Of a stretch of DNA of 64,000 nt, positions 1 through 64,000 are shown piece after piece. Numbering within the stretch: the first letter of the stretch is position 1; the number at the start of each line of letters is the position of its first letter. Origin of the DNA: Roseivirga echinicomitans (GTDB lineage: Bacteria > Bacteroidota > Bacteroidia > Cytophagales > Cyclobacteriaceae). Location: contig NZ_LRDB01000008.1 in the NCBI RefSeq assembly GCF_001592935.1, positions 1-64,000 on the forward strand, given 5' to 3'. The notes under the pieces were generated by a model. That model was not told where the DNA came from. It saw only the letters and a program-made list of their open reading frames with translations, and searched no databases. A program made the translations under genes and the position numbers.

Positions 1-1449
1 AGTGTATGTTGTTCCACCATCTGCTGAACTTACCGCGGTCATCGTCCCGTTTGGAATGGTAATATCAGCATTGGCAAAGCCGGTCACTACTTCTGAGAAG
101 GTGAAAGTCACCAATGTCGTTTCGCCTGCCTTCAAAGCTGCATCTGCGATTGTGATGGTTACGGTTGGCTTTACATTCTCCAATGTGAAGGTCTCATCTG
201 TACTAGGGGCGGTTGTAGAAAGAGAACCAGATGGTTCACCATTATCAATTGTGGCTCTAAAAAGCAGATCGAAACTACTCAACTCACCTGGTTGATAAAG
301 GACTCCGTTAGCCAAGGGATTACCACTCTTTATGGATAAAACGAGCTCTTGGTCGTGTGCAGGTGAAGCCGTAGTAAATCTCAGCGTATATTGCGAACCT
401 GAAGTTACTGCAGCAGGTGTAGAAAATGTAAAGCTTTGGTCACCTGTCAAGCCAGACACATCAACGACTTCTGTAGCAAGAAGAGCTCCCCCTAAGCCCT
501 CTCCTTGCCTAAGTTCCATCGTCATATTACCGTTATAGCCATATTCTATAAATAAGTCTGCCTTAGTAAGATTCCCTGACGTATTAGCCTGAAAAGATTG
601 CCCCCATTCTGTTCGATCAATGGTATTAGTTGCCCCAGAACTAACGTTTTGGTCGATAACCTCAGGGTTACTTTCAATATCGTTAGTTCCCGATACTCCG
701 CCATTGCCTTTAATGTCTAGGTTAACCGTGCCGTTTGAATTGGTCAATCCAGTGACCGTCACATCATAAATAGCACCACTCACGGCCGCTACAGATGCAA
801 CAGTACCATCCCCAGCTGCTGTTCCGCTTAACGTAAAATCGGTCACATCTACATTTTTTACATTCCCAACAAATGTCACTCTGAACACCACCTGGTCAGC
901 ATTAGTAATAGCGCCTGTAGGCGTTTTTCTCGTGATTGAGGTAATTGTTGGAGCAGATATGACATTCCCAATGGTCGCAAAATGCTCAGCTCCATCGTCT
1001 GTATAAGGTATTGAATTATGCTCGTCAAGCTTCGTCTCTATAGCCCATATCCCCTTTGATACAGCTACATTTTCTCGGCCCTTTACTGTGAAATCTACAA
1101 TTGCTGATAATGAGCCAAAACCTGGTGTAGAATGTAATGTCAAATCTGAGGCGCTGGCATTTAAAGTCGCGGACATTCCCAATTCCAATTCCTCATCAAC
1201 CTGAATAGTTGTAGATCCGCTGAGAAATGTGCCTGTGTTCACCTTATGATAAGTAAAGCTGTGATTTAACCAATAACTACTTACATCGACTGTTGATCTA
1301 CCAATTTTCTTGATCTTGGCGGCTCTGTTAAGCACATCTACTTTGCTGAATCTGGTTTCAGTATGACCGGAGACAGGGTTCAATATTAGCAACAATACAA
1401 AAGCTTGCATTCTTACAAATGATCTGAGGCTTTTTGAATACACACGCAT
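1..1449 (-). CDS. Secreted Ig-like repeat surface protein, C-terminal part missing (window edge)
   Basis: The frame is open from an ATG at 1449 to the window edge (483 codons, no stop), so the C-terminus lies outside. It starts with a typical signal peptide (basic start, then a hydrophobic stretch ending near NPVSG). The middle has an adhesin-like segment beginning ITRKTPTGAITNADQVVF, common in Bacteroidota repeat proteins. Near the truncated end is VTFTFSEVVTGFANADITI, typical of a Big_12-like bacterial Ig domain. The role is probably cell surface or extracellular. Whether it ends in a T9SS sorting domain cannot be seen. It has its own upstream region with a putative LytTR operator at 1508-1537. 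The domain-type assignment is from memory of family motifs; secretion is well supported. Confidence 0.8.
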   Translation of the reverse strand, partial: MRVYSKSLRSFVRMQAFVLLLILNPVSGHTETRFSKVDVLNRAAKIKKIGRSTVDVSSYWLNHSFTYHKVNTGTFLSGSTTIQVDEELELGMSATLNASASDLTLHSTPGFGSLSAIVDFTVKGRENVAVSKGIWAIETKLDEHNSIPYTDDGAEHFATIGNVISAPTITSITRKTPTGAITNADQVVFRVTFVGNVKNVDVTDFTLSGTAAGDGTVASVAAVSGAIYDVTVTGLTNSNGTVNLDIKGNGGVSGTNDIESNPEVIDQNVSSGATNTIDRTEWGQSFQANTSGNLTKADLFIEYGYNGNMTMELRQGEGLGGALLATEVVDVSGLTGDQSFTFSTPAAVTSGSQYTLRFTTASPAHDQELVLSIKSGNPLANGVLYQPGELSSFDLLFRATIDNGEPSGSLSTTAPSTDETFTLENVKPTVTITIADAALKAGETTLVTFTFSEVVTGFANADITIPNGTMTAVSSADGGTTYT

Positions 1450-1507
1450 ATGATTGAGTTTAAATCAATATAAAAGTCATTGATTTAAGCAGGCTGAAAT
1501 GGGCAAT

Positions 1508-1537
1508 GTGCGTGAACAGCCTTTTTTTGTGCGTGAA
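1508..1537 (-). promoter_or_regulatory. Candidate LytTR operator: direct repeats GTGCGTGAA, 21 bp apart
   Basis: Two perfect 9-bp direct repeats GTGCGTGAA (1508-1516 and 1529-1537) are separated by exactly 12 bp. This 9-12-9 layout is the known geometry of LytTR-domain binding sites such as that of AgrA. It lies 59 bp upstream of the surface protein start at 1449. A -7-like TATATTGA sits at 1472-1465 on the minus strand, so the repeats would occupy roughly -43 to -72. A LytTR regulator is encoded at 2781-3509. Binding is inference. The rest of 1450-1799 holds no gene, only a short repeat AGACTTCGATG at about 1584-1615. Confidence 0.5.
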
Positions 1538-1799
1538 TGTAGGGAATCACGTACGCTAACTATCTGCTTCAATCATCTACGTCAAGACTTCGATGAGCAT
1601 TGAGACTTCGATGGTCAATGCAGCCTTGGATCGAAGTTATTTTAGTTAAAATGGGGATCACCTTCGCTAAAGCTTCGGTGATTGAGGAAGGAAATCAGGA
1701 TATCGGTGATCAGGAAACAGTAATCCGTTTAATATAAGAATGCTTATGGATTCCTCCTGAGCACGAATAACTGGTTCCTGATTTCTGATATACTCTTTA

Positions 1800-2681
1800 C
1801 TAAACATGGTGAAAATAGCCAATCAGCTCCACATCAGGCGATTCGGCCAATTGGCGTGGCGTAATTACTGTTTCTTTTACTTCTAGTGGCTGAATAGGTT
1901 TTTTGGTGGTAAAGGAGGGGTGAAAAAAATCTTCGCTAAGTTTTAGGTCTGGATGCACCTCAATTTTAGGATCAGCTTCCAGCTCCTTCACTTCTAGCTC
2001 ATAACCAGCGTTTTTGTAAATCATCGCTACCAATGTTGAGCAAGCCACCATCTCTTTTTGGTGCTCGCTACTGTATTCGTTGATAAGTGATTGAATCATA
2101 TCTACCATTTTATGAGCACCCCAAACTCCTAAATGCTTTTCGAGCATTTTATATAAGGCGCCATCAGTATAACGCATAGAGCAAATAACCGCCAACAACC
2201 AAGCTGTTTCATAAGAATAGGGTATAGAAACATCATCATAAAAAGCCCGTGTAGCGGCATTAATCTTCTGTTGGAAGTCAACAGGCAGTTCTCTTCTTCG
2301 GTACACATAAATATTTTTTACGCTCTCCTCTTTAAGCGTAGCTTCAAGTTCGGCTTGTACAATTCCGGCCCGGCCAGCCTGAACAATTCTATCTAAGTTA
2401 TTGGCTTGCTTATGCTGACCTCGATTCACATCCACATTTCCCCAAATGGCGGCATGATATATATTTCTGTACTCCTTTCCTTCCTTTCCTGGGTCGAACC
2501 AAGGGATCATGTAGAGCAACAGGTAGAACGCAGCGTGCATTCGTTTTTTGGGATCTTCTTCAAAATAATCCTTCTTAAGTTCATCTAAAAATTTGACATA
2601 ACTGAAGTCTTGATTTTCGAAAATGAGAACATCTCCGATTTGAAGGTCTGTTTGATGTAGTGGTTTCATTCTTAACTGCAT
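1800..2681 (-). CDS. YiiX-like permuted papain-fold cysteine hydrolase
   Basis: This 293-residue protein has the arrangement of the permuted NlpC/P60 (YiiX/YebB-like, papain-fold) enzymes: an early IGDVLIF strand, a histidine in YHAAIW (H76), and a late cysteine in VACSTLVAMIY (C214). These would form the catalytic pair. Such enzymes cleave amide or thioester bonds in cell-wall peptides or lipids; the substrate here is unknown. There is no clear signal peptide, so a cytoplasmic location is likely unless the start is wrong. A second ATG four codons downstream is possible. It follows the LytTR regulator on the same strand but has its own promoter-like region carrying 21-bp-spaced repeats (2724-2753). 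Confidence 0.65.
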   Translation of the reverse strand: MQLRMKPLHQTDLQIGDVLIFENQDFSYVKFLDELKKDYFEEDPKKRMHAAFYLLLYMIPWFDPGKEGKEYRNIYHAAIWGNVDVNRGQHKQANNLDRIVQAGRAGIVQAELEATLKEESVKNIYVYRRRELPVDFQQKINAATRAFYDDVSIPYSYETAWLLAVICSMRYTDGALYKMLEKHLGVWGAHKMVDMIQSLINEYSSEHQKEMVACSTLVAMIYKNAGYELEVKELEADPKIEVHPDLKLSEDFFHPSFTTKKPIQPLEVKETVITPRQLAESPDVELIGYFHHV

Positions 2682-2723
2682 TAAAATTCAATATACTGAA
2701 TTCAGAAAACAGCCCATAGATTT

Positions 2724-2753
2724 GTGCGCCAAGGCATTGCCTAAGGACGTGAA
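2724..2753 (-). promoter_or_regulatory. Candidate second LytTR operator, imperfect repeats
   Basis: GTGCGCCAA (2724-2732) and GGACGTGAA (2745-2753) each match seven of nine bases of the perfect GTGCGTGAA repeat found at 1508-1537, and they are also exactly 21 bp apart. The minus-strand sequence TATATTGA follows at 2695-2688, 28 bp beyond the proximal repeat, the same octamer as in the first site. The gene start is at 2681. The shared spacing and shared downstream octamer suggest a common regulator, presumably the LytTR protein encoded just upstream. Inference only. Confidence 0.4.
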
Positions 2754-2780
2754 CGTATTCTTTTTGGGTGTAAAGGAAAA

Positions 2781-3509
2781 CTAAAGCATCTGGAGGCGTT
2801 GGATCAATCCCTCTTTATATGATTTTCCCAAAGGGGTTTCAGTTTCATTGATTCGGATCACATAGAGTTGAAGGTCGATGTCTTGAATTTTAGACGCATT
2901 TACAATATATGATCGGTGCGTCTGTACAAATATTGTTGAATCAAGTTTTTCCGCCAAGTCTTTTAGAGATTGACGCAGCGTATATTTTCTGTTTTCTGTG
3001 AAGAGATTAATGTACTTGTCTTCAACTTCCACCCAAAGTATCTTATTGATTTCAACCTTCACCAGACGATTCCTTTCCTTTACAAAAAATGCGTTTTTTG
3101 CTAACGCTACACTTTCTGCTTTGTCAAATACTTTTGTGTCTTCTGAATGAGCACGCTGAAGGGCCAACTCCATGCTCCTTTCTAAAGTATCCGGATCGAA
3201 TGGTTTGATCAAATACCCATAAGGCCCAGTAGTTTTTGCTCGCTCAAAAGTCTCTTTGTCATCTAAGGAAGTAATGAATATAATTGGGGTATGTTGAATA
3301 GATTGAATCTCTTTTGCTAAGTCAATACCCGTCATCTCTCCATTAAGGTTAATGTCCATAAGCACCATATCTGGCTTACTGGATTTAAATAGATTCAAGG
3401 CTATTTTTCCTTCTTGGGCTACTCCTACCACTTGATAGCCGAGTTCATCAATGAACATTTCAAGGGTGTCGGAGTAGTTTGGATCGTCTTCAACAATTAG
3501 AACATACAT
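2781..3509 (-). CDS. LytTR-family response regulator
   Basis: A 242-residue two-domain regulator. The receiver domain (about 1-120) has the acidic pair in VEDD, phosphoacceptor D52 in LMDIN, T80 in FITS and K102 in LIKPF. A linker follows, then a LytTR DNA-binding domain (about 135-242) with the characteristic ILWVEVEDKYINLFT and FVQTHRSYIVN segments. It is encoded 128 bp downstream of the 7TMR-DISM kinase on the same strand, so the two most likely form a two-component pair. Candidate targets are the two downstream genes, whose upstream regions carry 9-bp direct repeats at 21-bp spacing. Confidence 0.92.
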   Translation of the reverse strand: MYVLIVEDDPNYSDTLEMFIDELGYQVVGVAQEGKIALNLFKSSKPDMVLMDINLNGEMTGIDLAKEIQSIQHTPIIFITSLDDKETFERAKTTGPYGYLIKPFDPDTLERSMELALQRAHSEDTKVFDKAESVALAKNAFFVKERNRLVKVEINKILWVEVEDKYINLFTENRKYTLRQSLKDLAEKLDSTIFVQTHRSYIVNASKIQDIDLQLYVIRINETETPLGKSYKEGLIQRLQML

Positions 3510-3637
3510 GCTTCTGATTAAGGATAATGAGTGCCCAAAATAGCAATAACACTTTACTATAAGAATCTTTTATTACAAGTCTGTAATAATTCTATTTTAA
3601 GTACAAAGCAACTCCGAACATATCTAATTTAAGTGCA

Positions 3638-5590
3638 CTAGGCCTTAGGTAAAGCCACTGTAAATGTGGTGCCAATATTCAGTTTGCTCGTAACGCTAAT
3701 TTGTCCTCTGTTCATCTGCGTAAACTCTTTACAGAGTTTTAAGCCTAAGCCAAAGCCCTTTTCGCCCCGCTGCCCAAGTTCTCCTTTTACACTCTCCCTA
3801 AATAATTGAGATAAAGTCTGCTCATCCATACCCATGCCTTGGTCTTCAATTTCAATTTCAACCATTCCTTCATTCTGTTGAGTTGAAATTCTTATTTCAC
3901 CCTCATCTCCTGTAAACTTCAAAGCATTGCTCAACAGGTTACGGATGATGGTAGAAGTAGTATTTATATCTGCATAGGCATATTTCACAGATATTTCACA
4001 GACCACATTGATATCCTTAGATTCCGCTAAAGATCGATACAACTCAATATTTTCTTTCACTAGCACATCTAAATCTAGTTTAGAAGGATGGTGTGGTACT
4101 CCACCCGTTTGGGATGTAGCCCAGTTCAGCAGATTGTTCAACAAATGATTCAATTGGTCAATGGATTGATCAATCTTCGCCCCCATTTCCAACAATTTTT
4201 CTTGTTTATCCTTTCGAATAAAGTACTCTAACTTTTGACCGACACCTTGCAAGGCGATCATCGGGCTTCTGAGGTCATGTGCTATAATAGAGAAAAACTT
4301 GTCTTTGGTGGCATTTGCGTCTTGAAGCTCTTGAGTTCTTTCCTCCACCTTTTTTTCCAAAACTATTCGCTGTTCGCCTAAAAGTCTGGTTTTGAATTGC
4401 TCTTTTTCCAATTCTTTTTCTGCAATTTCTTTGCGCATCCCTTTAATTCTGGCCGCCAAAGCAAAGGATAAAAGTACTGCCTCTAATGAACCTCCCAATT
4501 CTATCCCATAAGTAGTAAACCAGTATTCAGGCATAAGTCCGGCTCCTCTCAAAGTAACCACTACTAAGCCAAGAATATATGGAAACCAAGCAATGATGTA
4601 GAACTGTGCCGTTTTATACCCTCTTAAGTAAGCTCGGGTGCCAATAGCGATATAAGAAGGAAAGGCTATCAAAACCAGAATGCGCCCATACATAAGGAGT
4701 TCGGTGGCATTGTAGAAAACACTCAATATAGACATGAGCAAACTAGCCCCAGCAACAACCCAGAGGTACTTGTCCAGCTTTGGGTCAAACTTTTTCAGAT
4801 TCAGAAAAGTAGCCGCAAAGCGACTGGAACAGGCCATGCTCAAGCCAGCAAAAGTCAAATAGATATGAGAATCCATTTGAGGATTACTGGGCCAAAAATA
4901 GACATACCCATAACCATTAAGTACGATGGAAGTCGCCAGCCCAAAGACCGTGGTGCCTACATACAGCAAATATGCCCTATCTTTTAAAGAAAGGTAAAGC
5001 ATAAAATTGTAAATAGCCATAACGAACATTAGTCCGAAAAACAGCCCTAGAAGTAGTACCCTAGCTGTTTTATAGTTTCCATATTCAGATAAAGGCTTTA
5101 TCAGAATTGGGACGGCCATAGTGCCTGAAGTACTGATCTTTATATAGATAGAACTTTGAGCTAAATCTGGACTAATCGCTAAACTGAACTCCGCGCCTCC
5201 TACTGTCTTGCTGTATGGTGATAAGGCATGACCCGTCTTTTGTTCGATCCAATTGCCATTTATACCTTGAGTAAAAAAGCTAATGTAATCCAAAGAGGGT
5301 TGGCTTACTTCAAGCATCAAAGTTTCTTGGGAAGTCTGGGATATATCTACCCTAAACCAATAAGTACTCTTATCGAAACCAAAGTTTGGGGACTCTAGTT
5401 TATTAGCATCAAAAGTTTGCTGAACCTCGTCTTGCAGTATCTGGTCAATTGAAATGTCATTTGTGCTGTCTATAAAGTAGTGAATACTGTATTCGAGCTT
5501 AGAGGATTCTGAAGTTTGCGCAAACGCATGAAAGGACATTGCAAAACTTGTAAATAAAACTACAAGACCGATAACGAGCCTATATTTCAC
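3638..5590 (-). CDS. 7TMR-DISM sensor histidine kinase
   Basis: A 650-residue membrane kinase. It has a signal peptide (1-24), a periplasmic 7TMR-DISM extracellular domain (about 30-170, including STYWFRVDI), seven transmembrane helices (about 175-385), a coiled-coil linker (390-425), HisKA with phosphorylated H438 in SIIAHDLRSP, and a HATPase domain with an N box (NLLSNALKF, about 551) and G boxes (DQGMGMD and GFGLGL). DISM extracellular domains are thought to bind small ligands such as carbohydrates; the ligand here is unknown. The LytTR regulator follows on the same strand. A minus-strand promoter should lie in 5591-5790, but no strong match was seen. Confidence 0.93.
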   Translation of the reverse strand: MKYRLVIGLVVLFTSFAMSFHAFAQTSESSKLEYSIHYFIDSTNDISIDQILQDEVQQTFDANKLESPNFGFDKSTYWFRVDISQTSQETLMLEVSQPSLDYISFFTQGINGNWIEQKTGHALSPYSKTVGGAEFSLAISPDLAQSSIYIKISTSGTMAVPILIKPLSEYGNYKTARVLLLGLFFGLMFVMAIYNFMLYLSLKDRAYLLYVGTTVFGLATSIVLNGYGYVYFWPSNPQMDSHIYLTFAGLSMACSSRFAATFLNLKKFDPKLDKYLWVVAGASLLMSILSVFYNATELLMYGRILVLIAFPSYIAIGTRAYLRGYKTAQFYIIAWFPYILGLVVVTLRGAGLMPEYWFTTYGIELGGSLEAVLLSFALAARIKGMRKEIAEKELEKEQFKTRLLGEQRIVLEKKVEERTQELQDANATKDKFFSIIAHDLRSPMIALQGVGQKLEYFIRKDKQEKLLEMGAKIDQSIDQLNHLLNNLLNWATSQTGGVPHHPSKLDLDVLVKENIELYRSLAESKDINVVCEISVKYAYADINTTSTIIRNLLSNALKFTGDEGEIRISTQQNEGMVEIEIEDQGMGMDEQTLSQLFRESVKGELGQRGEKGFGLGLKLCKEFTQMNRGQISVTSKLNIGTTFTVALPKA

Positions 5591-5781
5591 AATTGTCTAA
5601 AAATTCAGTTGAGTACTTAATAAGCAATCTAGGTTCAATTTATTAAGCTAACAACATGAATTGATAAACGGTGACATATTCTTAAATTGTCAATAAGGAA
5701 ATACAATTGCCTCATCAAGAATTAACAATTCCTTGACAGTTATTACTCACCATTAACCTCTCAATTCAATTTTCAATTTCC

Positions 5782-5789
5782 TAGATTTG
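5782..5789 (+). promoter_or_regulatory. Bacteroidota -7 box (TAGATTTG) before marC-like gene
   Basis: TAGATTTG fits the Bacteroidota TAnnTTTG -7 consensus and lies 12 bp before the ATG at 5802. No TTG -33 element is visible at the expected distance. The implied leader is very short. Confidence 0.35.
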
Positions 5790-5801
5790 TAAAAAAAAGT
5801 G

Positions 5802-6380
5802 ATGTTCAATTTTAAGGAAATACTTTCAGTCACCCTGATTCTCTTTTCGGTGATCGATATTCTGGGCTCTATTCCGATTGTTATCGACCTCAGAAAAAAA
5901 GTAGGTCATGTGCAATCTGGAAAAGCTACATTGGTTGCTGGTATCTTAATGATTCTCTTCCTTTTTGCCGGAGACAACCTGCTTGGTCTATTTGGTATTG
6001 ATGTTGGCTCTTTTGCAATTGCTGGCGCCATCATCATGTTCATTATTGGTATGGAGATGATATTAGGGAGAAACTTCTTTAAAAACGAACCTATTGAAGG
6101 CGCGAAGAACAACTCTTCCATTGTGCCTATCGCTTTTCCATTGATTGCAGGAGCAGGAACTCTAACCACCCTTGTTTCGATCAAAGCCGAGTATAGTGAA
6201 CTCAATATTTTGGTAGGCATTATTGTCAACTTAGGCTTTGTTTACCTGGTATTGAAATCTACTGATTGGTTAGAGAAGAAGATTGGTGCTGGCGGAATTG
6301 GCGTTTTACAAAAAGTATTCGGTATCATTCTATTGTCCATCGCCATCAAACTATTCAAAGACAACATCATTAATTTATGA
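5802..6380 (+). CDS. MarC/YhcE-family integral membrane protein
   Basis: A 192-residue protein of about six transmembrane helices, matching MarC (NAAT/UPF0056 family): an early SVIDILGSIPIVIDL segment and a central PIAFPLIAGAGTLTT loop, both diagnostic. The function of the family remains uncertain; the original link to antibiotic resistance was not upheld. A GTG lies immediately before the ATG, but the ATG at 5802 is preferred. The stop overlaps the ATG of rnhA (ATGA), so the two genes are translationally coupled. Confidence 0.9.
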   Translation: MFNFKEILSVTLILFSVIDILGSIPIVIDLRKKVGHVQSGKATLVAGILMILFLFAGDNLLGLFGIDVGSFAIAGAIIMFIIGMEMILGRNFFKNEPIEGAKNNSSIVPIAFPLIAGAGTLTTLVSIKAEYSELNILVGIIVNLGFVYLVLKSTDWLEKKIGAGGIGVLQKVFGIILLSIAIKLFKDNIINL

Positions 6381-6838
6381 TCATTATCTATACTGACGGT
6401 TCTTCTCGCGGAAACCCTGGCCCCGGTGGCTATGGCACTGTGCTCAAATACATGGAACACCGAAAAGAACTCTCAGAAGGCTTTAGAAAAACCACAAACA
6501 ACCGCATGGAGTTGCTGGCTGTAATCGCAGGTCTCGAAGCCATTACGAAGCCAAATGCTCCCGTCACCGTGTATTCCGATTCAAAGTATGTAATCGATTC
6601 CGTTGACAAGGGTTGGCTGTGGGGCTGGATGAAAAAGGGCTTTAGGGGAAAGAAGAACAAAGACCTCTGGCTGCGCTTTGCTGAAGTCTATAAAAAACAC
6701 AGGGTTACTTTTCAGTGGGTAAAGGGCCATGCTGGAATTCCAGAAAATGAAAGATGCGATGAGTTAGCGGTAGAAGCAGCTTTGGGCAATGATCTGAAAA
6801 TCGACACCGAGTTTGAAAACGGCATCAACGACTTTTAA
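6377..6838 (+). CDS. rnhA: Ribonuclease HI
   Basis: Cytoplasmic endonuclease that cleaves the RNA strand of RNA-DNA hybrids, removing primers and R-loops. The 153-residue length is usual. The catalytic residues are visible: D7 (YTDGSSRGNPGPGG), E45 (NNRMELLA), D68 (VYSDSKYV) and D128 (NERCDELA), with H118 in VKGHAG as the flexible-loop histidine. The basic handle region (WGWMKKGFRGKKNKDLW) is also present. It overlaps the MarC-family gene by 4 bp. Confidence 0.97.
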   Translation: MIIIYTDGSSRGNPGPGGYGTVLKYMEHRKELSEGFRKTTNNRMELLAVIAGLEAITKPNAPVTVYSDSKYVIDSVDKGWLWGWMKKGFRGKKNKDLWLRFAEVYKKHRVTFQWVKGHAGIPENERCDELAVEAALGNDLKIDTEFENGINDF

Positions 6839-6921
6839 ATAAAAGAATTGAGCTTTACATGAGTATTCTGAATTGATGATTCCCAACTCGTAAATTGAAA
6901 TCCTAAAATCTAAATTTCACA

Positions 6922-7641
6922 ATGGCCAATTCCTTCTTCCAGTTTAAGCAGTTTAGAATAGAGCAGGGTAATTGCGGAATGAAAGTAACCACAGAAGGTT
7001 GTCTGTTTGGTGCCTTGGATTTAGTGCCAACATCTTTCCACCCTCAGCGAATTCTAGATATAGGAACGGGTACTGGCCTTTTAGCACTTATGAAAGCCCA
7101 GCAAACTGAAGCGAAAATAGACGGAATTGAAATTGATGAAACCGCTTTTCAGCAAGCGAAAGTAAACTTCGAGAACTCCCCTTGGCTCAATCGTTTATCC
7201 GCAATCCATGTTGACCTTCTTGAATTCAAAGCCAACGGTCTCTACGATCAAATCATCTGTAACCCACCCTTTTTTCAAGATAATCAACTGGGCAACAATC
7301 GCCAAAAGAACAAGGCCATTCATAACTCAAGCCTCTCCTTCGATGATTTAGCAACAAGTATCTCCAGATTGCTGAACCCAGAAACAGGAATTGCTTCTGC
7401 TCTTTATCCCGAATATGAAATGAGTGTCTTTAGTCAAAAAATGGAAGAGCGAGGGTTTTATACTGTAGCTGATGTCCAAATTCACAATCAGGTAGGCAAA
7501 CCAATTTTCAGAAGGGTTAAATCCTTTTCAAGAATAAAACCTGAAGTGAATACAACAGAAACAATTATTATTAAAGAAAACAGTGGCGCCTATACCGAAG
7601 AGTTCATCCGTTTACTGAAAGACTATTACCTCCACCTTTGA
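6922..7641 (+). CDS. tRNA1(Val) adenine-37 N6-methyltransferase (TrmN6/YfiC type)
   Basis: A 239-residue Rossmann-fold methyltransferase. The SAM-binding motif ILDIGTGTGLLALM lies at about 44-57 and the N6-adenine motif NPPFF at 114-118. The amino-terminal GMKVTTEGCLFGA (about 19-31) is typical of YfiC/TrmN6, which methylates A37 of tRNA1(Val). The target in this organism is inferred from the family. It is a stand-alone gene, 83 bp after rnhA. Confidence 0.85.
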   Translation: MANSFFQFKQFRIEQGNCGMKVTTEGCLFGALDLVPTSFHPQRILDIGTGTGLLALMKAQQTEAKIDGIEIDETAFQQAKVNFENSPWLNRLSAIHVDLLEFKANGLYDQIICNPPFFQDNQLGNNRQKNKAIHNSSLSFDDLATSISRLLNPETGIASALYPEYEMSVFSQKMEERGFYTVADVQIHNQVGKPIFRRVKSFSRIKPEVNTTETIIIKENSGAYTEEFIRLLKDYYLHL

Positions 7642-7722
7642 TCTGATTTTGAGGAGAAGACATTAATTGTTGCAGAGCCTAATTTATCTAAATATCTTCA
7701 CTCCCCTTACCTCATAAAGAAT

Positions 7723-8466
7723 ATGGAAGTTTTAGGAATTGACATTGGTGGCACTGGAATAAAAGGCGCTATTGTAGATACGCTTACTGGAGAAATGATT
7801 TCGAAAAGGTATAGGCTTGACACCCCTCAACCCTCTACCCCAGAAGCCTTGGCCAAAACCGTCAAAAAGCTGAAAGACCATTTTGAATGGAATGGGTTAG
7901 TTGGATGCGCATTTCCAACGGTAGTGATTAATGGAAAAGCCATTTACAGTAGCAACTTAGACGATTCTTGGGTGGGAACTCAAATCGATGAAACGTTGAG
8001 CGAGTATTGTGATGGATTGAAGTTCACTGTCATCAATGATGCCGATGCCGCAGGGATAGCTGAAATGCGATTTGGCGTAGGGAAAGGCCTAGCAGGTTTA
8101 GTAATTACAATCACCATTGGCACTGGCTTGGGCAGCGGTGTTTTCTATAATGGTCAGCTCATTCCTAATTTCGAGCTGGGTCGAATTTACGGCCATGATG
8201 GGAATGTGATTGAGCACTACGCTGCTGGATCGGCCAAGACCAGAGATGAATTAAGCTTTAAGGAATATGGTAAACGATTTAATTTTTTCCTGAATCACGT
8301 TCAAAGGATTTGCTCACCGGATCACATTATTATTGGTGGTGGCTTGAGCAAAAAAATTCACAAGTTCAAAAAGCATATCAAAATCAACACGCCTTATTCT
8401 GTTTCAGCAAAACTTAATAATTCAGGAATTATCGGAGCTGCAATGTATGCGGCAGAAAAGGCATAA
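7723..8466 (+). CDS. ppgK: Polyphosphate glucokinase, ROK family
   Basis: A 247-residue ROK/ASKHA kinase matching PpgK: phosphate-binding GIDIGGTGIKGAIVD at 5-19, SNLDDSWVG and INDADAAGIAEM in the sugar and catalytic region, and TIGTGLGSGVF. It phosphorylates glucose using inorganic polyphosphate (or ATP in some members). The ELGR and GHDG segment fits the polyphosphate-glucokinase subgroup and not the general ROK repressors; no HTH domain is present. A bidirectional terminator follows at 8498-8533. Confidence 0.85.
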   Translation: MEVLGIDIGGTGIKGAIVDTLTGEMISKRYRLDTPQPSTPEALAKTVKKLKDHFEWNGLVGCAFPTVVINGKAIYSSNLDDSWVGTQIDETLSEYCDGLKFTVINDADAAGIAEMRFGVGKGLAGLVITITIGTGLGSGVFYNGQLIPNFELGRIYGHDGNVIEHYAAGSAKTRDELSFKEYGKRFNFFLNHVQRICSPDHIIIGGGLSKKIHKFKKHIKINTPYSVSAKLNNSGIIGAAMYAAEKA

Positions 8467-8497
8467 CGGTTCACGAAGACATTTAGAAGCAAGGCAT

Positions 8498-8533
8498 AAA
8501 AAAAGCGGCTGAATCAATGATTCAGCCGCTTTT
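8498..8533. terminator. Bidirectional terminator between ppgK and rplI
   Basis: Twelve bases GCGGCTGAATCA (8505-8516) are perfectly complementary to TGATTCAGCCGC (8518-8529), with an A-run before and a T-run after. It serves the convergent ppgK and ribosomal-protein operons. Confidence 0.9.
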
Positions 8534-8554
8534 CAATTATATATCCTTTGGGAA

Positions 8555-9001
8555 TTACTCCGCTACAACGTTGAATTTAACGTCTTTCTTCACCGACTTA
8601 TGCAAATCAATTTCAGCTTCGTACTCGCCAATATTTTTCACTTCACCTTTGAAAGAAATTTTCTTTCTGTCAACTTCCACACCTTTAGCAGCTTTCAAAG
8701 CATCAGAAATTTGTAGGGTAGTAACCGCTCCAAAAATCTTTCCGCTATCACCAGCTTTTGCTTTAATTTCAAGGACAGTATCTCCAATTGCATCAGCAAT
8801 TGCTTGAGCGTCTCCCATGATCTTTTCAGCTTTGTGCGACATTTGCTTTACTGTCTCTTCAGTGTGTTTCTTGTTAGATACACTAGCGATAACAGCAAAT
8901 CCTTGTGGAATAAGGTAATTTCTTCCGTATCCAGGCTTTACAGCAACAAGATCATTTTTATAACCTAAGCCCTTGATATCAGTCTTTAATATTACTTCCA
9001 T
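8555..9001 (-). CDS. rplI: 50S ribosomal protein L9
   Basis: The 148-residue length is standard. The N-terminal domain has MEVILKTDIKGLGYKNDLVAV and the GYGRNYLIPQGFA signature, followed by the long connecting helix and C-terminal domain. It binds 23S rRNA and stabilises the L1 stalk region. It is the last gene of rpsF-rpsR-rplI and is closed by the terminator at 8498-8533. Confidence 0.98.
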   Translation of the reverse strand: MEVILKTDIKGLGYKNDLVAVKPGYGRNYLIPQGFAVIASVSNKKHTEETVKQMSHKAEKIMGDAQAIADAIGDTVLEIKAKAGDSGKIFGAVTTLQISDALKAAKGVEVDRKKISFKGEVKNIGEYEAEIDLHKSVKKDVKFNVVAE

Positions 9002-9026
9002 TCTGCTTTACTTTAAAGGGTTCAAA

Positions 9027-9278
9027 TTATTTCAAAGAATCAGTTACATAAGGTAAAAGTGCAATGTGTCTTGCTCTTTTAACTGCCTGAGCTACTTTCT
9101 TCTGATACTTTAAGCTTGTTCCAGTCAATCTTCTTGGAAGAAGTTTACCTTGTTCGTTTACAAACTTTAAAAGGAAATCAGGGTTTTTGTAATCAACGTA
9201 CTTAATACCGCTTTTCTTGAATCGGCAATATTTTTTCTTCTGTTGATCTCTGTTTACGGGTTCGTTTACGAGTGTCAT
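9027..9278 (-). CDS. rpsR: 30S ribosomal protein S18
   Basis: An 83-residue S18 with the motif [20 protein letters not shown] and [10 protein letters not shown]. It forms a heterodimer with S6 on the 30S platform. Its ATG overlaps the rpsF stop (ATGA), and rplI follows after 25 bp: the classical S6-S18-L9 order. The N-terminal part lacks cysteine ligands for zinc apart from a single cysteine. Confidence 0.98.
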
Positions 9279-9634
9279 TTTGCTGCCTCCTCTTTTTTAG
9301 ATTTGTTGAATGCGCCTTTTCTTCTTTTTTCGTTGTACTCTATTGCATGCTTATTCAAAGCGATGGTCAAGAATCTCATTACCTTTTCGTCTCTTTTGAA
9401 CTCTACTTCTAGAGTTTTGATCAGGCTAGTGTCGGCTTTGAATTCAATCAAATTGTAGAAGCCAGTAGACTTGTGTTGAATTGGATAAGCCAATTTCTTC
9501 AAGCCCCACTTTTCTACGTTTATCACCTCTGCTCCATTATTCTTAAGCACAGCCTCAAAACTTCCGACAGCATCCTTCATCTGTTCATCAGACAAAACGG
9601 GATTTAAAATGAATACTGTTTCGTAATTGTTCAT
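9275..9634 (-). CDS. rpsF: 30S ribosomal protein S6
   Basis: S6 starts at the ATG at 9634 ([12 protein letters not shown]), giving 119 residues; an upstream in-frame start at 9691 would include the promoter region and is rejected. The ferredoxin-like fold motifs are clear ([23 protein letters not shown]). The tail is lysine/glutamate rich. It is first gene of the operon with rpsR and rplI, with a TATCTTTG -7 box at 9669-9662. Confidence 0.97.
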
Positions 9635-9661
9635 TGTTAATGATTTAATTATTTCGGGCTG

Positions 9662-9669
9662 CAAAGATA
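9662..9669 (-). promoter_or_regulatory. Promoter -7 box (TATCTTTG) of rpsF-rpsR-rplI
   Basis: On the minus strand TATCTTTG matches the Bacteroidota TAnnTTTG consensus, 27 bp before the rpsF ATG. The expected -33 TTG is replaced by GTG at about 19-20 bp spacing. A plausible main promoter for the ribosomal protein operon. Confidence 0.5.
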
Positions 9670-9792
9670 TGCATTTCAAATAAAAAAACACACGAAAGTT
9701 TAAGATTGTATTTTAAGAAATTCACTAACCACATTGAGCTGGTCATCTTATTCAATACCAGCAGTTTAATTCAAGTCAAAAACACCGATGAA

Positions 9793-10440
9793 TTAGGTAG
9801 ATTCTTGAGCGATTTCAAGCAGCACTGCATTCGAAAGTTCGTGCTCACCTTTAAAGCTTTTTATGCTTGGTTCAACCTTCAACCTATTGGCCAAAGCTTC
9901 CTGTTCTTCCATTACACCAGTAGAAAGGTATTGATCTTCGGTGCCATACACCCAATACACCTTTTTACCTTTCAACTTCTCTGTACTTTCAAGTGGGGGT
10001 AAATCTGGAGGGAAAATACCAGCCCAAAGAATAAGTTTATCGAACTGAACATCGGTTTGAGTAGCAAAGCGAGAAATGGTAGCCGCTCCTTGTGAAAAGC
10101 CCAAAAGATTCACCTGAACATTTGGCTTCAGTTGGCTTTTAATGGAGTTAAAAACCCGATCCAGATAGGTTAAATAATTCTCAATATCTGCAAGTCGGTC
10201 TTCCTTGGTCATCCAAGTAGCCCCCACCCTTCCTGTAAAACCTTCTAAATAGTAACGAGAAAGGCCTTCGGGTGCTACCACTAAAGTCTTTCCATCGTTT
10301 AGTGCCTCAAACTTTCGAATAAAGTATTTTGCCAATTGACCATGGCCATGGCACACAAACCAGAGTTGCTCAATATCTTCTGAAACCTGTCCTAAAGTGT
10401 GAAACCTAGCGCTGTACTCAAAGCTTATCTTGTGCTCCAT
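9793..10440 (-). CDS. Alpha/beta hydrolase, carboxylesterase/phospholipase-like
   Basis: A 215-residue serine hydrolase of the small carboxylesterase family (YpfH/EstB-like). The nucleophile S116 lies in GFSQGAA, the acid D169 in YGTEDQY, and the base H200 in GEHEL; FVCHGHGQ is the oxyanion-side loop. No signal peptide, so probably cytoplasmic. The substrate is not predictable. The ATG directly abuts the cdd stop (TAA then ATG), so it is translationally coupled to cytidine deaminase. Confidence 0.82.
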   Translation of the reverse strand: MEHKISFEYSARFHTLGQVSEDIEQLWFVCHGHGQLAKYFIRKFEALNDGKTLVVAPEGLSRYYLEGFTGRVGATWMTKEDRLADIENYLTYLDRVFNSIKSQLKPNVQVNLLGFSQGAATISRFATQTDVQFDKLILWAGIFPPDLPPLESTEKLKGKKVYWVYGTEDQYLSTGVMEEQEALANRLKVEPSIKSFKGEHELSNAVLLEIAQEST

Positions 10441-10929
10441 TTATGAATTGAGGTCTTTGTTCGAAAACTTAAAAGGAAGGAAGTTGTCAATGGAATCTGA
10501 TTCGTAAACACTACCGTCAGCATCTGGCAAATATACTTTGATACTTTGTTCTTGATTGTTTTCGTATTCGCTCATTACTTGACGACAACTTCCGCAAGGA
10601 GTGGCCATTTTAAATTGCTCTTGATTAGCCGGTTTGGCTACTATAGCTACCTTCATGATCTGACAATCTGGGTATTGAGATTTCGCTGAAAAGAAGGCCA
10701 CTCGTTCGGCACAAAGGCCAGCAGGGTAACAGGCATTCTCTTGATTATTTCCCGAAATGGTTTTCCCATTGTCCAACAGTAACGCTGCCCCCACTTGAAA
10801 ATTAGAGTAAGGTGAATAGGCATTGAGTGCTGCTTTTTTTGCCGCTTCGATCAGTTCAAGCGTAACTTGATCTAGTTCATTCGCTTCGTATTGGGTAAGC
10901 GATACTTCCTTTACTATTCTTTTCGCCAT
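10441..10929 (-). CDS. cdd: Cytidine deaminase
   Basis: Converts cytidine and deoxycytidine to uridine forms in pyrimidine salvage. The zinc and catalytic residues are present: C73 and E75 in GLCAERVAFF, and C112 and C115 in PCGSCRQVM. YSPYSNFQVGAAL is the substrate-binding segment. At 162 residues it is somewhat longer than the usual 130-residue tetrameric form, from N-terminal extension. It is followed without gap by the hydrolase gene. Confidence 0.95.
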   Translation of the reverse strand: MAKRIVKEVSLTQYEANELDQVTLELIEAAKKAALNAYSPYSNFQVGAALLLDNGKTISGNNQENACYPAGLCAERVAFFSAKSQYPDCQIMKVAIVAKPANQEQFKMATPCGSCRQVMSEYENNQEQSIKVYLPDADGSVYESDSIDNFLPFKFSNKDLNS

Positions 10930-11072
10930 TCAATTATGCCTTGTTATGAGTTTGGAAGATACGAATCTTTTTATTCGATGGTTTTATACATCAATATGAT
11001 TCAGGATTTGTGAGAATATGTTTGGGCGGCACAGAAAAATTTGACAGCTTGGCAGCCAAACAAAAAAGATCT

Positions 11073-12413
11073 ATGAATCGCATATTAATTCTTGGGGCTG
11101 GACGCTCTGCTACTTCATTAATCAACTACTTATTGTCTGCTGCCGAAGAGAATGATTGGCATGTAACTGTTGGAGATTACGCCCTTCAGTTGGCAGAAGA
11201 AAAAGTAAAAAATAGCAAAAGAGGCAGTGCAATTGCCTTCAATGTTAGAGAGGAACAAGAAAGAATTAAAGTAATATCAGAGGCGGATGTTGTGATTTCA
11301 ATGTTGCCTGCTTCTTTCCACCCTATAGTAGCGGAAACCTGTTTGGAATTGGGTAAACACTTGCTTACCGCCTCTTACGTTTCTGATGATATGCGCGCTT
11401 TGAACGATCAGGCCAAAGCAAAAGGATTGCTCTTTTTGAATGAATGTGGCTTAGACCCAGGAATTGACCACATGTCGGCCATGAAGGTAATAGATAAAGT
11501 GCGGAGCAAAGGTTTGGAACTGCGTGCTTTTGAATCGTTTACAGGTGGGTTATTGATGCCAAACCCAAATGACGACAATCCTTGGGAGTACGGCTTTACT
11601 TGGAACCCTAGAAACGTGGTACTTGCCGGGCAAGGCACTGTGAAATTTATTCAGGAAGGAAAATTCAAGTTCATTCCATACCACAAGCTTTTCAGAAGAA
11701 ATGAGATGATCCACATCCCTGGACATGGTTATTTTGAAGGCTACGCCAACCGTGATTCATTGATGTACATGGACGTTTATAACCTCCAAAATATTCAGAC
11801 ACTTTTTAGAGGAACGCTAAGAAGACCGGGTTACAGTAAAGGTTGGGATGTTTTTGTACAGTTGGGTGCAACGGACGATACCTATCAAATGGAAGGCGTG
11901 AATCAGATGACGCACCGTCAGTTCATTAACTCTTTCCTCTCTTATAACCCAAATGATTCTGTTGAATTAAAATTGGCTCATTATCTAGGCTTGGAACTCG
12001 ATGGTCCAGAAATGCATAAACTAAAATGGCTCGATCTTTTTGAAGAAATCCCAGTAGGACTTCAAAAAGGAACTCCTGCTCAAATTTTAGAGCATATTCT
12101 GAAAAAGAAATGGACGATTGGTCCAGACAAGAAAGACCAAATCGTGATGTGGCATTTGTTTGATTACGTTGAGAACGGAAAGACCAAACGCATTCGCTCG
12201 GCTATGGTAGCCAATGGTGAAAACGCTAATGAAACCGCTATGGCCAAAACAGTAGGCTTCCCTTTAGGAGTTGCTACCAAATTACTTTTACAAGGTAAAA
12301 TTGAAGCCCGTGGTGTGGTCATTCCAATCACTCCAGAATTCTACGAGCCTATTTTGAATGAGCTGCATGACCTAGGCTTCCAATTTATTGAGGAAGAAAT
12401 AACCTTAGATTAA
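11073..12413 (+). CDS. Saccharopine dehydrogenase-like oxidoreductase (LYS9 type)
   Basis: A 446-residue protein starting at MNRILILGAGRSA; an in-frame ATG at 11010 is less likely because the family begins at the nucleotide-binding strand. It has an N-terminal NAD(P) Rossmann fold (GAGRSA), then FLNECGLDPGIDHMSAM, diagnostic of saccharopine dehydrogenase/reductase, and a C-terminal domain. In other organisms it acts in lysine metabolism; in Bacteroidota the physiological role is uncertain. It is divergent from cdd and is closed by a terminator at 12427-12467. Confidence 0.85.
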   Translation: MNRILILGAGRSATSLINYLLSAAEENDWHVTVGDYALQLAEEKVKNSKRGSAIAFNVREEQERIKVISEADVVISMLPASFHPIVAETCLELGKHLLTASYVSDDMRALNDQAKAKGLLFLNECGLDPGIDHMSAMKVIDKVRSKGLELRAFESFTGGLLMPNPNDDNPWEYGFTWNPRNVVLAGQGTVKFIQEGKFKFIPYHKLFRRNEMIHIPGHGYFEGYANRDSLMYMDVYNLQNIQTLFRGTLRRPGYSKGWDVFVQLGATDDTYQMEGVNQMTHRQFINSFLSYNPNDSVELKLAHYLGLELDGPEMHKLKWLDLFEEIPVGLQKGTPAQILEHILKKKWTIGPDKKDQIVMWHLFDYVENGKTKRIRSAMVANGENANETAMAKTVGFPLGVATKLLLQGKIEARGVVIPITPEFYEPILNELHDLGFQFIEEEITLD

Positions 12414-12426
12414 AAGCCTTTATCAG

Positions 12427-12467
12427 AAAAAAAGGCAAGTCGATTTAAGTATCAACTGGCCTTTTTT
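12427..12467. terminator. Bidirectional terminator between convergent genes
   Basis: AAAAAAGGC followed by AAGT pairs with ACTG followed by GCCTTTTTT (one mismatch) around a 14-base loop. It sits between the saccharopine-dehydrogenase-like gene and the convergent PBP gene. Confidence 0.8.
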
Positions 12468-12476
12468 GTTTCGTCT

Positions 12477-14819
12477 TTAACCACCTCCACTTTTCTTCTT
12501 CTCCTTTTTATCTTTTCGCTTAAACAGGTTTCCTATTTTCGAAAAGACACCTTCCTTTTCTTCTTCTTTTTTGGTATCGAATTCCATGGGTTTCGGTTTT
12601 TCTTCATTGGTGAAAAGCCTTTTAAGAAAACCATCTTCTTCCACTGCCTGACAGCCCAATTGATTAAGCACCTCTATAGATGGAGGAGGAAATCTTGCCT
12701 TTGTGATCGAATTGAAGTTCTTATCGGCATTCATTTTCTGCATCATTAAACCATAAATCGGTAATGCAGAATTAGCCCCTTGCCCCATACTAGTGGTTCT
12801 AAAACCAATACGGTGATCGTCAACGCCTACCCAAGTGATCGTTAATAATTTTGGAGTAATGCCCACAAACCAACCATCTTTATTCGACTGAGTGGTACCT
12901 GTTTTTCCGGCAATGTCATTGTTCAGCCCATACTTCCAGCGCAAACGCGTAGCGGTTCCTTCATCTACCGTGGCTTTTAACATTTCAATAATGGACTGAC
13001 GCGTAGTCTCCGAAAAAGATTGGTCTTCGTTCACTTCCGGCTTAAACTCCGCAATTAACTCACCTCGAGAGTCTTCTATGCTCGTTATGAAATAAGGCTT
13101 TACCGTTCTAGACGAATTGACATAACTAGAATAGGCTTCTATCATTTCTATTAGGCTGATTTCAGCCGTTCCCAAGGCAATAGAAGGTACTTGTGGCAGA
13201 CTAGAAGTGATGCCCATTCTCTGCGCCTGATTAATCACACTTTGCAAGCCAGCAGCCTCCAGCACCTTTACAGCTACTGTATTGACTGAATTACTCAAAG
13301 CCCCTTTCATAGAGTAATTCAGGTCGTAATTCCCTTCGTCTCCCGAATTGGTGGGCGTCCAATTATCATAATTCGTATAGGTTACTTGTTGTGCTGAAAA
13401 ATGCGTGCATGGATCTATTCCGACCTCTAATGCCGCTGTGTATACTATTGGCTTAAAAGTGGAGCCAACCTGCCTTTTGGCTTGACTCACATGGTCATAT
13501 TGAAAGTGTTCAAAATCAATTCCTCCAATCCAGCTTTTGACAGCGCCAGATCTTGGATCAATAGACAGCATTCCGGTGTTCAGAAACTTTAAATAATGTA
13601 TTGCACTATCGATCGGACTGGCTTTCACCACTTTCTTACCCGACCAATCAAAAAGTTCCATTTCATAAGCCACAGCCAATGAATCCATGATCTTCTTTTT
13701 GGTTCTTCCAGAGGCTTTTAGCGCTTTGTATTTGGGGAGTCTCTCTATCGTACTTTCTATCAAAGCCGCATTCTTTAACCAAGGCGCATTCTTTCCATAG
13801 CTTTCCTCAAAATCGGTTTGAAGCTGACTCATATGCTCAGTCATAGCCTCTTCAGCCATCCTCTGCATATCATAATCCAAAGTGGTATATATCTTCAGCC
13901 CACTGGTATACAGACTGTACTTCTCCCCTTCTTTGTCTTTATTATTCTTAGTCCAATCATCCAACTTCTTTCTGACCTGTTCTCTAAAATAAGGCGCAAG
14001 ACCATCTTCATGGCTAAAGCCTCTGTATGAAAGTTGAAGCTTTTCACTTTTGGCAATTGAAACCTCTTCGGCAGTTAAATATCCATAACGTGACATTTGA
14101 TTGAGCACCACATCCCTTCTAGTTTTACTTCTTTCAGGAAAAATTCTTGGGTTATAAAGGTGTGAAGCCTTCAGCATCCCAACCAAAACCGCAGACTCAG
14201 CAAGCGTTAAATCACGGGCCTTCTTGCTATAGAACTTAGTGGCTGCACTCTCTATACCAAAAGTATTATCACCAAACGGAACGGTATTTAAATAGAGTGT
14301 AATAATTTCTTCTTTGGTGTAGGCCTTTTCTAAGCGAGTGGCAATAATGGCTTCCCTCGTTTTATTCACTGGCATACTAAAAATGCCATGTTTCTTTCTA
14401 GGGAAAAGGTTTTTAGCCAATTGCTGGGAAATGGTGCTTCCACCACCTGATGACTCATCTTGCAACAGAAGACTCTTGAAAATAACCCTTAACAAACTGC
14501 GGTTATCAATACCTCCGTGATCATAAAACCTGGCATCTTCAGTAGCGATTAAGGCGTCCACTAAATGCTGAGGAATTTCATCATAGTTGATCGGTTGCCG
14601 ATCAAAAATATAAAATTTACCAATGAGCTTTCCATTAGACGCGTATACTTCAGAGGCTTTACTCTGCCTAATTTCCGTAAGCTGATTCTGGTTTGGGATT
14701 GGGCCCCAGACTTGTAAATAAACACTTAAGTAAAAAAATAGAATTGAGGTAATGCCAAGAAAAATAATTCTTAAAGTCCATTTTAAGAATTTACGTTTTG
14801 GCTTGCGCGATCTAGTCAT
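12477..14819 (-). CDS. Class A penicillin-binding protein (PBP1A type)
   Basis: A 780-residue bifunctional peptidoglycan synthase. It has a basic N-terminus and one transmembrane helix (about 14-36). The GT51 glycosyltransferase domain has catalytic E94 in ATEDARFYDHGG and GGSTISQQLAKNL. The transpeptidase has S453 in GSTFKP (SxxK), SVN at 511-513 and KTG at 639-641. The C-terminus is a lysine/glutamate-rich tail. The enzyme polymerises and cross-links glycan strands on the outer face of the inner membrane. It is monocistronic, with a terminator at 12427-12467 downstream. Confidence 0.96.
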   Translation of the reverse strand: MTRSRKPKRKFLKWTLRIIFLGITSILFFYLSVYLQVWGPIPNQNQLTEIRQSKASEVYASNGKLIGKFYIFDRQPINYDEIPQHLVDALIATEDARFYDHGGIDNRSLLRVIFKSLLLQDESSGGGSTISQQLAKNLFPRKKHGIFSMPVNKTREAIIATRLEKAYTKEEIITLYLNTVPFGDNTFGIESAATKFYSKKARDLTLAESAVLVGMLKASHLYNPRIFPERSKTRRDVVLNQMSRYGYLTAEEVSIAKSEKLQLSYRGFSHEDGLAPYFREQVRKKLDDWTKNNKDKEGEKYSLYTSGLKIYTTLDYDMQRMAEEAMTEHMSQLQTDFEESYGKNAPWLKNAALIESTIERLPKYKALKASGRTKKKIMDSLAVAYEMELFDWSGKKVVKASPIDSAIHYLKFLNTGMLSIDPRSGAVKSWIGGIDFEHFQYDHVSQAKRQVGSTFKPIVYTAALEVGIDPCTHFSAQQVTYTNYDNWTPTNSGDEGNYDLNYSMKGALSNSVNTVAVKVLEAAGLQSVINQAQRMGITSSLPQVPSIALGTAEISLIEMIEAYSSYVNSSRTVKPYFITSIEDSRGELIAEFKPEVNEDQSFSETTRQSIIEMLKATVDEGTATRLRWKYGLNNDIAGKTGTTQSNKDGWFVGITPKLLTITWVGVDDHRIGFRTTSMGQGANSALPIYGLMMQKMNADKNFNSITKARFPPPSIEVLNQLGCQAVEEDGFLKRLFTNEEKPKPMEFDTKKEEEKEGVFSKIGNLFKRKDKKEKKKSGGG

Positions 14820-14907
14820 TTATGTTCATTGTGGTTCAGCAAAAGAATACACTTGGCGTGCCGAAATTGTCACCCATTTCAATATGCCATCCAACTTATT
14901 TTAAGCC

Positions 14908-14923
14908 TACATTATTGTATTTT
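14908..14923 (+). repeat. First copy of 16-bp repeat TACATTATTGTATTTT
   Basis: An identical 16-mer occurs at 15797-15812. Its core TACA-TTAT-TGTA is an inverted repeat, and the copy here runs into TATTTTG, close to a -7 box. It lies 116 bp before the VLRF1-like gene. It could be a shared promoter element or a PadR operator. Inference. Confidence 0.35.
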
Positions 14924-15023
14924 GTCACCTCTTTTTGAATTCATCCATTTCTCATTTTGAAAAAATATTTCTCGAATTGAACGAAAGGTTTGACGATAGC
15001 ATTTCCTTTTTTTAGTATTCGGA

Positions 15024-15698
15024 ATGAAAAGCCTATTCTTTGATCGTGCCGAAGTCCCCTTGATTTTAGAACAGGTTGATCACCTAGGCTTTCAAACGCA
15101 TTATGACTATGAAAAACACCGTATTGAACTGAGTTTGGAAGGGCAAGATCGTGAAGCCTATCTTCGTTTGCCATTGACTTTGAATTGTAATGAAAACATC
15201 GAGCTCAGCTTCGATAAAGAAGTGAAATACCTAATGCTCTTGGTACAGTCTGGTAGTGCGTCTGTTGGAGTGTTTAAAGGAGAAGAATGTTTAGCACACA
15301 AAGTGTATGGTGCTTACATGGTTCGTAAGAAGCAAGGGAAAAGCCAAATCAAGCATTTAAAAACTAAGGGGAAATCCAGAGCAGGTTCACGCGTGCGTTT
15401 GGCCAGTACTTTAGAGTTCTTCGAAAACATAAACCTCAGGCTTCAGGATCATTTCAAAGAATACGAATTTGACAGGATTGCCTTGAGCTGTTCAAAAATT
15501 CTAATCCCCTATTTATTCGGGGCGAAAGAAAGTACTCCCTTCGATAAAAAAGACGATCGTCTGTATAGAATCCCAAAACACTTGCATCAGCCCAATTTCG
15601 AGGTCATGCTCGGTATGCAGAAGTATTTGAATAAAGCTGAACTGGTATATGACGAAGCATTTTTCGGTCAGTTTGAGACATTAAAGAAGGAGGATTAG
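15024..15698 (+). CDS. VLRF1-like (Vms1/ANKZF1-type) peptidyl-tRNA hydrolase candidate
   Basis: A 224-residue protein without signal peptide or membrane segment. The segment YMVRKKQGKSQ (98-108) followed by KGKSRAGSRVRL (115-126) resembles the catalytic loop of the VLRF1 release-factor domain (R-x-KQGxSQ ... AGS), with Q108 as the presumed catalytic glutamine, equivalent to the GGQ of eRF1. VLRF1 proteins release nascent chains from stalled ribosomes. The N-terminal 90 residues fit the beta-rich part of that domain. This is motif-based; the alternative is an uncharacterised Bacteroidota protein. The start at the ATG at 15024 is the first in frame after the upstream gap. Confidence 0.6.
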   Translation: MKSLFFDRAEVPLILEQVDHLGFQTHYDYEKHRIELSLEGQDREAYLRLPLTLNCNENIELSFDKEVKYLMLLVQSGSASVGVFKGEECLAHKVYGAYMVRKKQGKSQIKHLKTKGKSRAGSRVRLASTLEFFENINLRLQDHFKEYEFDRIALSCSKILIPYLFGAKESTPFDKKDDRLYRIPKHLHQPNFEVMLGMQKYLNKAELVYDEAFFGQFETLKKED

Positions 15699-15796
15699 AA
15701 CAGACTATTCAATACAATTTGAGCCCTAACTATCTTTAGCTCAAAGAAAAATATTCAGGTTTCCATTTGCTTTTCACTGTTGAAATTTATTTTATT

Positions 15797-15812
15797 TACA
15801 TTATTGTATTTT
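15797..15812 (+). repeat. Second copy of 16-bp repeat, directly before padR ATG
   Basis: TACATTATTGTATTTT ends one base before the ATG at 15813 and is identical to 14908-14923. A palindromic core TACA/TGTA immediately before a PadR gene fits an autoregulatory operator, although known PadR sites usually have a wider spacing. The element overlaps the translation start region, so it may also be the promoter of a nearly leaderless transcript. Confidence 0.35.
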
Positions 15813-16151
15813 ATGAAAAAGACAGGAGTAGGTGAATTTGAAGAAATGGTGTTACTCACCATTTGCGTATTAGATAATAGTGCGTATGCTTTTAGCATTA
15901 AAACTGAAGTAGAAGCTCGTACCAATAGAAAGCTAAACATCAGCGCTATTCATACCACGCTATACAGAATGGAGGATAAGGGATTGCTCACTTCGGAAAT
16001 GGGCGAAAGCAATAGTATTCGAGGAGGGAAACGAAAGCGAATGTTCTCTGTAACGCCATTTGGAATTAAATCACTCTCAGAAATCAAAGCTACCCGCTCC
16101 AAGCTTTGGGAAGATATACCAGCCATGATTCTTAAAGAGCTGAAGTCATGA
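15813..16151 (+). CDS. PadR-family transcriptional regulator
   Basis: A 112-residue winged-helix protein: FEEMVLLTICVLDNSAYAFSIKTEVE, AIHTTLYRMEDKGLL as the recognition region, and the wing GGKRKRMFSVTPFG. The start is the ATG at 15813; an upstream TTG (15780) lies inside the repeat/promoter region. The stop overlaps the permease ATG by 4 bp. This gene pair, PadR plus a prefix-domain permease, is a recurrent Bacteroidota arrangement, and the regulator probably controls the transporter in response to its substrate. Confidence 0.9.
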   Translation: MKKTGVGEFEEMVLLTICVLDNSAYAFSIKTEVEARTNRKLNISAIHTTLYRMEDKGLLTSEMGESNSIRGGKRKRMFSVTPFGIKSLSEIKATRSKLWEDIPAMILKELKS

Positions 16152-18739
16152 GCCAGATGAATAATACTACCCCTCCAAAAGTCTTCAAACGACTTTTATC
16201 TTGGATGTTCCCTACCTCCTCCACGGAAGAAATTGAAGGTGATTTAAACGAAGATTTTTACTATAACACGCAGAATCAAGGACATTTTACGGCCAGACTA
16301 AAATATGCTTTTGATGTACTCATGCTTGTCCGTCTCTATTTCAGAATGAGAAGCAAAAACAGAAAGCCTACGGCCATGCAAAACCTTTTCTTCTTTCATT
16401 TCAAATTTGGATTACGAGCCATTTATCGTCAGCGCCTTCATCAATCCATCAACATTGCTACACTGACACTCGGCTTTAGCTGCTTTGCTCTCATTTTTCT
16501 CTTTGTTTACAACCAACAGCAGAAAGATAACTTTCTCACGGAGCCAGAACGAATCGTGCGTTTGGGCAGTATTGCGGAATGGGGAGAAGGAGCCGGATCC
16601 CACGTAGGAATTGGGCAAATGCTTGCCAATGAACTGCCTGGAATTGAGGCCTATTCGAATGTTTCTACATCTATAGTAGAGATCAAAACACTCAATGGCA
16701 ATGAGTCTTTCACAGAAACCATCACCAATGGACTTCCAAGTCTAGTAGATATTTTTCAATTGGAAATCATTCGGGGCGAAAATATCAAGTCTGGCATAAA
16801 ATCGATTCTTATTTCAGAGAAAATAAGCCAAAAGCTTTTCTCTTCCTTGGATGTCATAGGCAAAGAATTAACACTAATTAGCCGAGGTAATGAAACGAAT
16901 TATACCATTGCAGGTGTCTTAAAAGACTTACCTGTCAACGCTAGTTTTTCTGTAGACATACTTAAACTGTTTGCAATGAATGAAAGCTACTATGACCTTA
17001 ATTCGAACATTCAAGTCAGTTACCCAGCCTATTTTAAAGTGGCTACAAACATGGACATAGACCAGATGGCGCGAAAAATACCCGAATTACTTCAAGCACA
17101 TACTTCAAGTGAGTCGTTACTATCGACACAATATGTGTTCCGAACACTGGATGAAATAAAGTCCAATATTGATGCTTCGGATAATTTTGTAGAAGCGATT
17201 GACGGACAAGTGCTATTCATTTTTTCTGTTGTTGGCATTGTCATTTTACTTCTTGCCCTTGCCAATTACATCAACCTCTCTGCAGCTCTTTCATTGCGAA
17301 GAGTACAAGAAATGTGTGTCAGAAAAGTGATGGGAGCCTCCAAAAAAACCATTATCATTCAGCAGGTAATTGAGTCCTTCATTGTTTGTTTCATTGCCCT
17401 CATTTTAACTTCTTTGGTTATTTTCTACTTTACCAACAGAATAGAAAACTACCTAGACATACCCCTTAGAATTCCTTCCAACATTATTGGATGGGTGATT
17501 TTAATAACGTTCCTCGGCTTAATTACACTTACGCTAATTGCCTCTTTATATCCAGCAGTCTTGGTTACAAGTATTAAATTCAGTGATTTCTTAAAAGGAA
17601 AAATCACTCAATCACCAAAAGGAAAATTGATACGAAACCTGCTGCTTGTTATCCAGTTCTCAATTTCGGCCTCACTGATTATTGGCACACTTACCTTTTT
17701 AAAACAATTGAGTTTTATTGATGAAATGCACCATACAGCTAAAGCCGGTGAAGTGCTTATTTTGAAAGGTAAAATTGGCAAGAACCCTGAAGTTATTAAA
17801 CAGCAATTGAACACTATACCAAGCATCAATAAAATCTCTATTTCTTCAATGGTGCCAGGCCCTAATGACAATAGCAGAGGCGGGATGGGTACAAAGGACT
17901 TTGAAAGTGGCTTTGACTTTTATATCGTAGATGAGAATTTTATTGATGTCCTAGGCTTAGACATTATTCAAGGAAACAATTTCTACAATGACGAAAAGGG
18001 GTCAGAAACAGATTTCCTTATAAATGAGAGTTTAGCTACTATGATTAAAGAAAACCCTATCGGCAAAAGTTTCGACTTGGGAAGATCAACACCAAGTAGG
18101 GTTTTGGGAATAGTGCGCGATTTTCCCGTTCAAACGATCAAAGAAAAAATAAAACCTACAGCATACTTCCTCAGAAGAAGTAATGGTGATTCAGACAATT
18201 CATTAAACAAAGTGGCTATTCGCTTTGAACCAACTGACCTAAAAAAGACAATTGCACAAATCGAGGAGGTTTGGAGATCCGTCTATCCTGATCAACCTTT
18301 CGATTTAGAGTTTATGGATGATAGAATCAGACGCACCTATACTGCGGAGCTAAAAATGGGGAAGGTATTTGGCGCATTTACTGCGGTTGCTGTTCTGATT
18401 TCTTTCTTAGGCCTCTTTGGGCTTATCACTTACATCGTTCAAGTAAGAATGAAAGAAGTAAGTATAAGAAAGATTCTTGGCGCCAACTTTCTTTCGCTTG
18501 CTCAGCTACTCACCAGAAAAATTTGGTATATCCTTATATTAGCTTCAGTCATTTCTTTTCCGCTGGCCTACTACCTCTTGCAATTCTGGTTAGAATCCTT
18601 CGCTTACCGTACTGAAATAACGGCTGAAGTTTTCATTACAACACTCATCTTATTCATGGCAATAGTTTCAATGACCATTTTCTGGCAGGTAAAAAGAGTG
18701 ACGATGCTTAACCCCGCAGAGGTGCTCAGAAACGAATAA
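16148..18739 (+). CDS. FtsX/MacB-type ABC transporter permease with PadR-linked N-terminal domain
   Basis: An 863-residue permease. Residues 1-80 form the small N-terminal prefix domain found in permeases next to PadR genes. Then come a transmembrane helix (about 98-118), a MacB-like periplasmic domain, three helices (about 355-470), a second unit starting KLIRNLLLVIQFSISASLIIG, another periplasmic domain and three terminal helices including SFLGLFGLITYIVQVRMKEVSIRKILGA (quoted in part as family motif). The architecture is two fused FtsX units. No ATPase gene is adjacent, so the partner must be elsewhere. The family exports lipoproteins, peptides or antibiotics; substrate unknown. Confidence 0.88.
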   Translation: MSQMNNTTPPKVFKRLLSWMFPTSSTEEIEGDLNEDFYYNTQNQGHFTARLKYAFDVLMLVRLYFRMRSKNRKPTAMQNLFFFHFKFGLRAIYRQRLHQSINIATLTLGFSCFALIFLFVYNQQQKDNFLTEPERIVRLGSIAEWGEGAGSHVGIGQMLANELPGIEAYSNVSTSIVEIKTLNGNESFTETITNGLPSLVDIFQLEIIRGENIKSGIKSILISEKISQKLFSSLDVIGKELTLISRGNETNYTIAGVLKDLPVNASFSVDILKLFAMNESYYDLNSNIQVSYPAYFKVATNMDIDQMARKIPELLQAHTSSESLLSTQYVFRTLDEIKSNIDASDNFVEAIDGQVLFIFSVVGIVILLLALANYINLSAALSLRRVQEMCVRKVMGASKKTIIIQQVIESFIVCFIALILTSLVIFYFTNRIENYLDIPLRIPSNIIGWVILITFLGLITLTLIASLYPAVLVTSIKFSDFLKGKITQSPKGKLIRNLLLVIQFSISASLIIGTLTFLKQLSFIDEMHHTAKAGEVLILKGKIGKNPEVIKQQLNTIPSINKISISSMVPGPNDNSRGGMGTKDFESGFDFYIVDENFIDVLGLDIIQGNNFYNDEKGSETDFLINESLATMIKENPIGKSFDLGRSTPSRVLGIVRDFPVQTIKEKIKPTAYFLRRSNGDSDNSLNKVAIRFEPTDLKKTIAQIEEVWRSVYPDQPFDLEFMDDRIRRTYTAELKMGKVFGAFTAVAVLISFLGLFGLITYIVQVRMKEVSIRKILGANFLSLAQLLTRKIWYILILASVISFPLAYYLLQFWLESFAYRTEITAEVFITTLILFMAIVSMTIFWQVKRVTMLNPAEVLRNE

Positions 18740-18792
18740 TCATAATTAACCTTTTGAACTCAAATACTCATTCAACTGTTGGCTTGAGCAAT

Positions 18793-19509
18793 ATGATAGA
18801 AGAAAGCCAACACTGCGACCCAGAAACAGGAGAATGTTCTCCAGCCGATTTAGGAGAACTTAGGTCTCAACCAGAAAAAGTAACTGATAAAGAAATTATT
18901 TATGTAGGTGACCCAATGTGCTCTTGGTGTTGGGGGATCTCAAGCCATTTAAAAAGGCTAAAAAAAGAGTACTCGCAATTCAAATTTTCTATAGTTGTTG
19001 GTGGCTTACGTCCAGGAGGCGGAGAAGATTGGGACGATCAAATGAAATCCTTTTTGAGACATCACTGGGAAGAAGTAACAAAAAGAAGTGGACAACCATT
19101 CGGTTATTCTCTATTTGAAAAAGATGATTTCAATTATGATACCGAGCCTCCATGCAGGGCCGTTGTAGTTTCTAGAAAATGGATGAAAGAGAACGATCTG
19201 GAGTTTTTTGAATCCGTTTCAAGAAAGTTCTATGTAGATAATGAAGATCCTTCCGAAGCAGAATTCTACCATTCTATTTGTGAAGAATTTAATATTCCGG
19301 TTAATGAGTTCGTCCAAGATTTCGAAAGTGAGGAAGCAAAATATAACACCCACCAAGAGTTCCAACTTAACCGTCAGTGGGGTGTAAAAGGTTACCCAAC
19401 AGTGCTTTTCAAAAGTAAAGATCAACTTTATCAAATCAACCACGGTTATACCGAGTTTAAACAAATGCAATCAGTGATTGAGAAAATACTTAGCGAAGAG
19501 ACCAAATAG
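18793..19509 (+). CDS. DsbA-family (FrnE-like) thiol-disulfide oxidoreductase
   Basis: A 238-residue protein with redox motif CSWC in GDPMCSWCWGI and the thioredoxin cis-proline loop GVKGYPTVLF. This is the DsbA/FrnE-like group, cytoplasmic since no signal peptide is seen. The start at ATG 18793 is preferred; an in-frame TTG at 18754 would add 13 residues. The N-terminus before the thioredoxin core holds two further cysteines (HCDPETGEC), which could form an extra redox or metal pair. It follows the permease by 53 bp and may be co-transcribed. A terminator lies at 19536-19568. Confidence 0.8.
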   Translation: MIEESQHCDPETGECSPADLGELRSQPEKVTDKEIIYVGDPMCSWCWGISSHLKRLKKEYSQFKFSIVVGGLRPGGGEDWDDQMKSFLRHHWEEVTKRSGQPFGYSLFEKDDFNYDTEPPCRAVVVSRKWMKENDLEFFESVSRKFYVDNEDPSEAEFYHSICEEFNIPVNEFVQDFESEEAKYNTHQEFQLNRQWGVKGYPTVLFKSKDQLYQINHGYTEFKQMQSVIEKILSEETK

Positions 19510-19535
19510 CTGACCACTCAAGTCTATTGAGACAT

Positions 19536-19568
19536 AAAAAAAGGCCGCTCAATGAGCGGCCTTTAAAA
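19536..19568. terminator. Bidirectional terminator between dsbA-like gene and susD-like gene
   Basis: GGCCGCTC (19543-19550) pairs with GAGCGGCC (19554-19561) around a three-base loop, flanked by an A-run before and T-run after. Confidence 0.9.
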
Positions 19569-19589
19569 TTTATATCAACGAGTTTTGAA

Positions 19590-21077
19590 TTATCTCCAAC
19601 CTCCGTTTGATGCATTAATACCATCCGCAGCGTCAGGTCCACCATAAGTGTAGAACGGACGAGCAACACCCATTGTCTCCAAAATCTGAGGAGCAACTGG
19701 TAAATGAAGGAAAGTTCCAGACTGCAATAAGTCTCTTTTTCTCATTTCATAAAACTGAATACCAATACTAGTTGCTGCCAATTCTACATGTCTTTCATGA
19801 TGAATTGCATCCATAATAGCAGCCTTAGTAGGTGCAACTGGAGTCATTTCTCCTCTTGTTACACGAGTACCTGTGTTAATGATAAGTGCAGCACCTGGTA
19901 AATCACCAAGATTAGCTCTTGCTTCAGCTCTAATCAAATCATTTTCTGACACATAAAGCTCAGGCATATCACCAAACCATCCAGCAAGAAGGTAATCATA
20001 CCTGCTAAGTCTATAGTTAGAGAAATGATAATAACCTCTTTCTACACGGAAAGGAACTGAAGATTTGTATTCAAAATCGGTAGTTAACCTTTTATCCTCA
20101 GGAGTAGTAGACTCTGGTGGGAAAGGGAAGTTTGGATCATCATCCCAATGCTCAGGCTGATCATTATCCATCATATGAATTACTCTCATATCAGTTTGTC
20201 CCCAACCTGGGTAAGCGTAATAAACCCAGTATTGATTTATCCATTGTACCCATCCGTCACCTTGAATAATAAAACTCTCAGTAATTCCATTATCAGCATA
20301 AGTCTTAGCTCTTGCCCAGTCAGCAGCAGCATCTTGTGCAGCATTTCTTGGAGCATAAGCTACTAAACGAGCAGCAAATGAGTTGATGAGTTTTTTGAAA
20401 TCATCATTGCTCAATGGTTCAGCTGTGTTCATCCATTCTGCTGGAATTTCAAATGTGTTACCTGCTAATGCGATAGCTTCATCTAGTTTAGTTAAAGCAG
20501 CATCAAGAACATCTGTGTATGGGAAAAACTCGGCTGCAGCAATCTCCTCTACAGTAGTGTTTTCGTCTACAATAAACCCTTTGTCATAGTTCAAGCCAAT
20601 ATATCCTAAACTAATCCCTTGGATAAATTTAGACCAAGATCTAACAAGGTTATTGTCTGCACCGTTCACCCCAATATCTAGACCACCGTCCATTACTTGA
20701 AGTACTGTATTAGCAGTAGATGCCCCCTCATACATGTTTCTATACATGTAGTTAGAGTTTGATGCATAGCTATACGCTGGCTGGTTGTCCCAAGCTTTTC
20801 TAGGCTCCCATGATTGATCTCTCATACCAAAGTTACCCCAAGAACAAGTCAAGTTATCAGCAGCTGTCCCAAGCAAGTGAGATATACTACCTGTATAATG
20901 TGTACCTCCATACCAAGTAAGGAACATACCCGAAGCAAGTGTCTTCACATCTGAGTCAGATGCCAATACCTTTGCCGTATCTGGGTTATTCAAGTTTTCC
21001 ACTTCCAATTCGTGACAAGCAACGCCACTGACCAAAAGGAAGGCCAATAAGAATCCTTTATATATTATTTTTTTCAT
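19590..21077 (-). CDS. SusD/RagB-family outer-membrane nutrient-binding lipoprotein
   Basis: A 495-residue protein with a lipoprotein signal peptide (lipobox ending at C21, SGVAC) and the SusD opening ELEVENLNNPD. The later AEARANLGDLPGAALIIN and ERHVELAATSIGIQFYEMRKR segments are SusD-like TPR features. It forms the lid over the SusC transporter at the cell surface and captures the substrate (glycan, peptide or other oligomer). It starts 12 bp after the SusC gene. No glycoside hydrolase or peptidase gene is nearby, so the substrate cannot be predicted. Confidence 0.93.
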   Translation of the reverse strand: MKKIIYKGFLLAFLLVSGVACHELEVENLNNPDTAKVLASDSDVKTLASGMFLTWYGGTHYTGSISHLLGTAADNLTCSWGNFGMRDQSWEPRKAWDNQPAYSYASNSNYMYRNMYEGASTANTVLQVMDGGLDIGVNGADNNLVRSWSKFIQGISLGYIGLNYDKGFIVDENTTVEEIAAAEFFPYTDVLDAALTKLDEAIALAGNTFEIPAEWMNTAEPLSNDDFKKLINSFAARLVAYAPRNAAQDAAADWARAKTYADNGITESFIIQGDGWVQWINQYWVYYAYPGWGQTDMRVIHMMDNDQPEHWDDDPNFPFPPESTTPEDKRLTTDFEYKSSVPFRVERGYYHFSNYRLSRYDYLLAGWFGDMPELYVSENDLIRAEARANLGDLPGAALIINTGTRVTRGEMTPVAPTKAAIMDAIHHERHVELAATSIGIQFYEMRKRDLLQSGTFLHLPVAPQILETMGVARPFYTYGGPDAADGINASNGGWR

Positions 21078-21089
21078 ATCAGTTTAGTT

Positions 21090-24000
21090 TTAGAAATTAA
21101 GTGATAGAGATAAAGCATAATTTCTGAAGTTAGGATAAGTACCTGTACCATCCACTGGGTTTCTAATAGACCCAACCTCAGGATCATATCCTGAATAGTC
21201 TGAGAAAGTAACCAAGTTACGTCCAATAGCTTTCAAAGAAGCTCCTTTAAAGGCATCAAAGCCAAAGAAACTTTGCAATTGAGTAGCTGAGAAAGTATAA
21301 CCTAAAGCCACCTCTCTAAGTTTCACAAAGCTAGCGTCTTCAACCCAATAAGAGTTGTTAGAGTTTACATCGTAAAAACCTTTATAGTACTCTAGTGCTT
21401 TCTTCTCAGAATCAGCTTTACCAAATTGGTCCATGATGCCATTTCTGTCATCTCTAGTTAACCATTGTGATTTTCTGTTATAAACATCACCACCTTGTTT
21501 GATATCTAACAACACATAAGCTGTGAAGCCCTTATAACGAACAGTGTTAGAGAAACCAGCGTAGAAATCAGGATTACCATCACCAATTTTAACAAAAGCA
21601 TCAAGTCCGTTCTCATCTTTCAATTTAACAGGAGCCTCATTAACTGTTCCTTGTGAACCAGCTGGAACTACGTAACCTTCGTTGTTCAATTCATAATCAG
21701 AAATGTTATCACCTTCTGGTAACTGCTGAGCCATTTGATCCAAAGATTTAACCCAAGTATTACCATAAATTGAACCATAAGTTTCACCTTCTTTTATATA
21801 GAATAATCCATCTGTTCCGAAAGTATATGGAGCAATAGGAAGCTCAGTTACAGTTTGTCTCGTTCTAGAGAAAACTATATTAGCATCCCAAGTTAGGTCC
21901 TGATTCTTAATCACATTTACACCTAAATTAAGTTCAAAACTATTTGATTCAATAGTACCAGCATTCTGGTATTGGCTACTAAACCCACCTGCAGTCGGCA
22001 ATAACCTCACGCTTAAGAATTGATCAGAAGTTACAGAGCTAGCATAAATCGCTTCAAAAGTAAACCTATTCAAGAACTCAGCATTAATAGCTACTTCAGT
22101 TTCAGCAGTTCTAGATGGCTTAAGGTTTTTATTACCCAAAGATGAAGCAGAAGCAACACCATTACTTACACTGTAAGTTTCATATTGCCAATCAAAACCA
22201 GGTCTAATACCTGCAATACCATAGGCTCCTCTAATCTTCAATTCTTGAACATTAGGGATATCTAAGTCTTCTGTAATTCTATATCCAGCAGAAACTCTGT
22301 AATAGTTATTCCATCTTTCGTTCTCACCAAACAAAGAAGATCCATCTATACGGAACATTCCGTCAAACAAAATTTTGTCCTTGTAATCTAAAGAACCAAT
22401 AAAGAAATAGTTAGAAGCAATTACTTCTTGTTGGTAGTTTGAGGCAGATATGTTAGCTCTAGGAATAGCCGACAATGTAGGCAGATCTCTGATACCAAAA
22501 TCAAAACCACTAGCATTCACATCCTGTCTTTTACTATTCTCATACAGGTACGAGATTTTACCTTTTGCAGTAATATCACCAAATCTACCATTAAGGTTCA
22601 TTGTGGTTTGTACTTGCTGAACATTTCTTTCAGAAGTGTTATCACTTATAGATCCTAATGAATAAGTAATTCCAAGTGGATCTGTTCCACCCAACGTCCA
22701 GCTATCATATGGTGAATATGAACCTGAGCTAATCTCTCTGAATTCAGTCGAATAACTCGCTTCAAAATTAACCCATGAAGCCAAATCCATATTCAATCGG
22801 TAGTTACCAATGATTCTTTTCTCTTCATATTTATTTTCAGTTTTGTATGTACTGTAAAGAGGGTTAGTCTCATTAGACCAGTGATTATGTCTGTAATAGT
22901 ATGGTTGACCATCTGGGTTAGGTAAGAATAGGTCGTTATCAGGCTCTGCCAATACAATATTGAAGAAGATACCTCCACCACCACCTGGGCTATTCTGTTT
23001 AGAGTTTGCTACCAAGTTAGAAGCTGAAAATTTCAACCAATCATTAATTTGATGGTCAATATTCAATCTAATATTCTGACGAGTAAAGCCATCTGTGTTA
23101 GGGATAATACCTGTTTGCGCATTGTTCTCAAATGAAATAAATGCATTTGTTGTAGCATTACGAGTGGATACAGCTACATAGTTAGTGTGGTTGGATCCAG
23201 TTTTAAAGAATTCCGCTTGTTGATCAATGTTTCTTCCAAAAGGATTGTCCATATAATGATCTGCATCAAAACCTCTATTACCAACAACATCTGGGCTATA
23301 ACCTCCAACATAACCAGCAGGGTATGTTACACCATCATATTTGGTAAACTTGTCGAAGCTTGCATAATCAGACGCCAAAGTAAATGCATGGTGCGTAGCA
23401 AGATCAAGAGTTCTTTCTAGCTGTTGCCACCCAATCTCATTTCTTACCGTAATATTAGTAGTTCCAATATTTTGGTTATTTCCACGCTTAGAGGTGATTA
23501 CAATTACACCATTACCAGCCCTAGAACCGTATAATGACGCAGCAGAAGCACCTTTAATAACTTCGTAAGACTCAACATCATCTACGTTAATATCAGAAAG
23601 TCCACCTTCAATGATAACTCCATCAATCACCACCATTGGGCTAGAGCCAGCGTTCAAGTTGTTATCAGCTCTTAGCTGAAGACTTGCATCGTTACCAGGG
23701 CTACCGCCAGCAGAGGATATTCTAACCCCAGCTACTTTACCTGCTAATGCAGAACCGGCAGAAGTTGCAGGAGCTAGACTTAAACGCTCAGCGTCTATCT
23801 TAGCTACCGTAACTGTCAGTTTCTTTCTAGGAGTACCAGCGGCCACACCAGAAACCACAATTTCACCCAAATCCGTAGCATCTGGATTTAATTGAATGTC
23901 AATTGTAGTCTGTGTTCCGATTTGAACTTCTTGAGTAACATAGCCCAAGAATCTAAAGACAAGAACTCCACTTGCGGGAGCAGACAGCGTATATGTACCA

Positions 24001-24167
24001 TCTGGTTGTGTCGCAGTACCCATAGTGGTACCCTTTATTATAATGTTAACACTAGGAAGCCCTAGGCCAGTTTCATCAGTTACTCTTCCCTTGATTTCGC
24101 GATCTTGTGCAGTCGCAAATAGGGAGACAAGCACTGACATCATGAAAGTCAGTAATACTCTCTTCAT
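21090..24167 (-). CDS. SusC/RagA-family TonB-dependent outer-membrane receptor
   Basis: A 1025-residue outer-membrane importer. It has a signal peptide (1-20), a carboxypeptidase D-like regulatory domain (about 24-100: IKGRVTDETGLGLPSVNI), a plug domain with the SusC signature GSRAGNGVIVITSKRG (about 213-228) and a large beta barrel ending ALSLSLNF. No extra N-terminal signalling domain for an anti-sigma factor is seen. Transport needs TonB-ExbBD. Its leader holds a 13-bp hairpin at 24232-24265. SusD follows directly. Confidence 0.95.
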   Translation of the reverse strand: MKRVLLTFMMSVLVSLFATAQDREIKGRVTDETGLGLPSVNIIIKGTTMGTATQPDGTYTLSAPASGVLVFRFLGYVTQEVQIGTQTTIDIQLNPDATDLGEIVVSGVAAGTPRKKLTVTVAKIDAERLSLAPATSAGSALAGKVAGVRISSAGGSPGNDASLQLRADNNLNAGSSPMVVIDGVIIEGGLSDINVDDVESYEVIKGASAASLYGSRAGNGVIVITSKRGNNQNIGTTNITVRNEIGWQQLERTLDLATHHAFTLASDYASFDKFTKYDGVTYPAGYVGGYSPDVVGNRGFDADHYMDNPFGRNIDQQAEFFKTGSNHTNYVAVSTRNATTNAFISFENNAQTGIIPNTDGFTRQNIRLNIDHQINDWLKFSASNLVANSKQNSPGGGGGIFFNIVLAEPDNDLFLPNPDGQPYYYRHNHWSNETNPLYSTYKTENKYEEKRIIGNYRLNMDLASWVNFEASYSTEFREISSGSYSPYDSWTLGGTDPLGITYSLGSISDNTSERNVQQVQTTMNLNGRFGDITAKGKISYLYENSKRQDVNASGFDFGIRDLPTLSAIPRANISASNYQQEVIASNYFFIGSLDYKDKILFDGMFRIDGSSLFGENERWNNYYRVSAGYRITEDLDIPNVQELKIRGAYGIAGIRPGFDWQYETYSVSNGVASASSLGNKNLKPSRTAETEVAINAEFLNRFTFEAIYASSVTSDQFLSVRLLPTAGGFSSQYQNAGTIESNSFELNLGVNVIKNQDLTWDANIVFSRTRQTVTELPIAPYTFGTDGLFYIKEGETYGSIYGNTWVKSLDQMAQQLPEGDNISDYELNNEGYVVPAGSQGTVNEAPVKLKDENGLDAFVKIGDGNPDFYAGFSNTVRYKGFTAYVLLDIKQGGDVYNRKSQWLTRDDRNGIMDQFGKADSEKKALEYYKGFYDVNSNNSYWVEDASFVKLREVALGYTFSATQLQSFFGFDAFKGASLKAIGRNLVTFSDYSGYDPEVGSIRNPVDGTGTYPNFRNYALSLSLNF

Positions 24168-24231
24168 AGTTAGTAGTTTTAGTAAAAAATTATTTTAGTA
24201 AATAATTCGATTGAATTACCAAATGTAAAAT

Positions 24232-24265
24232 AAAATATGGTCAAAGAAAACCTTGACCATATTTT
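24232..24265 (-). promoter_or_regulatory. 13-bp hairpin in the presumed leader of susC
   Basis: AAAATATGGTCAA (24232-24244) is perfectly complementary to TTGACCATATTTT (24253-24265) around an 8-base loop. On the minus strand it ends 65 bp before the SusC ATG and is followed by TTTTATTTTA. It could be a leader attenuator, an mRNA 5' stabiliser, or a terminator ending upstream transcription. It is AT-rich, so stability is moderate. Confidence 0.5.
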
Positions 24266-24267
24266 TT

Positions 24268-24729
24268 AACTCATTAAAAGTATCTAAGAGTATTTTATTT
24301 CATCAACACCTTAATCAGATTCAGAATTTGATAGCTTTTAAATTGACACAAAAGGTACTGACTCGATACAGAATTGCATCATTAAAATACACTATTTGAT
24401 TTTAAATATAAATTATTTATTTCTAGAAACAATACACCTTCTATTTTACCCTAAATTTTTATTATTTAAAGAAATCAACACCTAAATACCTAATAATCAG
24501 ATAACTTAATAAAAAATGCGTAGCACAATGCCAACAACAACTTATCACCAAACAAAGACAGGAAAGGCACTAAAAGCCTGAATGAATGACTCTTATGACT
24601 TAACGGCTCGACATCAGATGGTTGGACAAAATTAAGGGCTGTGAATAACAAAAGATGGATACTACTATAGAAATGATTAAAAAAACAATAGTCTGGCTAA
24701 ACGCCCCTCAGGGTAAAGGCGAGAGCAAC
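24268..24729. other. Noncoding AT-rich stretch upstream of susC
   Basis: About 460 bp without a convincing reading frame. It should hold the promoter for SusC/SusD; TACCTTTTG on the minus strand near 24352-24360 is a near match to a -7 box, without a -33 partner. Nothing else recognisable was seen. Confidence 0.6.
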
Positions 24730-24760
24730 AAAAAAGGGCTTCCCATCTGAAAGCCCTTTA
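24730..24760 (-). terminator. Terminator of the FISUMP gene
   Basis: AAAGGGCTT (24733-24741) pairs with AAGCCCTTT (24751-24759) around a nine-base loop, 27 bp downstream of the FISUMP gene stop, with flanking A/T runs in both directions. Confidence 0.85.
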
Positions 24761-24786
24761 ACCAAAACATTTGTGTGTGTACTCAA

Positions 24787-25350
24787 TTAATCTTTCACGT
24801 ACCGAACAGCCATCTTAGCAGTAGTGGATATTTTACCGTGAGTATATCTTAATTCTCTGTTAGGTACAGAGATATAACTTGCAATTTCATTATCTGAGGA
24901 TTGAGTCCAATAAAACCCAACTTGATTTCTACCTATCATCCCCATAAGCGGATCCTCATAACCATCTGATTCAAAATTAAATAAATAGTACTCTTCAGGT
25001 ATTATCTGATTTGGATCAGACGAAAAGCCTGTCCTTTTAAGAAGTTTACTCCATTCCTCGCTTGTGGGTAATCTCCAACCGGTTGGCGCAGAAATTTCAG
25101 CTTCTTGATATGACATCTGCTTTGATATCCCTTTAAAGTTAGCGGTCATCCAAACTACATCATCAAACTCTACAGTCGAGTAAGCCATTCCGTTCCTCCA
25201 ATCCACCCATGTGTCACCAGGTGTCCATTCATCATTAATATCTGGGCTCAGAGCCACAAACTCTTCAGGAGAATTAAGTAACCCATCTATTGGAAGCGCC
25301 AATAATGGCGTAATGAATGCTAATGCAAGGAGTGTTTGACGTATTTTCAT
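24787..25350 (-). CDS. Secreted FISUMP-domain protein
   Basis: A 187-residue exported protein with signal peptide MKIRQTLLALAFITPLLAL. It then shows the landmarks of the Fibrobacter succinogenes major paralogous (FISUMP) domain: VVWMTANFKG (65-74), APTGWRLPTSEEWSKLL (88-104), FYWTQSSD (147-153) and a terminal AVRYVKD. FISUMP proteins are secreted or surface proteins of unknown activity with a C-type-lectin-like flavour. The domain here fills almost the whole protein. It opens a sparse region of small secreted proteins (24.8-27.9 kb). Confidence 0.8.
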   Translation of the reverse strand: MKIRQTLLALAFITPLLALPIDGLLNSPEEFVALSPDINDEWTPGDTWVDWRNGMAYSTVEFDDVVWMTANFKGISKQMSYQEAEISAPTGWRLPTSEEWSKLLKRTGFSSDPNQIIPEEYYLFNFESDGYEDPLMGMIGRNQVGFYWTQSSDNEIASYISVPNRELRYTHGKISTTAKMAVRYVKD

Positions 25351-25458
25351 AACCTTTGTTTACTTACAGTCAAATATGATTGATATGTAATCCTTATATA
25401 TTGAGGTAATTCGCAATATGAATTTTAGGTAATTTCGTTAGTTCTGTAGGTTTTTTAC

Positions 25459-25917
25459 CTAGTCAAGCTTTAGACTCCACTTAAGACCTAAGTCAAAACT
25501 CATAAAACCATCACTCCTACCTAAACCCAAATTAAAAGACAAGCCATCTCTGATAGCATATGCTCCTTCTATAGTAGGTTGAACCGCTAAAAATTTACCG
25601 TCAAAAAGCCCTATTTTCAAACTAGGCAATACAGTAAATTTAGCATTGGGGTTAATCGCATACTGAAAATATGTTCCAGCAAATGTCTTCTGCCCTTTCT
25701 CCGAGTTATCGAAGCTTTCCAATCTAGTATAACCCAGCTTCAATCGCGACTTGTAATCTACCCCCATCCTGATTCCGTACTTCCATCCGTAAACTGTTCT
25801 GTTTGCCGATGGCGATACTTCGAGATTATACTTAGGAGTAACTTCCTGCTTTTTAAGCGATTGAGAAGAAACTTCCAAGCATATGAAACTCAGAATAAAA
25901 ATGATTATAATCTTCAT
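25459..25917 (-). CDS. Small outer-membrane barrel-like protein, paralogue of 27444-27896
   Basis: A 152-residue exported protein starting at MKIIIIFILSF (25917); an upstream in-frame start at 25974 would extend before the signal peptide. After cleavage near SSQS the protein is built of alternating hydrophobic strands ending FDLGLKWSLKL, as in small beta barrels. The C-terminal half (FAGTYFQ, PSLKIGL, LSFNLGLGRSDGFMSF) lines up with the protein at 27444-27896 (FAGIQSS, PSVRLAK, WKLGFEYGVGEKRGFG). No function is known. Confidence 0.65.
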   Translation of the reverse strand: MKIIIIFILSFICLEVSSQSLKKQEVTPKYNLEVSPSANRTVYGWKYGIRMGVDYKSRLKLGYTRLESFDNSEKGQKTFAGTYFQYAINPNAKFTVLPSLKIGLFDGKFLAVQPTIEGAYAIRDGLSFNLGLGRSDGFMSFDLGLKWSLKLD

Positions 25918-26509
25918 GTCTTTGGTTGCTATAGGGTAAAGGTAACTAATAGCCAAAGGGATAATATATGACAAAAACGAATTGAGTTAATTAGGTTAAA
26001 CCACTAACACACTAGGTATTTCTCTTACGCATTAAGAAACCTCCTTGAGTGTGGAGTGAAGTTTTCCATAGTTAACTTCATCCAATGATAATCAAAAAAA
26101 ATGTAACATTGACAGCCGGTAGGAAGTCATCTGTTTATTTCCTATTCCATTTCTTTCATTTCCATAACTACGCACTCAATTGGGGTGAATGCAAACCTCA
26201 AGTAGAGGATGTTTTTTTTTTTTATCTTTTAAAAAAATCGTAAAGCGTTCTATTTAGCTCCTGATAGATCACCATAGACCTTCATCTAACATTAAGTGAA
26301 GTGGCCACTTTTTTAAGCTGTTATCTGCTAACTTTATTAGATTCTCTCTCTTCCATAGTTTCTATCGGCACTAAATTAGGAAGTAAGATTTGTCAAAAAC
26401 CAAGACACACTACAAGGCTCGGTATATAAGTGAATTTAAAAAATAAAAAACCCGAGTTCATCTCAACAATCTGTTTAAAAACATGAGTTATAGATGCTCA
26501 CCAATATTC
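25918..26509. other. Noncoding AT-rich stretch
   Basis: About 590 bp with no convincing gene on either strand. The only structure noted is a 12-T run at 26212-26223 after a weak CCTC/GAGG stem (about 26195-26208). No promoter with both boxes was identified. Confidence 0.6.
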
Positions 26510-27133
26510 CTATTGGGTAAATATCTCTTTGATATAAATCGATATATCATGTGGTGCAGGTTCATCCCCACCAAAGTAAGGGTAGAGTTTATAGTATAAT
26601 CCAACCTCGCAGTTAGTCCCTCTTTCAACCTCCTGCTTCATTTCTCCGTTTAGCAGCAGATAAAATTTATCGCCTACAATTTGAATTTGATAATGCGCAG
26701 TTTCACGAATAGCAATATCTCCCATGTGGTGATACCCCACTACTCCATTTGTGTATGCATATGAAAAAATTTCCACCATATCCTTCACCAGACTATATCT
26801 CCAGCCAAACCGTACACTATTCTCATGGTGCAAGCTATTGCAGTCTGAAAAACCAAACAGCTTATTAATATCATCTTGGTTTCTATTACCTAGATCGTAA
26901 CGTACCGATTCATCAAACCGAGCTGTAAAATCCAACACATCCGACTTTAAAGTCCCTGACTTATCGTTAGGAAAACCACCCAACCTCTTACTCATGTGCT
27001 GCCCTTTTGGTAACAGATACTCCACCTCCTTTTGCTCATAAATATCCGAACATGAGCCTATAAGGATTAGTATTCCAAATGCCAAGATGGTACCTACGCT
27101 ACTATTCCTTTTGTTTCTTCTACCCGATAACAT
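26510..27133 (-). CDS. Hypothetical lipoprotein
   Basis: A 207-residue protein with a lipoprotein signal peptide: a basic start, a hydrophobic core and lipobox LIGSC with C28. The body (FTARFDESVRYDL, INKLFGFSDCNSLHHENS, FGWRY, GLYYKLYPYFGGDEPAPHDISIYI in part) is beta-rich and looks like a lectin-like sandwich, but I do not recognise the family with certainty. Likely anchored to the outer membrane. It stands alone, flanked by noncoding DNA, within the island of small secreted proteins. Confidence 0.75.
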   Translation of the reverse strand: MLSGRRNKRNSSVGTILAFGILILIGSCSDIYEQKEVEYLLPKGQHMSKRLGGFPNDKSGTLKSDVLDFTARFDESVRYDLGNRNQDDINKLFGFSDCNSLHHENSVRFGWRYSLVKDMVEIFSYAYTNGVVGYHHMGDIAIRETAHYQIQIVGDKFYLLLNGEMKQEVERGTNCEVGLYYKLYPYFGGDEPAPHDISIYIKEIFTQ

Positions 27134-27443
27134 TATATAAAAAACTATTAATTCGACTTTTATTTATAAGGTTTTACGCAGACAGGGTTTCGAAATATTA
27201 ACCCTTTTAACTTTATATTCAAGAATTCCACTCAGTGAAAATCATTTGTTCTAAAATTACCTGACTTTTTCACAACACCCATTCAAGATAGTAAATCAAA
27301 CAACAACTTACAGTATTCCCTCTCGTGTGAGGTGTACAAAACTAATTACTTTCTTGAGCATTCTTATATATTAACCTAAAGCTTGGCGAGTTTAAGCCAT
27401 CCAATTCAAAACATATTTCGTGCAATTGGCCCAACTGCTTCAA
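27134..27443. other. Noncoding stretch
   Basis: About 310 bp, AT-rich, between two minus-strand secreted-protein genes. No gene, RNA or clear hairpin was seen. Confidence 0.6.
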
Positions 27444-27896
27444 TTAATTTAAGTTCCAAATGAATTTCAAACCAAATCCCCTTTTCTCTCCTACACCATA
27501 TTCAAAGCCAAGTTTCCAGGATTCATTCAGGTCAACCCTAGCTTCCGCAGCAATAAATACTTTTTGCGCCTCTGAATTATATTTGGCTAACCTCACTGAA
27601 GGACCAATCTGCATATTATCTCCAATTGGCAACATTACACTACTTTGAATTCCAGCAAAGCGATCATCCATGTATCGTTCACCAAAATCATAATCCCTAG
27701 TATGAAAATAACTAATATTAAAAACTTCTTTGAAATTGATCCCTATTTGATACCCAAATAAATAACCTCCATAATTAAAGTAGGTAGGCGCCACCTGAAA
27801 GGTGAAAGAATTCCCTTCTTTTGCCTGATGGTAAGTTTGAGAAAAGACTGTGTTACTCACTAAGAGCAAAAATGTAATGGCCAATAACTTTTTCAT
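27444..27896 (-). CDS. Small outer-membrane barrel-like protein, paralogue of 25459-25917
   Basis: A 150-residue exported protein starting at MKKLLAITFLLLVSNTVFSQ (27896); the in-frame upstream start at 27932 is not favoured. It has strong beta-strand alternation and an aromatic C-terminus (GLKFIWNLN), as expected for an outer-membrane barrel. The central and C-terminal parts align by eye with the 25459-25917 product, so the two look like diverged copies with the lipoprotein gene between them. Function unknown. Confidence 0.7.
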   Translation of the reverse strand: MKKLLAITFLLLVSNTVFSQTYHQAKEGNSFTFQVAPTYFNYGGYLFGYQIGINFKEVFNISYFHTRDYDFGERYMDDRFAGIQSSVMLPIGDNMQIGPSVRLAKYNSEAQKVFIAAEARVDLNESWKLGFEYGVGEKRGFGLKFIWNLN

Positions 27897-28178
27897 GACT
27901 TTCAGATGTATGTTTTGTATTCCAAAGGTCATTAGAAGTCCGTTCGATTTTATGGGTCAGTCTCCTAATATGAAAAATGTCTATTTCGCTTATCTCTATT
28001 AGATATAAGAGTAGTGATAGCATGTAGGTGATTTACCTCCATTTGTACTAGATTAATACCTAACACCAATTCTAAATTCACTTAATCCCTCTCGCAGTTC
28101 GTCTAAAAATCTTTTCACCCCCCCATTTAACAATCTTTAACAGCCATTTTTTAGAAAGCCCTTGACAAACGGTTAACC
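27897..28178. other. Noncoding stretch upstream of the bat promoter
   Basis: The intergenic region 27897-28223 separates divergent genes. This part shows no gene; it ends in the palindrome GGTTAACC (28171-28178), just before the bat promoter element. Confidence 0.55.
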
Positions 28179-28204
28179 TAGACGTCTAAGGATTGCTATA
28201 TTTG
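28179..28204 (+). promoter_or_regulatory. Promoter of batB-batC with 10-bp palindrome
   Basis: TATATTTG (28197-28204) is a strong TAnnTTTG -7 box 19 bp before the batB ATG. Directly upstream is the perfect palindrome TAGACGTCTA (28179-28188), placed in what would be the -33/-7 spacer, with GGTTAACC next to it. A repressor operator is a reasonable guess. Confidence 0.45.
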
Positions 28205-28223
28205 TCGATTAGCTAGAAAACAC

Positions 28224-29195
28224 ATGACTTGGTTTAAATCTATAGGAACAACAGAAGCCATATTTATTGGGCTTTTTCTTGCTGCCTATCTCGCATACAT
28301 TTTCCGTTTAGCAACAATTGCCAAAAGATTGCAAACCAGTTACAGGCCATTATTGCTTAAGGTATTGCTCCGAACTTTAGCCTTTGCTTTGATTATCTTT
28401 TCACTTATGGGACCATCATTTGGCGAAACAACTAAAGAAGTGAAGTCAGAAGGCAAAGACATTTACATTGCTGTAGATTTATCACAGTCAATGAATGCAC
28501 AAGATGTTGAGCCATCTAGGCTTTCAAAAATAAAATTTGAACTTAATAATATTGTTCAAGCATTTAGCTCTGACCGAATAGGCTTGATCATATTTTCATC
28601 TGAGGCCTTTATTCAATGCCCTCTCACTTACGATCAAAGTGCTATCAATTTGTTTATCAGTACGCTCAAGACTGAGTTAGTACCCAATGCTGGAACGGAC
28701 TTTAGTGCTCCTTTAAACATTGCAATGGAAAAGCTTGATTTAGCAGCAGAGGGGCCTATCACTCAACAGAAATCGAAAATTATTTTAATGATTAGCGATG
28801 GTGAGGATTTTGGAGATGAAACGGACAAAGCAGCTAAAAAAGTAGTGGACACTGGAGTAAAACTCTTTGCTCTTGGTGTTGGCACTGAAAAAGGTGCTAA
28901 AATCCCTGAGGGACGTTCATTTAAAAGAGACAGAAACGGGCAAGAAGTAATAACAAAGCTCAACTCTGAATCGTTAAGAAAGCTGGCAGCCGATACAGGA
29001 GGAAATTATTTTGAAATTAATCAAGATCAAAATGATGTAAAGAGACTGATAAGAGCTATCAATGAAGTAGAAGGCGAAGTACGTGATACCCGTCAAATTG
29101 ATGCTTCTGCCAATAAATTCTATTACTTTCTAGGAGCCGCTATTCTTTTGCTAATCTTAGATGCACTGATAAGAAGAAAGACATTACGCCTATGA
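28224..29195 (+). CDS. batB: BatB-like von Willebrand factor A membrane protein
   Basis: A 323-residue protein with two N-terminal transmembrane helices (about 11-28 and 44-62), a VWA domain (about 78-280) and a C-terminal helix (about 299-315). The MIDAS metal site is intact: D85, S87 and S89 in AVDLSQSM and the threonine in NAGTDFSAP. Bat (Bacteroides aerotolerance) proteins form a membrane complex linked with stress and envelope functions. The downstream BatC-like gene overlaps by 4 bp. BatA, BatD, BatE, MoxR and the DUF58 partner are not in this window. Confidence 0.85.
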   Translation: MTWFKSIGTTEAIFIGLFLAAYLAYIFRLATIAKRLQTSYRPLLLKVLLRTLAFALIIFSLMGPSFGETTKEVKSEGKDIYIAVDLSQSMNAQDVEPSRLSKIKFELNNIVQAFSSDRIGLIIFSSEAFIQCPLTYDQSAINLFISTLKTELVPNAGTDFSAPLNIAMEKLDLAAEGPITQQKSKIILMISDGEDFGDETDKAAKKVVDTGVKLFALGVGTEKGAKIPEGRSFKRDRNGQEVITKLNSESLRKLAADTGGNYFEINQDQNDVKRLIRAINEVEGEVRDTRQIDASANKFYYFLGAAILLLILDALIRRKTLRL

Positions 29196-30139
29196 AATAT
29201 TTTATTACGTTAATTCTAGTATTCACCAGTATTACCGACCCGGTAACGAGAATCGCTAAGTCTAATGCGTTAAAGAAAGAGGCTAAGGCATTTTACGATC
29301 AAGAAAGCTATGAACTAGCAGTCTCTTCCTATGCGAAGCTACTGGATTCAATGATGGTCATGGATGAAGACGCTCGTCTCAATATGGCTAATGCTGCCTA
29401 TTTCTTGGCTTATGGGAATAATGAGCTCCTAGGGGTTTTAAATGAAGCAGCAGAAAATCCAGATAACCTTGATGAAAGTGCCGTAGGTATGGCTAGTGAA
29501 GGCCTTAAATTCGCCAGTATTGCGAGCAATAATTATGACGAACTATCTGGTAGTGCAAAGAACAATGTCATTGCTTCAAGTGCCTTTAACCAGAAAGGGA
29601 TTATAGCCTATAAAAGAAGTGAAGCGGCCAAAACAGAAGAAAAGAAATCTCTTACCGATCAGGCTTTAAATGATTTTAAAAACTCCTTGAGAAAAAATCC
29701 AACCAACGAATCTGCTAGGTACAATTACGAATTGTTGAAAAAACTGATCAGAGAGCAAGAGGAACAAGATAAAAACAACGAAGATAACAAAGATCAGGAA
29801 GAGAAAAAGGACGAAGAGAAAAAAGATCAAGAGCAGAAAGATAAAAAAGACCAACAAGAAAAAAACGATCAGGAAAAGAAGGATCAAGAAAAACAAGAGA
29901 ATAAAGACCAAGAGAAAAAGGATCAACAAGAGAATAACGAAGAGCAAGACCCCAATCAAGAAAAACCTCAGGAAAAAGACCCTCTTGAAAAGCTAAAAGA
30001 GAAGCTGGAAGAAATGAATATGAGCCCAGAAAAAGCTCAAATGATTTTAGAAGCCATGAAAAATAATGAGGTTCAATATGTTCAACAGAACAAAAGGAAG
30101 GCTACTAAGAAAAAAGACTCAAGTAAACCAGATTGGTAA
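29192..30139 (+). CDS. batC: BatC-like TPR protein with highly charged tail
   Basis: A 315-residue protein with an N-terminal hydrophobic segment (signal peptide or anchor), TPR-like helices (about 25-190) and a very long K/D/E/Q low-complexity stretch (about 186-270). It ends with a conserved-looking helix, LEKLKEKLEEMNMSPEKAQMILEAM in part, and a basic tail. BatC proteins have TPRs and act with BatB. The low-complexity DNA is a chain of GAT/CAA/GAA/AAA codons and creates a spurious antisense frame. Confidence 0.8.
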   Translation: MKYFITLILVFTSITDPVTRIAKSNALKKEAKAFYDQESYELAVSSYAKLLDSMMVMDEDARLNMANAAYFLAYGNNELLGVLNEAAENPDNLDESAVGMASEGLKFASIASNNYDELSGSAKNNVIASSAFNQKGIIAYKRSEAAKTEEKKSLTDQALNDFKNSLRKNPTNESARYNYELLKKLIREQEEQDKNNEDNKDQEEKKDEEKKDQEQKDKKDQQEKNDQEKKDQEKQENKDQEKKDQQENNEEQDPNQEKPQEKDPLEKLKEKLEEMNMSPEKAQMILEAMKNNEVQYVQQNKRKATKKKDSSKPDW

Positions 30140-30235
30140 AATTTGAGCTAGCTACAGATTCTCATCCCATTACCTCCCATAGATAACGGCATGTCAGTAG
30201 CTAAATTCATCTTGTTACCTGATTGTAAACGTCAT

Positions 30236-30898
30236 TTAAACGTCATCAAAAAGTCTTTTCTCCAAAGCGTAGATGGCCAAACCAGCCATGTTTTTAGCAC
30301 CAGTTTTCTCCAAGAGATTTCGTTTGTGAGCGTCAACCGTACGGACTGAAATAAATAACTCATCCGCAATTTCCTGATTTGAATACTCCTTGACTATAAG
30401 GTGGAGTACCTCTCTTTCTCTGTTTGTCAATGGAATATCCATGGCCAGTCTAGACCCTCTAGATTTACTCCCCCTTAGGTTATTCATAATTATAGTGGTC
30501 ACTTCTTGAGAGTAATAAGTATTTCCCTCAGCCACTTCTGTTATTGCTCTCTTTATTTCTTCTTCCCCACTACTCTTTAAAATATAGCCCTGAATGCCAT
30601 AATTAAGTATCTTCTTTATGTGTTGCGTTTCACTTAACATAGTAAGTGCCAAAATCTTGAACTCAACAGTCCCTCCTTGCGTCAAGTTCTTTACCAGTTC
30701 AATCCCATCCATGGAAGGCATCACAATATCTGTTACTAGTACATCAAAATTGCTGTCTTTATTTATCATAGAAAGCGCTTCTTGCCCATTATTGGCTTCG
30801 CCAACAATCTCAAACCTTTCATCCTCGTCAAGATAAAACTTAACACCATCGCGGATCATTTTATGGTCGTCAACAAGAAATATTCTAATCGTTTTCAT
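30236..30898 (-). CDS. NarL/LuxR-type response regulator
   Basis: A 220-residue regulator: receiver domain (1-120) with D10/D11, phosphoacceptor D57 in LVTDIVMPSMDG and a lysine in YILKSS, then a LuxR-type helix-turn-helix (about 150-212: LTNREREVLHLIVKEYSNQEIADELF and SVRTVDAHKRNL in part). It overlaps the nine-PAS kinase gene by 14 bp and is its cognate partner. DNA targets are unknown. Confidence 0.95.
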   Translation of the reverse strand: MKTIRIFLVDDHKMIRDGVKFYLDEDERFEIVGEANNGQEALSMINKDSNFDVLVTDIVMPSMDGIELVKNLTQGGTVEFKILALTMLSETQHIKKILNYGIQGYILKSSGEEEIKRAITEVAEGNTYYSQEVTTIIMNNLRGSKSRGSRLAMDIPLTNREREVLHLIVKEYSNQEIADELFISVRTVDAHKRNLLEKTGAKNMAGLAIYALEKRLFDDV

Positions 30899-33800
30899 AA
30901 GCTATTTTAGAGTTGTCCAAGGGGACATTTAAAATTAATGAGGTGCCTTTTCCCGGAAAAGAATCTAGGATAAATTCACCTGAAAGAGCGCTAGCTCTGT
31001 TCTTCATACTTGCCAATCCAAATCCTGAAGAATTAAAATTAACATTATCCAAATCAAAACCTTTCCCATCGTCTTCAATAATTAATTGAATACTTGTCGA
31101 AAGTTTTATCAACTGAATCGAAACACTTTGAGCTTGAGCATGCTTAATAATGTTGGTAATAGATTCCTGAATAATCTTATAAAAGCTAGTCTCTGTACTA
31201 ACATTAAGCCGTTCTTCCTCTAAGTTAGTAATGAATTCGAAATTCACAGCAGAAGTAGCATTCAATTCGTCCACTAAATCTTTCACAACTTCAGTTAAGC
31301 CAAAATCTTCTATCGCTTTAGGCATTAGTCTATGGGCTATCTCTCGTGTTTGATCGAGAGATTTTCTGAGGTGCTCCCAGCCACGTTCGTATCGTTCTAA
31401 TACCCTTTGACTCAACAGATGTTTCTCTTTTTTAACAAATTCCAAATTAAGCGATGCAATGGTCAAGGTTTGCTGCAAACTATCATGAATTTCACGAGAT
31501 ATCCTGCTACGCTCTTCATCCGCAGCATCTAATACTGCTGCTAAAACCTTTTCTTCAGACCTTATTCTATCCGTAATATCAAAAACGGAAGCTTCAACAG
31601 ACAAAGGCTCTCCAGCCTCATTAAAAATGCCATGACCAAATTCTGAAAGCCATTTAATTTCTCCCTCTTTATCAAGAATTCGATAGTTTAATCGATAAGT
31701 CTGTCTATTACTTATGGCGGCATTGAAACCGGACTCAACAAACCTTTTGTCATCAGGATGAATTAGTTTTTGATATTGTAGACCATTCTCATTTGTCAAT
31801 TCATCGACTGTATACCCCGTTAATTCATGACAAAATGCATTCACATAGGTAAACTCTTTAGTGGGATATTTTGCACTATAAACTAACCCTGGAATGTCTT
31901 CAACTAGAGATTGGTATTGAGTATATGATTTTTCTAAATCCAGAGTAAGATTTCTTTCCTTAGTAATGTCCATCATGGTGCAAACATGCCTTTTAGGCAA
32001 ACCAGATTTATCAAACTCCACATTCTTACCAAGTACTCGCATCCATCTTATATCTCCAGCCTTAGTAACTAGCCTGATCATTATATCCATTTCGTTTATT
32101 ACTCCAGACTTTAAGTTTGCAGCAAGTTCCGTAACCAAATCAACATCGTCTGTATATACACTTTTATTAATATGATCTGAGACACTGCTCTCAAAATCAT
32201 ATTTAGCTCTTCCTATAAGTTCATAGTAATTTTCGTTCCACTGGAGTTCGTCATCTTTAATGTTCCAGTCTAGAATTATTTGTTTTGTACCTGAAATCGC
32301 AAGATTCAAAACCCTCTGGCTTTCCATAAGTTGTTCTTGGGCAACCCTTGTTGCGGTTACATTCATTGTCAGACCAATTACTCTCACCCTCCCATTGGCA
32401 TCTAAGAAAGTCTTCCCCTTAGACTTTAACCACCTAAGTTCATTGTTCTGGGTGAGCACTCTATATTCAAGTTCATAATGCCTAAGCTTGCCCACCTTCA
32501 GTTTTCCAAAAAGTTTACGCACTTTTTCGCTATCATCGGGATGAAGCACAGAATCCATAAATTGATCTTTTGTTGGGTCGTACTTCCCCTTTTCCTGGCC
32601 TATAATTTCTAGATAATTATCACTTACACTGACTGTATTCGTTTCTAAATCCCAATCCATTAAGGCCATATTGGCTCCATCAAATGCCAACTTCAATCTC
32701 TCCTCATTCTCAAATAGTTCTTGATCTTTCAGGTGTGAGTCTGTGACATCTAAATTCAGCCCAATCACTTTATCACCCTCTTCTTCACTGATTCTGAAAA
32801 TTTTAGCCGTTGATCTTACATGCTTTATATCCCCAGATTCAGTCTTTATTTCATACTCAACATCAAACACTCCTTTATTACTTACCAAGGATGCTAAATT
32901 TCGAGTCAGTTCGTCTTTAGAGTCTGATTGAACATAACCGAGCCAATCAGAAATATTGATTTGATTATTCTCAGGTAGTTTCCTTTCGTGAATTGATGCC
33001 ATTCCTTTATCCCATACAAGATTATCAGAAACCATATCCCATTCCCAAACACCTGTTTTGGCAGTAGTCGCGGCCAACTCATATTTAAGATTGGCGTTCA
33101 AAATAGCCATCTCTTTCTCTTTGTATTCAGTCAAGTCTATATGAGTTCCATAAATCAAGACGGGCTGTCCATCTTTATCTCTTTCTATTATTTTCCCTCG
33201 ATCAAGAATCCAACGCCATTTATTATCTTTTCCTTTTATCCGAATTAGAAGTTCAAACCCACCGCTATCTTTAATTTTTTCATCATAAAGTGAGGTATTA
33301 ATTTTTTCAAGATCGTCTGGGTGAACTCTTTCGTTAAAGAAAGACTGTTCATGGACTATTTCATCAAACTCATAGCCCAACATTTCGGCATAATATTCAT
33401 TAAACCTAGTATTCCCAGTTTTCAAATTCAATTCCCATGTCCCTATTCTAGCTGACTCAATGGCAAGAGCCATTTTCTGCTTACCGTCCAATAATTCCTT
33501 TTCAGCCTTAATTCTTCCAGTAACATCCCTAAAAACCGCAAAGATGAAAACATCTCCATCAATCATTATCCTGCTTAAATTTACTTCGCAATAAATGATC
33601 TTTCCATCTACCTTCTGTACATCCCAGAAAAAATTGGCTTGACCATTTTTCAAAGTATTCTCAACTTGATCAGATAAAAATTCTTCTGAAAGCTGTCCTG
33701 TTGTTTGATATTCTGGTGTAAAATTCCAAATTTTTTCATTTTTCAGTTGCTCTTCTGCAACTCCAAAAATTGGCTTCACATTAACATTACAATCCAAACA

Positions 33801-35060
33801 AAATCCATCCTTAAGGATGGTCATCGCATCATTACTTTGCTCAAAAATTGTCCGAAACTTCTCTTCGTTTTCTTTTAAGTTGGCCTGTATTATGTATTGA
33901 TCGTGAACATCAGTAGAAACACCAATCAGTGATGTTATATCACCAGACTCATCAATCATGGGCGATATAGAAACCATAAACCATCGATAAATCCCCGTAG
34001 AATTTTTGATTCTCACCTGAACAGAAAAAGAGGCTTTATCTTTATTGGCTAACTTCCATTTTTTATTCGTTAATGGAAGATCGTCTGGGTGCACAAAATT
34101 CAACCATTTTGAACCATGATATGCATCGTCATAAAGCCCTAAGTATGTCCGCCCTTTACTATTTAGATAGGTTAAGTCACCCTGTGCATCCAGCAACCAA
34201 AGCATATGCGGCAACGATTCCGATTGAAATCTATATTTTTCTTCACTTTCTTTCAGTGCCAAATTAGAGAGTACTTCACTGGTCACATCTCTTAGCATCC
34301 CCATTAAGTCTTCTCCAACTCGTTCTAATTCACAGTATAAAGACTTGATTTTCGTCTTTATATCTATTCTAAAATGGAAATGTGTTCTTTCACCCGGTTC
34401 TAAATCAAGTGTTCTCTGAATAACATGCCTGTCTTCTTTTACTATTCTATTGAAAAACCTTAAAGAAGGACCTGCCGAAGCGGGCATTCCTAAGAGGTTA
34501 TATATATTATCGGACCAGATTATTTCATTCGTTTTGAGGTTCATTTCAAAAGAACCTATACCTCCAATTTTTTCCGTTCTGGACAAAAGTTCTTTGGTAT
34601 TCAGTAAATCAAGTTTTGGCTGTGTATCTCTTTCTTCTGTAACATTTTTGAACTTCGATAATAGGTATTTGTCATCACCAATATTGATAATCCTTGGTGT
34701 TTCACTAATACTTAAAACCGAACCAAGCTTCGTTATGAATTGATACTCTTCATCTTCAACAGACTCTCCTTTAAATATTTTTTTATGATTCTTTTTAAAT
34801 ACCTCTTGAGAATCTGGCCCCACAAAATCAATCAACTTCGTACCTTCAGGCTCAACACTCGAACACTCTACTAGTAGATTAAACTCATTGTTAAACACGA
34901 GTACATAGCCCGCTTCGCTTGACAAGGTCATAGCGCAGTCGATATTGTTAAATAACACCTCAATCAAGGCTTTGTTACTTCCAATTAAGTCATGCAACTG
35001 TGCCCTATCGTGAAGCCACCCCTTGCCTTCCTTTACCTCTTTTTTATCTGCCATTCTCAC
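30885..35060 (-). CDS. Multi-PAS cytoplasmic histidine kinase (HisKA_3)
   Basis: A 1391-residue kinase without transmembrane segments. About nine PAS/PAC units follow each other (roughly 25-140, 150-265, 270-390, 395-515, 520-645, 650-770, 775-900, 905-1030 and 1035-1165), most with the WxWxxxT or EWN-type opening and the HPDD loop. Then come a HisKA_3 dimerisation domain with phosphorylated H1192 (SREIHDSLQQTL) and a HATPase domain (EDDGKGFDL and SSGFGLASMKNR). The kinase likely integrates several intracellular signals and passes phosphate to the overlapping NarL-type regulator. Confidence 0.93.
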   Translation of the reverse strand: MRMADKKEVKEGKGWLHDRAQLHDLIGSNKALIEVLFNNIDCAMTLSSEAGYVLVFNNEFNLLVECSSVEPEGTKLIDFVGPDSQEVFKKNHKKIFKGESVEDEEYQFITKLGSVLSISETPRIINIGDDKYLLSKFKNVTEERDTQPKLDLLNTKELLSRTEKIGGIGSFEMNLKTNEIIWSDNIYNLLGMPASAGPSLRFFNRIVKEDRHVIQRTLDLEPGERTHFHFRIDIKTKIKSLYCELERVGEDLMGMLRDVTSEVLSNLALKESEEKYRFQSESLPHMLWLLDAQGDLTYLNSKGRTYLGLYDDAYHGSKWLNFVHPDDLPLTNKKWKLANKDKASFSVQVRIKNSTGIYRWFMVSISPMIDESGDITSLIGVSTDVHDQYIIQANLKENEEKFRTIFEQSNDAMTILKDGFCLDCNVNVKPIFGVAEEQLKNEKIWNFTPEYQTTGQLSEEFLSDQVENTLKNGQANFFWDVQKVDGKIIYCEVNLSRIMIDGDVFIFAVFRDVTGRIKAEKELLDGKQKMALAIESARIGTWELNLKTGNTRFNEYYAEMLGYEFDEIVHEQSFFNERVHPDDLEKINTSLYDEKIKDSGGFELLIRIKGKDNKWRWILDRGKIIERDKDGQPVLIYGTHIDLTEYKEKEMAILNANLKYELAATTAKTGVWEWDMVSDNLVWDKGMASIHERKLPENNQINISDWLGYVQSDSKDELTRNLASLVSNKGVFDVEYEIKTESGDIKHVRSTAKIFRISEEEGDKVIGLNLDVTDSHLKDQELFENEERLKLAFDGANMALMDWDLETNTVSVSDNYLEIIGQEKGKYDPTKDQFMDSVLHPDDSEKVRKLFGKLKVGKLRHYELEYRVLTQNNELRWLKSKGKTFLDANGRVRVIGLTMNVTATRVAQEQLMESQRVLNLAISGTKQIILDWNIKDDELQWNENYYELIGRAKYDFESSVSDHINKSVYTDDVDLVTELAANLKSGVINEMDIMIRLVTKAGDIRWMRVLGKNVEFDKSGLPKRHVCTMMDITKERNLTLDLEKSYTQYQSLVEDIPGLVYSAKYPTKEFTYVNAFCHELTGYTVDELTNENGLQYQKLIHPDDKRFVESGFNAAISNRQTYRLNYRILDKEGEIKWLSEFGHGIFNEAGEPLSVEASVFDITDRIRSEEKVLAAVLDAADEERSRISREIHDSLQQTLTIASLNLEFVKKEKHLLSQRVLERYERGWEHLRKSLDQTREIAHRLMPKAIEDFGLTEVVKDLVDELNATSAVNFEFITNLEEERLNVSTETSFYKIIQESITNIIKHAQAQSVSIQLIKLSTSIQLIIEDDGKGFDLDNVNFNSSGFGLASMKNRASALSGEFILDSFPGKGTSLILNVPLDNSKIAYEND

Positions 35061-35343
35061 AATTCCCTTATTGGCTTGGTTAATTATTGACGCAACTTAT
35101 TATGGATAAAACTGAACCACATTATTCTGTAGAAAAAACACCTAAAAGTGTAGCTTAGGCGAAGGTGACAAATATGGTTGAATTCGATATCATAAAAATA
35201 AGCAATCTACCTAGTCATTAAATTAAGGCTTTAAATCAACGTTTCATTAAAATAGTCAAGCAAATAAAAAAATTAAACACCGCAAAACTCTATACTAGCC
35301 CCTTTCACTATGGGTTTCACTTCATATTTGACATAGTATTCAT
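35061..35343. other. Noncoding stretch between divergent kinase and thiolase
   Basis: AT-rich, no gene seen. It must hold the kinase promoter (minus strand) and upstream part of the thiolase promoter; TTGACA at 35328-35333 is only 10 bp before the -7 box, so not a classical pair. Confidence 0.55.
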
Positions 35344-35351
35344 TACATTTG
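35344..35351 (+). promoter_or_regulatory. Promoter -7 box (TACATTTG) of the thiolase gene
   Basis: TACATTTG matches TAnnTTTG and lies 33 bp before the ATG at 35385, a normal leader length. No -33 TTG at the usual 19-bp spacing. Confidence 0.4.
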
Positions 35352-35384
35352 CTAACACTCGTTAGGTAAATTAAATAATTCAAT

Positions 35385-36563
35385 ATGAATGAAGTTTATA
35401 TAGTATCAGCTGCCAGAACCCCTATTGGTAGTTTTGGAGGTAAATTAGCTGGATTCTCGGCTACTCAACTTGGATCAATGGCCATTAAAGGTGCTTTAGA
35501 AAAAGCCGGCTTGGACCCAAAACATGTCCAAGAAGTATTTATGGGCAATGTAATTTCTGCAGGTTTAGGTCAAGCCCCAGCAAGACAAGCAGCAATGGGT
35601 GCAGGCCTTAGCAATGAAGTACCTTGTACCACAATCAACAAAGTATGCGCTTCTGGAATGAAGGCTGCTATGTTTGCCGCTCAATCCATAATGATTGGTG
35701 CACAGGACGTAATTATAGCTGGTGGAATGGAAAGCATGAGTAATGTACCTTACTATATCCCTAAAGCCCGTTATGGCTATAAATATGGAAACGGTGAATT
35801 AATAGATGGCCTATTACATGATGGCCTTTGGGAGGTTTACAATCAATTCCCAATGGGGAACTGTGCAGACAACACCGCCAAAGAAATGGGAATTACCAGA
35901 GAGCAACAAGATGAATTTGCGATCAATTCTTACAAAAAGGTAGCCGCTTCAACGGCTGCTGGCCACTTCAAAAATGAAATCATCCCTGTCGAAATACCTC
36001 AAAGAAAGGGCGATCCAATAATCATGGATGAAGACGAAGAGTTTCATAACGTAATTTTCGAAAAAATACCGGCTTTGCGACCTGTATTTAGTAAAGAAGG
36101 TACTGTAACTGCTGCTAATGCGTCTACAATCAATGATGGTGCATCGGTAATGGTATTGATGAGTAAGAAAAAGGCAGACGAACTGGGCATCAAGCCAATC
36201 GCTAGAATTATAGGCTTTGCTGATGCTGCGCAAGACCCGTTGTGGTTCACTACAGCTCCGTCAAAGGCAATCCCTAAAGCAATGGCAATGGCTGGTGTAG
36301 ATAAGTCGCAAGTAGACTATTACGAAATCAACGAGGCCTTCTCAGCAGTGGCGTTAGCCAATAATATTGAGCTTGGGCTAGATCCTGATAAGGTAAATGT
36401 ATATGGTGGTGCCGTTGCTATGGGCCATCCACTAGGTGCTTCTGGCTGTAGAATTGTAACTACGCTTACCTCTGTATTACATCAAAAAGGTGGTAACATT
36501 GGTGTTGCCGGAATATGTAACGGTGGCGGTGGTGCTTCAGCCATGGTAATCGAAAAATTATAA
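35385..36563 (+). CDS. Acetyl-CoA C-acyltransferase (thiolase)
   Basis: A 392-residue thiolase of standard length. The acylated cysteine is C88 (NKVCASGMKA); the second catalytic pair is H348 (GGAVAMGHPLGASG) and C378 (GICNGGGGAS). It condenses or cleaves acetoacetyl-CoA and possibly longer 3-ketoacyl-CoAs; the sequence resembles biosynthetic acetoacetyl-CoA thiolases. It is monocistronic, with a terminator at 36582-36617. The direction of flux (ketone body or beta-oxidation) is not decided by the context. Confidence 0.95.
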   Translation: MNEVYIVSAARTPIGSFGGKLAGFSATQLGSMAIKGALEKAGLDPKHVQEVFMGNVISAGLGQAPARQAAMGAGLSNEVPCTTINKVCASGMKAAMFAAQSIMIGAQDVIIAGGMESMSNVPYYIPKARYGYKYGNGELIDGLLHDGLWEVYNQFPMGNCADNTAKEMGITREQQDEFAINSYKKVAASTAAGHFKNEIIPVEIPQRKGDPIIMDEDEEFHNVIFEKIPALRPVFSKEGTVTAANASTINDGASVMVLMSKKKADELGIKPIARIIGFADAAQDPLWFTTAPSKAIPKAMAMAGVDKSQVDYYEINEAFSAVALANNIELGLDPDKVNVYGGAVAMGHPLGASGCRIVTTLTSVLHQKGGNIGVAGICNGGGGASAMVIEKL

Positions 36564-36581
36564 CATCAACTATACTAAACC

Positions 36582-36617
36582 AAAAAGCCTTTCGTAATTT
36601 TACGTAAGGCTTTTTTT
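36582..36617 (+). terminator. Thiolase terminator that touches the next start codon
   Basis: AAAAAGCCTT (36582-36591) pairs with AAGGCTTTTT (36606-36615), and the inner CGTAA/TTACG adds a second stem. The T-run ends at 36617 and the ATG of the next gene is at 36618, leaving no spacer or Shine-Dalgarno sequence. Confidence 0.85.
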
Positions 36618-37934
36618 ATGAAACATCTATTTTCTTTCATTCTAATAATCAGCGGTTCCATCACTTTATTGGGCCAACAGAAGGTATTAAAATACTATCC
36701 TCCCGAAAATAAAATCGTCAAAGAAGAATATTATATTCTGGACAGTGACTCTACCAAAATACACGGTGATTACATCAAGTATTATGAAGAGGGTGGAATC
36801 GCCATGAAGGGTAAATTTGAAAATGGCAAACCCAATGGGGTATTTAATGAATTCTATGAAAACGGAAAGAAATTAAGCACCATTACCTTTGACCACGGAG
36901 AAAAAACAGGTCCTTTCCAAATTTTATCTCGTTCTGGAAAACCTATTCAAAATGGTGGATATAAAAATGGTGAGCTCAACGGTCTGGTCACCTCTTATTA
37001 TGAAGACGGCACAAAAAAGACAGAAACTCAATTTAATGACAGCACCCCAATTGGATGGGCTAAAGAATACTTCCCCTCAGGCAGTCTAAAATCAGAGTTT
37101 CAGTACAATAACGGGACCCAAGATGGCCCAGCTAAAACCTATTACCAAACAGGAGAACTGTCTTCTGAATTCAATTACAAGCAAGGCGTTATTGAAGGAG
37201 AATACCTTACCTACTACAAAAACGGACAACTTGAATGGGAGTACAAATACGTTGCTGGATATAAAAATGGCCCTTTCAAAAGGTTTGATGGAGACGGAAG
37301 CCTTTTAGACGAAGGCCAATATGTGGACGGGATTTATGTGGGTGAAGTAAAAAGCTATTACTTGGATGGCTCCCTCAAAGAAAAATTCACTTTTGACAAA
37401 GGAGCAAAAGTGGGCAAAAACTACACCTACTTTGAAAGTGGTAAAGTGAAGAAAATTGAAGACTATACTCGGGTTACTCAAGACGTAAGTATTCAGGAGT
37501 TTTATGAAAATGGAAATCCGAAGAAAAACCAATTTTATATAAACGCTTTCCCTAACAAAACCTGGATTGAATTCTTTGAAAACGGACAAAAGAAGACAGA
37601 AACTCCGTATAGCAATGGAGTGATAAATGGTTTTTATAAGGAATACAGCAAAGAAGGACATTTAGAAAAGCAATTGCCTTATCAATACGGAAGGAACACA
37701 GGCACACAAACCATCTTCTTCCCAAGCGGAAAAGTGAAAAGTGAAACCAGTTATGTTAACGGGTCAAAATCCGGTCCTTTCACAGAGTATTTTGAAGGAA
37801 ATAAATTAAAAATCAAAGGAAATCACCGTTACGACCTACGAGAAGGTACTTGGCAATACTACAACACAAGTGGAGATGTCACTAAAAAAGAAGTTTACTC
37901 AAGAGGCAAATTAATCAGTTCATCAGAAAACTAA
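36618..37934 (+). CDS. Secreted MORN_2-repeat (YwqK-like) protein
   Basis: A 438-residue exported protein with signal peptide MKHLFSFILIISGSITLLGQ. The rest is some 16 tandem repeats of about 22-24 residues with the pattern F-x-x-G-x-x-x-G-x-x-x-x-Y-Y-x-x-G-x-L (for example FENGKPNGVFNEFYENGKK), the MORN_2 repeat of so-called YwqK-family antitoxin proteins. There is no evidence that this one is an antitoxin. It likely forms an extended beta-sheet in the periplasm or at the surface. The ATG lies directly at the end of the upstream terminator. Confidence 0.85.
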   Translation: MKHLFSFILIISGSITLLGQQKVLKYYPPENKIVKEEYYILDSDSTKIHGDYIKYYEEGGIAMKGKFENGKPNGVFNEFYENGKKLSTITFDHGEKTGPFQILSRSGKPIQNGGYKNGELNGLVTSYYEDGTKKTETQFNDSTPIGWAKEYFPSGSLKSEFQYNNGTQDGPAKTYYQTGELSSEFNYKQGVIEGEYLTYYKNGQLEWEYKYVAGYKNGPFKRFDGDGSLLDEGQYVDGIYVGEVKSYYLDGSLKEKFTFDKGAKVGKNYTYFESGKVKKIEDYTRVTQDVSIQEFYENGNPKKNQFYINAFPNKTWIEFFENGQKKTETPYSNGVINGFYKEYSKEGHLEKQLPYQYGRNTGTQTIFFPSGKVKSETSYVNGSKSGPFTEYFEGNKLKIKGNHRYDLREGTWQYYNTSGDVTKKEVYSRGKLISSSEN

Positions 37935-37964
37935 ACCAATCATTAAGCAAGACTATTTTTTGAC

Positions 37965-37972
37965 TATTTTTG
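37965..37972 (+). promoter_or_regulatory. -7 box (TATTTTTG) four bases before purC ATG
   Basis: TATTTTTG matches TAnnTTTG. GACTATTTTT occurs twice in a row (37951 and 37963). The box ends at 37972 and the purC ATG is at 37977, so a transcript from here would be leaderless or nearly so. Confidence 0.35.
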
Positions 37973-37976
37973 CCAA

Positions 37977-38921
37977 ATGATCCAAGGTATTAAAGAAACC
38001 AATTTCAGCTTCCCTAATCAGTCCGATTTCTACAGAGGAAAGGTTAGAGACATCTATTTCTTTAGCGATTTCCTAGCCATGGTGGCTTCAGATAGAATAT
38101 CCGCTTTTGATGTGGTACTCCCTAGGGCAATACCTTACAAGGGACAGGTATTAAACCAAATCGCTTCCAAGTTTTTAAAAGCCACAGAGGACATTGTTCC
38201 GAACTGGATTCAAACCACCCCAGATCCAAATGTCAGTATCGGCTTAAAGTGTAAAACTTACCCCGTGGAAATGGTCATTCGAGGATATTTAGCTGGTCAT
38301 GCTTGGCGTGAATACCGTTTAGGGAAAAGAAAAATTTGTGGTGTGGAAATGCCCGATGGACTGAAAGAAAATGACAAACTCCCCCACCCTATCATTACAC
38401 CAACAACCAAAGCTAAAGAAGGGCACGATGAAGATATTTCAAGAGAAGAAATCCTGAAACAAGGCCTTGTGTCGGAGCGAGAATACAAGCAACTTGAAAA
38501 GTACACTCAAGCCATTTTCAAAAGAGGAACCGAACTGGCTGCTGATCAAGGCTTAATTTTGGTTGATACCAAATACGAATTCGGTCATAAAGACGGAGAG
38601 ATAATCCTTATTGATGAAATTCACACGCCCGATTCTTCAAGGTATTTTTACAAAGAAGGCTATGAAGAGAGACAACGAAACAACGAAAAGCAAAAACAAC
38701 TCTCTAAGGAATTTGTAAGACAATGGCTTATTGAAAATGGTTTTCAAGGCAAAGATGGACAGCAAATCCCTGAGATGACCGATGAGGTTGTTAAATCAAT
38801 CTCAGACCGGTATATTGAACTTTTCGAAAAAGTTACAGGGGATAAATTTGTAAAACACCCTACTCAAGAAATCGAAAAAAGAATAGAAAATAATATCCTC
38901 GGATACCTAAATAAAAAATAA
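37977..38921 (+). CDS. purC: SAICAR synthase (phosphoribosylaminoimidazole-succinocarboxamide synthase)
   Basis: Catalyses ATP-dependent addition of aspartate to CAIR in purine synthesis. At 314 residues it is the longer form. Signatures: [50 protein letters not shown] (CAIR and ATP binding), and [22 protein letters not shown] in part. It is followed after 4 bp by the STAS-domain gene, perhaps in one transcript with rnz. Confidence 0.97.
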
Positions 38922-38925
38922 GAAG

Positions 38926-39309
38926 ATGAAATTTACAGTAGATAAACAAGAAAAATATACCCTTATAAAACTTGACGAAGACAAACTAGACGCAACCATT
39001 GCTCCAGGTTTAAAATCGGAATTTGTAAACCTAAGCACACAGGGTGTTAGTAATCTAGTGCTTGATCTTTCCGCTACTAAATATTGTGACTCCTCTGGCC
39101 TAAGTGCTATCCTTACGGGAAACAGGATCTGTACTGAAAACGAGGGTATTCTTGTATTGAGTGGCTTACAACCAATGGTTCAGAAGTTAATTGAGCTCTC
39201 TCAGTTGCATAAAATTCTAGACATTCTTCCTACCCAGCATGAAGCTATCGAATTTATTATGATGACCGAGTTTCAAAAAGAATTGGGAGCTGAAGAAGGT
39301 GAAGTTTAG
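38926..39309 (+). CDS. STAS-domain anti-sigma-factor antagonist
   Basis: A 127-residue SpoIIAA/RsbV-like STAS domain: LVLDLSATKYCDSSGLSAIL places the phosphorylatable serine at S56/S57. Its partner should be an anti-sigma or HATPase_c kinase, not found nearby. C-terminal tail EEGEV is acidic. It stands between purC (4 bp) and rnz (9 bp), so the three are probably one operon. Confidence 0.88.
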   Translation: MKFTVDKQEKYTLIKLDEDKLDATIAPGLKSEFVNLSTQGVSNLVLDLSATKYCDSSGLSAILTGNRICTENEGILVLSGLQPMVQKLIELSQLHKILDILPTQHEAIEFIMMTEFQKELGAEEGEV

Positions 39310-39318
39310 CATAGCGGT

Positions 39319-40242
39319 TTGAGTATAAAAGTAAAGATATTAGGCTCGAATTCTGCCGCCCCAGCCCATAAGCGTAACCAAACTTCTCAGTTAATCACTA
39401 TTGAGGGGCATCTTTATCTGATGGACTGTGGAGAGGGCACACAGCTTCAACTAAAAAGGTACAGAATACCCATTCAGCGAATCAATAATATCTTTGTTTC
39501 TCATTTACATGGAGATCATTATCTAGGAATTATGGGGCTTTTATCTACCATGCATTTGATGGGTAGAAAAAAGCCTCTTAATCTCTATGGGCCTCCTGGT
39601 TTAGCCGAAATCATTACCCTACAGCTCAAATACTCCGAAACAGTATTTAATTATAAGGTAAACTTCCACCCTGTCGATACAACAGCCAATAAGCTAATCC
39701 ATGAAGATGACTTTATAAGGGTTTATACTATCCCTTTGAATCATAGAATTCCTTGCGCTGGTTATCTTTTCACGGAAAAACCCAAGAAAAGGAGGATTAT
39801 TAAGGATAAATTACCAGAAGGCTTCTCTGTAAAGAATATCATTAAACTCAAGAATGGAGAAGATATTTATGATGACGATGGTAATATCATTTATCATCAC
39901 ACTCAAATGACACTGCCACCAAAGCGAGTTTATAAATACGCATTCTGCTCCGACACAAAGTATGACGAGTCCATTATCCCCATCATTCAAGATGCGGATA
40001 TGCTCTACCATGAAACTACTTTTATGGAAGAACATGAAGATCGGGCATCGAAAACTTATCATACAACCACAAAGCAAGCCGCTACAATTGCAAAAAAAGC
40101 AAATGTGGGCATGCTTTTAATGGGACATTTCTCCATTAGATACAAAGAATTAGAGCCAATGAAATATGAGGCTCAATCTGTTTTCCCTAACGCTCACCTT
40201 GCCATTGAAGGAGAAGACTTTATCTTAGACGACATTTCTTAA
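39319..40242 (+). CDS. rnz: Ribonuclease Z
   Basis: tRNA 3'-end processing endonuclease of the metallo-beta-lactamase fold, 307 residues. The metal motif is H62-x-H64-x-D66-H67 (SHLHGDHYLG), with further ligands in DADMLYHETTF and LLMGHFSIRYKE. The start is TTG at 39319: an in-frame stop (TAG at 39307) leaves no ATG upstream, and the family begins at this position. The stop of the STAS gene is only 9 bp upstream. Confidence 0.96.
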   Translation: MSIKVKILGSNSAAPAHKRNQTSQLITIEGHLYLMDCGEGTQLQLKRYRIPIQRINNIFVSHLHGDHYLGIMGLLSTMHLMGRKKPLNLYGPPGLAEIITLQLKYSETVFNYKVNFHPVDTTANKLIHEDDFIRVYTIPLNHRIPCAGYLFTEKPKKRRIIKDKLPEGFSVKNIIKLKNGEDIYDDDGNIIYHHTQMTLPPKRVYKYAFCSDTKYDESIIPIIQDADMLYHETTFMEEHEDRASKTYHTTTKQAATIAKKANVGMLLMGHFSIRYKELEPMKYEAQSVFPNAHLAIEGEDFILDDIS

Positions 40243-40252
40243 ACCATAGGTA

Positions 40253-41053
40253 ATGGGCGAGTCGATTCTAAACAATAAAAAGACCAACCTCTTTCTAATC
40301 CTGGCTGGAATCTTTATTACAAACGCCCTAGTTGCGGAACTCATTGGTGGTAAAATTTTCTCCTTCGAAAAAACATTAGGATTTTCACCTTTGGACATCT
40401 CCTTGATGGGAGATTTTATGCTCCAATTCAACCTAACAGCGGGAGTATTGCTTTGGCCAGTAGTCTTTATTACTACGGATATTATTAATGAATATTTCGG
40501 AAAACAAGGAGTAAAAAGAATCACTTACATTACTGTCGGGCTAATTGCCTACGCTTTTTTGGTAATCTATTTAGCCATGAAGCTCATTCCTGCCGACTTT
40601 TGGCTAGGAGTATATGCCACAGACGCTAATGGTAATGCTTTTAATATTAATGACGCTTTTGAGAAAGTATTTTCACAAGGTCTCAATATCATTTTCGCTT
40701 CGTTGGTGGCCTTTCTGATTGGACAGTTCGTTGATGTTTACGTCTTTCATAAACTAAGAGAAATCACGGGACATAATAAAATCTGGCTTCGTGCTACAGG
40801 CTCAACCTTAATCTCTCAGCTTATCGATAGTTTCGTTGTGCTTTTTATAGCCTTCTATTTCCTAGGGTCTTGGCCAATTGAGCAGGTTTTAGCCGTTGGC
40901 CTAACCAATTACATTTACAAATTCCTGATCGCCATTCTTCTCACTCCCCTCCTTTACATTGCTCACTACTTTATAGATAGATATTTGGGGAAAGACATTT
41001 CCGAACAGCTTCAAGAGGAGGCAAGTAAGGAAAGTAGAGGCAAGCTTTTCTAA
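40253..41053 (+). CDS. Queuosine-precursor transporter (YhhQ/VUT family)
   Basis: A 266-residue membrane protein of about six transmembrane helices with the DUF165/YhhQ landmarks: NALVAELIGGKIF, FITTDIINEYFGK (the conserved D-N-E motif), FIGQFVDVYVF-like helix and STLISQLIDSFVVLFIAF in part. YhhQ takes up preQ0/preQ1 for queuosine modification of tRNA. It follows rnz by 10 bp, and its stop overlaps the convergent TrmH gene by 4 bp. Confidence 0.88.
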   Translation: MGESILNNKKTNLFLILAGIFITNALVAELIGGKIFSFEKTLGFSPLDISLMGDFMLQFNLTAGVLLWPVVFITTDIINEYFGKQGVKRITYITVGLIAYAFLVIYLAMKLIPADFWLGVYATDANGNAFNINDAFEKVFSQGLNIIFASLVAFLIGQFVDVYVFHKLREITGHNKIWLRATGSTLISQLIDSFVVLFIAFYFLGSWPIEQVLAVGLTNYIYKFLIAILLTPLLYIAHYFIDRYLGKDISEQLQEEASKESRGKLF

Positions 41054-41787
41054 CGGAAAAAATTATCTAAAATAACAGCAGTGGCAATTGCCACATTTAG
41101 TGACTCAGCCCCTCCTCTTCTTGGAATATGGAGCGAATGAGTAATATACTTTTCCAAATCAGAATTAATCCCTTGTGATTCATTCCCCATCAATAGAATT
41201 CCATTATTGGTCAATTTAGAGTTATATATATTTTCTCCGGAAAGTAACGCGCCATAAATAGCTAATTCGGTCGATGTAAATACCTCTTTCAAATCTTTAT
41301 AATGAACATTCACTCTTGCAAACGACCCCATACTGGAATTAATCACTTTCGGATTATAAACATCAGCTGATTCCAAAGAGCATATAATGGTTTCAATCCC
41401 ATACCAATCTGCAATTCGAATTATGGTCCCCAGATTTCCAGGGTCACGGACATCATCAAGTGCCAAAACCAACTTATTCTCTGGAAAGACTAAATTTATA
41501 TCATCCTTCATCGAAACAATGGCCAAGGCTGCGCTGTTGCTCTGAAAAGTACCGACAGTTTTCAGTTCATTTTCCGTTACTTCGATTATCTCTTTTATCT
41601 TCGACAATTGATCTGTGGGCAACAATTCAGCATATGCCTTAGTCGTTAAAAGAAAGTCGATCATAAAATCAGACGCCAATACCTCAGAAACGCCTTTTGC
41701 GCCTTCAACAATAAACTTACGTTCTTGATGTCTATATTTTTTTAATTGAAGAGATTTAAAGTACTTTATCAATCGTTTTGAAAGCAT
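41050..41787 (-). CDS. TrmH/SpoU-family RNA 2'-O-methyltransferase
   Basis: A 245-residue SPOUT methyltransferase: N-terminal RNA-binding substrate domain (YRHQERKFIVEGAKGV), then the knotted SAM domain with LALDDVRDPGNLGTIIRIADWYG, GILLMGNESQGI and IPRRGGAESLNVAIATAVI. It modifies rRNA or tRNA; the exact nucleotide is not determined (RlmB/TrmH-like). It is divergent from TamL, whose start lies a few bases away or overlaps, and convergent with the transporter. Confidence 0.9.
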   Translation of the reverse strand: MLSKRLIKYFKSLQLKKYRHQERKFIVEGAKGVSEVLASDFMIDFLLTTKAYAELLPTDQLSKIKEIIEVTENELKTVGTFQSNSAALAIVSMKDDINLVFPENKLVLALDDVRDPGNLGTIIRIADWYGIETIICSLESADVYNPKVINSSMGSFARVNVHYKDLKEVFTSTELAIYGALLSGENIYNSKLTNNGILLMGNESQGINSDLEKYITHSLHIPRRGGAESLNVAIATAVILDNFFR

Positions 41788-41801
41788 ATTGTAAGCTATT
41801 T

Positions 41802-44261
41802 GTGAAGTCGGGAAATCTATTATTCTTAATCCTTTTTTTAACCATCCTAATCAGTGGCTGTACAGGCGTCAGGCATCTGGAAGATGGTGAAAAACTTCTA
41901 TACAAGCAAAGTATTGTGGGTGTTGAAGAAGCCAACAAAGATGCGCTTTCTGAACAAATAACCCTCACACCCAATACCAGAATTCCACTCATAGGCCCAT
42001 TGGGTGCTTCGATTTATGAATCAGGCGAAAATAAGTATGATACAGCTGAAATCAACCAAGACAGGCGTGAGTACATTGAGAAAATGGATAAAAAGATTGC
42101 TTCACGCGAGGAAGATGGTAAATCTACCTCTAAGCTCGAAATGAACAAAAAAAGGAAACTCGACCGGCTTCAGAACAAACTAAGAAATGGAAACTTCCCT
42201 ATGCGCACAGGCACTCCTTTGGCTGTATATGACAGTGTGTCCATAGAAAATTCAAAACAAAAGATGCTTACTTACCTAAATTTCAATGGGTTTTTGAAGG
42301 CTAAAGTTGATATTGAAACAAAGGAGAGGCAAAGAAAAGTCAATCAAAAATTCATTATATCAGAAGGTCCAAGAAGTTACATAGACAGCTTAACCCTGAG
42401 AACTGGTGACTCAACACTCAGTAACCTGATCAATGCCTCCAAAACAAAGTCATTCCTTAAATTAGGAGAAGCCTATAGCAAAGATAAAATCGACCAAGAG
42501 CGGCAACGAATAGAGTCATTAATGAAAGACAATGGCTATTTTAATTTCACCAAAGGCTTTATTGAATTCGATGTCTTTTTCAAACCAAATCAACTTGATT
42601 TATGGGTTTCTACTGTGATTAACAAACCATCTGATAAACCCCAGCATCAGATGTATCAAATGGATTCAATTATTTTCAATAGTAATGGTAGCGACATACC
42701 TAGTGACACCACCGAATATCAGAATGTGACCTATGTCTCTGGTTTGAATTACTATTCGCCCAAAGTGGTAGACACACGCCTTATCTTCAGAAAAGGGGAT
42801 ATCTACAACTACACCAATGTGATTAATACGCAGCGCCAACTATTGGCCATTGACATGTTCCGTTATGTCAATATCAACTTCGACACTACCTTGATCCCAG
42901 GTAAAATGGTAACGAATTTCTATACAGCCCCATTAAAAAAATATCAGATTACACAAGAGTTAGGGCTAAACGTAAACAATAATACCGACTCAAACTGGCC
43001 AGGGCCGTTCTATAACCTTTCACTAAAAGATAGAAATATTTTTGGAGGCTTAGAGATACTGGAACTCAATGGGTTTGCTGGGATAGAAGGAATTACTAAA
43101 TCGAATTCAGCAGAATCATCAAATTCAAACCTTCAATATGGTGGAAATCTATCACTCAGTTTCCCAAGGTTTATAACCCCCTTCCCTTCCCGGAAATTAA
43201 ACCTAGAAACGTTCAACCCGAGAACTACGGTATCCTTGGGTTATTCTTACACCGATAGGCGTGAATACAAGCGTGAAAACATCAATGGGAACTTAGCTTA
43301 TAACTGGCAGAATCTAAAGGGTAACAAGAACTACACCTTGACTTTATCAGACATCAATTTGATTTATACGCCATTTAGAAGCGATGAGTTTAAAGCCTTG
43401 CTAGACCGACTTGAGGCACAAGGAAATACCTTGAACCTAGCCTTTGAACCTTCATTCGTAAGTAGTACTTCATTCAATGCAACGCTTAATAATGATTACT
43501 CAAATGCGAATTCTCCCTCATCTTTTTTCCGCTATTTTGTTGAGGCAGGGGGAAGCTTATTAAATGTTACAGGCAAAGGACTTTTGAACCACAATAAGTT
43601 AGAGAACTATCAATTTCTCAAATTTCAGGTAGACTATCGAAGGTATTATCCATTAAGTAGAGAACGAGCCCTAGTACTTAGAACTAATATTGGTATTGCA
43701 GACCCCTATAACGGCAGAGATTTACCATATGAGAAGCACTTCTTCTCTGGAGGAAGCAACAGCAACAGGGCATGGACACCTAGACGACTTGGACCAGGTT
43801 CTGCATTCCCGTATTTACTAGACGATAATGGTGATAATGTTAAAGACGCTGAAGGCAACCTAGTGGCCGACCGTTCGAAAGACAGTTATCGATTTGAACA
43901 GCCTGGAGAAATCCTTTTAGAACTTAATGCAGAATACAGGGCCAATATCGCTGGCTTTATTGATTGGGCATTTTTTGTGGATGCAGGAAATGTCTGGAAA
44001 TTCAACGACACTGCCCCAGAGAAGCCAAATGACGCAATCCCATTGTCGCCCGGTGCCGATTTCAAGTTCAATCGGTTTTATAAAGAAATTGCCGTGGGGG
44101 CTGGAATGGGACTTCGTTTTGATTTCTCCTTTTTAGTATTTCGATTTGATGTTGGCCATAAAATTAAAGACCCGCGCTATGCCGAAGGTGAACGCTGGAG
44201 AAAGCCTTTCCAAAGTAAAAACCAAACAGTTTGGAATATTGCTGTTGGTTACGCATTCTAA
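41802..44261 (+). CDS. tamL: TamL-like outer-membrane assembly lipoprotein (BamA/Omp85 fold)
   Basis: About 819 residues starting at GTG 41802; TTG at 41778 is also possible but would overlap the divergent TrmH start by 10 bp. A lipoprotein signal (LISGC) is followed by POTRA-like domains and a C-terminal Omp85 barrel with HFFSGGSNSNRAWTPRRLGPG (the conserved RGWR-like loop, in part) and a final RFDVGHKIKDPRYAEGERWR region. TamL replaces TamA in Bacteroidota and acts with TamB in outer-membrane biogenesis; no tamB is in the window. Confidence 0.82.
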   Translation: MKSGNLLFLILFLTILISGCTGVRHLEDGEKLLYKQSIVGVEEANKDALSEQITLTPNTRIPLIGPLGASIYESGENKYDTAEINQDRREYIEKMDKKIASREEDGKSTSKLEMNKKRKLDRLQNKLRNGNFPMRTGTPLAVYDSVSIENSKQKMLTYLNFNGFLKAKVDIETKERQRKVNQKFIISEGPRSYIDSLTLRTGDSTLSNLINASKTKSFLKLGEAYSKDKIDQERQRIESLMKDNGYFNFTKGFIEFDVFFKPNQLDLWVSTVINKPSDKPQHQMYQMDSIIFNSNGSDIPSDTTEYQNVTYVSGLNYYSPKVVDTRLIFRKGDIYNYTNVINTQRQLLAIDMFRYVNINFDTTLIPGKMVTNFYTAPLKKYQITQELGLNVNNNTDSNWPGPFYNLSLKDRNIFGGLEILELNGFAGIEGITKSNSAESSNSNLQYGGNLSLSFPRFITPFPSRKLNLETFNPRTTVSLGYSYTDRREYKRENINGNLAYNWQNLKGNKNYTLTLSDINLIYTPFRSDEFKALLDRLEAQGNTLNLAFEPSFVSSTSFNATLNNDYSNANSPSSFFRYFVEAGGSLLNVTGKGLLNHNKLENYQFLKFQVDYRRYYPLSRERALVLRTNIGIADPYNGRDLPYEKHFFSGGSNSNRAWTPRRLGPGSAFPYLLDDNGDNVKDAEGNLVADRSKDSYRFEQPGEILLELNAEYRANIAGFIDWAFFVDAGNVWKFNDTAPEKPNDAIPLSPGADFKFNRFYKEIAVGAGMGLRFDFSFLVFRFDVGHKIKDPRYAEGERWRKPFQSKNQTVWNIAVGYAF

Positions 44262-44326
44262 AGTCAACACATAAAAAAGGTGACCGATGTATCATTAGTC
44301 GCCCAATTCTATATCATTTCTTACAA

Positions 44327-46426
44327 TTAGTAATTCAATAACTCCGAAAGCACTACCTCCACCTTTTCGGCAGTTGGTAACATTTGCTTTTCTAATTCCA
44401 CATTCAATGGGATTGCAGGTAAGTTAGCGGCTCCGTAAGTCATTACCGGAGCATCTAAAATCTGAAAACACTCTTTTGAAATACGCCCTGCCAAAGATTC
44501 AGCAAAGGAATTCATCAAAGGCTCTTCTGTAAGCACCAAAGCTTTATTGTGCCTTTTCACCGCAGCAATTACACCTTCCCAGTCCAAAGGGTTTAAAGTT
44601 CTTAAGTCAAGTATTTCTACCTGCCCTTTGAATGCCTTACTTGCCGCTCTCGTCCAATAAACCCCCATTCCATAAGTGATTACCACGCAACTTTCACCAT
44701 TGGCAATGGCCTCCTCACTCGCCTCTTGGTCAATTCTAGATTTACCTAATGGAATGATATAATCACTATCTGGTTCAAATGTTTTTGCACCCTCAGTTCC
44801 TGGCACTTTAGACCAATACAATCCTTTGTGCTCCAACATCACCACCGGATTAGGATCATGGAAGGCCGCTTTCATCAAACCTTTCATATCGGCCGCATTG
44901 GATGGGTAAACTACTTTAATTCCTCTGATATTGAGCAAAGTAGACTCTATACTTCCGGAGTGATAGGGCCCCCCCCCACCATAAGCACCAATCGGTACTC
45001 TAATCAGAGATTGGATAGGGAACTGCCCTTGAGATAAGTAACAGCTTTTTGAAAGTTCTTCAACCAATTGATTGATGCCAGGCCAAATGTAATCGGCAAA
45101 TTGAATCTCTACTATCGCTTTTGCCCCAATGGCCGACATACCTGCAGTAGATCCAACAATATAGGCTTCCTGAATCGGAGTATTAAAAATGCGATTATCT
45201 CCGTATTTCTGTGCTAATGTTGCTGCCTCTCTAAATACTCCACCCAACGCTCCACCTACGTCTTGTCCATAAAAAAGCGACTCCGGGTGGTTTTTTAAAA
45301 TATCGTCAACCGCATGAAGGGCCGCATCTACCATCACTACCTTTTCTGCCCCTCTCGGTTTTCTATGCCCTTTTTCGGTGATGATGGGCGTTGGTGCAAA
45401 CTCATGATCCATAAACGTGGTAATATCAGGATCATCAGCATTTATTGCTCTGGCGTACTCCGCTTGCACAAAGGTCAAAGCTTCATCTTCTATTTTTACA
45501 AGTTGAGCATCTTTCCAACCACGTTTTTTCAGTTCTTTTCTTAACCTTGGAATTGGGTCACTCTTCAGGTGCTCATCAAAATCTCCTCTGTACCATTCTT
45601 TTCTTACCCCAGAAGTGTGGTGACCAAGCAAAGGCACTTTGGCATGAACAAGAATTGGAGCTCTATTTTCTCTTACGTAGTTAAACGCTTTCTGTAAGCC
45701 CTCATAGGAATCAACAAAGTCACTACCATCCACACGCATACGCTCCATTCCAGTGAATCCAGAAACGAAGTCATAGGCATCCATCGCTCGCATTTCAGCA
45801 CCAGTGGCCGAAATCCCCCAATCGTTATCTTGAATCAAATAAACAATGGGTAGCTTATGGAGCACTGCCATTTGAAAGGCCTCGGAAACTTCCCCCTCTG
45901 TTACAGATCCGTCACCAAGTGAGCAAAGCACTACCGGCTTTTTGTCTCCTTTTAGTAAATTCTGACTCTCCAAATAGTGAATACCATGCGCCATTCCTGT
46001 GGCTGGTATGGCCTGCATACCAGTTGCCGAACTCTGATGAGGTATGGTTGGGAAACCCTCTCTTTTCAAAGAGGGATGCCCATAATAGGTTCTTCCTCCA
46101 GAAAATGGGTCATCTTTTTTGGCCATGAGCTGAAGCATCAATTCATAAGGCTGCATGCCTATTCCCAATAAAATAGATTCATCTCTATAATAGGGTGCGG
46201 CAAAGTCGTGCGCCTCTAAAGAAAAAGCTGCAGCTAACTGAATGGCTTCATGCCCTCTTGATGTGCTATGAACGTATTTGCTGCAAATCGCTTTATTCTC
46301 TTCGTAGGTTACCGCCATATTCATGGCGGTATGCATCAGCCTATAGGCTTTCTCGAACAATGCTTTGGATATGGATATTTCTTTATTCTCGTCTTTTGAT
46401 ATCTTCTTCGTCTTGATAACTCCCAT
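44327..46426 (-). CDS. Alpha-ketoacid dehydrogenase E1, alpha-beta fusion
   Basis: A 699-residue thiamine-diphosphate enzyme starting at MGVIKTKK (46426); an in-frame TTG at 46459 lies in the promoter region. The N-terminal half is E1 alpha: GHEAIQLAAAFSL, APYYRDES and the ThDP motif GDGSVTEGEVSEA...NDWGIS. The C-terminal half is E1 beta: YGQDVGGALGGVF, IVEIQFADYIWPGINQL and the transketolase C-domain. It decarboxylates branched-chain or related 2-oxoacids as part of a dehydrogenase complex (E2/E3 elsewhere). A nine-C run (44969-44977, G9 in the coding strand) encodes the glycine loop YGGGG. It is divergent from hemF. Confidence 0.93.
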   Translation of the reverse strand: MGVIKTKKISKDENKEISISKALFEKAYRLMHTAMNMAVTYEENKAICSKYVHSTSRGHEAIQLAAAFSLEAHDFAAPYYRDESILLGIGMQPYELMLQLMAKKDDPFSGGRTYYGHPSLKREGFPTIPHQSSATGMQAIPATGMAHGIHYLESQNLLKGDKKPVVLCSLGDGSVTEGEVSEAFQMAVLHKLPIVYLIQDNDWGISATGAEMRAMDAYDFVSGFTGMERMRVDGSDFVDSYEGLQKAFNYVRENRAPILVHAKVPLLGHHTSGVRKEWYRGDFDEHLKSDPIPRLRKELKKRGWKDAQLVKIEDEALTFVQAEYARAINADDPDITTFMDHEFAPTPIITEKGHRKPRGAEKVVMVDAALHAVDDILKNHPESLFYGQDVGGALGGVFREAATLAQKYGDNRIFNTPIQEAYIVGSTAGMSAIGAKAIVEIQFADYIWPGINQLVEELSKSCYLSQGQFPIQSLIRVPIGAYGGGGPYHSGSIESTLLNIRGIKVVYPSNAADMKGLMKAAFHDPNPVVMLEHKGLYWSKVPGTEGAKTFEPDSDYIIPLGKSRIDQEASEEAIANGESCVVITYGMGVYWTRAASKAFKGQVEILDLRTLNPLDWEGVIAAVKRHNKALVLTEEPLMNSFAESLAGRISKECFQILDAPVMTYGAANLPAIPLNVELEKQMLPTAEKVEVVLSELLNY

Positions 46427-46446
46427 AGATGTGGTTATGTCAAATT

Positions 46447-46454
46447 CAAAAATA
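46447..46454 (-). promoter_or_regulatory. -7 box (TATTTTTG) of the E1 gene
   Basis: On the minus strand TATTTTTG (46454-46447) matches TAnnTTTG, about 20 bp before the ATG at 46426. No matching -33 TTG. Confidence 0.35.
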
Positions 46455-46521
46455 GCCAATATTTTTGAACGATGCGCTAAAAAACCTACCGATCGTTAGG
46501 CAATCTATTTGTGATACGGAA

Positions 46522-46550
46522 TTGCCTTTCAACGGTTTGTTTTACTTTTG
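46522..46550 (+). promoter_or_regulatory. hemF promoter: TTG-N18-TACTTTTG
   Basis: TTG (46522-46524) and TACTTTTG (46543-46550) form a near-ideal Bacteroidota sigma-70-type promoter (consensus TTG-N19-TAnnTTTG). The ATG at 46555 is only 4 bp past the box, so translation would start at or before the 5' end; a second ATG at 46561 gives an alternative. Confidence 0.55.
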
Positions 46551-46554
46551 CAGT

Positions 46555-47460
46555 ATGGCAATGACAGACAGAGATTCGATTACTCGGATTTTTAGAAATA
46601 TTCAAGATCATATCTGCAAAGAAATTACCAAATGTGATGGCTCAGGCAGCTTTATCGAAGATCAATGGGAACGACCAGGCGGTGGGGGTGGCATTAGCCG
46701 CGTAATGCGCCATGGTACCATTATAGAAAAAGGTGGGGTTAATTTTTCCGCTGTACACGGCAAAACTCCTGAAAAAATATTGAGTTCATTTGGATTGACT
46801 GAAGGAGATTTCTTTGCTACGGGAGTATCTATTGTTCTACACCCGGAAAATCCGATGGTTCCTATTATTCATATGAACATCCGATATTTCGAAATGTCGG
46901 ACGGAAACTATTGGTTTGGAGGAGGAATTGACTTAACGCCTCACTATTTAGATGAATCCGATGCTCAGTTTTTCCATGAAAAACTTAAGGCGGTTTGTGA
47001 CAAGCATCATTCTACTTACTATAATGAATTCAAACCTTGGGCAGATGACTATTTCTATGTAAAGCATAGAAAGGAAACCCGAGGGATTGGAGGGATTTTC
47101 TTTGATCATTTAGGCGAAGACAAAACGTTTAGCAAATCTGACCGTCTGGAATTTGTCAAAGATGTTGGACTTGCCTTTGCCCCTATCTATACCTACTTAA
47201 TGCGCAAAAACTCTAAACTCCCTTACGGGGAAAGAGAGAAGGAATGGCAGATGCTTAGACGCGGTCGTTATGTTGAATTTAACCTAGTGCATGACAGAGG
47301 AACGCGTTTTGGTTTAGAAACCGATGGACGTATTGAGTCAATTTTAATGAGCTTACCAGCACAAGCGGGATGGGAATATGACTTTCAGCCCCTGAAGGGA
47401 AGTAGAGAAGCCAAAACACAAGAAGCACTAAAAAAAGGAATCAACTGGCTAAAACCTTAA
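46555..47460 (+). CDS. hemF: Oxygen-dependent coproporphyrinogen III oxidase
   Basis: A 302-residue enzyme converting coproporphyrinogen III to protoporphyrinogen IX in haem synthesis, using O2. Signatures: DQWERPGGGGGISRVM, FSAVHG, MNIRYFE, YWFGGGIDLTPHYL, HRKETRGIGGIFFDHL and RRGRYVEFNLVHDRGTRFGL (in part). The start is the ATG at 46555 (MAMTDRDS); a TTG upstream would lie before the promoter boxes. It is first in a coupled run with the PAP2, 48018 and 48527 genes. Confidence 0.96.
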   Translation: MAMTDRDSITRIFRNIQDHICKEITKCDGSGSFIEDQWERPGGGGGISRVMRHGTIIEKGGVNFSAVHGKTPEKILSSFGLTEGDFFATGVSIVLHPENPMVPIIHMNIRYFEMSDGNYWFGGGIDLTPHYLDESDAQFFHEKLKAVCDKHHSTYYNEFKPWADDYFYVKHRKETRGIGGIFFDHLGEDKTFSKSDRLEFVKDVGLAFAPIYTYLMRKNSKLPYGEREKEWQMLRRGRYVEFNLVHDRGTRFGLETDGRIESILMSLPAQAGWEYDFQPLKGSREAKTQEALKKGINWLKP

Positions 47461-48021
47461 ATGATCGATCAATTAGAAAAATGGGATAAAGCACTGTTTC
47501 GCATCATTAACGAGGCGAACAATGGATTTGGTGATTTTATAATGACCTGGGCCAGTAACAAATTCGTTTGGATTCCTCTTTATATATTCCTGCTTTATTG
47601 GTTGTTCAAATACAAAAAAAACTATGGCTGGATGGCCCTATCACTAGGCTTACTCATATTGATCAGCGACCAAACTGCTTCTGGCCTTTTAAAACCTTGG
47701 GTAGGCCGACTTCGACCTTGCCATGATCCTGAAATAATGGATTGGGTTCACACTCCCGATGGTTGTGGCGGACGCTATGGCTTCGCTTCATCCCATGCTT
47801 CAAACATGTTTGCACTGGCATTTTTCTGCTGGTTTTGCTTGAAAGATAAGCTGAAACACATTTGGCTTTTGCTACCTTGGGCTGCATTAATTGCTTATAG
47901 CCGTGTCTATTTAGGGGTTCATTTCCCCGGTGATGTAATGATCGGGGCGATCATTGGTTTTGTGGCTGCCCTTATCTCCTATCGTTTTTTCAAATTGGTC
48001 AGTAAGAACTCCAAGGCATGA
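47461..48021 (+). CDS. PAP2-family membrane phosphatase
   Basis: A 186-residue membrane protein of about five helices with the three PAP2 motifs: KPWVGRLRPC, SSHASN (usual PSGH replaced by SSHA) and SRVYLGVHFPGDV. Members dephosphorylate undecaprenyl pyrophosphate, lipid A or phosphatidate; the specific substrate is unknown. The ATG follows the hemF stop directly (TAAATG), and its stop overlaps the next ATG, giving a tightly coupled operon. Confidence 0.9.
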   Translation: MIDQLEKWDKALFRIINEANNGFGDFIMTWASNKFVWIPLYIFLLYWLFKYKKNYGWMALSLGLLILISDQTASGLLKPWVGRLRPCHDPEIMDWVHTPDGCGGRYGFASSHASNMFALAFFCWFCLKDKLKHIWLLLPWAALIAYSRVYLGVHFPGDVMIGAIIGFVAALISYRFFKLVSKNSKA

Positions 48022-48530
48022 GAATTATTTATACGGGGTTAATCCTTCTTTTCCTTCTATCTAATACTTATGCCCAACTTTCTGAAAATTGGGAAGGTGA
48101 ATGGGCTGGAGAACTCAAAATTTACAATGAGAAGGGGTTGCAGCAGACTGTTGATATGGGGCTAAATATTATTTCCAAATCAGATTCATTGTGGAGTTGG
48201 CAAATCATTTATGGTTCAGGTGAACAGGAACAATTAAGGGATTATCTTCTTTACAAGAATAAAGCTGACCTAAATCAATATATTTTGGATGAACAAAACT
48301 CTATTCAACTTTACTTAAGCCATGTAAACCAAGGGCTTTATAGTTGGTTTACGGTAACACAAAACGAGCTTCTCGTCAGTTATGAACTAATTGATGAGGA
48401 AATTCACTTCAAAACCATCGTGACTACGGAATCTCAATCTTTAATCACTGGAGGAGAAAGTAACTCGCCAGAGGTAAAGTCGCAAAAAATCAGAACTATT
48501 CAGGAGGCTATATTAATTAGAAAGCAATGA
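48018..48530 (+). CDS. Hypothetical secreted protein
   Basis: A 170-residue exported protein with signal peptide MRIIYTGLILLFLLSNTYAQ. The body (NWEGEWAGELKIY, LWSWQIIYGSGEQEQLRDY, QNELLVSYELIDEEIHFKTIV) has beta-strand alternation like lipocalin-type or DUF-type small barrels. The family is not recognised. Its ATG overlaps the PAP2 stop (ATGA) and its stop overlaps the next start in the same way. Confidence 0.75.
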   Translation: MRIIYTGLILLFLLSNTYAQLSENWEGEWAGELKIYNEKGLQQTVDMGLNIISKSDSLWSWQIIYGSGEQEQLRDYLLYKNKADLNQYILDEQNSIQLYLSHVNQGLYSWFTVTQNELLVSYELIDEEIHFKTIVTTESQSLITGGESNSPEVKSQKIRTIQEAILIRKQ

Positions 48531-48781
48531 AAAAGGACGCCATCGTTTTTAAATATTTCAAACGTGTTTTTGATGATTATCAAGTACTTGTGTCGGTCAA
48601 CCCAATCGACTTTACCGGAACGGAATTAATCATTCATCCTGATGGAAAAGTAGAGAAGACAGACATGAATTTTGATGAGGAAATTTATGATGATTTAACA
48701 GAAGATGAATTCAAAGAAAGCAGCCCTTTAGAGTTTCAACTTTATATGAAAAAGGACTTCTTCGAAAGAAAAGAAGGCTAA
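48527..48781 (+). CDS. Small acidic hypothetical protein
   Basis: An 84-residue cytoplasmic protein without signal peptide. It is acidic in its second half (MNFDEEIYDDLTEDEFKES). It overlaps the previous gene by 4 bp and the convergent NarL-type regulator by 4 bp. Not recognised; the coupled position after hemF-PAP2 supports that it is real. Confidence 0.7.
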   Translation: MKKDAIVFKYFKRVFDDYQVLVSVNPIDFTGTELIIHPDGKVEKTDMNFDEEIYDDLTEDEFKESSPLEFQLYMKKDFFERKEG

Positions 48782-49407
48782 ACCAATTGGTTTTCGTAAG
48801 CAAACTTAACCAGCCCTGCCAAATTCTTTACCCCCAACTTACTTAAGATATTCTTTCTGTGTGTATCCACCGTATGAGAGCTTATAAATAGCTTCTCCGC
48901 TATTTCGTTGGTGTTGAGTTCAGACGCAATAAGCTTAATGATCTCCACCTCCCGTTTTGTCAGTTGCACTTGATCTACAGCCTTCTGAGTCTTTTCTAAG
49001 CTATCAAAAAGTGATTCTGTTACATCGTCCCCATAAATCCTTCTGCCTTGTGACACTTCGTTAATAGCGAAAACCAATTCCTTCTTACCAGAATTTTTAA
49101 GAATACAACCTTGGACCCCAAGCTCGATCAGTTGCTTAGTAAACTGAGCATTGTTGTGCATGGTCAAAATAAGCACATTCACTTCAATCCCTTTCTTACG
49201 CAACTGTCTCACAACCTCAATTCCATCCATTTCAGGCATATTGATATCGAGCAATATAACGTCAACTGCACAGAACTCAAGTTTACGAAGCGCATCTGCT
49301 CCAGTTAAAGCACTATCAACGACTTTTATAGAAGAATCATCTTCAAGGATTGAAGATATCCCATCAATTACCACTTGGTGATCGTCAACTAAGAGAACTC
49401 TAATCAT
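48778..49407 (-). CDS. NarL/LuxR-type response regulator
   Basis: A 209-residue regulator: receiver with acidic pair DD (8-9), phosphoacceptor D54 in ILLDINMPEMDG and lysine in ILKNSG, then LuxR-type helix-turn-helix (about 145-205: LTKREVEIIKLIASELNTNEIAEKLF in part). It overlaps the TPR kinase by 8 bp, and the pair is a two-component system. Targets unknown. Confidence 0.95.
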   Translation of the reverse strand: MIRVLLVDDHQVVIDGISSILEDDSSIKVVDSALTGADALRKLEFCAVDVILLDINMPEMDGIEVVRQLRKKGIEVNVLILTMHNNAQFTKQLIELGVQGCILKNSGKKELVFAINEVSQGRRIYGDDVTESLFDSLEKTQKAVDQVQLTKREVEIIKLIASELNTNEIAEKLFISSHTVDTHRKNILSKLGVKNLAGLVKFAYENQLV

Positions 49408-51082
49408 GATTTATTGGTATATCAATTGAAATTGTTGTGCCTGCCCCTCTTCCCGAATCAATATGGAAATTACCGTTGAGTTTGGCGACTCGTGCTTTTA
49501 AGTTACTTAAGCCTATTCCAGATTTTTTATTCACTTCCTTCAAGTCGAAACCCATACCATCATCCTCTACTATGAGGTTAACACTATCTTCTCCTTTAGT
49601 AAGTTGAATATTGGCTTCTTTGGCCTGTGAATGTTTTAATATATTACTAATCAACTCTTGAACAATACGGTACAATTGTAACTCTTGTTCGGCAGTCAAA
49701 ACATTATTTAAGTCGTTTGAATAAAGACTTACCTTGAGTTTACCAGTCTGAGAAATCTTGTCTTTCAAGTCTTCCAAAGCTGGTACGAGCCCAAATTTTG
49801 TAAGCACCCCCGACATTAAATTGTGTGAAATACTTCTTACCTCACCCGTAGCCTGATCCAGTAGATCAGATGCTTTCATAAACTTAGTATGGGTTTGATC
49901 ATCCTTACTCAGGCTTTCGGTAACTACACTAAAGTGCAATTTCACCATCGAGAGAATACCTCCTAGTCTGTCATGAAGGTCAATAGCGATTCTTCTTCTT
50001 TCTGTTTCTTGTCCTTCTAAAACCCCTTGCAGCGAAGCAATTTCTTGCTTCTGCAAGAGTTCATCGATTTGGCGTTTATTAATCTCTTCGTTCTTAACCG
50101 CCAGCGCCTTGATGTTTTTTCTACGTTGGTCTATCACATAAATGGTAATGAAAGCAGCCACTACAAGTGTAATGGAAACGACTAATATAATAGTCTTATA
50201 TTTTCGCTGCTGAAGTGCTAAATTCTTCTGCCTTTCAGATTCGAGCGCTAAAGAGGCAGTCATAACCTTCGCCTTAAGCTCTAGAATTTCATTATTTTTA
50301 CCATCTACATAAATTACTTTTGCCAAGGAGTCTGATGAGTCTGTATGCCTAGCCGCAACTTCAAACTTACCCTCACTTCTTGCTATTTGAGATAAGAGCG
50401 TCAATACCTCTCTAGCATCATCTAAGTATTTCAAAGAATCAGCTATTTCATATGCTAGGTTTGCATAGATTTTCGCACTGTCAAGGTTGTCAAGCTTGAA
50501 GAAAGACATTCCCATCCTTCTATAATCGAGCCCAACAACTCTGAAATTCTTTAGTTCTTTGTTTTGTTTTGAAGACTCATAACTTTTAGCAATCGCTAGA
50601 TCATATTCCTCTTTTAAATAATGAAGGGACCCGATATTTGAGAGGAGGGACGCAACCATTACCTTATTCTTTTCCTCATTGAACAACACCTCGGTTTTAT
50701 TATAGTAATACAAGGCCGAGTCAATATTTTCATCTATTTGGTGTGTCACTCCAATTCCATACCATGCGTTATTCTCTAGACGCTTATTATTAATGCTTTG
50801 AGAAAGTTTTATTGCTTTAAGGTAGGATGATCGAGCCAAATCCGACACTCCTAATTCAATGAATACGGCAGCGCCCCCTATTGCCGCGCGAACTTGAAAT
50901 TCAATATTATCCATCCCTTCTGCCAAATCCGAAACTTGACCAAAAGCAATTAGAGCTGAGTCATACTTTGCCTCAGCCCTATATTTCTCACCCTGCTTCC
51001 TTAATTCTTCCAGACGGTTTAAATCCTGACTAAACAGAGGATTGAAGCAAAAAATAAAAATTATTAAAACTAACTCCTTCAT
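49400..51082 (-). CDS. TPR-sensor histidine kinase (HisKA_3)
   Basis: A 560-residue kinase. Signal peptide (1-18), six to seven TPR repeats in the periplasm (about 20-260), a coiled coil (265-293), one transmembrane helix (about 296-317), a second coiled coil, HisKA_3 with H370 (RRRIAIDLHDRLGGILS) and a HATPase domain (EDDGMGFDL, KSGIGLSNLKARV). The periplasmic TPR domain suggests that it senses a peptide or protein. It is preceded, 2 bp away, by the small acidic/proline peptide gene at 51085-51261. Confidence 0.93.
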   Translation of the reverse strand: MKELVLIIFIFCFNPLFSQDLNRLEELRKQGEKYRAEAKYDSALIAFGQVSDLAEGMDNIEFQVRAAIGGAAVFIELGVSDLARSSYLKAIKLSQSINNKRLENNAWYGIGVTHQIDENIDSALYYYNKTEVLFNEEKNKVMVASLLSNIGSLHYLKEEYDLAIAKSYESSKQNKELKNFRVVGLDYRRMGMSFFKLDNLDSAKIYANLAYEIADSLKYLDDAREVLTLLSQIARSEGKFEVAARHTDSSDSLAKVIYVDGKNNEILELKAKVMTASLALESERQKNLALQQRKYKTIILVVSITLVVAAFITIYVIDQRRKNIKALAVKNEEINKRQIDELLQKQEIASLQGVLEGQETERRRIAIDLHDRLGGILSMVKLHFSVVTESLSKDDQTHTKFMKASDLLDQATGEVRSISHNLMSGVLTKFGLVPALEDLKDKISQTGKLKVSLYSNDLNNVLTAEQELQLYRIVQELISNILKHSQAKEANIQLTKGEDSVNLIVEDDGMGFDLKEVNKKSGIGLSNLKARVAKLNGNFHIDSGRGAGTTISIDIPINHD

Positions 51083-51084
51083 TA

Positions 51085-51261
51085 CTAATTACCAGAGACA
51101 GGAGGTACTGGAGGTGGTGGGTTATTAGCTCCTCCTTCATCTCCTTCCTCTCCTTCTCCTTCTTCCGGCTCTGGATCAAATTTATTAATCATAAAGGCTT
51201 TGGATTGAAACATCAACCCAAAGCTCTTATCAATTGAACTTCTTCTTTCTGATTTTAACAT
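51085..51261 (-). CDS. Small acidic/proline-tailed peptide, coupled to TPR kinase
   Basis: A 58-residue reading frame starting MLKSERRSSIDKS (51261); an ATG at 51297 would add 12 residues. The first half is mixed basic/hydrophobic, the second is very acidic (DPEPEEGEGEEGDEGG) and ends NNPPPPVPPVSGN. There is no signal peptide or transmembrane helix. The stop lies 2 bp before the kinase ATG, and no other start codon gap exists, so it is probably the first gene of that operon. No family recognised. The alternative is a leader ORF for translational control. Confidence 0.55.
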   Translation of the reverse strand: MLKSERRSSIDKSFGLMFQSKAFMINKFDPEPEEGEGEEGDEGGANNPPPPVPPVSGN

Positions 51262-51444
51262 ATACACTCTTTTTGATTGAAAAAAAATTACAAACACAAT
51301 GAATCTCTCACTTTTAAACTAAGGAAGCAAGCCTGATTCATGCCTAAAATAAGCATAATGAGCTTAGGAAGTAAATACCCAGAAATAGTGAGAATAATAA
51401 TTTAATATTTCTGCCCTCAAGTTTTCCAATTAACAATTTCTTGA

Positions 51445-51452
51445 TACCTTTG
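51445..51452 (+). promoter_or_regulatory. SRP RNA promoter -7 box (TACCTTTG)
   Basis: TACCTTTG matches TAnnTTTG and is placed 5-12 bp before the SRP RNA 5' end, the right distance for transcription to start there. Confidence 0.6.
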
Positions 51453-51456
51453 CGCC

Positions 51457-51549
51457 CGGCAGAGGGGTGCGACCAGCTCCCGCTGAACTCCCCCAGGCTG
51501 GGAACAGAGCAAGGGTAAGCGGTTGTAGCGGTGCGACATCCTGATGCCT
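51457..51549 (+). ncRNA. ffs: Signal recognition particle RNA, bacterial small (4.5S) type
   Basis: About 93 nt that fold into one long hairpin: GGTGCGACC on the 5' side and GCGGTGCGACATCC on the 3' side close the stem, with the apical domain GCTGAACTCCCCCAGG ... AGCAAGGGTAAGC and the GGAA-type tetraloop and AGCA asymmetric loop of the SRP54-binding region. It binds Ffh for co-translational targeting. A T-run at 51550 ends transcription. Exact ends are estimated from stem pairing. Confidence 0.85.
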
Positions 51550-51598
51550 TTTTTTATCCCTTCCTTTATCGTATTATTACTTCCTAGACTTTTTGATT

Positions 51599-52393
51599 AT
51601 GTCCGTTTATCTCGCAGAATTTGTGGGCACGGCCATTCTTATCTTTTTCGGGAATGGAACTAACGCTGCCACTACACTTAATTTTTCATACGCTAAAAAT
51701 TCCGGTTGGATTGTAACTACAATTGGCTGGGGATTGGCTGTTACTTTTGGCATCTACGCTGTCGGCCAAATTAGTGGTGCGCACATTAATCCTGCGGTAA
51801 CGCTTTCATTAGCCATGACCGGTGATTTTGAATGGACCTTAGTACCAGGCTATATTATCGCCCAAGTACTTGGCGCTATGGTGGGCGCTTCATTTACATG
51901 GCTACAGTATTTACCTCATTGGGGTAAAACCGAAGATCAAGGCGCCAAACTCGGGATTTTCTGCACAGGCGGAGCGGTAGATCAGAAAAGCGCAAACCTA
52001 CTAAGCGAGGTTTTAGGCACCATGGTGTTGGTTTTCGGCCTACTTATGATTGGTGCCAACCAATTTGTAGAAGGTTTGAACCCCTTGGTTGTTGGTGGCT
52101 TGATCGTTGTTATTGGCATGGCACAAGGAGGTACAACAGGTTATGCAATCAATCCTGCTAGAGATTTTGGGCCAAGACTCGCTCATTTTCTATTGCCCAT
52201 AAAAGGAAAAGGAAGTTCGAAATGGAATTATGCTTGGATTCCCATCATAGGACCAATCATCGGAGGTGGACTTGGGGCAGGGCTCTATCAATTGGCTTTT
52301 AATGGTGAAACAGGAATACTTACATGGGCATGTATTGCAAGTAGTACTTTGATCATTGCTTACGCCATTGCCGAAGAGGCCAAGAAAAAGTAG
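51599..52393 (+). CDS. glpF: Aquaglyceroporin (MIP family)
   Basis: A 264-residue channel with six helices and the two half-helix NPA motifs: GAHINPAVT and GYAINPARDFGPR. The aspartate after the second NPA (NPARD) is the glycerol-facilitator signature. It carries glycerol or other small solutes and water. The start is the ATG at 51599; two codons upstream a TTG is less likely. It is downstream of the SRP RNA gene but with no operon partner. Confidence 0.93.
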   Translation: MSVYLAEFVGTAILIFFGNGTNAATTLNFSYAKNSGWIVTTIGWGLAVTFGIYAVGQISGAHINPAVTLSLAMTGDFEWTLVPGYIIAQVLGAMVGASFTWLQYLPHWGKTEDQGAKLGIFCTGGAVDQKSANLLSEVLGTMVLVFGLLMIGANQFVEGLNPLVVGGLIVVIGMAQGGTTGYAINPARDFGPRLAHFLLPIKGKGSSKWNYAWIPIIGPIIGGGLGAGLYQLAFNGETGILTWACIASSTLIIAYAIAEEAKKK

Positions 52394-52646
52394 TACAACG
52401 GCTTCCCCTCTAATATGTGATGCATGCCCAGATTTCAATGGATTCCTTTTTATAAGAAGAGCCGTACTCTTCTCTCCTTCCCTTCAGTTTTCAGTAGATA
52501 TACCTCCATATCATTCTGCTAGAATTCCCAAGCCCTAGCCTTATTCCCAATTCGGGACTAGCGCAACAATAAAAAGTGGGTTTAAACCTATTGAGGGCAC
52601 TGGCACTCTATTTGGATACTTACTATTACAAGTAAATACCAACATT

Positions 52647-52775
52647 ATGAAAACTGCAACAACACAAACCACCACTGCTAAAAAATCTAATTCTTTAACA
52701 AAATTAGTAGTTGTTGTTTTCGTAACATTCATTGCCTACCAAACGCTTATTTCAGCTACTGGAATTATTGGGTAA
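52647..52775 (+). CDS. Tandem single-pass membrane microprotein A (42 aa)
   Basis: Forty-two residues: a polar T/K/Q-rich N-terminus (MKTATTQTTTAKKSNSLTK), one transmembrane helix from about 20 to 36 (LVVVVFVTFIAYQTLI) and a short tail ATGIIG. It is 36/42 identical to copy B (53033-53161); all six differences are conservative or small. Codons 15-26 are identical at DNA level, too. No start exists earlier in frame that survives in both copies (copy A has stop TAG at 52536). Function unknown: small membrane peptides can be toxins, regulators of transporters, or stress factors. Confidence 0.75.
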   Translation: MKTATTQTTTAKKSNSLTKLVVVVFVTFIAYQTLISATGIIG

Positions 52776-52802
52776 GAAAAGAAACTTAAAAGTAGAGTAA
52801 TC

Positions 52803-52839
52803 AAAAATGCATAGACAATCACTTGTTCTATGCATTTTT
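52803..52839 (+). terminator. Terminator of unit A
   Basis: AAAAATGCATAGA (52803-52815) is perfectly complementary to TCTATGCATTTTT (52827-52839), 11-base loop, 28 bp after the stop of microprotein A. Confidence 0.88.
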
Positions 52840-53032
52840 ATTTTAAGAAAGGTCGAATCACATTCTCCTCTCCTTCAGTGAACCAAACAAGCCTCCATCT
52901 CCTTCAATGATTCCCAAGAGTCATCCTCATTCCCAATTCGGGACTGACGCAGCGATTAAAAGTAGGTTTAAACCCATTCAGGGCACTGGCACTCTATTTG
53001 AATACTTACTATTACACTTAAACACGAATATT

Positions 53033-53161
53033 ATGAAAGCTGCAACGACACAAACTTCTACTTCTAAAAAAACTAATTCTTTAACAAAATTAGTAGTTGT
53101 TGTTTTCGTAATATTCATCGCATACCAAACACTTATTTCTGTAACTGGAATTATTGGATAA
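53033..53161 (+). CDS. Tandem single-pass membrane microprotein B (42 aa)
   Basis: Forty-two residues with the same plan as copy A: MKAATTQTSTSKKTNSLTK, then helix LVVVVFVIFIAYQTLI and tail SVTGIIG. In this copy the frame stays open upstream to an ATG at 52907 (84 residues), but the extra leader part is not conserved as protein in copy A, so the ATG at 53033 is chosen. Its own terminator follows at 53181-53216. Function unknown. Confidence 0.75.
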   Translation: MKAATTQTSTSKKTNSLTKLVVVVFVIFIAYQTLISVTGIIG

Positions 53162-53180
53162 GCCAAAAAGTAGAGTAATT

Positions 53181-53216
53181 AAAAATGCATAGACAACCCA
53201 AGCCGTCTATGCATTT
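53181..53216. terminator. Terminator of unit B, also after ssb on the other strand
   Basis: AAATGCATAGAC (53183-53194) pairs with GTCTATGCATTT (53205-53216). Read on the minus strand it is followed by TTTTTAATT and lies 22 bp past the ssb stop, so it can work in both directions. Confidence 0.85.
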
Positions 53217-53237
53217 CTGTTTTAAAAGAGTACGGTT

Positions 53238-53576
53238 TCATTTTTTACCGCCCATCATCAACAATTCGTTTAAGTTAATTTCTGTCACGAATCGTTTTTC
53301 ACCAGCCGAATTTTCATACGACCTGTGCACCAATTTACCTTCAACACAAACTTCCGCACCTTTCTTTAAATACTCAGCGGCTATCTCGCCTACCTTTCCC
53401 CAGGCAATAATATTATGCCATTGCGTATCTTCAATTTTATCCCCGTCTGCATTTTTGTAAGCGTCTGTAGTGGCCAATGAAAACGTAGTGAGCTTTTTGC
53501 CCGATGTTAAGTTTTTTACTTCTGGATCTTGACCTAATCTTCCGATCAACTGTACACTGTTTCTTAAATTTCTCAT
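53238..53576 (-). CDS. ssb: Single-stranded DNA-binding protein, short form
   Basis: A 112-residue OB-fold protein: NSVQLIGRLGQDPEV, KLTTFSLATTDAYK, TQWHNIIAWGKVGEIAAEYLKKG and GKLVHRSYENSAGEKRFVTEI (in part). It ends ELLMMGGKK right after the OB fold and lacks both the disordered linker and the acidic tip (DDxPF) that recruits repair and replication proteins. It may be an accessory SSB, with the essential copy elsewhere. It is convergent with microprotein unit B. Confidence 0.93.
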   Translation of the reverse strand: MRNLRNSVQLIGRLGQDPEVKNLTSGKKLTTFSLATTDAYKNADGDKIEDTQWHNIIAWGKVGEIAAEYLKKGAEVCVEGKLVHRSYENSAGEKRFVTEINLNELLMMGGKK

Positions 53577-53797
53577 GATATAAATTGTTTAATTTTAACG
53601 TTTGCTGTCCGTTCGTTTTGTTTTCCGAATTGACAATGGCAAAGTAACAGTAGCTGGAAAAGCAAAGTCGGTTGGTAAGCATTTGTAGTCGGGTAACATT
53701 CGTTTGTAATCGTTTACAATTGGATATATCACTCTTTTACAATAACTTAACATCCATCACGAAATAAAGTGAGTTTTCATTTTTTAGTTTTTTCAGC

Positions 53798-54160
53798 ATG
53801 GAAGAAAGGCAATGTTTAGAATGTGGAGATGCGATGTATGGCAGGATCGATAAAAAATTCTGCTCAGACCAATGCCGTAACACCTTCAATAACCGTCAGA
53901 ATAGTGACTCAAATAACTACGTGCGAAACGTACACAACCTATTACGAAGAAACAGACGCATTTTGGAAGAACTCAACCCCGATGGTAAATCGAAAACTAC
54001 CAGAAACAAACTTGTAGAAAAGGGTTTCGACTTTAATTATCATACCTCCACTTACACTACAAAAGCAGGTGCTACTTACTATTTCTGTTACGAATATGGT
54101 TACCTGCCGCTGGAGAGTGATGCTTTTGCCTTAGTGAAAAAGCTAGAGAACCTAAACTAG
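53798..54160 (+). CDS. Zn-ribbon protein (DUF2116-like)
   Basis: A 120-residue protein with four N-terminal cysteines, C6-x2-C9 and C22-x3-C26 (CLEC ... CSDQC), typical of a small zinc ribbon, followed by a basic helical region (RNVHNLLRRNRRILEELNP) and a C-terminal KAGATYYFCYEYGYLPLE segment. Likely nucleic-acid binding, though that is inference. Bacteroidota carry similar stand-alone genes. It is monocistronic. Confidence 0.8.
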   Translation: MEERQCLECGDAMYGRIDKKFCSDQCRNTFNNRQNSDSNNYVRNVHNLLRRNRRILEELNPDGKSKTTRNKLVEKGFDFNYHTSTYTTKAGATYYFCYEYGYLPLESDAFALVKKLENLN

Positions 54161-54276
54161 GGTATTTGATAGAAAAATTCATACCTCTAATAAAAAGTTG
54201 TGTTCTGAAAGCCCTCCTAAGCAAACAAAAAGATTAGCTTTGTAATGCATTGCAAATCAATCTAAAATAGATCAAA

Positions 54277-54933
54277 ATGAAGTTCTTTATCGACACCGCG
54301 AATCTTGATGAAATAAGAGAAGCCTACGACTTAGGTGTGTTAGATGGTGTAACCACCAACCCTTCTTTAATGGCTAAAGAAGGCATTTCTGGCCACGATA
54401 ACGTAATAGCCCATTACAAGGCGATTTGTGATATTGTAGACGACAACGTAAGTGCCGAGGTAATCGCTACCGATTACGAAGGTATGTTGAAAGAAGGTCG
54501 TGAATTGGCTCAAATCGATGATAAAATCGTTGTAAAAGTGCCAATGACAAAGGATGGCATTAAGGCCATTAAAACCTTTACCGCTGAAGACATCAGAACC
54601 AACTGTACTTTAGTATTCTCTGCTGGCCAAGCTTTATTGGCTGCCAAAGCGGGTGCATCGTACGTTTCTCCATTTATTGGAAGACTTGATGACATTGGTT
54701 TTGACGGCTTAGAGTTAATCGGACAAATTTGCCAGATTTATGACAACTACGGGTATACTACCGAAGTACTTGCTGCTTCTGTACGTCATACAATGCACTT
54801 ATTACAGTGTGCCGAAATTGGCGCAGATGTTGCCACTTGCCCGCTGAAAGTAATCACGAGCTTGTTAAACCATCCGCTAACAGACAAAGGTTTGGCACAA
54901 TTTCTTGCCGACCACGCTAAAGCAAATGGATAA
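54277..54933 (+). CDS. fsa: Transaldolase-like fructose-6-phosphate aldolase (TalC/FSA type)
   Basis: A 218-residue class I aldolase: [42 protein letters not shown] with the Schiff-base lysine in VKVPM (near K86), and [15 protein letters not shown]. Short transaldolases of this type act either as transaldolase or as F6P aldolase; the sequence alone does not decide. It precedes the 54986 gene and ftsE on the same strand. Confidence 0.93.
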
Positions 54934-54945
54934 AACTTTAGTTCC

Positions 54946-54975
54946 AACTTCGGGTTATGCAAATGACCCGAAGTT
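54946..54975 (+). other. Perfect 10-bp hairpin between fsa and the small ftsE-linked gene
   Basis: AACTTCGGGT (54946-54955) is perfectly complementary to ACCCGAAGTT (54966-54975), with a 10-base loop, and no T-run follows. It ends 10 bp before the ATG at 54986, so it could modulate translation or stabilise the processed mRNA. Its presence argues that the region is leader and not coding. Confidence 0.6.
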
Positions 54976-54985
54976 ATTAAGGAAT

Positions 54986-55189
54986 ATGTACATCATTAAA
55001 GTAAAGGGGAAAGCGAAAATCCCAGATTACATTCAGTTAAGAGACGAAAATTTCGTACTCATAGCATACTTCCGTGCCGACCGACCGTTAAAGAAGTTAG
55101 AAAAGTACGACTTGGAAGGAAAGGAAGAAGAACTGCAAGAAGTAATCAATAGCTTACCTTTCGGTAAACTTCAAAAACTGGATATTTAA
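54986..55189 (+). CDS. Small conserved protein upstream of ftsE
   Basis: A 67-residue protein beginning MYIIKVKGKAKIPDYIQLRD and ending SLPFGKLQKLDI. Upstream in-frame starts (ATG at 54926 overlapping the fsa stop) would translate the perfect hairpin at 54946-54975, so 54986 is preferred. It has no signal peptide and is followed by ftsE after 3 bp, so the two are co-transcribed. Not recognised as a named family; close coupling suggests a link to FtsE or cell division. Inference. Confidence 0.65.
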   Translation: MYIIKVKGKAKIPDYIQLRDENFVLIAYFRADRPLKKLEKYDLEGKEEELQEVINSLPFGKLQKLDI

Positions 55190-55192
55190 ATT

Positions 55193-55903
55193 ATGCCTTT
55201 TTCAGGAGAACCCATTGTTCGCATCGAAGATGCCACCATTTTTCAGGACGATAAAACCGTATTGAATAACATCAATCTTTCTATTAACAAAGGTGAATTA
55301 GTGTATTTGGTAGGTAGAACGGGAAGTGGAAAAAGTTCTCTGCTAAAGACCCTCTATGCTGATTTGCCGCTTCGCTTAGGCAAAATCAGAATTGCGACCC
55401 ACGACATCCAAAACATAAAGCGTAAGGACATTCCGCTTTTAAGAAGAAAATTAGGCGTTGTATTTCAAGATTTTCAACTCTTTCCTGACCGTTCGGTTGC
55501 TGAAAACATTTTTTTTGTAATGAAGGCCACAGGCTGGAAAAACAAAGCCAAGATGAAGAGTAAATTGGCCGAAGTACTAATGCGTGTTGGCTTAGGAGTT
55601 GTATCGAGTAAAATGCCTCACCAACTTTCTGGCGGAGAACAACAAAGAGTAGTAATTGCTAGGGCCCTAATTAATGATCCTTTGCTTTTAATTGCCGATG
55701 AACCTACTGGAAACCTCGATCCTGAAGTTTCTGATGGTATTTTTCAGACTTTTATGGAAATCAATAAAGGTGGAACTTCAATTCTGATGGCCACCCACGA
55801 TTACAACCTCATTAAGAACTATCCTAAGCGTGTTTTAAAATGCGAAAAGGGAAGCATCCTCGATTCCAACGAAGTGGAATTAAGCCTCTTTAAAGTGAGC
55901 TAA
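55193..55903 (+). CDS. ftsE: Cell division ABC ATPase FtsE
   Basis: A 236-residue ABC ATPase: Walker [14 protein letters not shown]-loop FQDFQLFP, signature LSGGEQQR, Walker [14 protein letters not shown] and a histidine switch ATHDYN. FtsE with FtsX activates peptidoglycan hydrolases at the septum. No ftsX gene is adjacent, as is common in Bacteroidota. It overlaps the convergent anti-sigma gene by 14 bp at its 3' end. Confidence 0.9.
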
Positions 55904-56420
55904 CCCCCTCAGACGTTTCACTTTTAGTTTCTTCCAGAATCTCCAATTGCTTTTCGATCAAATAAAGTTTTTGTTTGAGTAAATGGACCAATGCACTTTT
56001 AAGCTGAGGCGTTTCTTGTCCACTTTCAAATGTGATTTTCAACTCTTCATAATTCTGATCTAACGATTGAATATCGGCTTCAAGAAAGCTAAAATACTCA
56101 CCTGTCTCTACCTCTTCCGATAGCTTCGTTTTCTTATCAGAAATCATTTGGGTATAGAAAGTCTCCAATTCTTTAAACTCCTGCATGGCAGTACTTTCCT
56201 TATTCACATCAGCCCCGAAATACTTTTCGGAACCCAAATAGGCTACCGCAATAAGCAATACAGCAACAGCTACTTTCCAAAACCAATGTGTTGAATTCCC
56301 TGTAGCCTTGTCATTCTTATCAAGCCCTTTTTGGATTTTATTCCACACCTCAGCTCTTGGCGTTTCAGTATCGAATTGCTCCTTATTATTTTTTATGAAA
56401 TCTTCTAGCTTATCCTGCAT
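55890..56420 (-). CDS. Putative membrane anti-sigma factor
   Basis: A 176-residue protein: a cytoplasmic N-terminus (about 1-42), one transmembrane helix (about 44-64, WKVAVAVLLIAVAYLG), then a periplasmic helical domain with coiled-coil character (about 80-170). The start overlaps the ECF sigma gene by 11 bp, the usual sigma/anti-sigma arrangement. No ZAS zinc motif is seen. The periplasmic part could respond to an envelope signal. Function inferred from position. Confidence 0.75.
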   Translation of the reverse strand: MQDKLEDFIKNNKEQFDTETPRAEVWNKIQKGLDKNDKATGNSTHWFWKVAVAVLLIAVAYLGSEKYFGADVNKESTAMQEFKELETFYTQMISDKKTKLSEEVETGEYFSFLEADIQSLDQNYEELKITFESGQETPQLKSALVHLLKQKLYLIEKQLEILEETKSETSEGVSSL

Positions 56421-56970
56421 GTTGAAATTCCTCTTTTAATATTTCCCTCAATTTCTTTTTCGATCTATTAAACTGCGACTTAGAAGTCGACTCTGTAATG
56501 CTCAATATTTCTGCAATCTCTTTATGGTCATAACCTTCAATCAAGTAAAGTGTTAACACCAATCTATATCCATCAGGTAAACGCTCAATTGCCTTCTTTA
56601 CCTGATCAACCTCAAAGTCTCGATCGTCCTTTTTTTCTTGATCAAAACGCTCATCATAGGCACCATAATCTTCTACGGACTCAAAATTTAAGCGTCTTTT
56701 TTTCACCAAATTGATAGCGTTATTCAGGGTGATTCGCTTCAGCCAACTGCCAAAAGCTGCCGTTCCTTTATAGCTATGAATATTCTTGAAAGCGCTCAAA
56801 AAAGACTCCTGAAGCACATCTTCAGCCTCTTGTTCGTTTTGGGTTACCCGAAAAGACACATTGTACATCGCTTTCGAATAAAGCTTGTACAACTGATACT
56901 GCGCTTGTCGGTCACCCAACATACACAGATCAATTACCTCTTGATGAAGATTTTGATATTTCGGTTCCAA
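56410..56970 (-). CDS. ECF-family RNA polymerase sigma factor
   Basis: A 186-residue sigma factor: region 2 (about 20-95: YNVSFRVTQNEQEAEDVLQESFLSAF in part) and region 4 (about 125-180: LPDGYRLVLTLYLIEGYDHKEIAEIL in part, then ITESTSKSQFNRSKKKL). It is typical of Bacteroidota ECF factors that work with a membrane anti-sigma. It probably activates its own operon and envelope genes; no target promoter could be assigned. Confidence 0.95.
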   Translation of the reverse strand: MEPKYQNLHQEVIDLCMLGDRQAQYQLYKLYSKAMYNVSFRVTQNEQEAEDVLQESFLSAFKNIHSYKGTAAFGSWLKRITLNNAINLVKKRRLNFESVEDYGAYDERFDQEKKDDRDFEVDQVKKAIERLPDGYRLVLTLYLIEGYDHKEIAEILSITESTSKSQFNRSKKKLREILKEEFQHAG

Positions 56971-57113
56971 ATTTCTAATCCTTGCGCTAAAGACAGCCCA
57001 ATTGTATGAGGGTTGCTTAGGAAAGGTAAAAAAATTAAAGAAGAGTTGAGGAAAGAGGCGGCCAAATCTTTAGCCCCCTCTCAGTCTTACTCTTCAGATA
57101 AAAACCTCAGACA

Positions 57114-58085
57114 CTAACAGCACCCGCCTCCATCGTAGAAATAGGTAGAAGGCGAAACCCAAATATTTGAGTCATTCAATGCTTCTAAATTTCCAGCTGT
57201 CTTATCACAAACCGATAGTGGTTGGTTCTGCAATAAAATATGACCCCCGTGATCATCGAAATGAGTTTCCGTCCCATAATAAATAGCGGTTCTTCCCGTA
57301 AACACACATGGCCCATCGACTGGCATTGGGTCTTTAATAGCGCAAACCTCTATACTCTCTATATATATTGCTTCAGTAGTATCATATTGATTGGGGTGTA
57401 AAATTCTATAAGGCCTTTTGGCTCTTATTTCTATTGTACCAAAACCGACATCTGTAATCATTTTGATGTAGTCTTTTAAAGGCAACGAACCGCTCAAGCA
57501 AAGTCCGCGCAGACGATCATCATTCTTGAGGTTTTCAGGCATGGCTTGCTCCGCTATTGGGTCAGATAATACCAGTCGACCATGAGGTTTTAATACCCTG
57601 TACATTTCTTGAAGTGCCTCTTTTAGGTCTTCTTCATGAAAAATATTGAACAAACAGTTTTGTGCCGCCACATCAATCGAAGCATCTTCAATGGGTAAAT
57701 TAAGCGCATCGCCTTGTCGGACATCTATAAATGATGCATCTAACCAGTCATTGGTCAATTCTGCTTCCTTGATGTTTTTCTTACAAGCATCAAGCATCTC
57801 ATCCACCACATCTACACCAATAACACCTGCCTTCTGACGACTAAAATAGGAGAACTGAAGTAGCTCCATTCCTCCGCCCACACCTACATAAAGTATTCTG
57901 GGTGAATTGACCAAATCCCTAGGATGGACAGTACTGCCACAACCATAATTCATTTCGAGCATGATTTTAGGGATTTCCAAACCTGGAAATGACCAAACTG
58001 GAGTAGTGGTGCAACAGAGTCCAACGTCTGGTATTTCGGCTGCGGCTTTATATATGTCTTTCGTAGTGTCTAAGTAGTTACTCAT
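57114..58085 (-). CDS. arsM: Arsenosugar-pathway arsenite methyltransferase ArsM
   Basis: A 323-residue SAM methyltransferase beginning MSNYLDTTKDIY (58085); an upstream in-frame start would overlap arsS. The SAM motif is ILYVGVGGGMELLQF (about 64-78). The cysteines GLCC (24-25) and NYGCG (49), and others at QNCLF and RGLCLSG, could bind As(III). It ends DGGGCC, a double cysteine seen in such proteins. It methylates arsenite as the first step towards dimethylated arsenic compounds. It is the last of four genes of the cluster. Confidence 0.85.
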   Translation of the reverse strand: MSNYLDTTKDIYKAAAEIPDVGLCCTTTPVWSFPGLEIPKIMLEMNYGCGSTVHPRDLVNSPRILYVGVGGGMELLQFSYFSRQKAGVIGVDVVDEMLDACKKNIKEAELTNDWLDASFIDVRQGDALNLPIEDASIDVAAQNCLFNIFHEEDLKEALQEMYRVLKPHGRLVLSDPIAEQAMPENLKNDDRLRGLCLSGSLPLKDYIKMITDVGFGTIEIRAKRPYRILHPNQYDTTEAIYIESIEVCAIKDPMPVDGPCVFTGRTAIYYGTETHFDDHGGHILLQNQPLSVCDKTAGNLEALNDSNIWVSPSTYFYDGGGCC

Positions 58086-58092
58086 TCTATAA

Positions 58093-59145
58093 TTAATTTG
58101 TTGTTGTTCCACCACAGCTCGATCCTGCTCCTGCAGTACAACCGAAGCAGTGTTGGTTAATTGAGATTTCTCTTGCCATTAATTTATCTAGGTCGAAGTC
58201 CTTGATATGGTCTGGCGCCCCATCTCTCAACTTCATTTCAAGCATTTGATTGAAATCACAATCATATAAATAGCCATCCCAACCAATTGAAATCATAGAA
58301 CGGCACATTACACCCTCCACTGTAGTTGGATTAAATGCATTGACCAGCTCATTCATATATTCCTCATAATTGTTGCTGTTCACCAGGTAGTCTAAGAATC
58401 GACTTACGGGAAGGTTAGTAATCGCATACAAGTCATTAAAAACGATATTGAAATTCTCCTTGAGTTTTCTTTCAAACTCATTTTTCAGCGTATCTTGATC
58501 GTCTGGTAAAAATGCTCCTGATGGATTATAGACCAGGTCTAACTTTAAGCCTGTCCCCTCCTTTGCATAGCCAATCTCATTCAGCATTTGAAGTGCCTTA
58601 ATGGACTTTTCAAACACACCATCACCGCGTTGAGCATCAGTTCTTCTGGCCGTGAATGATGGCAGTGAAGACACCACATTCACCTTGTGCTTTTTGAAAA
58701 ACTCAGGCAAATCATGGTATTTAGGATTGGCTAAAATTATAGTCAAGTTGCAGCGAACAATGATGCTCTTACCCAACTTAGAAATCTCCTCCACGAACCA
58801 ACGGAAGTCAGGGTTCATCTCTGGGGCACCGCCTGTTAAATCGACTGTAGTAGCCTTAGAAAGCTTAAGCGCATCCAAACATTGTTGCATGGTTTCTCGC
58901 GTCATAATCTCCTTACGGTCAGGACCAGCGTCTACATGGCAGTGCTTACAAACCTGATTACACATCTTTCCCACGTTGACCTGAAATATATCAACCGAGA
59001 TAGGCTTTAAAGGCATCATACCAATGGGGTCGATTTTCTGTTCGAAAGAATCAATCCCAATGGCTTCATGATCATCCAAGATTCTAATCTGCCTTTCAGC
59101 TATAGAAAGTGAGTGCTGCTGTCTTTTTAATGTCTGTAAAGTCAT
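58093..59145 (-). CDS. arsS: Arsenosugar-biosynthesis radical SAM protein ArsS
   Basis: A 350-residue radical SAM enzyme: the [4Fe-4S] motif C62-x3-C66-x2-C69 (MCNQVCKHCHVDAG) and a C-terminal extension HCFGCTAGAGSSCGG. In some relatives the last motif holds selenocysteine (GSSUGG); here it is encoded as TGT cysteine. It is thought to transfer the deoxyadenosyl moiety to dimethylated arsenic, forming the arsenosugar. It lies 7 bp before arsM and 3 bp after the AhpD-like gene, strongly suggesting one operon. Confidence 0.85.
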   Translation of the reverse strand: MTLQTLKRQQHSLSIAERQIRILDDHEAIGIDSFEQKIDPIGMMPLKPISVDIFQVNVGKMCNQVCKHCHVDAGPDRKEIMTRETMQQCLDALKLSKATTVDLTGGAPEMNPDFRWFVEEISKLGKSIIVRCNLTIILANPKYHDLPEFFKKHKVNVVSSLPSFTARRTDAQRGDGVFEKSIKALQMLNEIGYAKEGTGLKLDLVYNPSGAFLPDDQDTLKNEFERKLKENFNIVFNDLYAITNLPVSRFLDYLVNSNNYEEYMNELVNAFNPTTVEGVMCRSMISIGWDGYLYDCDFNQMLEMKLRDGAPDHIKDFDLDKLMAREISINQHCFGCTAGAGSSCGGTTTN

Positions 59146-59148
59146 AGG

Positions 59149-59484
59149 CTACATTAATTTTTCTTTCACTTGGTTCATCATCTGAACTCCGTGAACCAAA
59201 ACAGAACCTCCTTTGATTGCTGCGGCTACATGCACCGCCTCCATCATTTGCTCTTCATCGGCTCCCTTTTTCAAGCAAGTGTCCGTATAGGCATCGATGC
59301 AATAAGGACACTGAACCGCATGCGCTACTGCTAACGCAATCAAAGATTTCTCTCGGGCGGTTAATGCACCTTCCTCAAAAACGCTGCCGTACCAATCGAA
59401 AAACTTGTTTCCAATTTCAGGTTGGAATTCCGTTATGTTTCCGAACTTCTTCAAGTCGCTCGGGTCGTAATATTTTTTAGGCAT
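59149..59484 (-). CDS. Arsenosugar-biosynthesis-associated AhpD/CMD-like protein
   Basis: A 111-residue carboxymuconolactone-decarboxylase/AhpD-fold protein starting MPKKYYDPSDLKKFG (59484); an upstream in-frame start at 59535 is less likely. The redox cysteines are C59 and C62 in AVQCPYCIDAY, as in AhpD. The family is repeatedly placed beside ArsS. It may supply a thiol-redox or peroxidase step. The arsS ATG is 3 bp downstream. Confidence 0.82.
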   Translation of the reverse strand: MPKKYYDPSDLKKFGNITEFQPEIGNKFFDWYGSVFEEGALTAREKSLIALAVAHAVQCPYCIDAYTDTCLKKGADEEQMMEAVHVAAAIKGGSVLVHGVQMMNQVKEKLM

Positions 59485-59649
59485 AGTATTATTTCTTAAG
59501 TAGAAAGCCCTTTTCAATTTCAAAATAGAAGTCATTTCAAGTCATCCGACATGAAAAACATCTCTCATTGAGATTGGGCACTTTTAAATAAATTGATTGA
59601 AAATGATCCCTCTTGGACAAATACTAATTGTAAAGAGAAATTAGAGTGA

Positions 59650-60336
59650 CTAAAAAACTAATGAGGGTGGCCCTCTGACCTCTGTGTGTTGAAACCAAAT
59701 AGACTTTGGAAGGGTGAAATTGAAATTAGTGCGTATCGTATAAGTTCCGAAAATTGCTTTCAGTATTTGTTTGAAAGCTTTCGATAATTGTAACCCTCTC
59801 TTTATAATACTTTCAAAATCTGACCGCTTATTTAAGTCAATAAGACGATTATCTAGTTCTTCAGAAGAAAGGAGTGTGTTCAGTTGATCGAAAACAAAAG
59901 AAGTATTCCAGCTTACTTTTAGAAATTCATCAGCACAGAAGTCCTTCTTGGATACACCTATAAGATAGGCTCCACCATGGCTATCTCTTCCTAAAACATT
60001 TTTTCCGCTTTTGAGCCTTTTTTCAACCCAAAGTAAATCTTCAGAAGAGAGTTCTGGGGCGTCATTACCAACAACGATTACGTTGTCAAAGCCTTCAGAG
60101 AATAAGTTCGATATGCCGTTTGTGAGTCGCTCCCCAAATGAACTTCCAATTTGCTCATTGGAAAAAAGCGGTTTTACTGGAATCTTTGTTTGATCAATCG
60201 TTCTCCGAGTTTTCTGTACAAGGAGATTAAACAAATTAGAAAACTGGTGAATGTTCAGCCCTACATTCTTAGCCAAGAATTCCTCTTTGAGGTTTCTTGA
60301 AAAAAATAGAATAGCAGTGTTATTGACTTGGGGCAT
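59650..60336 (-). CDS. Arsenosugar-biosynthesis glycosyltransferase-like protein (TIGR04282/DUF2064)
   Basis: A 228-residue GT-A-like protein of the DUF2064 family associated with ArsS clusters: AILFFSRNLKEEF, GSSFGERLTNGISNLFSEGFDNVIVVGNDAPELS (in part) and GRDSHGGAYLIGVSK. The VVGNDAPELS region corresponds to the nucleotide-sugar site. It may attach or modify the sugar portion. It is the first gene of the cluster on the minus strand, with a 165-bp gap before the AhpD-like gene that may hold an internal promoter. Confidence 0.8.
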   Translation of the reverse strand: MPQVNNTAILFFSRNLKEEFLAKNVGLNIHQFSNLFNLLVQKTRRTIDQTKIPVKPLFSNEQIGSSFGERLTNGISNLFSEGFDNVIVVGNDAPELSSEDLLWVEKRLKSGKNVLGRDSHGGAYLIGVSKKDFCADEFLKVSWNTSFVFDQLNTLLSSEELDNRLIDLNKRSDFESIIKRGLQLSKAFKQILKAIFGTYTIRTNFNFTLPKSIWFQHTEVRGPPSLVF

Positions 60337-60468
60337 TCAGTTTCCTTTGAACTTATCAACTCGATTTAAACGAAAAAGATTTACCTAACTTAGAAAAGTA
60401 TCAGGACAATGTCGTACAAAATACTTTTAAAGGTGCTGGCTGGTAAAAAGCGCGTTCAACAAAAGAAA

Positions 60469-61011
60469 TTAAAATCTCGGGTCTGAATTCAATATTGCAT
60501 ATTCGAAATTATCGGACCAGCCTGTTTTTAGCGGAAGCACTTTCCTTTTTCTGCCCTCTTTGGTCATCCCTGCTTTTTCAAGCACTCGGCCAGAACCAAC
60601 GTTATCTACAGCACATCCAGCTTCAATCCTATGAAGCTTTAATTCATCGAAGCCAAAAGCTAAAACTAACTTTAAGGCTTCGGTACAATACCCTTTCCCC
60701 CACATGTTAGGGTTGAGTTTAAACCAAACCTCTCCATTCTGAAATTTGATACTCCCCAATTTCAGGACAATCAAACCTACAAAATCATCCGTCCCTTTTG
60801 TCCGAATGGTGAAAGTATACTGTTTGGCGTCCAATTTTTGATGTTCTGAAACCCAAGGTTCAATAATTGATTGTGTATGCGCCATGTTTTGAGGAATGCC
60901 AAGGGTGTTGAATTCGTCCACGGCCGGAAAACTGTGCAGCTTATGTACTTCGTCCAAGTCAGTTAATGATAGCAAGTGAAGATCAAGTCTGGTGCTCTGA
61001 AGGTTAATCAT
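60469..61011 (-). CDS. GNAT acetyltransferase (RimJ/RimL type)
   Basis: A 180-residue acetyltransferase starting MINLQSTRLDLHLLS (61011). The acetyl-CoA fold is clear: FTIRTKGTDDFVGLIVL, GEVWFKLNPNMWGKGYCTEALKLVL (in part; the R/Q-x-x-G-x-G/A loop replaced by GKGYC) and NVGSGRVLEKAGMTKEG. The substrate (protein N-terminus, amino acid or antibiotic) is unknown. An ATG at 61053 would add 14 residues. Not clearly part of the arsenosugar operon. Confidence 0.85.
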   Translation of the reverse strand: MINLQSTRLDLHLLSLTDLDEVHKLHSFPAVDEFNTLGIPQNMAHTQSIIEPWVSEHQKLDAKQYTFTIRTKGTDDFVGLIVLKLGSIKFQNGEVWFKLNPNMWGKGYCTEALKLVLAFGFDELKLHRIEAGCAVDNVGSGRVLEKAGMTKEGRKRKVLPLKTGWSDNFEYAILNSDPRF

Positions 61012-61070
61012 ACTGGAAAAGTATGAAATACTGCAACCATAGCATATCGTCAATTGCCTTTTCTACTAAA

Positions 61071-61487
61071 CTACTTTTGTCGATCACCAAAACGATAACG
61101 TATTCCCCATGTACCTCTTAAGATCGCATCGTCTCCAATTATTGGAGCAATTTCCATATGAAAGCCGAAATTTTTCTTTTCGAATGGGTAAATATTAAGT
61201 CCAATTGGTACAACTAAGCCTTCATAGATATTCATCCTAGCACCCAAGCCTCCGTAGAAATTAAAATCAGTATCCTTTTTAATAAACCTTGTGAAAACGA
61301 GCTCTGGTGAAATATTATCAAAAAAACTATCCGTAGAAAAACGAAGTTCGCCCATATACTTATCCTTCAACTCATAATTAAATCCCACAAAAGGGATATT
61401 AGTCTGATGGATACTTACACCAAACTGAGCAAAAGACTTGAATGACACAAAAACCAAGAACACTATAACCAGAGCAACATTCTTCAT
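61071..61487 (-). CDS. Small outer-membrane barrel-like protein
   Basis: A 138-residue exported protein starting MKNVALVIVFLVFVSFKSFAQ (61487). The mature part alternates hydrophobic and polar residues (YMGELRFSTDSFF, FNFYGGLGARMNIY, FGFHMEIAPIIG, GTWGIRYRFGD), as in eight-stranded barrels. Similar in plan but not obviously homologous to the pair at 25.5 and 27.4 kb. Function unknown. Confidence 0.7.
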   Translation of the reverse strand: MKNVALVIVFLVFVSFKSFAQFGVSIHQTNIPFVGFNYELKDKYMGELRFSTDSFFDNISPELVFTRFIKKDTDFNFYGGLGARMNIYEGLVVPIGLNIYPFEKKNFGFHMEIAPIIGDDAILRGTWGIRYRFGDRQK

Positions 61488-61587
61488 ATTATTATAATAC
61501 ATTATTCAAAAATATAAGCGATATAATTATACAATAATAAACAATTGGCTTGAGAAATTAACTAGATATGATGGCGAATAGAAGTAA

Positions 61588-61626
61588 AAAAGTAAAGCCC
61601 TTTCCACTTACATGGAAAGGGCTTTT
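61588..61626 (-). terminator. Terminator of the tRNA-Arg gene
   Basis: AAAGCCCTTTCCA (61594-61606) pairs perfectly with TGGAAAGGGCTTT (61613-61625), loop of six bases; on the minus strand a T-run follows (the A-run at 61585-61590). It lies just 3' of the tRNA. Confidence 0.85.
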
Positions 61627-61629
61627 GAG

Positions 61630-61703
61630 TGACCTCGGCAGGATTCAAACCTGCAACCTCTTGAGCCGTAATCAAGTGCACTATTCAGTTATGCTACGAG
61701 GCC
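61630..61703 (-). tRNA. tRNA-Arg (anticodon ACG), unusual core bases
   Basis: A full cloverleaf of 74 nt: acceptor GGCCTCG/CGAGGTC (one G-U), D arm GCAT/GTGC, anticodon stem CTTGA/TCAAG with loop TTACGGC (anticodon ACG), T arm GCAGG/CCTGC with loop TTTGAAT, discriminator A. Arginine identity bases A20, C35 and G36 are present. Position 19 is A and position 56 is T, and 15 is A with 48 T, so the usual G19-C56 and G15-C48 tertiary pairs are replaced by matching pairs. No CCA is encoded. Terminator at 61588-61626. Confidence 0.88.
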
Positions 61704-61800
61704 AAAACAAAGATTCGTTAAATCCCGTTAAATTTGGTCTGCAAAGGTAATTAATTCTTCTACTTTGCAAAAGCAAGTTATTAATACTTTCAAAAAATAC

Positions 61801-61808
61801 TATCTTTG
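61801..61808 (+). promoter_or_regulatory. -7 box (TATCTTTG) of the barrel gene
   Basis: TATCTTTG matches TAnnTTTG and is 24 bp before the ATG at 61833. A TTA stands at about the place of the -33 TTG. Confidence 0.45.
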
Positions 61809-61832
61809 CCCAGCTCAAAAAAGCGAATAAAC

Positions 61833-62540
61833 ATGAGGAAATTAGGAATACTACTTATAGGAGTTTTAACACTAGGATCAATTGCCCGAGCACAAAGACC
61901 AGACCTCCCAGGAAGTCTTGTTGTAGACTGGGGTTTGAATACCTTATTAAACGCTCCAACAGATGTAAAACTTAGTGGTTTCAATTCGAAAACAGTAAAC
62001 GTTATATATTATTACGACTTACCGATTGGTGATAATGGATTCACTTTCACTCCTGGTATTGGTTTAGGTATGGAAAGATTCACGCTTGAAGATGGAAAAA
62101 CCCTTAGAACCAGCGTTAACAATTCAAACGTAAGGAGTGTTGCGGTTGCAGATTTAGCCACCGTTTACCCTCAAGCCAACACTTTCGGTAAATCTAAAGT
62201 AGGCTTAAACTATCTAGACATTCCTTTAGAGTTTAGGTATTACACGAGCAAAAACAACATGAGCCGTGGCTTTAGAGTGGCTTTAGGCGCTAAAGTGGGC
62301 GTCCTTTATTCTTCTTTTACCAAAGTGAAGTTTGAGGATAACGCAGCAGACCAAAGAATGATCAAAGACCGTCAGGACCTAGGGTTCGAGAAATTCAGAT
62401 ACGGAGTACAAGCTAGGGTAGGCTTCGGAGGTTTTAGCCTTTTCGGTTATTATGAGCTTTCTAACAAATTTGACATTGCTCCCGCTGGAGGAGCTGACAC
62501 ACAAGGCTTATCATTTGGCATCTCGCTTACTGGTTTCTAA
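61833..62540 (+). CDS. Outer-membrane beta-barrel protein (OMP_b-brl_2/PorT-like)
   Basis: A 235-residue exported protein starting MRKLGILLIGVLTLGSIARAQ. The rest alternates in barrel fashion, with FTFTPGIGLGMERFTL, YLDIPLEFRYYTS and RYGVQARVGFGGFSLFGYYELS as the conserved PorT/OMP_b-brl_2-like positions. Such proteins include T9SS components as well as many of unknown role; no direct evidence for PorT itself. A TTG in frame at 61806 lies in the -7 box and is rejected. Closed by the perfect terminator at 62567-62598. Confidence 0.82.
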   Translation: MRKLGILLIGVLTLGSIARAQRPDLPGSLVVDWGLNTLLNAPTDVKLSGFNSKTVNVIYYYDLPIGDNGFTFTPGIGLGMERFTLEDGKTLRTSVNNSNVRSVAVADLATVYPQANTFGKSKVGLNYLDIPLEFRYYTSKNNMSRGFRVALGAKVGVLYSSFTKVKFEDNAADQRMIKDRQDLGFEKFRYGVQARVGFGGFSLFGYYELSNKFDIAPAGGADTQGLSFGISLTGF

Positions 62541-62566
62541 TTAAAGACTCAAGACATATAATAGAC

Positions 62567-62598
62567 AAAAAAGGGGAAGATTAATCTTCCCCTTTTTT
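62567..62598. terminator. Bidirectional terminator between convergent genes
   Basis: AAAAAAGGGGAAGATT (62567-62582) is perfectly complementary to the following AATCTTCCCCTTTTTT (62583-62598). It ends both the barrel gene and the minus-strand enoyl-CoA hydratase. Confidence 0.9.
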
Positions 62599-62622
62599 TA
62601 TGCCCTTTAGCGCTCTCTAGTT

Positions 62623-63402
62623 TTATTCGCCTTTGAAGGCTGCTTTTCTCTTTTCTAAGAAAGCGGTAGTTCCTTCTTTATAATCGTAGGTAGCGCCTGC
62701 AATATCTTGGCAGTACGCCTCATATTCAAGCATTTCTTTCAGACTTGAATTCTGCGATTTATTCAGCATTTTCTTCATTAGGCCAATCGCCTTTGTTGGT
62801 GCCGAAGCATAATAATCAGTGTAAGTCTTTACTGCACTGTCCAACTCTTCATCCGCCACACACTTAGATACTAATCCCATCTTTTCAGCATCAGCAGCAG
62901 AAACCCTTGTACCCATAGTAGCCAGCTCAAATGCTTTTGAACTCCCCACCAATCGAGGTAAAAAATAAGATGAACCAGAATCCAACACCAAACCAATATT
63001 CACAAAAACTTCAATCAATTTTGCGCTTTGCCCTGCAACAATGATATCACAAGCCAAGGCAAAAGAGCAACCTGCTCCAGCTGCCACACCATTCAGTCTA
63101 CAAATCACAGGTTTGGGCATATCCGTAATCGCCTTGATAATTGGATTGTATCTTTTGTGCAATGAATCTGAAAAAGAACGGTCTGGATGTTTAGCAGATG
63201 CCTTTAGGTCTTGCCCTGAACAAAAAGCTTTTCCCTCCCCTGTCAGCACCAGTACTCTAACTTCGACATCTCTTTTCGCATCTTTTAAAGCTGCTTGGAT
63301 TTCAAAAGTTATTTCATCGTTGAGTGCATTATACACATCAGGTCTATTTAAGGTAAGCGTAGCTACGCCATTCTCTTTTTCAAACTTTATAAATTCGTAC
63401 AT
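62623..63402 (-). CDS. Enoyl-CoA hydratase/isomerase (PaaG-like)
   Basis: A 259-residue crotonase: LTLNRPDVYNALND, the oxyanion-hole segments GEGKAFCSGQDL (about 56-67) and NGVAAGAGCSFALACDI (about 104-120), and GLVLDSGSSYFLPRLVG, where the aspartate is typical of the PaaG isomerase subgroup and not of glutamate-using hydratases. It may act in phenylacetate or fatty-acid catabolism; no other paa gene is nearby. It follows the PAP2-like gene by 3 bp on the same strand. Confidence 0.88.
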   Translation of the reverse strand: MYEFIKFEKENGVATLTLNRPDVYNALNDEITFEIQAALKDAKRDVEVRVLVLTGEGKAFCSGQDLKASAKHPDRSFSDSLHKRYNPIIKAITDMPKPVICRLNGVAAGAGCSFALACDIIVAGQSAKLIEVFVNIGLVLDSGSSYFLPRLVGSSKAFELATMGTRVSAADAEKMGLVSKCVADEELDSAVKTYTDYYASAPTKAIGLMKKMLNKSQNSSLKEMLEYEAYCQDIAGATYDYKEGTTAFLEKRKAAFKGE

Positions 63403-63405
63403 ACG

Positions 63406-64000
63406 CTAAACAAACAATAATACAGAACTGAAACAAACTAAAAACCCTAAAACAAAGCCCGCCAGCGACTCGGAGGGTTTATGTGCATTCAAATATAATC
63501 GAGCCCAAATCACCACTCCGGTAAGAATAACCGCCACAATTAAAGGCAAAAACAATGTATTCCCACTGGCGTAGACCCTTGAGAAAATCAGGATGAAACC
63601 TAACCAACCAGCTACACCAGCGGCATGTGCACTTATTTTCCAGAAATAGGTAATTAGGTTAGTAGTAATCACCACAGTAGTCATTGAGATCATGATCACT
63701 GCCATAGTCGGGTTAAACCAAACTTGACGACTCATTAAATAAGTGACTAGAATATAGAAAACCGAGATAAACGCAAAGGGAAGGTAACGATCTCGTCTTT
63801 CCTTCATGTGTAAATCTTTAATCACTTTAGTAAACCTAAAGAGCAACACGATAAAAACAGGAATAACACAAGTGGTTAGAAAAATCAATAGCAGTACTGT
63901 AGTTCTACCTTTTTCAGTAAGGTTTGAACTGTTATCTACGTGAAAAAGATAGGTGTAAAAAACCAGCGCTGGCATCAGCAACGGCTGGAAAACAGCAGAT
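63406..64000 (-). CDS. PAP2-like membrane protein, 5' end outside the window
   Basis: The frame is open to the window edge: upstream of the TTG at 63981 it continues as SAVFQPL, which fits the family (QPLLMPALVF), so the start is beyond 64000. The visible 191-198 residues have five or six transmembrane helices and PAP2-like positions (WKISAHAAGVAGW, RLYLNAHKPSESLAGFVLG), where H, R and H would be active-site residues; the first KxxxxxxRP motif is degenerate or missing. Probably a lipid phosphatase relative of unknown substrate. Confidence 0.65.
   Translation of the reverse strand, partial: SAVFQPLLMPALVFYTYLFHVDNSSNLTEKGRTTVLLLIFLTTCVIPVFIVLLFRFTKVIKDLHMKERRDRYLPFAFISVFYILVTYLMSRQVWFNPTMAVIMISMTTVVITTNLITYFWKISAHAAGVAGWLGFILIFSRVYASGNTLFLPLIVAVILTGVVIWARLYLNAHKPSESLAGFVLGFLVCFSSVLLFV

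Follow-up and report, generated by a model that had tools for sequence, protein, structure and literature searches.

The tandem microprotein units

Between an aquaporin gene and a convergent ssb gene, the genome of Roseivirga echinicomitans carries two tandem units, each encoding a protein of 42 residues. What these genes do and how they are controlled is the question raised by this locus. A first-pass annotation had left three options, namely a stress-induced membrane peptide, a type I toxin and a peptide controlled by an RNA leader; the first fits best with the results below, and the other two lost ground. The window, i.e. the whole stretch of 64,000 nucleotides that was analyzed, contains both units, and their features are collected in Table 1.

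The repeated organization was recovered as described earlier, with the two units at 386 bp: a direct repeat of 260 nt (52524-52783 and 52910-53169) shows 85 % identity at an offset of 386, which shifts to 378-379 past position 52783. A recount reproduced exactly the mismatch tallies first made by eye, with 14 differences over the 104 positions of the leader (52543-52646) and 15 over the 129 of the gene (52647-52775). Each unit ends with its own terminator-like hairpin (fold z -6.3 and -6.1), followed by a T-rich tail. Both hairpins are missing from the output of a generic terminator scan because the loops of that scan are limited to 3-8 nt and those found here have 10-11 nt. Microprotein 2 also forms the 3' half of a longer ORF of 84 aa that begins ahead of the unit 2 promoter.

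Codon comparison of the two copies gave 7 synonymous and 6 nonsynonymous differences (dN 0.067, dS 0.350, dN/dS about 0.19). Copy 2 and its counterpart in R. ehrenbergii (G004) differ by 9 synonymous and 3 nonsynonymous codons (dN 0.033, dS 0.457, ratio about 0.07). Protein change is faster in the G001/G014 pair (dN 0.142, dS 0.286), and the G004u2/G006u2 pair has 2 synonymous versus 4 nonsynonymous codons. Since synonymous change is favoured and the hairpins fold far better than shuffled sequences, the 42-codon units look like real genes rather than a mere DNA repeat. The window copies are 86 % alike, and the paired copies in R. ehrenbergii and R. seohaensis (L003/L004) are far more diverged; gene conversion or a fresh duplication in this genome may explain the high likeness.

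The protein had been described as a polar head followed by one transmembrane helix; the head is positive and a single helix is predicted (residues 7-38, mean pLDDT 74). A net positive charge of the head was found in all 18 sequences. According to the positive-inside rule, the positively charged end of a membrane protein faces the cytoplasm, so the head would be cytoplasmic. The sequence changes fast while size, charge and topology stay constant, which suggests contact with lipid or loose contact with a protein rather than catalysis. Searches of eight proteins against Pfam and NCBIfam gave nothing above cut-off (in each, two proteins had matches below cut-off, with best E values of 0.056 and 0.051). 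No match above cut-off was obtained in PHROGs (best E 0.029, one member each) or among solved structures in the PDB (best E 0.64), and PADLOC returned no match to defence systems (0/13). Judged from titles and abstract openings, we found no literature on these microproteins, on the dyad described below or on its half-sites.

Table 1. Coordinates of the features discussed in the text (window positions unless a locus is named)
Feature	Position	Strand	Basis or remark
Aquaporin (MIP family), upstream flank	51593..52393	+	PF00230, E 4.1e-44
Unit 1 enhancer-like dyad TCCCAATTCGGGA, putative activator site	52545..52557	+	centre about -76 from predicted start
Unit 1 A-tract, near-fixed distance past dyad	52571..52575	+	A-run position across loci
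Unit 1 palindrome GGTTTAAACC	52579..52588	.	occurrence count
Unit 1 sigma-54-type -24/-12 element TGGCACTCTATTTGGA	52601..52616	+	GG-N10-GG
Microprotein 1, 42 aa, cationic head and one helix	52647..52775	+	ORF; dN<dS; predicted helix
Unit 1 terminator-like hairpin	52803..52839	+	fold z -6.31; inverted repeat I6
Unit 2 enhancer-like dyad TCCCAATTCGGGA	52931..52943	+	identical to unit 1 dyad
Unit 2 A-tract	52958..52961	+	A-run position across loci
Unit 2 palindrome GGTTTAAACC	52965..52974	.	occurrence count
Unit 2 sigma-54-type -24/-12 element TGGCACTCTATTTGAA	52987..53002	+	pattern scan, locus comparison
Microprotein 2, 42 aa, 86 % identical to microprotein 1	53033..53161	+	ORF; copy comparison
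Unit 2 terminator-like hairpin, between microprotein 2 and convergent ssb	53183..53216	+	fold z -6.12; I7
ssb, downstream flank	53238..53576	-	PF00436, E 7.6e-32
Putative small RNA, about 110 nt	L059:1345-1452	-	
Putative small RNA, about 110 nt	L060:2748-2857	-	
Putative small RNA, about 110 nt	L066:2068-2190		
Putative small RNA, about 110 nt	L071:2790-2908	-	

The control region

The distribution of mismatches along the conserved upstream region was examined by block. The dyad has 0 mismatches over 13 positions, the spacer 8 over 43, the -24/-12 element 1 over 16 and the segment 52617-52646 has 5 over 30. The dyad has the form TCCCA-N3-TGGGA and lies 43 bp upstream of a sigma-54-type promoter, TGGC-N7-TTG. 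The block GGCACTGGCACTCTATTTG, present in both units as first reported, includes TGGCAC-N5-TTG, which is a sigma-54 promoter layout; a sigma-54 consensus of TGGCAC-N5-7-TTGCT appears in PMC12316311. Neither the dyad nor a sigma-54 reading of this block had figured in the first-pass annotation. The start predicted from the -12 position falls near 52627 and 53013, about 20 nt upstream of the ATG. Because this would leave only some 20 nt of untranslated RNA, the 104-bp "leader" would be mostly control DNA, not RNA, and the better preservation of the dyad and the -24/-12 element compared with the spacer agrees with this reading.

Across 17 microprotein loci the dyad matches 8-10 of the 10 consensus positions, and an A-run begins 13-15 nt past it in 15 of them. 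The GG-N10 element with its spacing is found in 17/17, TGG and TTG being required by the scan. The -12 position in the window reads GG or GA, not the canonical GC, and a C at -12 occurs in 8 of the 17 loci. The palindrome GGTTTAAACC is indeed kept in both units, as the first-pass annotation had seen, at 52579 and 52965; these are its only two occurrences in the 64-kb window (0.13 expected). It is present in only 4 of the 17 loci, namely the two of the window, one of G004 and one of G006; G002 has a variant. By this comparison it is not the general control element.

The promoter-like element and the dyad are thus well supported by comparison, and we regard control of the units by sigma-54 and an enhancer as highly probable.

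Counterparts in the genus

A lack of homologues beyond close strains would have counted against the first-pass annotation, and this did not turn out to be the case. A relative or positional counterpart was found in 14 of the 19 Roseivirga genomes. In a protein search of 59 relatives, G004 and G006 gave strong matches; the match in G007 was weaker and that in G016 marginal (E 0.155), the latter being taken up because it adjoins ssb. Strict pattern matches in G001, G005, G011, G012 and G014 led to small one-helix genes, and a profile (A2) of the protein-found and pattern-found groups added G002, G008, G010 and G013. The loci of G013 (E 0.0056) and G016 were accepted partly on the ssb neighbour and the site. 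Profile matches were followed within the genus only, up to E 0.0056, with the addition of L103, which was then rejected. Weak profile matches inspected as further microproteins in G003 and G018 were without the site and were discarded. The profile search left five of the 19 genomes without a convincing microprotein; three of the five are at least 98 % complete.

Proteins of the outer loci are strongly diverged, five of them having 10-17 % identity to those of the window. Synteny is kept: an aquaporin and/or ssb gene lies within the fetched stretch in 14/14 genomes, both in eight, with intervening genes in some, and the aquaporin in 10/14. These neighbours were called by eye from motifs and ORF translations, and by Pfam in R. 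echinicomitans. The outer small genes are taken as positional orthologues, which sequence alone would not reveal. Gene pairs recur in G000, G004 and G006, with a promoter for each gene, and in G007, which has two genes and one composite site. A small SRP RNA gene (RF04183) lies just upstream of the aquaporin gene (window positions 51451-51552), and one is also found beside the R. seohaensis locus (L003).

Pattern searches and spacing

The strict composite pattern of dyad and promoter has two matches in the R. echinicomitans genome, both in these units, versus 0 in the control. Over the 19 genomes of the genus, hand-summed totals were 19 matches versus 2 for the reversed-pattern control (strict), 38 versus 3 (relaxed) and 21 versus 1 in a further scan. 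Beyond the genus, 226 genomes gave a modest excess, with 69 versus 33 (strict) and 46 versus 18 (further scan), again as hand sums. All 12 loci found by protein or profile carry the dyad (at least 8/10) with the promoter, versus 0 of 12,000 dinucleotide shuffles; the dyad consensus, threshold and gap bins were fixed after many loci had been inspected, these 12 included, and the profile that reached G002, G008, G010 and G013 contained five pattern-found proteins. The gap between dyad and promoter is 43-44 bp in 11 of the 12 and 61 in G016.

More generally, the gaps fall mainly into two groups, 43-44 and 53-56 bp, separated by about one turn of the helix. Among 88 composite matches in 245 relatives, gaps of 43, 44 or 53-56 occur in 29 of 47 matches with an R-N3-Y dyad centre versus 10 of the 41 without one (Fisher p 0.0006, with bins chosen after part of the data had been seen and related genomes being non-independent). 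Twenty of the 88 had been fetched as new regions for dyad-like centres, and the test took all 88.

A second operon and a candidate regulon

With the relaxed pattern a third match appears in the R. echinicomitans genome (C49:253523-253591). Behind it come a methyltransferase-like gene (Methyltransf_11, E 6e-9) and then msrB (SelR, E 5e-40); msrA (PMSR, E 5e-62), a lipoprotein by eye, is two genes on from msrB. The cluster (L178:13710-16476, on C49) thus reads methyltransferase, msrB, a 158-aa gene and msrA, with the shared dyad. In the 11 methyltransferase-msrB promoters listed, TGGTAGG is systematically found at -24 (11/11). Ten of 18 methyltransferase orthologues of the genus have a dyad of at least 8/10, at a gap of 43 in four and of 53-55 in six, versus 1/5400 in a doublet-shuffled control; the remaining 8 of the 18 are without a dyad at this threshold. 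Orthologous promoters therefore differ by about one helical turn, as phased enhancer action predicts. On sigma-54 control of msr genes in Bacteroidota we found no literature, judged from titles and abstract openings.

Other genes lie behind such sites. Homologues of a lipoprotein, which was not found in R. echinicomitans itself, have a dyad of at least 8/10 in 4 of 11 cases (shuffled 8/3300). Secreted proteins were also found, as well as small one-helix proteins in G027 and G115. In G015, G018, G115 and G146, structured short stretches resembling small RNAs follow the dyad. The four putative small RNAs of Table 1 have the dyad and a sigma-54-type promoter at a gap of 53-56, with fold z -2.6 to -5.1, and gave no Rfam match. 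Taken together, these sites would tentatively define a new sigma-54 regulon, shared by Roseivirga with some Cyclobacteriaceae-like relatives and marked by TCCCA-N3-TGGGA and served by one activator, with msr repair, orphan microproteins, lipoproteins and small RNAs as members; we hold this extension at somewhat less than even confidence.

Sigma-54 machinery and candidate activators

The gene for sigma-54, rpoN, was located just past the window end (C8:64026-65486; PF04552, E 2.4e-55 at C8:64035-64511), about 11 kb from the units. The genome encodes 12 strong sigma-54 activators (EBPs; E below 1e-59). Using reciprocal best hits, these 12 were compared with 79 activators from ten hand-picked genomes, five with and five without composite sites. 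L074, an orphan response regulator that adjoins a photolyase-like gene (by eye), has an orthologue in 5/5 genomes with sites and 2/5 without; L075, L076 and L081 are present in 10/10. This presence pattern is too weak to name an activator. The neighbourhoods of the 12 activators (127 kb) contain one composite site; it belongs to the msrB operon and lies about 12 kb away from one of the activators. Six sigma-54 response regulators (L178, L181-L185) adjoin a histidine-kinase-like gene or are one gene away from it, and most of the six lie near FtsX/MacB-like permease genes (by eye, ORF translations).

Alternative explanations

The dyad might instead serve an ordinary repressor or activator as its operator at a housekeeping-sigma promoter, a reading that could accommodate the lack of the canonical -12 C in both window units and the failure of the ortholog comparison to assign any of the 12 EBPs. 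It is unlikely given the GG-N10 at the expected place in all 17 loci (as required by the scan), the combination of dyad and element absent from all 12,000 shuffles, and gaps that differ by about one helical turn. In addition, 52300-53400 contains no strict promoter of the form TTG-N17-21-TAnnTTTG, the motif used for the strict scan, and no sigma-70 match. A better competitor keeps sigma-54 control and changes the signal to a non-oxidative one, e.g. osmotic stress or tension in the membrane, for which the neighbouring aquaporin would be the partner. The recurrence of the aquaporin in the fetched stretch of 10/14 genomes speaks for it, although genes sometimes lie between; the other site of the genome, however, sits on the methyltransferase-msrB operon, and no site precedes the aquaporin gene in the window. 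We give this signal roughly one chance in four.

The two remaining options of the first-pass annotation fare worse. A type I toxin-antitoxin system, i.e. a hydrophobic peptide toxin in tandem copies silenced by antisense RNA, recalls the size, single helix and tandem arrangement of these genes, and a TAATTTTG box is present on the minus strand inside both of them (52706 and 53092). These boxes are without a strict upstream partner, and the locus has no strict minus-strand promoter from which an antisense RNA could be expected. Genus-wide synteny and the lack of a match to toxin or defence families also argue against a toxin, for which size and hydrophobicity are the only positive evidence, and we consider it very improbable. 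Still less probable is a leader-controlled regulatory peptide or riboswitch-like RNA leader. This would account for the 104 bp being kept about as well as the gene, but conservation is concentrated in the dyad and the -24/-12 element, the copies share no RNA fold (z 0.07 versus shuffles for one, a marginal -1.96 for the other), and there is no Rfam match at the locus.

Proposed mechanism and comparison with known systems

The explanation we favour, and consider probable, is that each unit is transcribed on its own from a sigma-54 promoter and encodes a stress-induced microprotein of the inner membrane, with an activator shared with the msrB operon. In the scheme that we infer, a putative EBP would bind the dyad TCCCA-N3-TGGGA near -76, on a fixed helix face and with the A-tract alongside. 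Sensing an envelope signal, the bound activator would reach the sigma-54 polymerase over a distance of 43 bp, or of one further turn, and open the RNA polymerase-sigma-54 held at TGGCAC-N5-TTG. Transcription would start near 52627 or 53013 and stop at the hairpin. The same activator would switch on the methyltransferase-msrB operon, with msrA close by, together with the microproteins; with this common activator, the signal would probably be oxidative or other envelope damage. For oxidative damage of the envelope in particular, we consider the chances evenly balanced. The microprotein would insert by its single helix, with the cationic head on the cytoplasmic side, and may adjust a membrane complex or steady the membrane. 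Since the sigma-54-type switch is apparently shared with genes repairing oxidised proteins, the tandem microproteins probably belong to an envelope-stress response that has not been described before.

Several known systems offer likenesses. For Vibrio LuxO-Qrr promoters, PMC10162802 describes sigma-54 control with a 13-bp 5-3-5 dyad upstream of TGGCA-N7-TGC. The layout of this UAS (TTGCAWWWTGCAA), as given there, is the same as in Roseivirga, where putative small RNAs also lie behind the dyad. The dyad sequence differs and the Roseivirga genes are mainly protein-coding; because of the different dyad we do not file the system under LuxO-Qrr.

In the enterobacterial phage-shock response (PspF-sigma-54), an activator switches on small inner-membrane proteins under envelope stress. 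The likeness drawn here is one of logic, and we do not file the Roseivirga system under phage shock either; in Roseivirga the site is shared by msrB and lipoproteins. MsrPQ/HprRS is a stress-controlled repair of methionine sulfoxide in the envelope. The Roseivirga Msr proteins likewise appear to lie outside the cytoplasm (judged by eye from N-termini), but they are of MsrA/MsrB type and their control appears to be sigma-54. E. coli has stress-induced single-helix small membrane proteins resembling these in size, topology and orphan sequence; no homology to them was found, and those of Roseivirga differ by a cationic head and sigma-54-type control.

Significance

Little is known about sigma-54 regulons in Bacteroidota, and a function has yet to be assigned to most microproteins of bacteria. 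The main interest of this locus is that a family of orphan microproteins, along with the regulon to which it probably belongs, is exposed by promoter and position. The enhancer motif names a co-regulated msrB operon, predicts a stress and finds counterparts missed by protein search alone. If the regulon is real, its logic would make it the Bacteroidota equivalent of phage shock and Qrr control, with a promoter much more strongly conserved than the protein under its control. Fast-evolving microproteins would then be traceable by their promoter and position.
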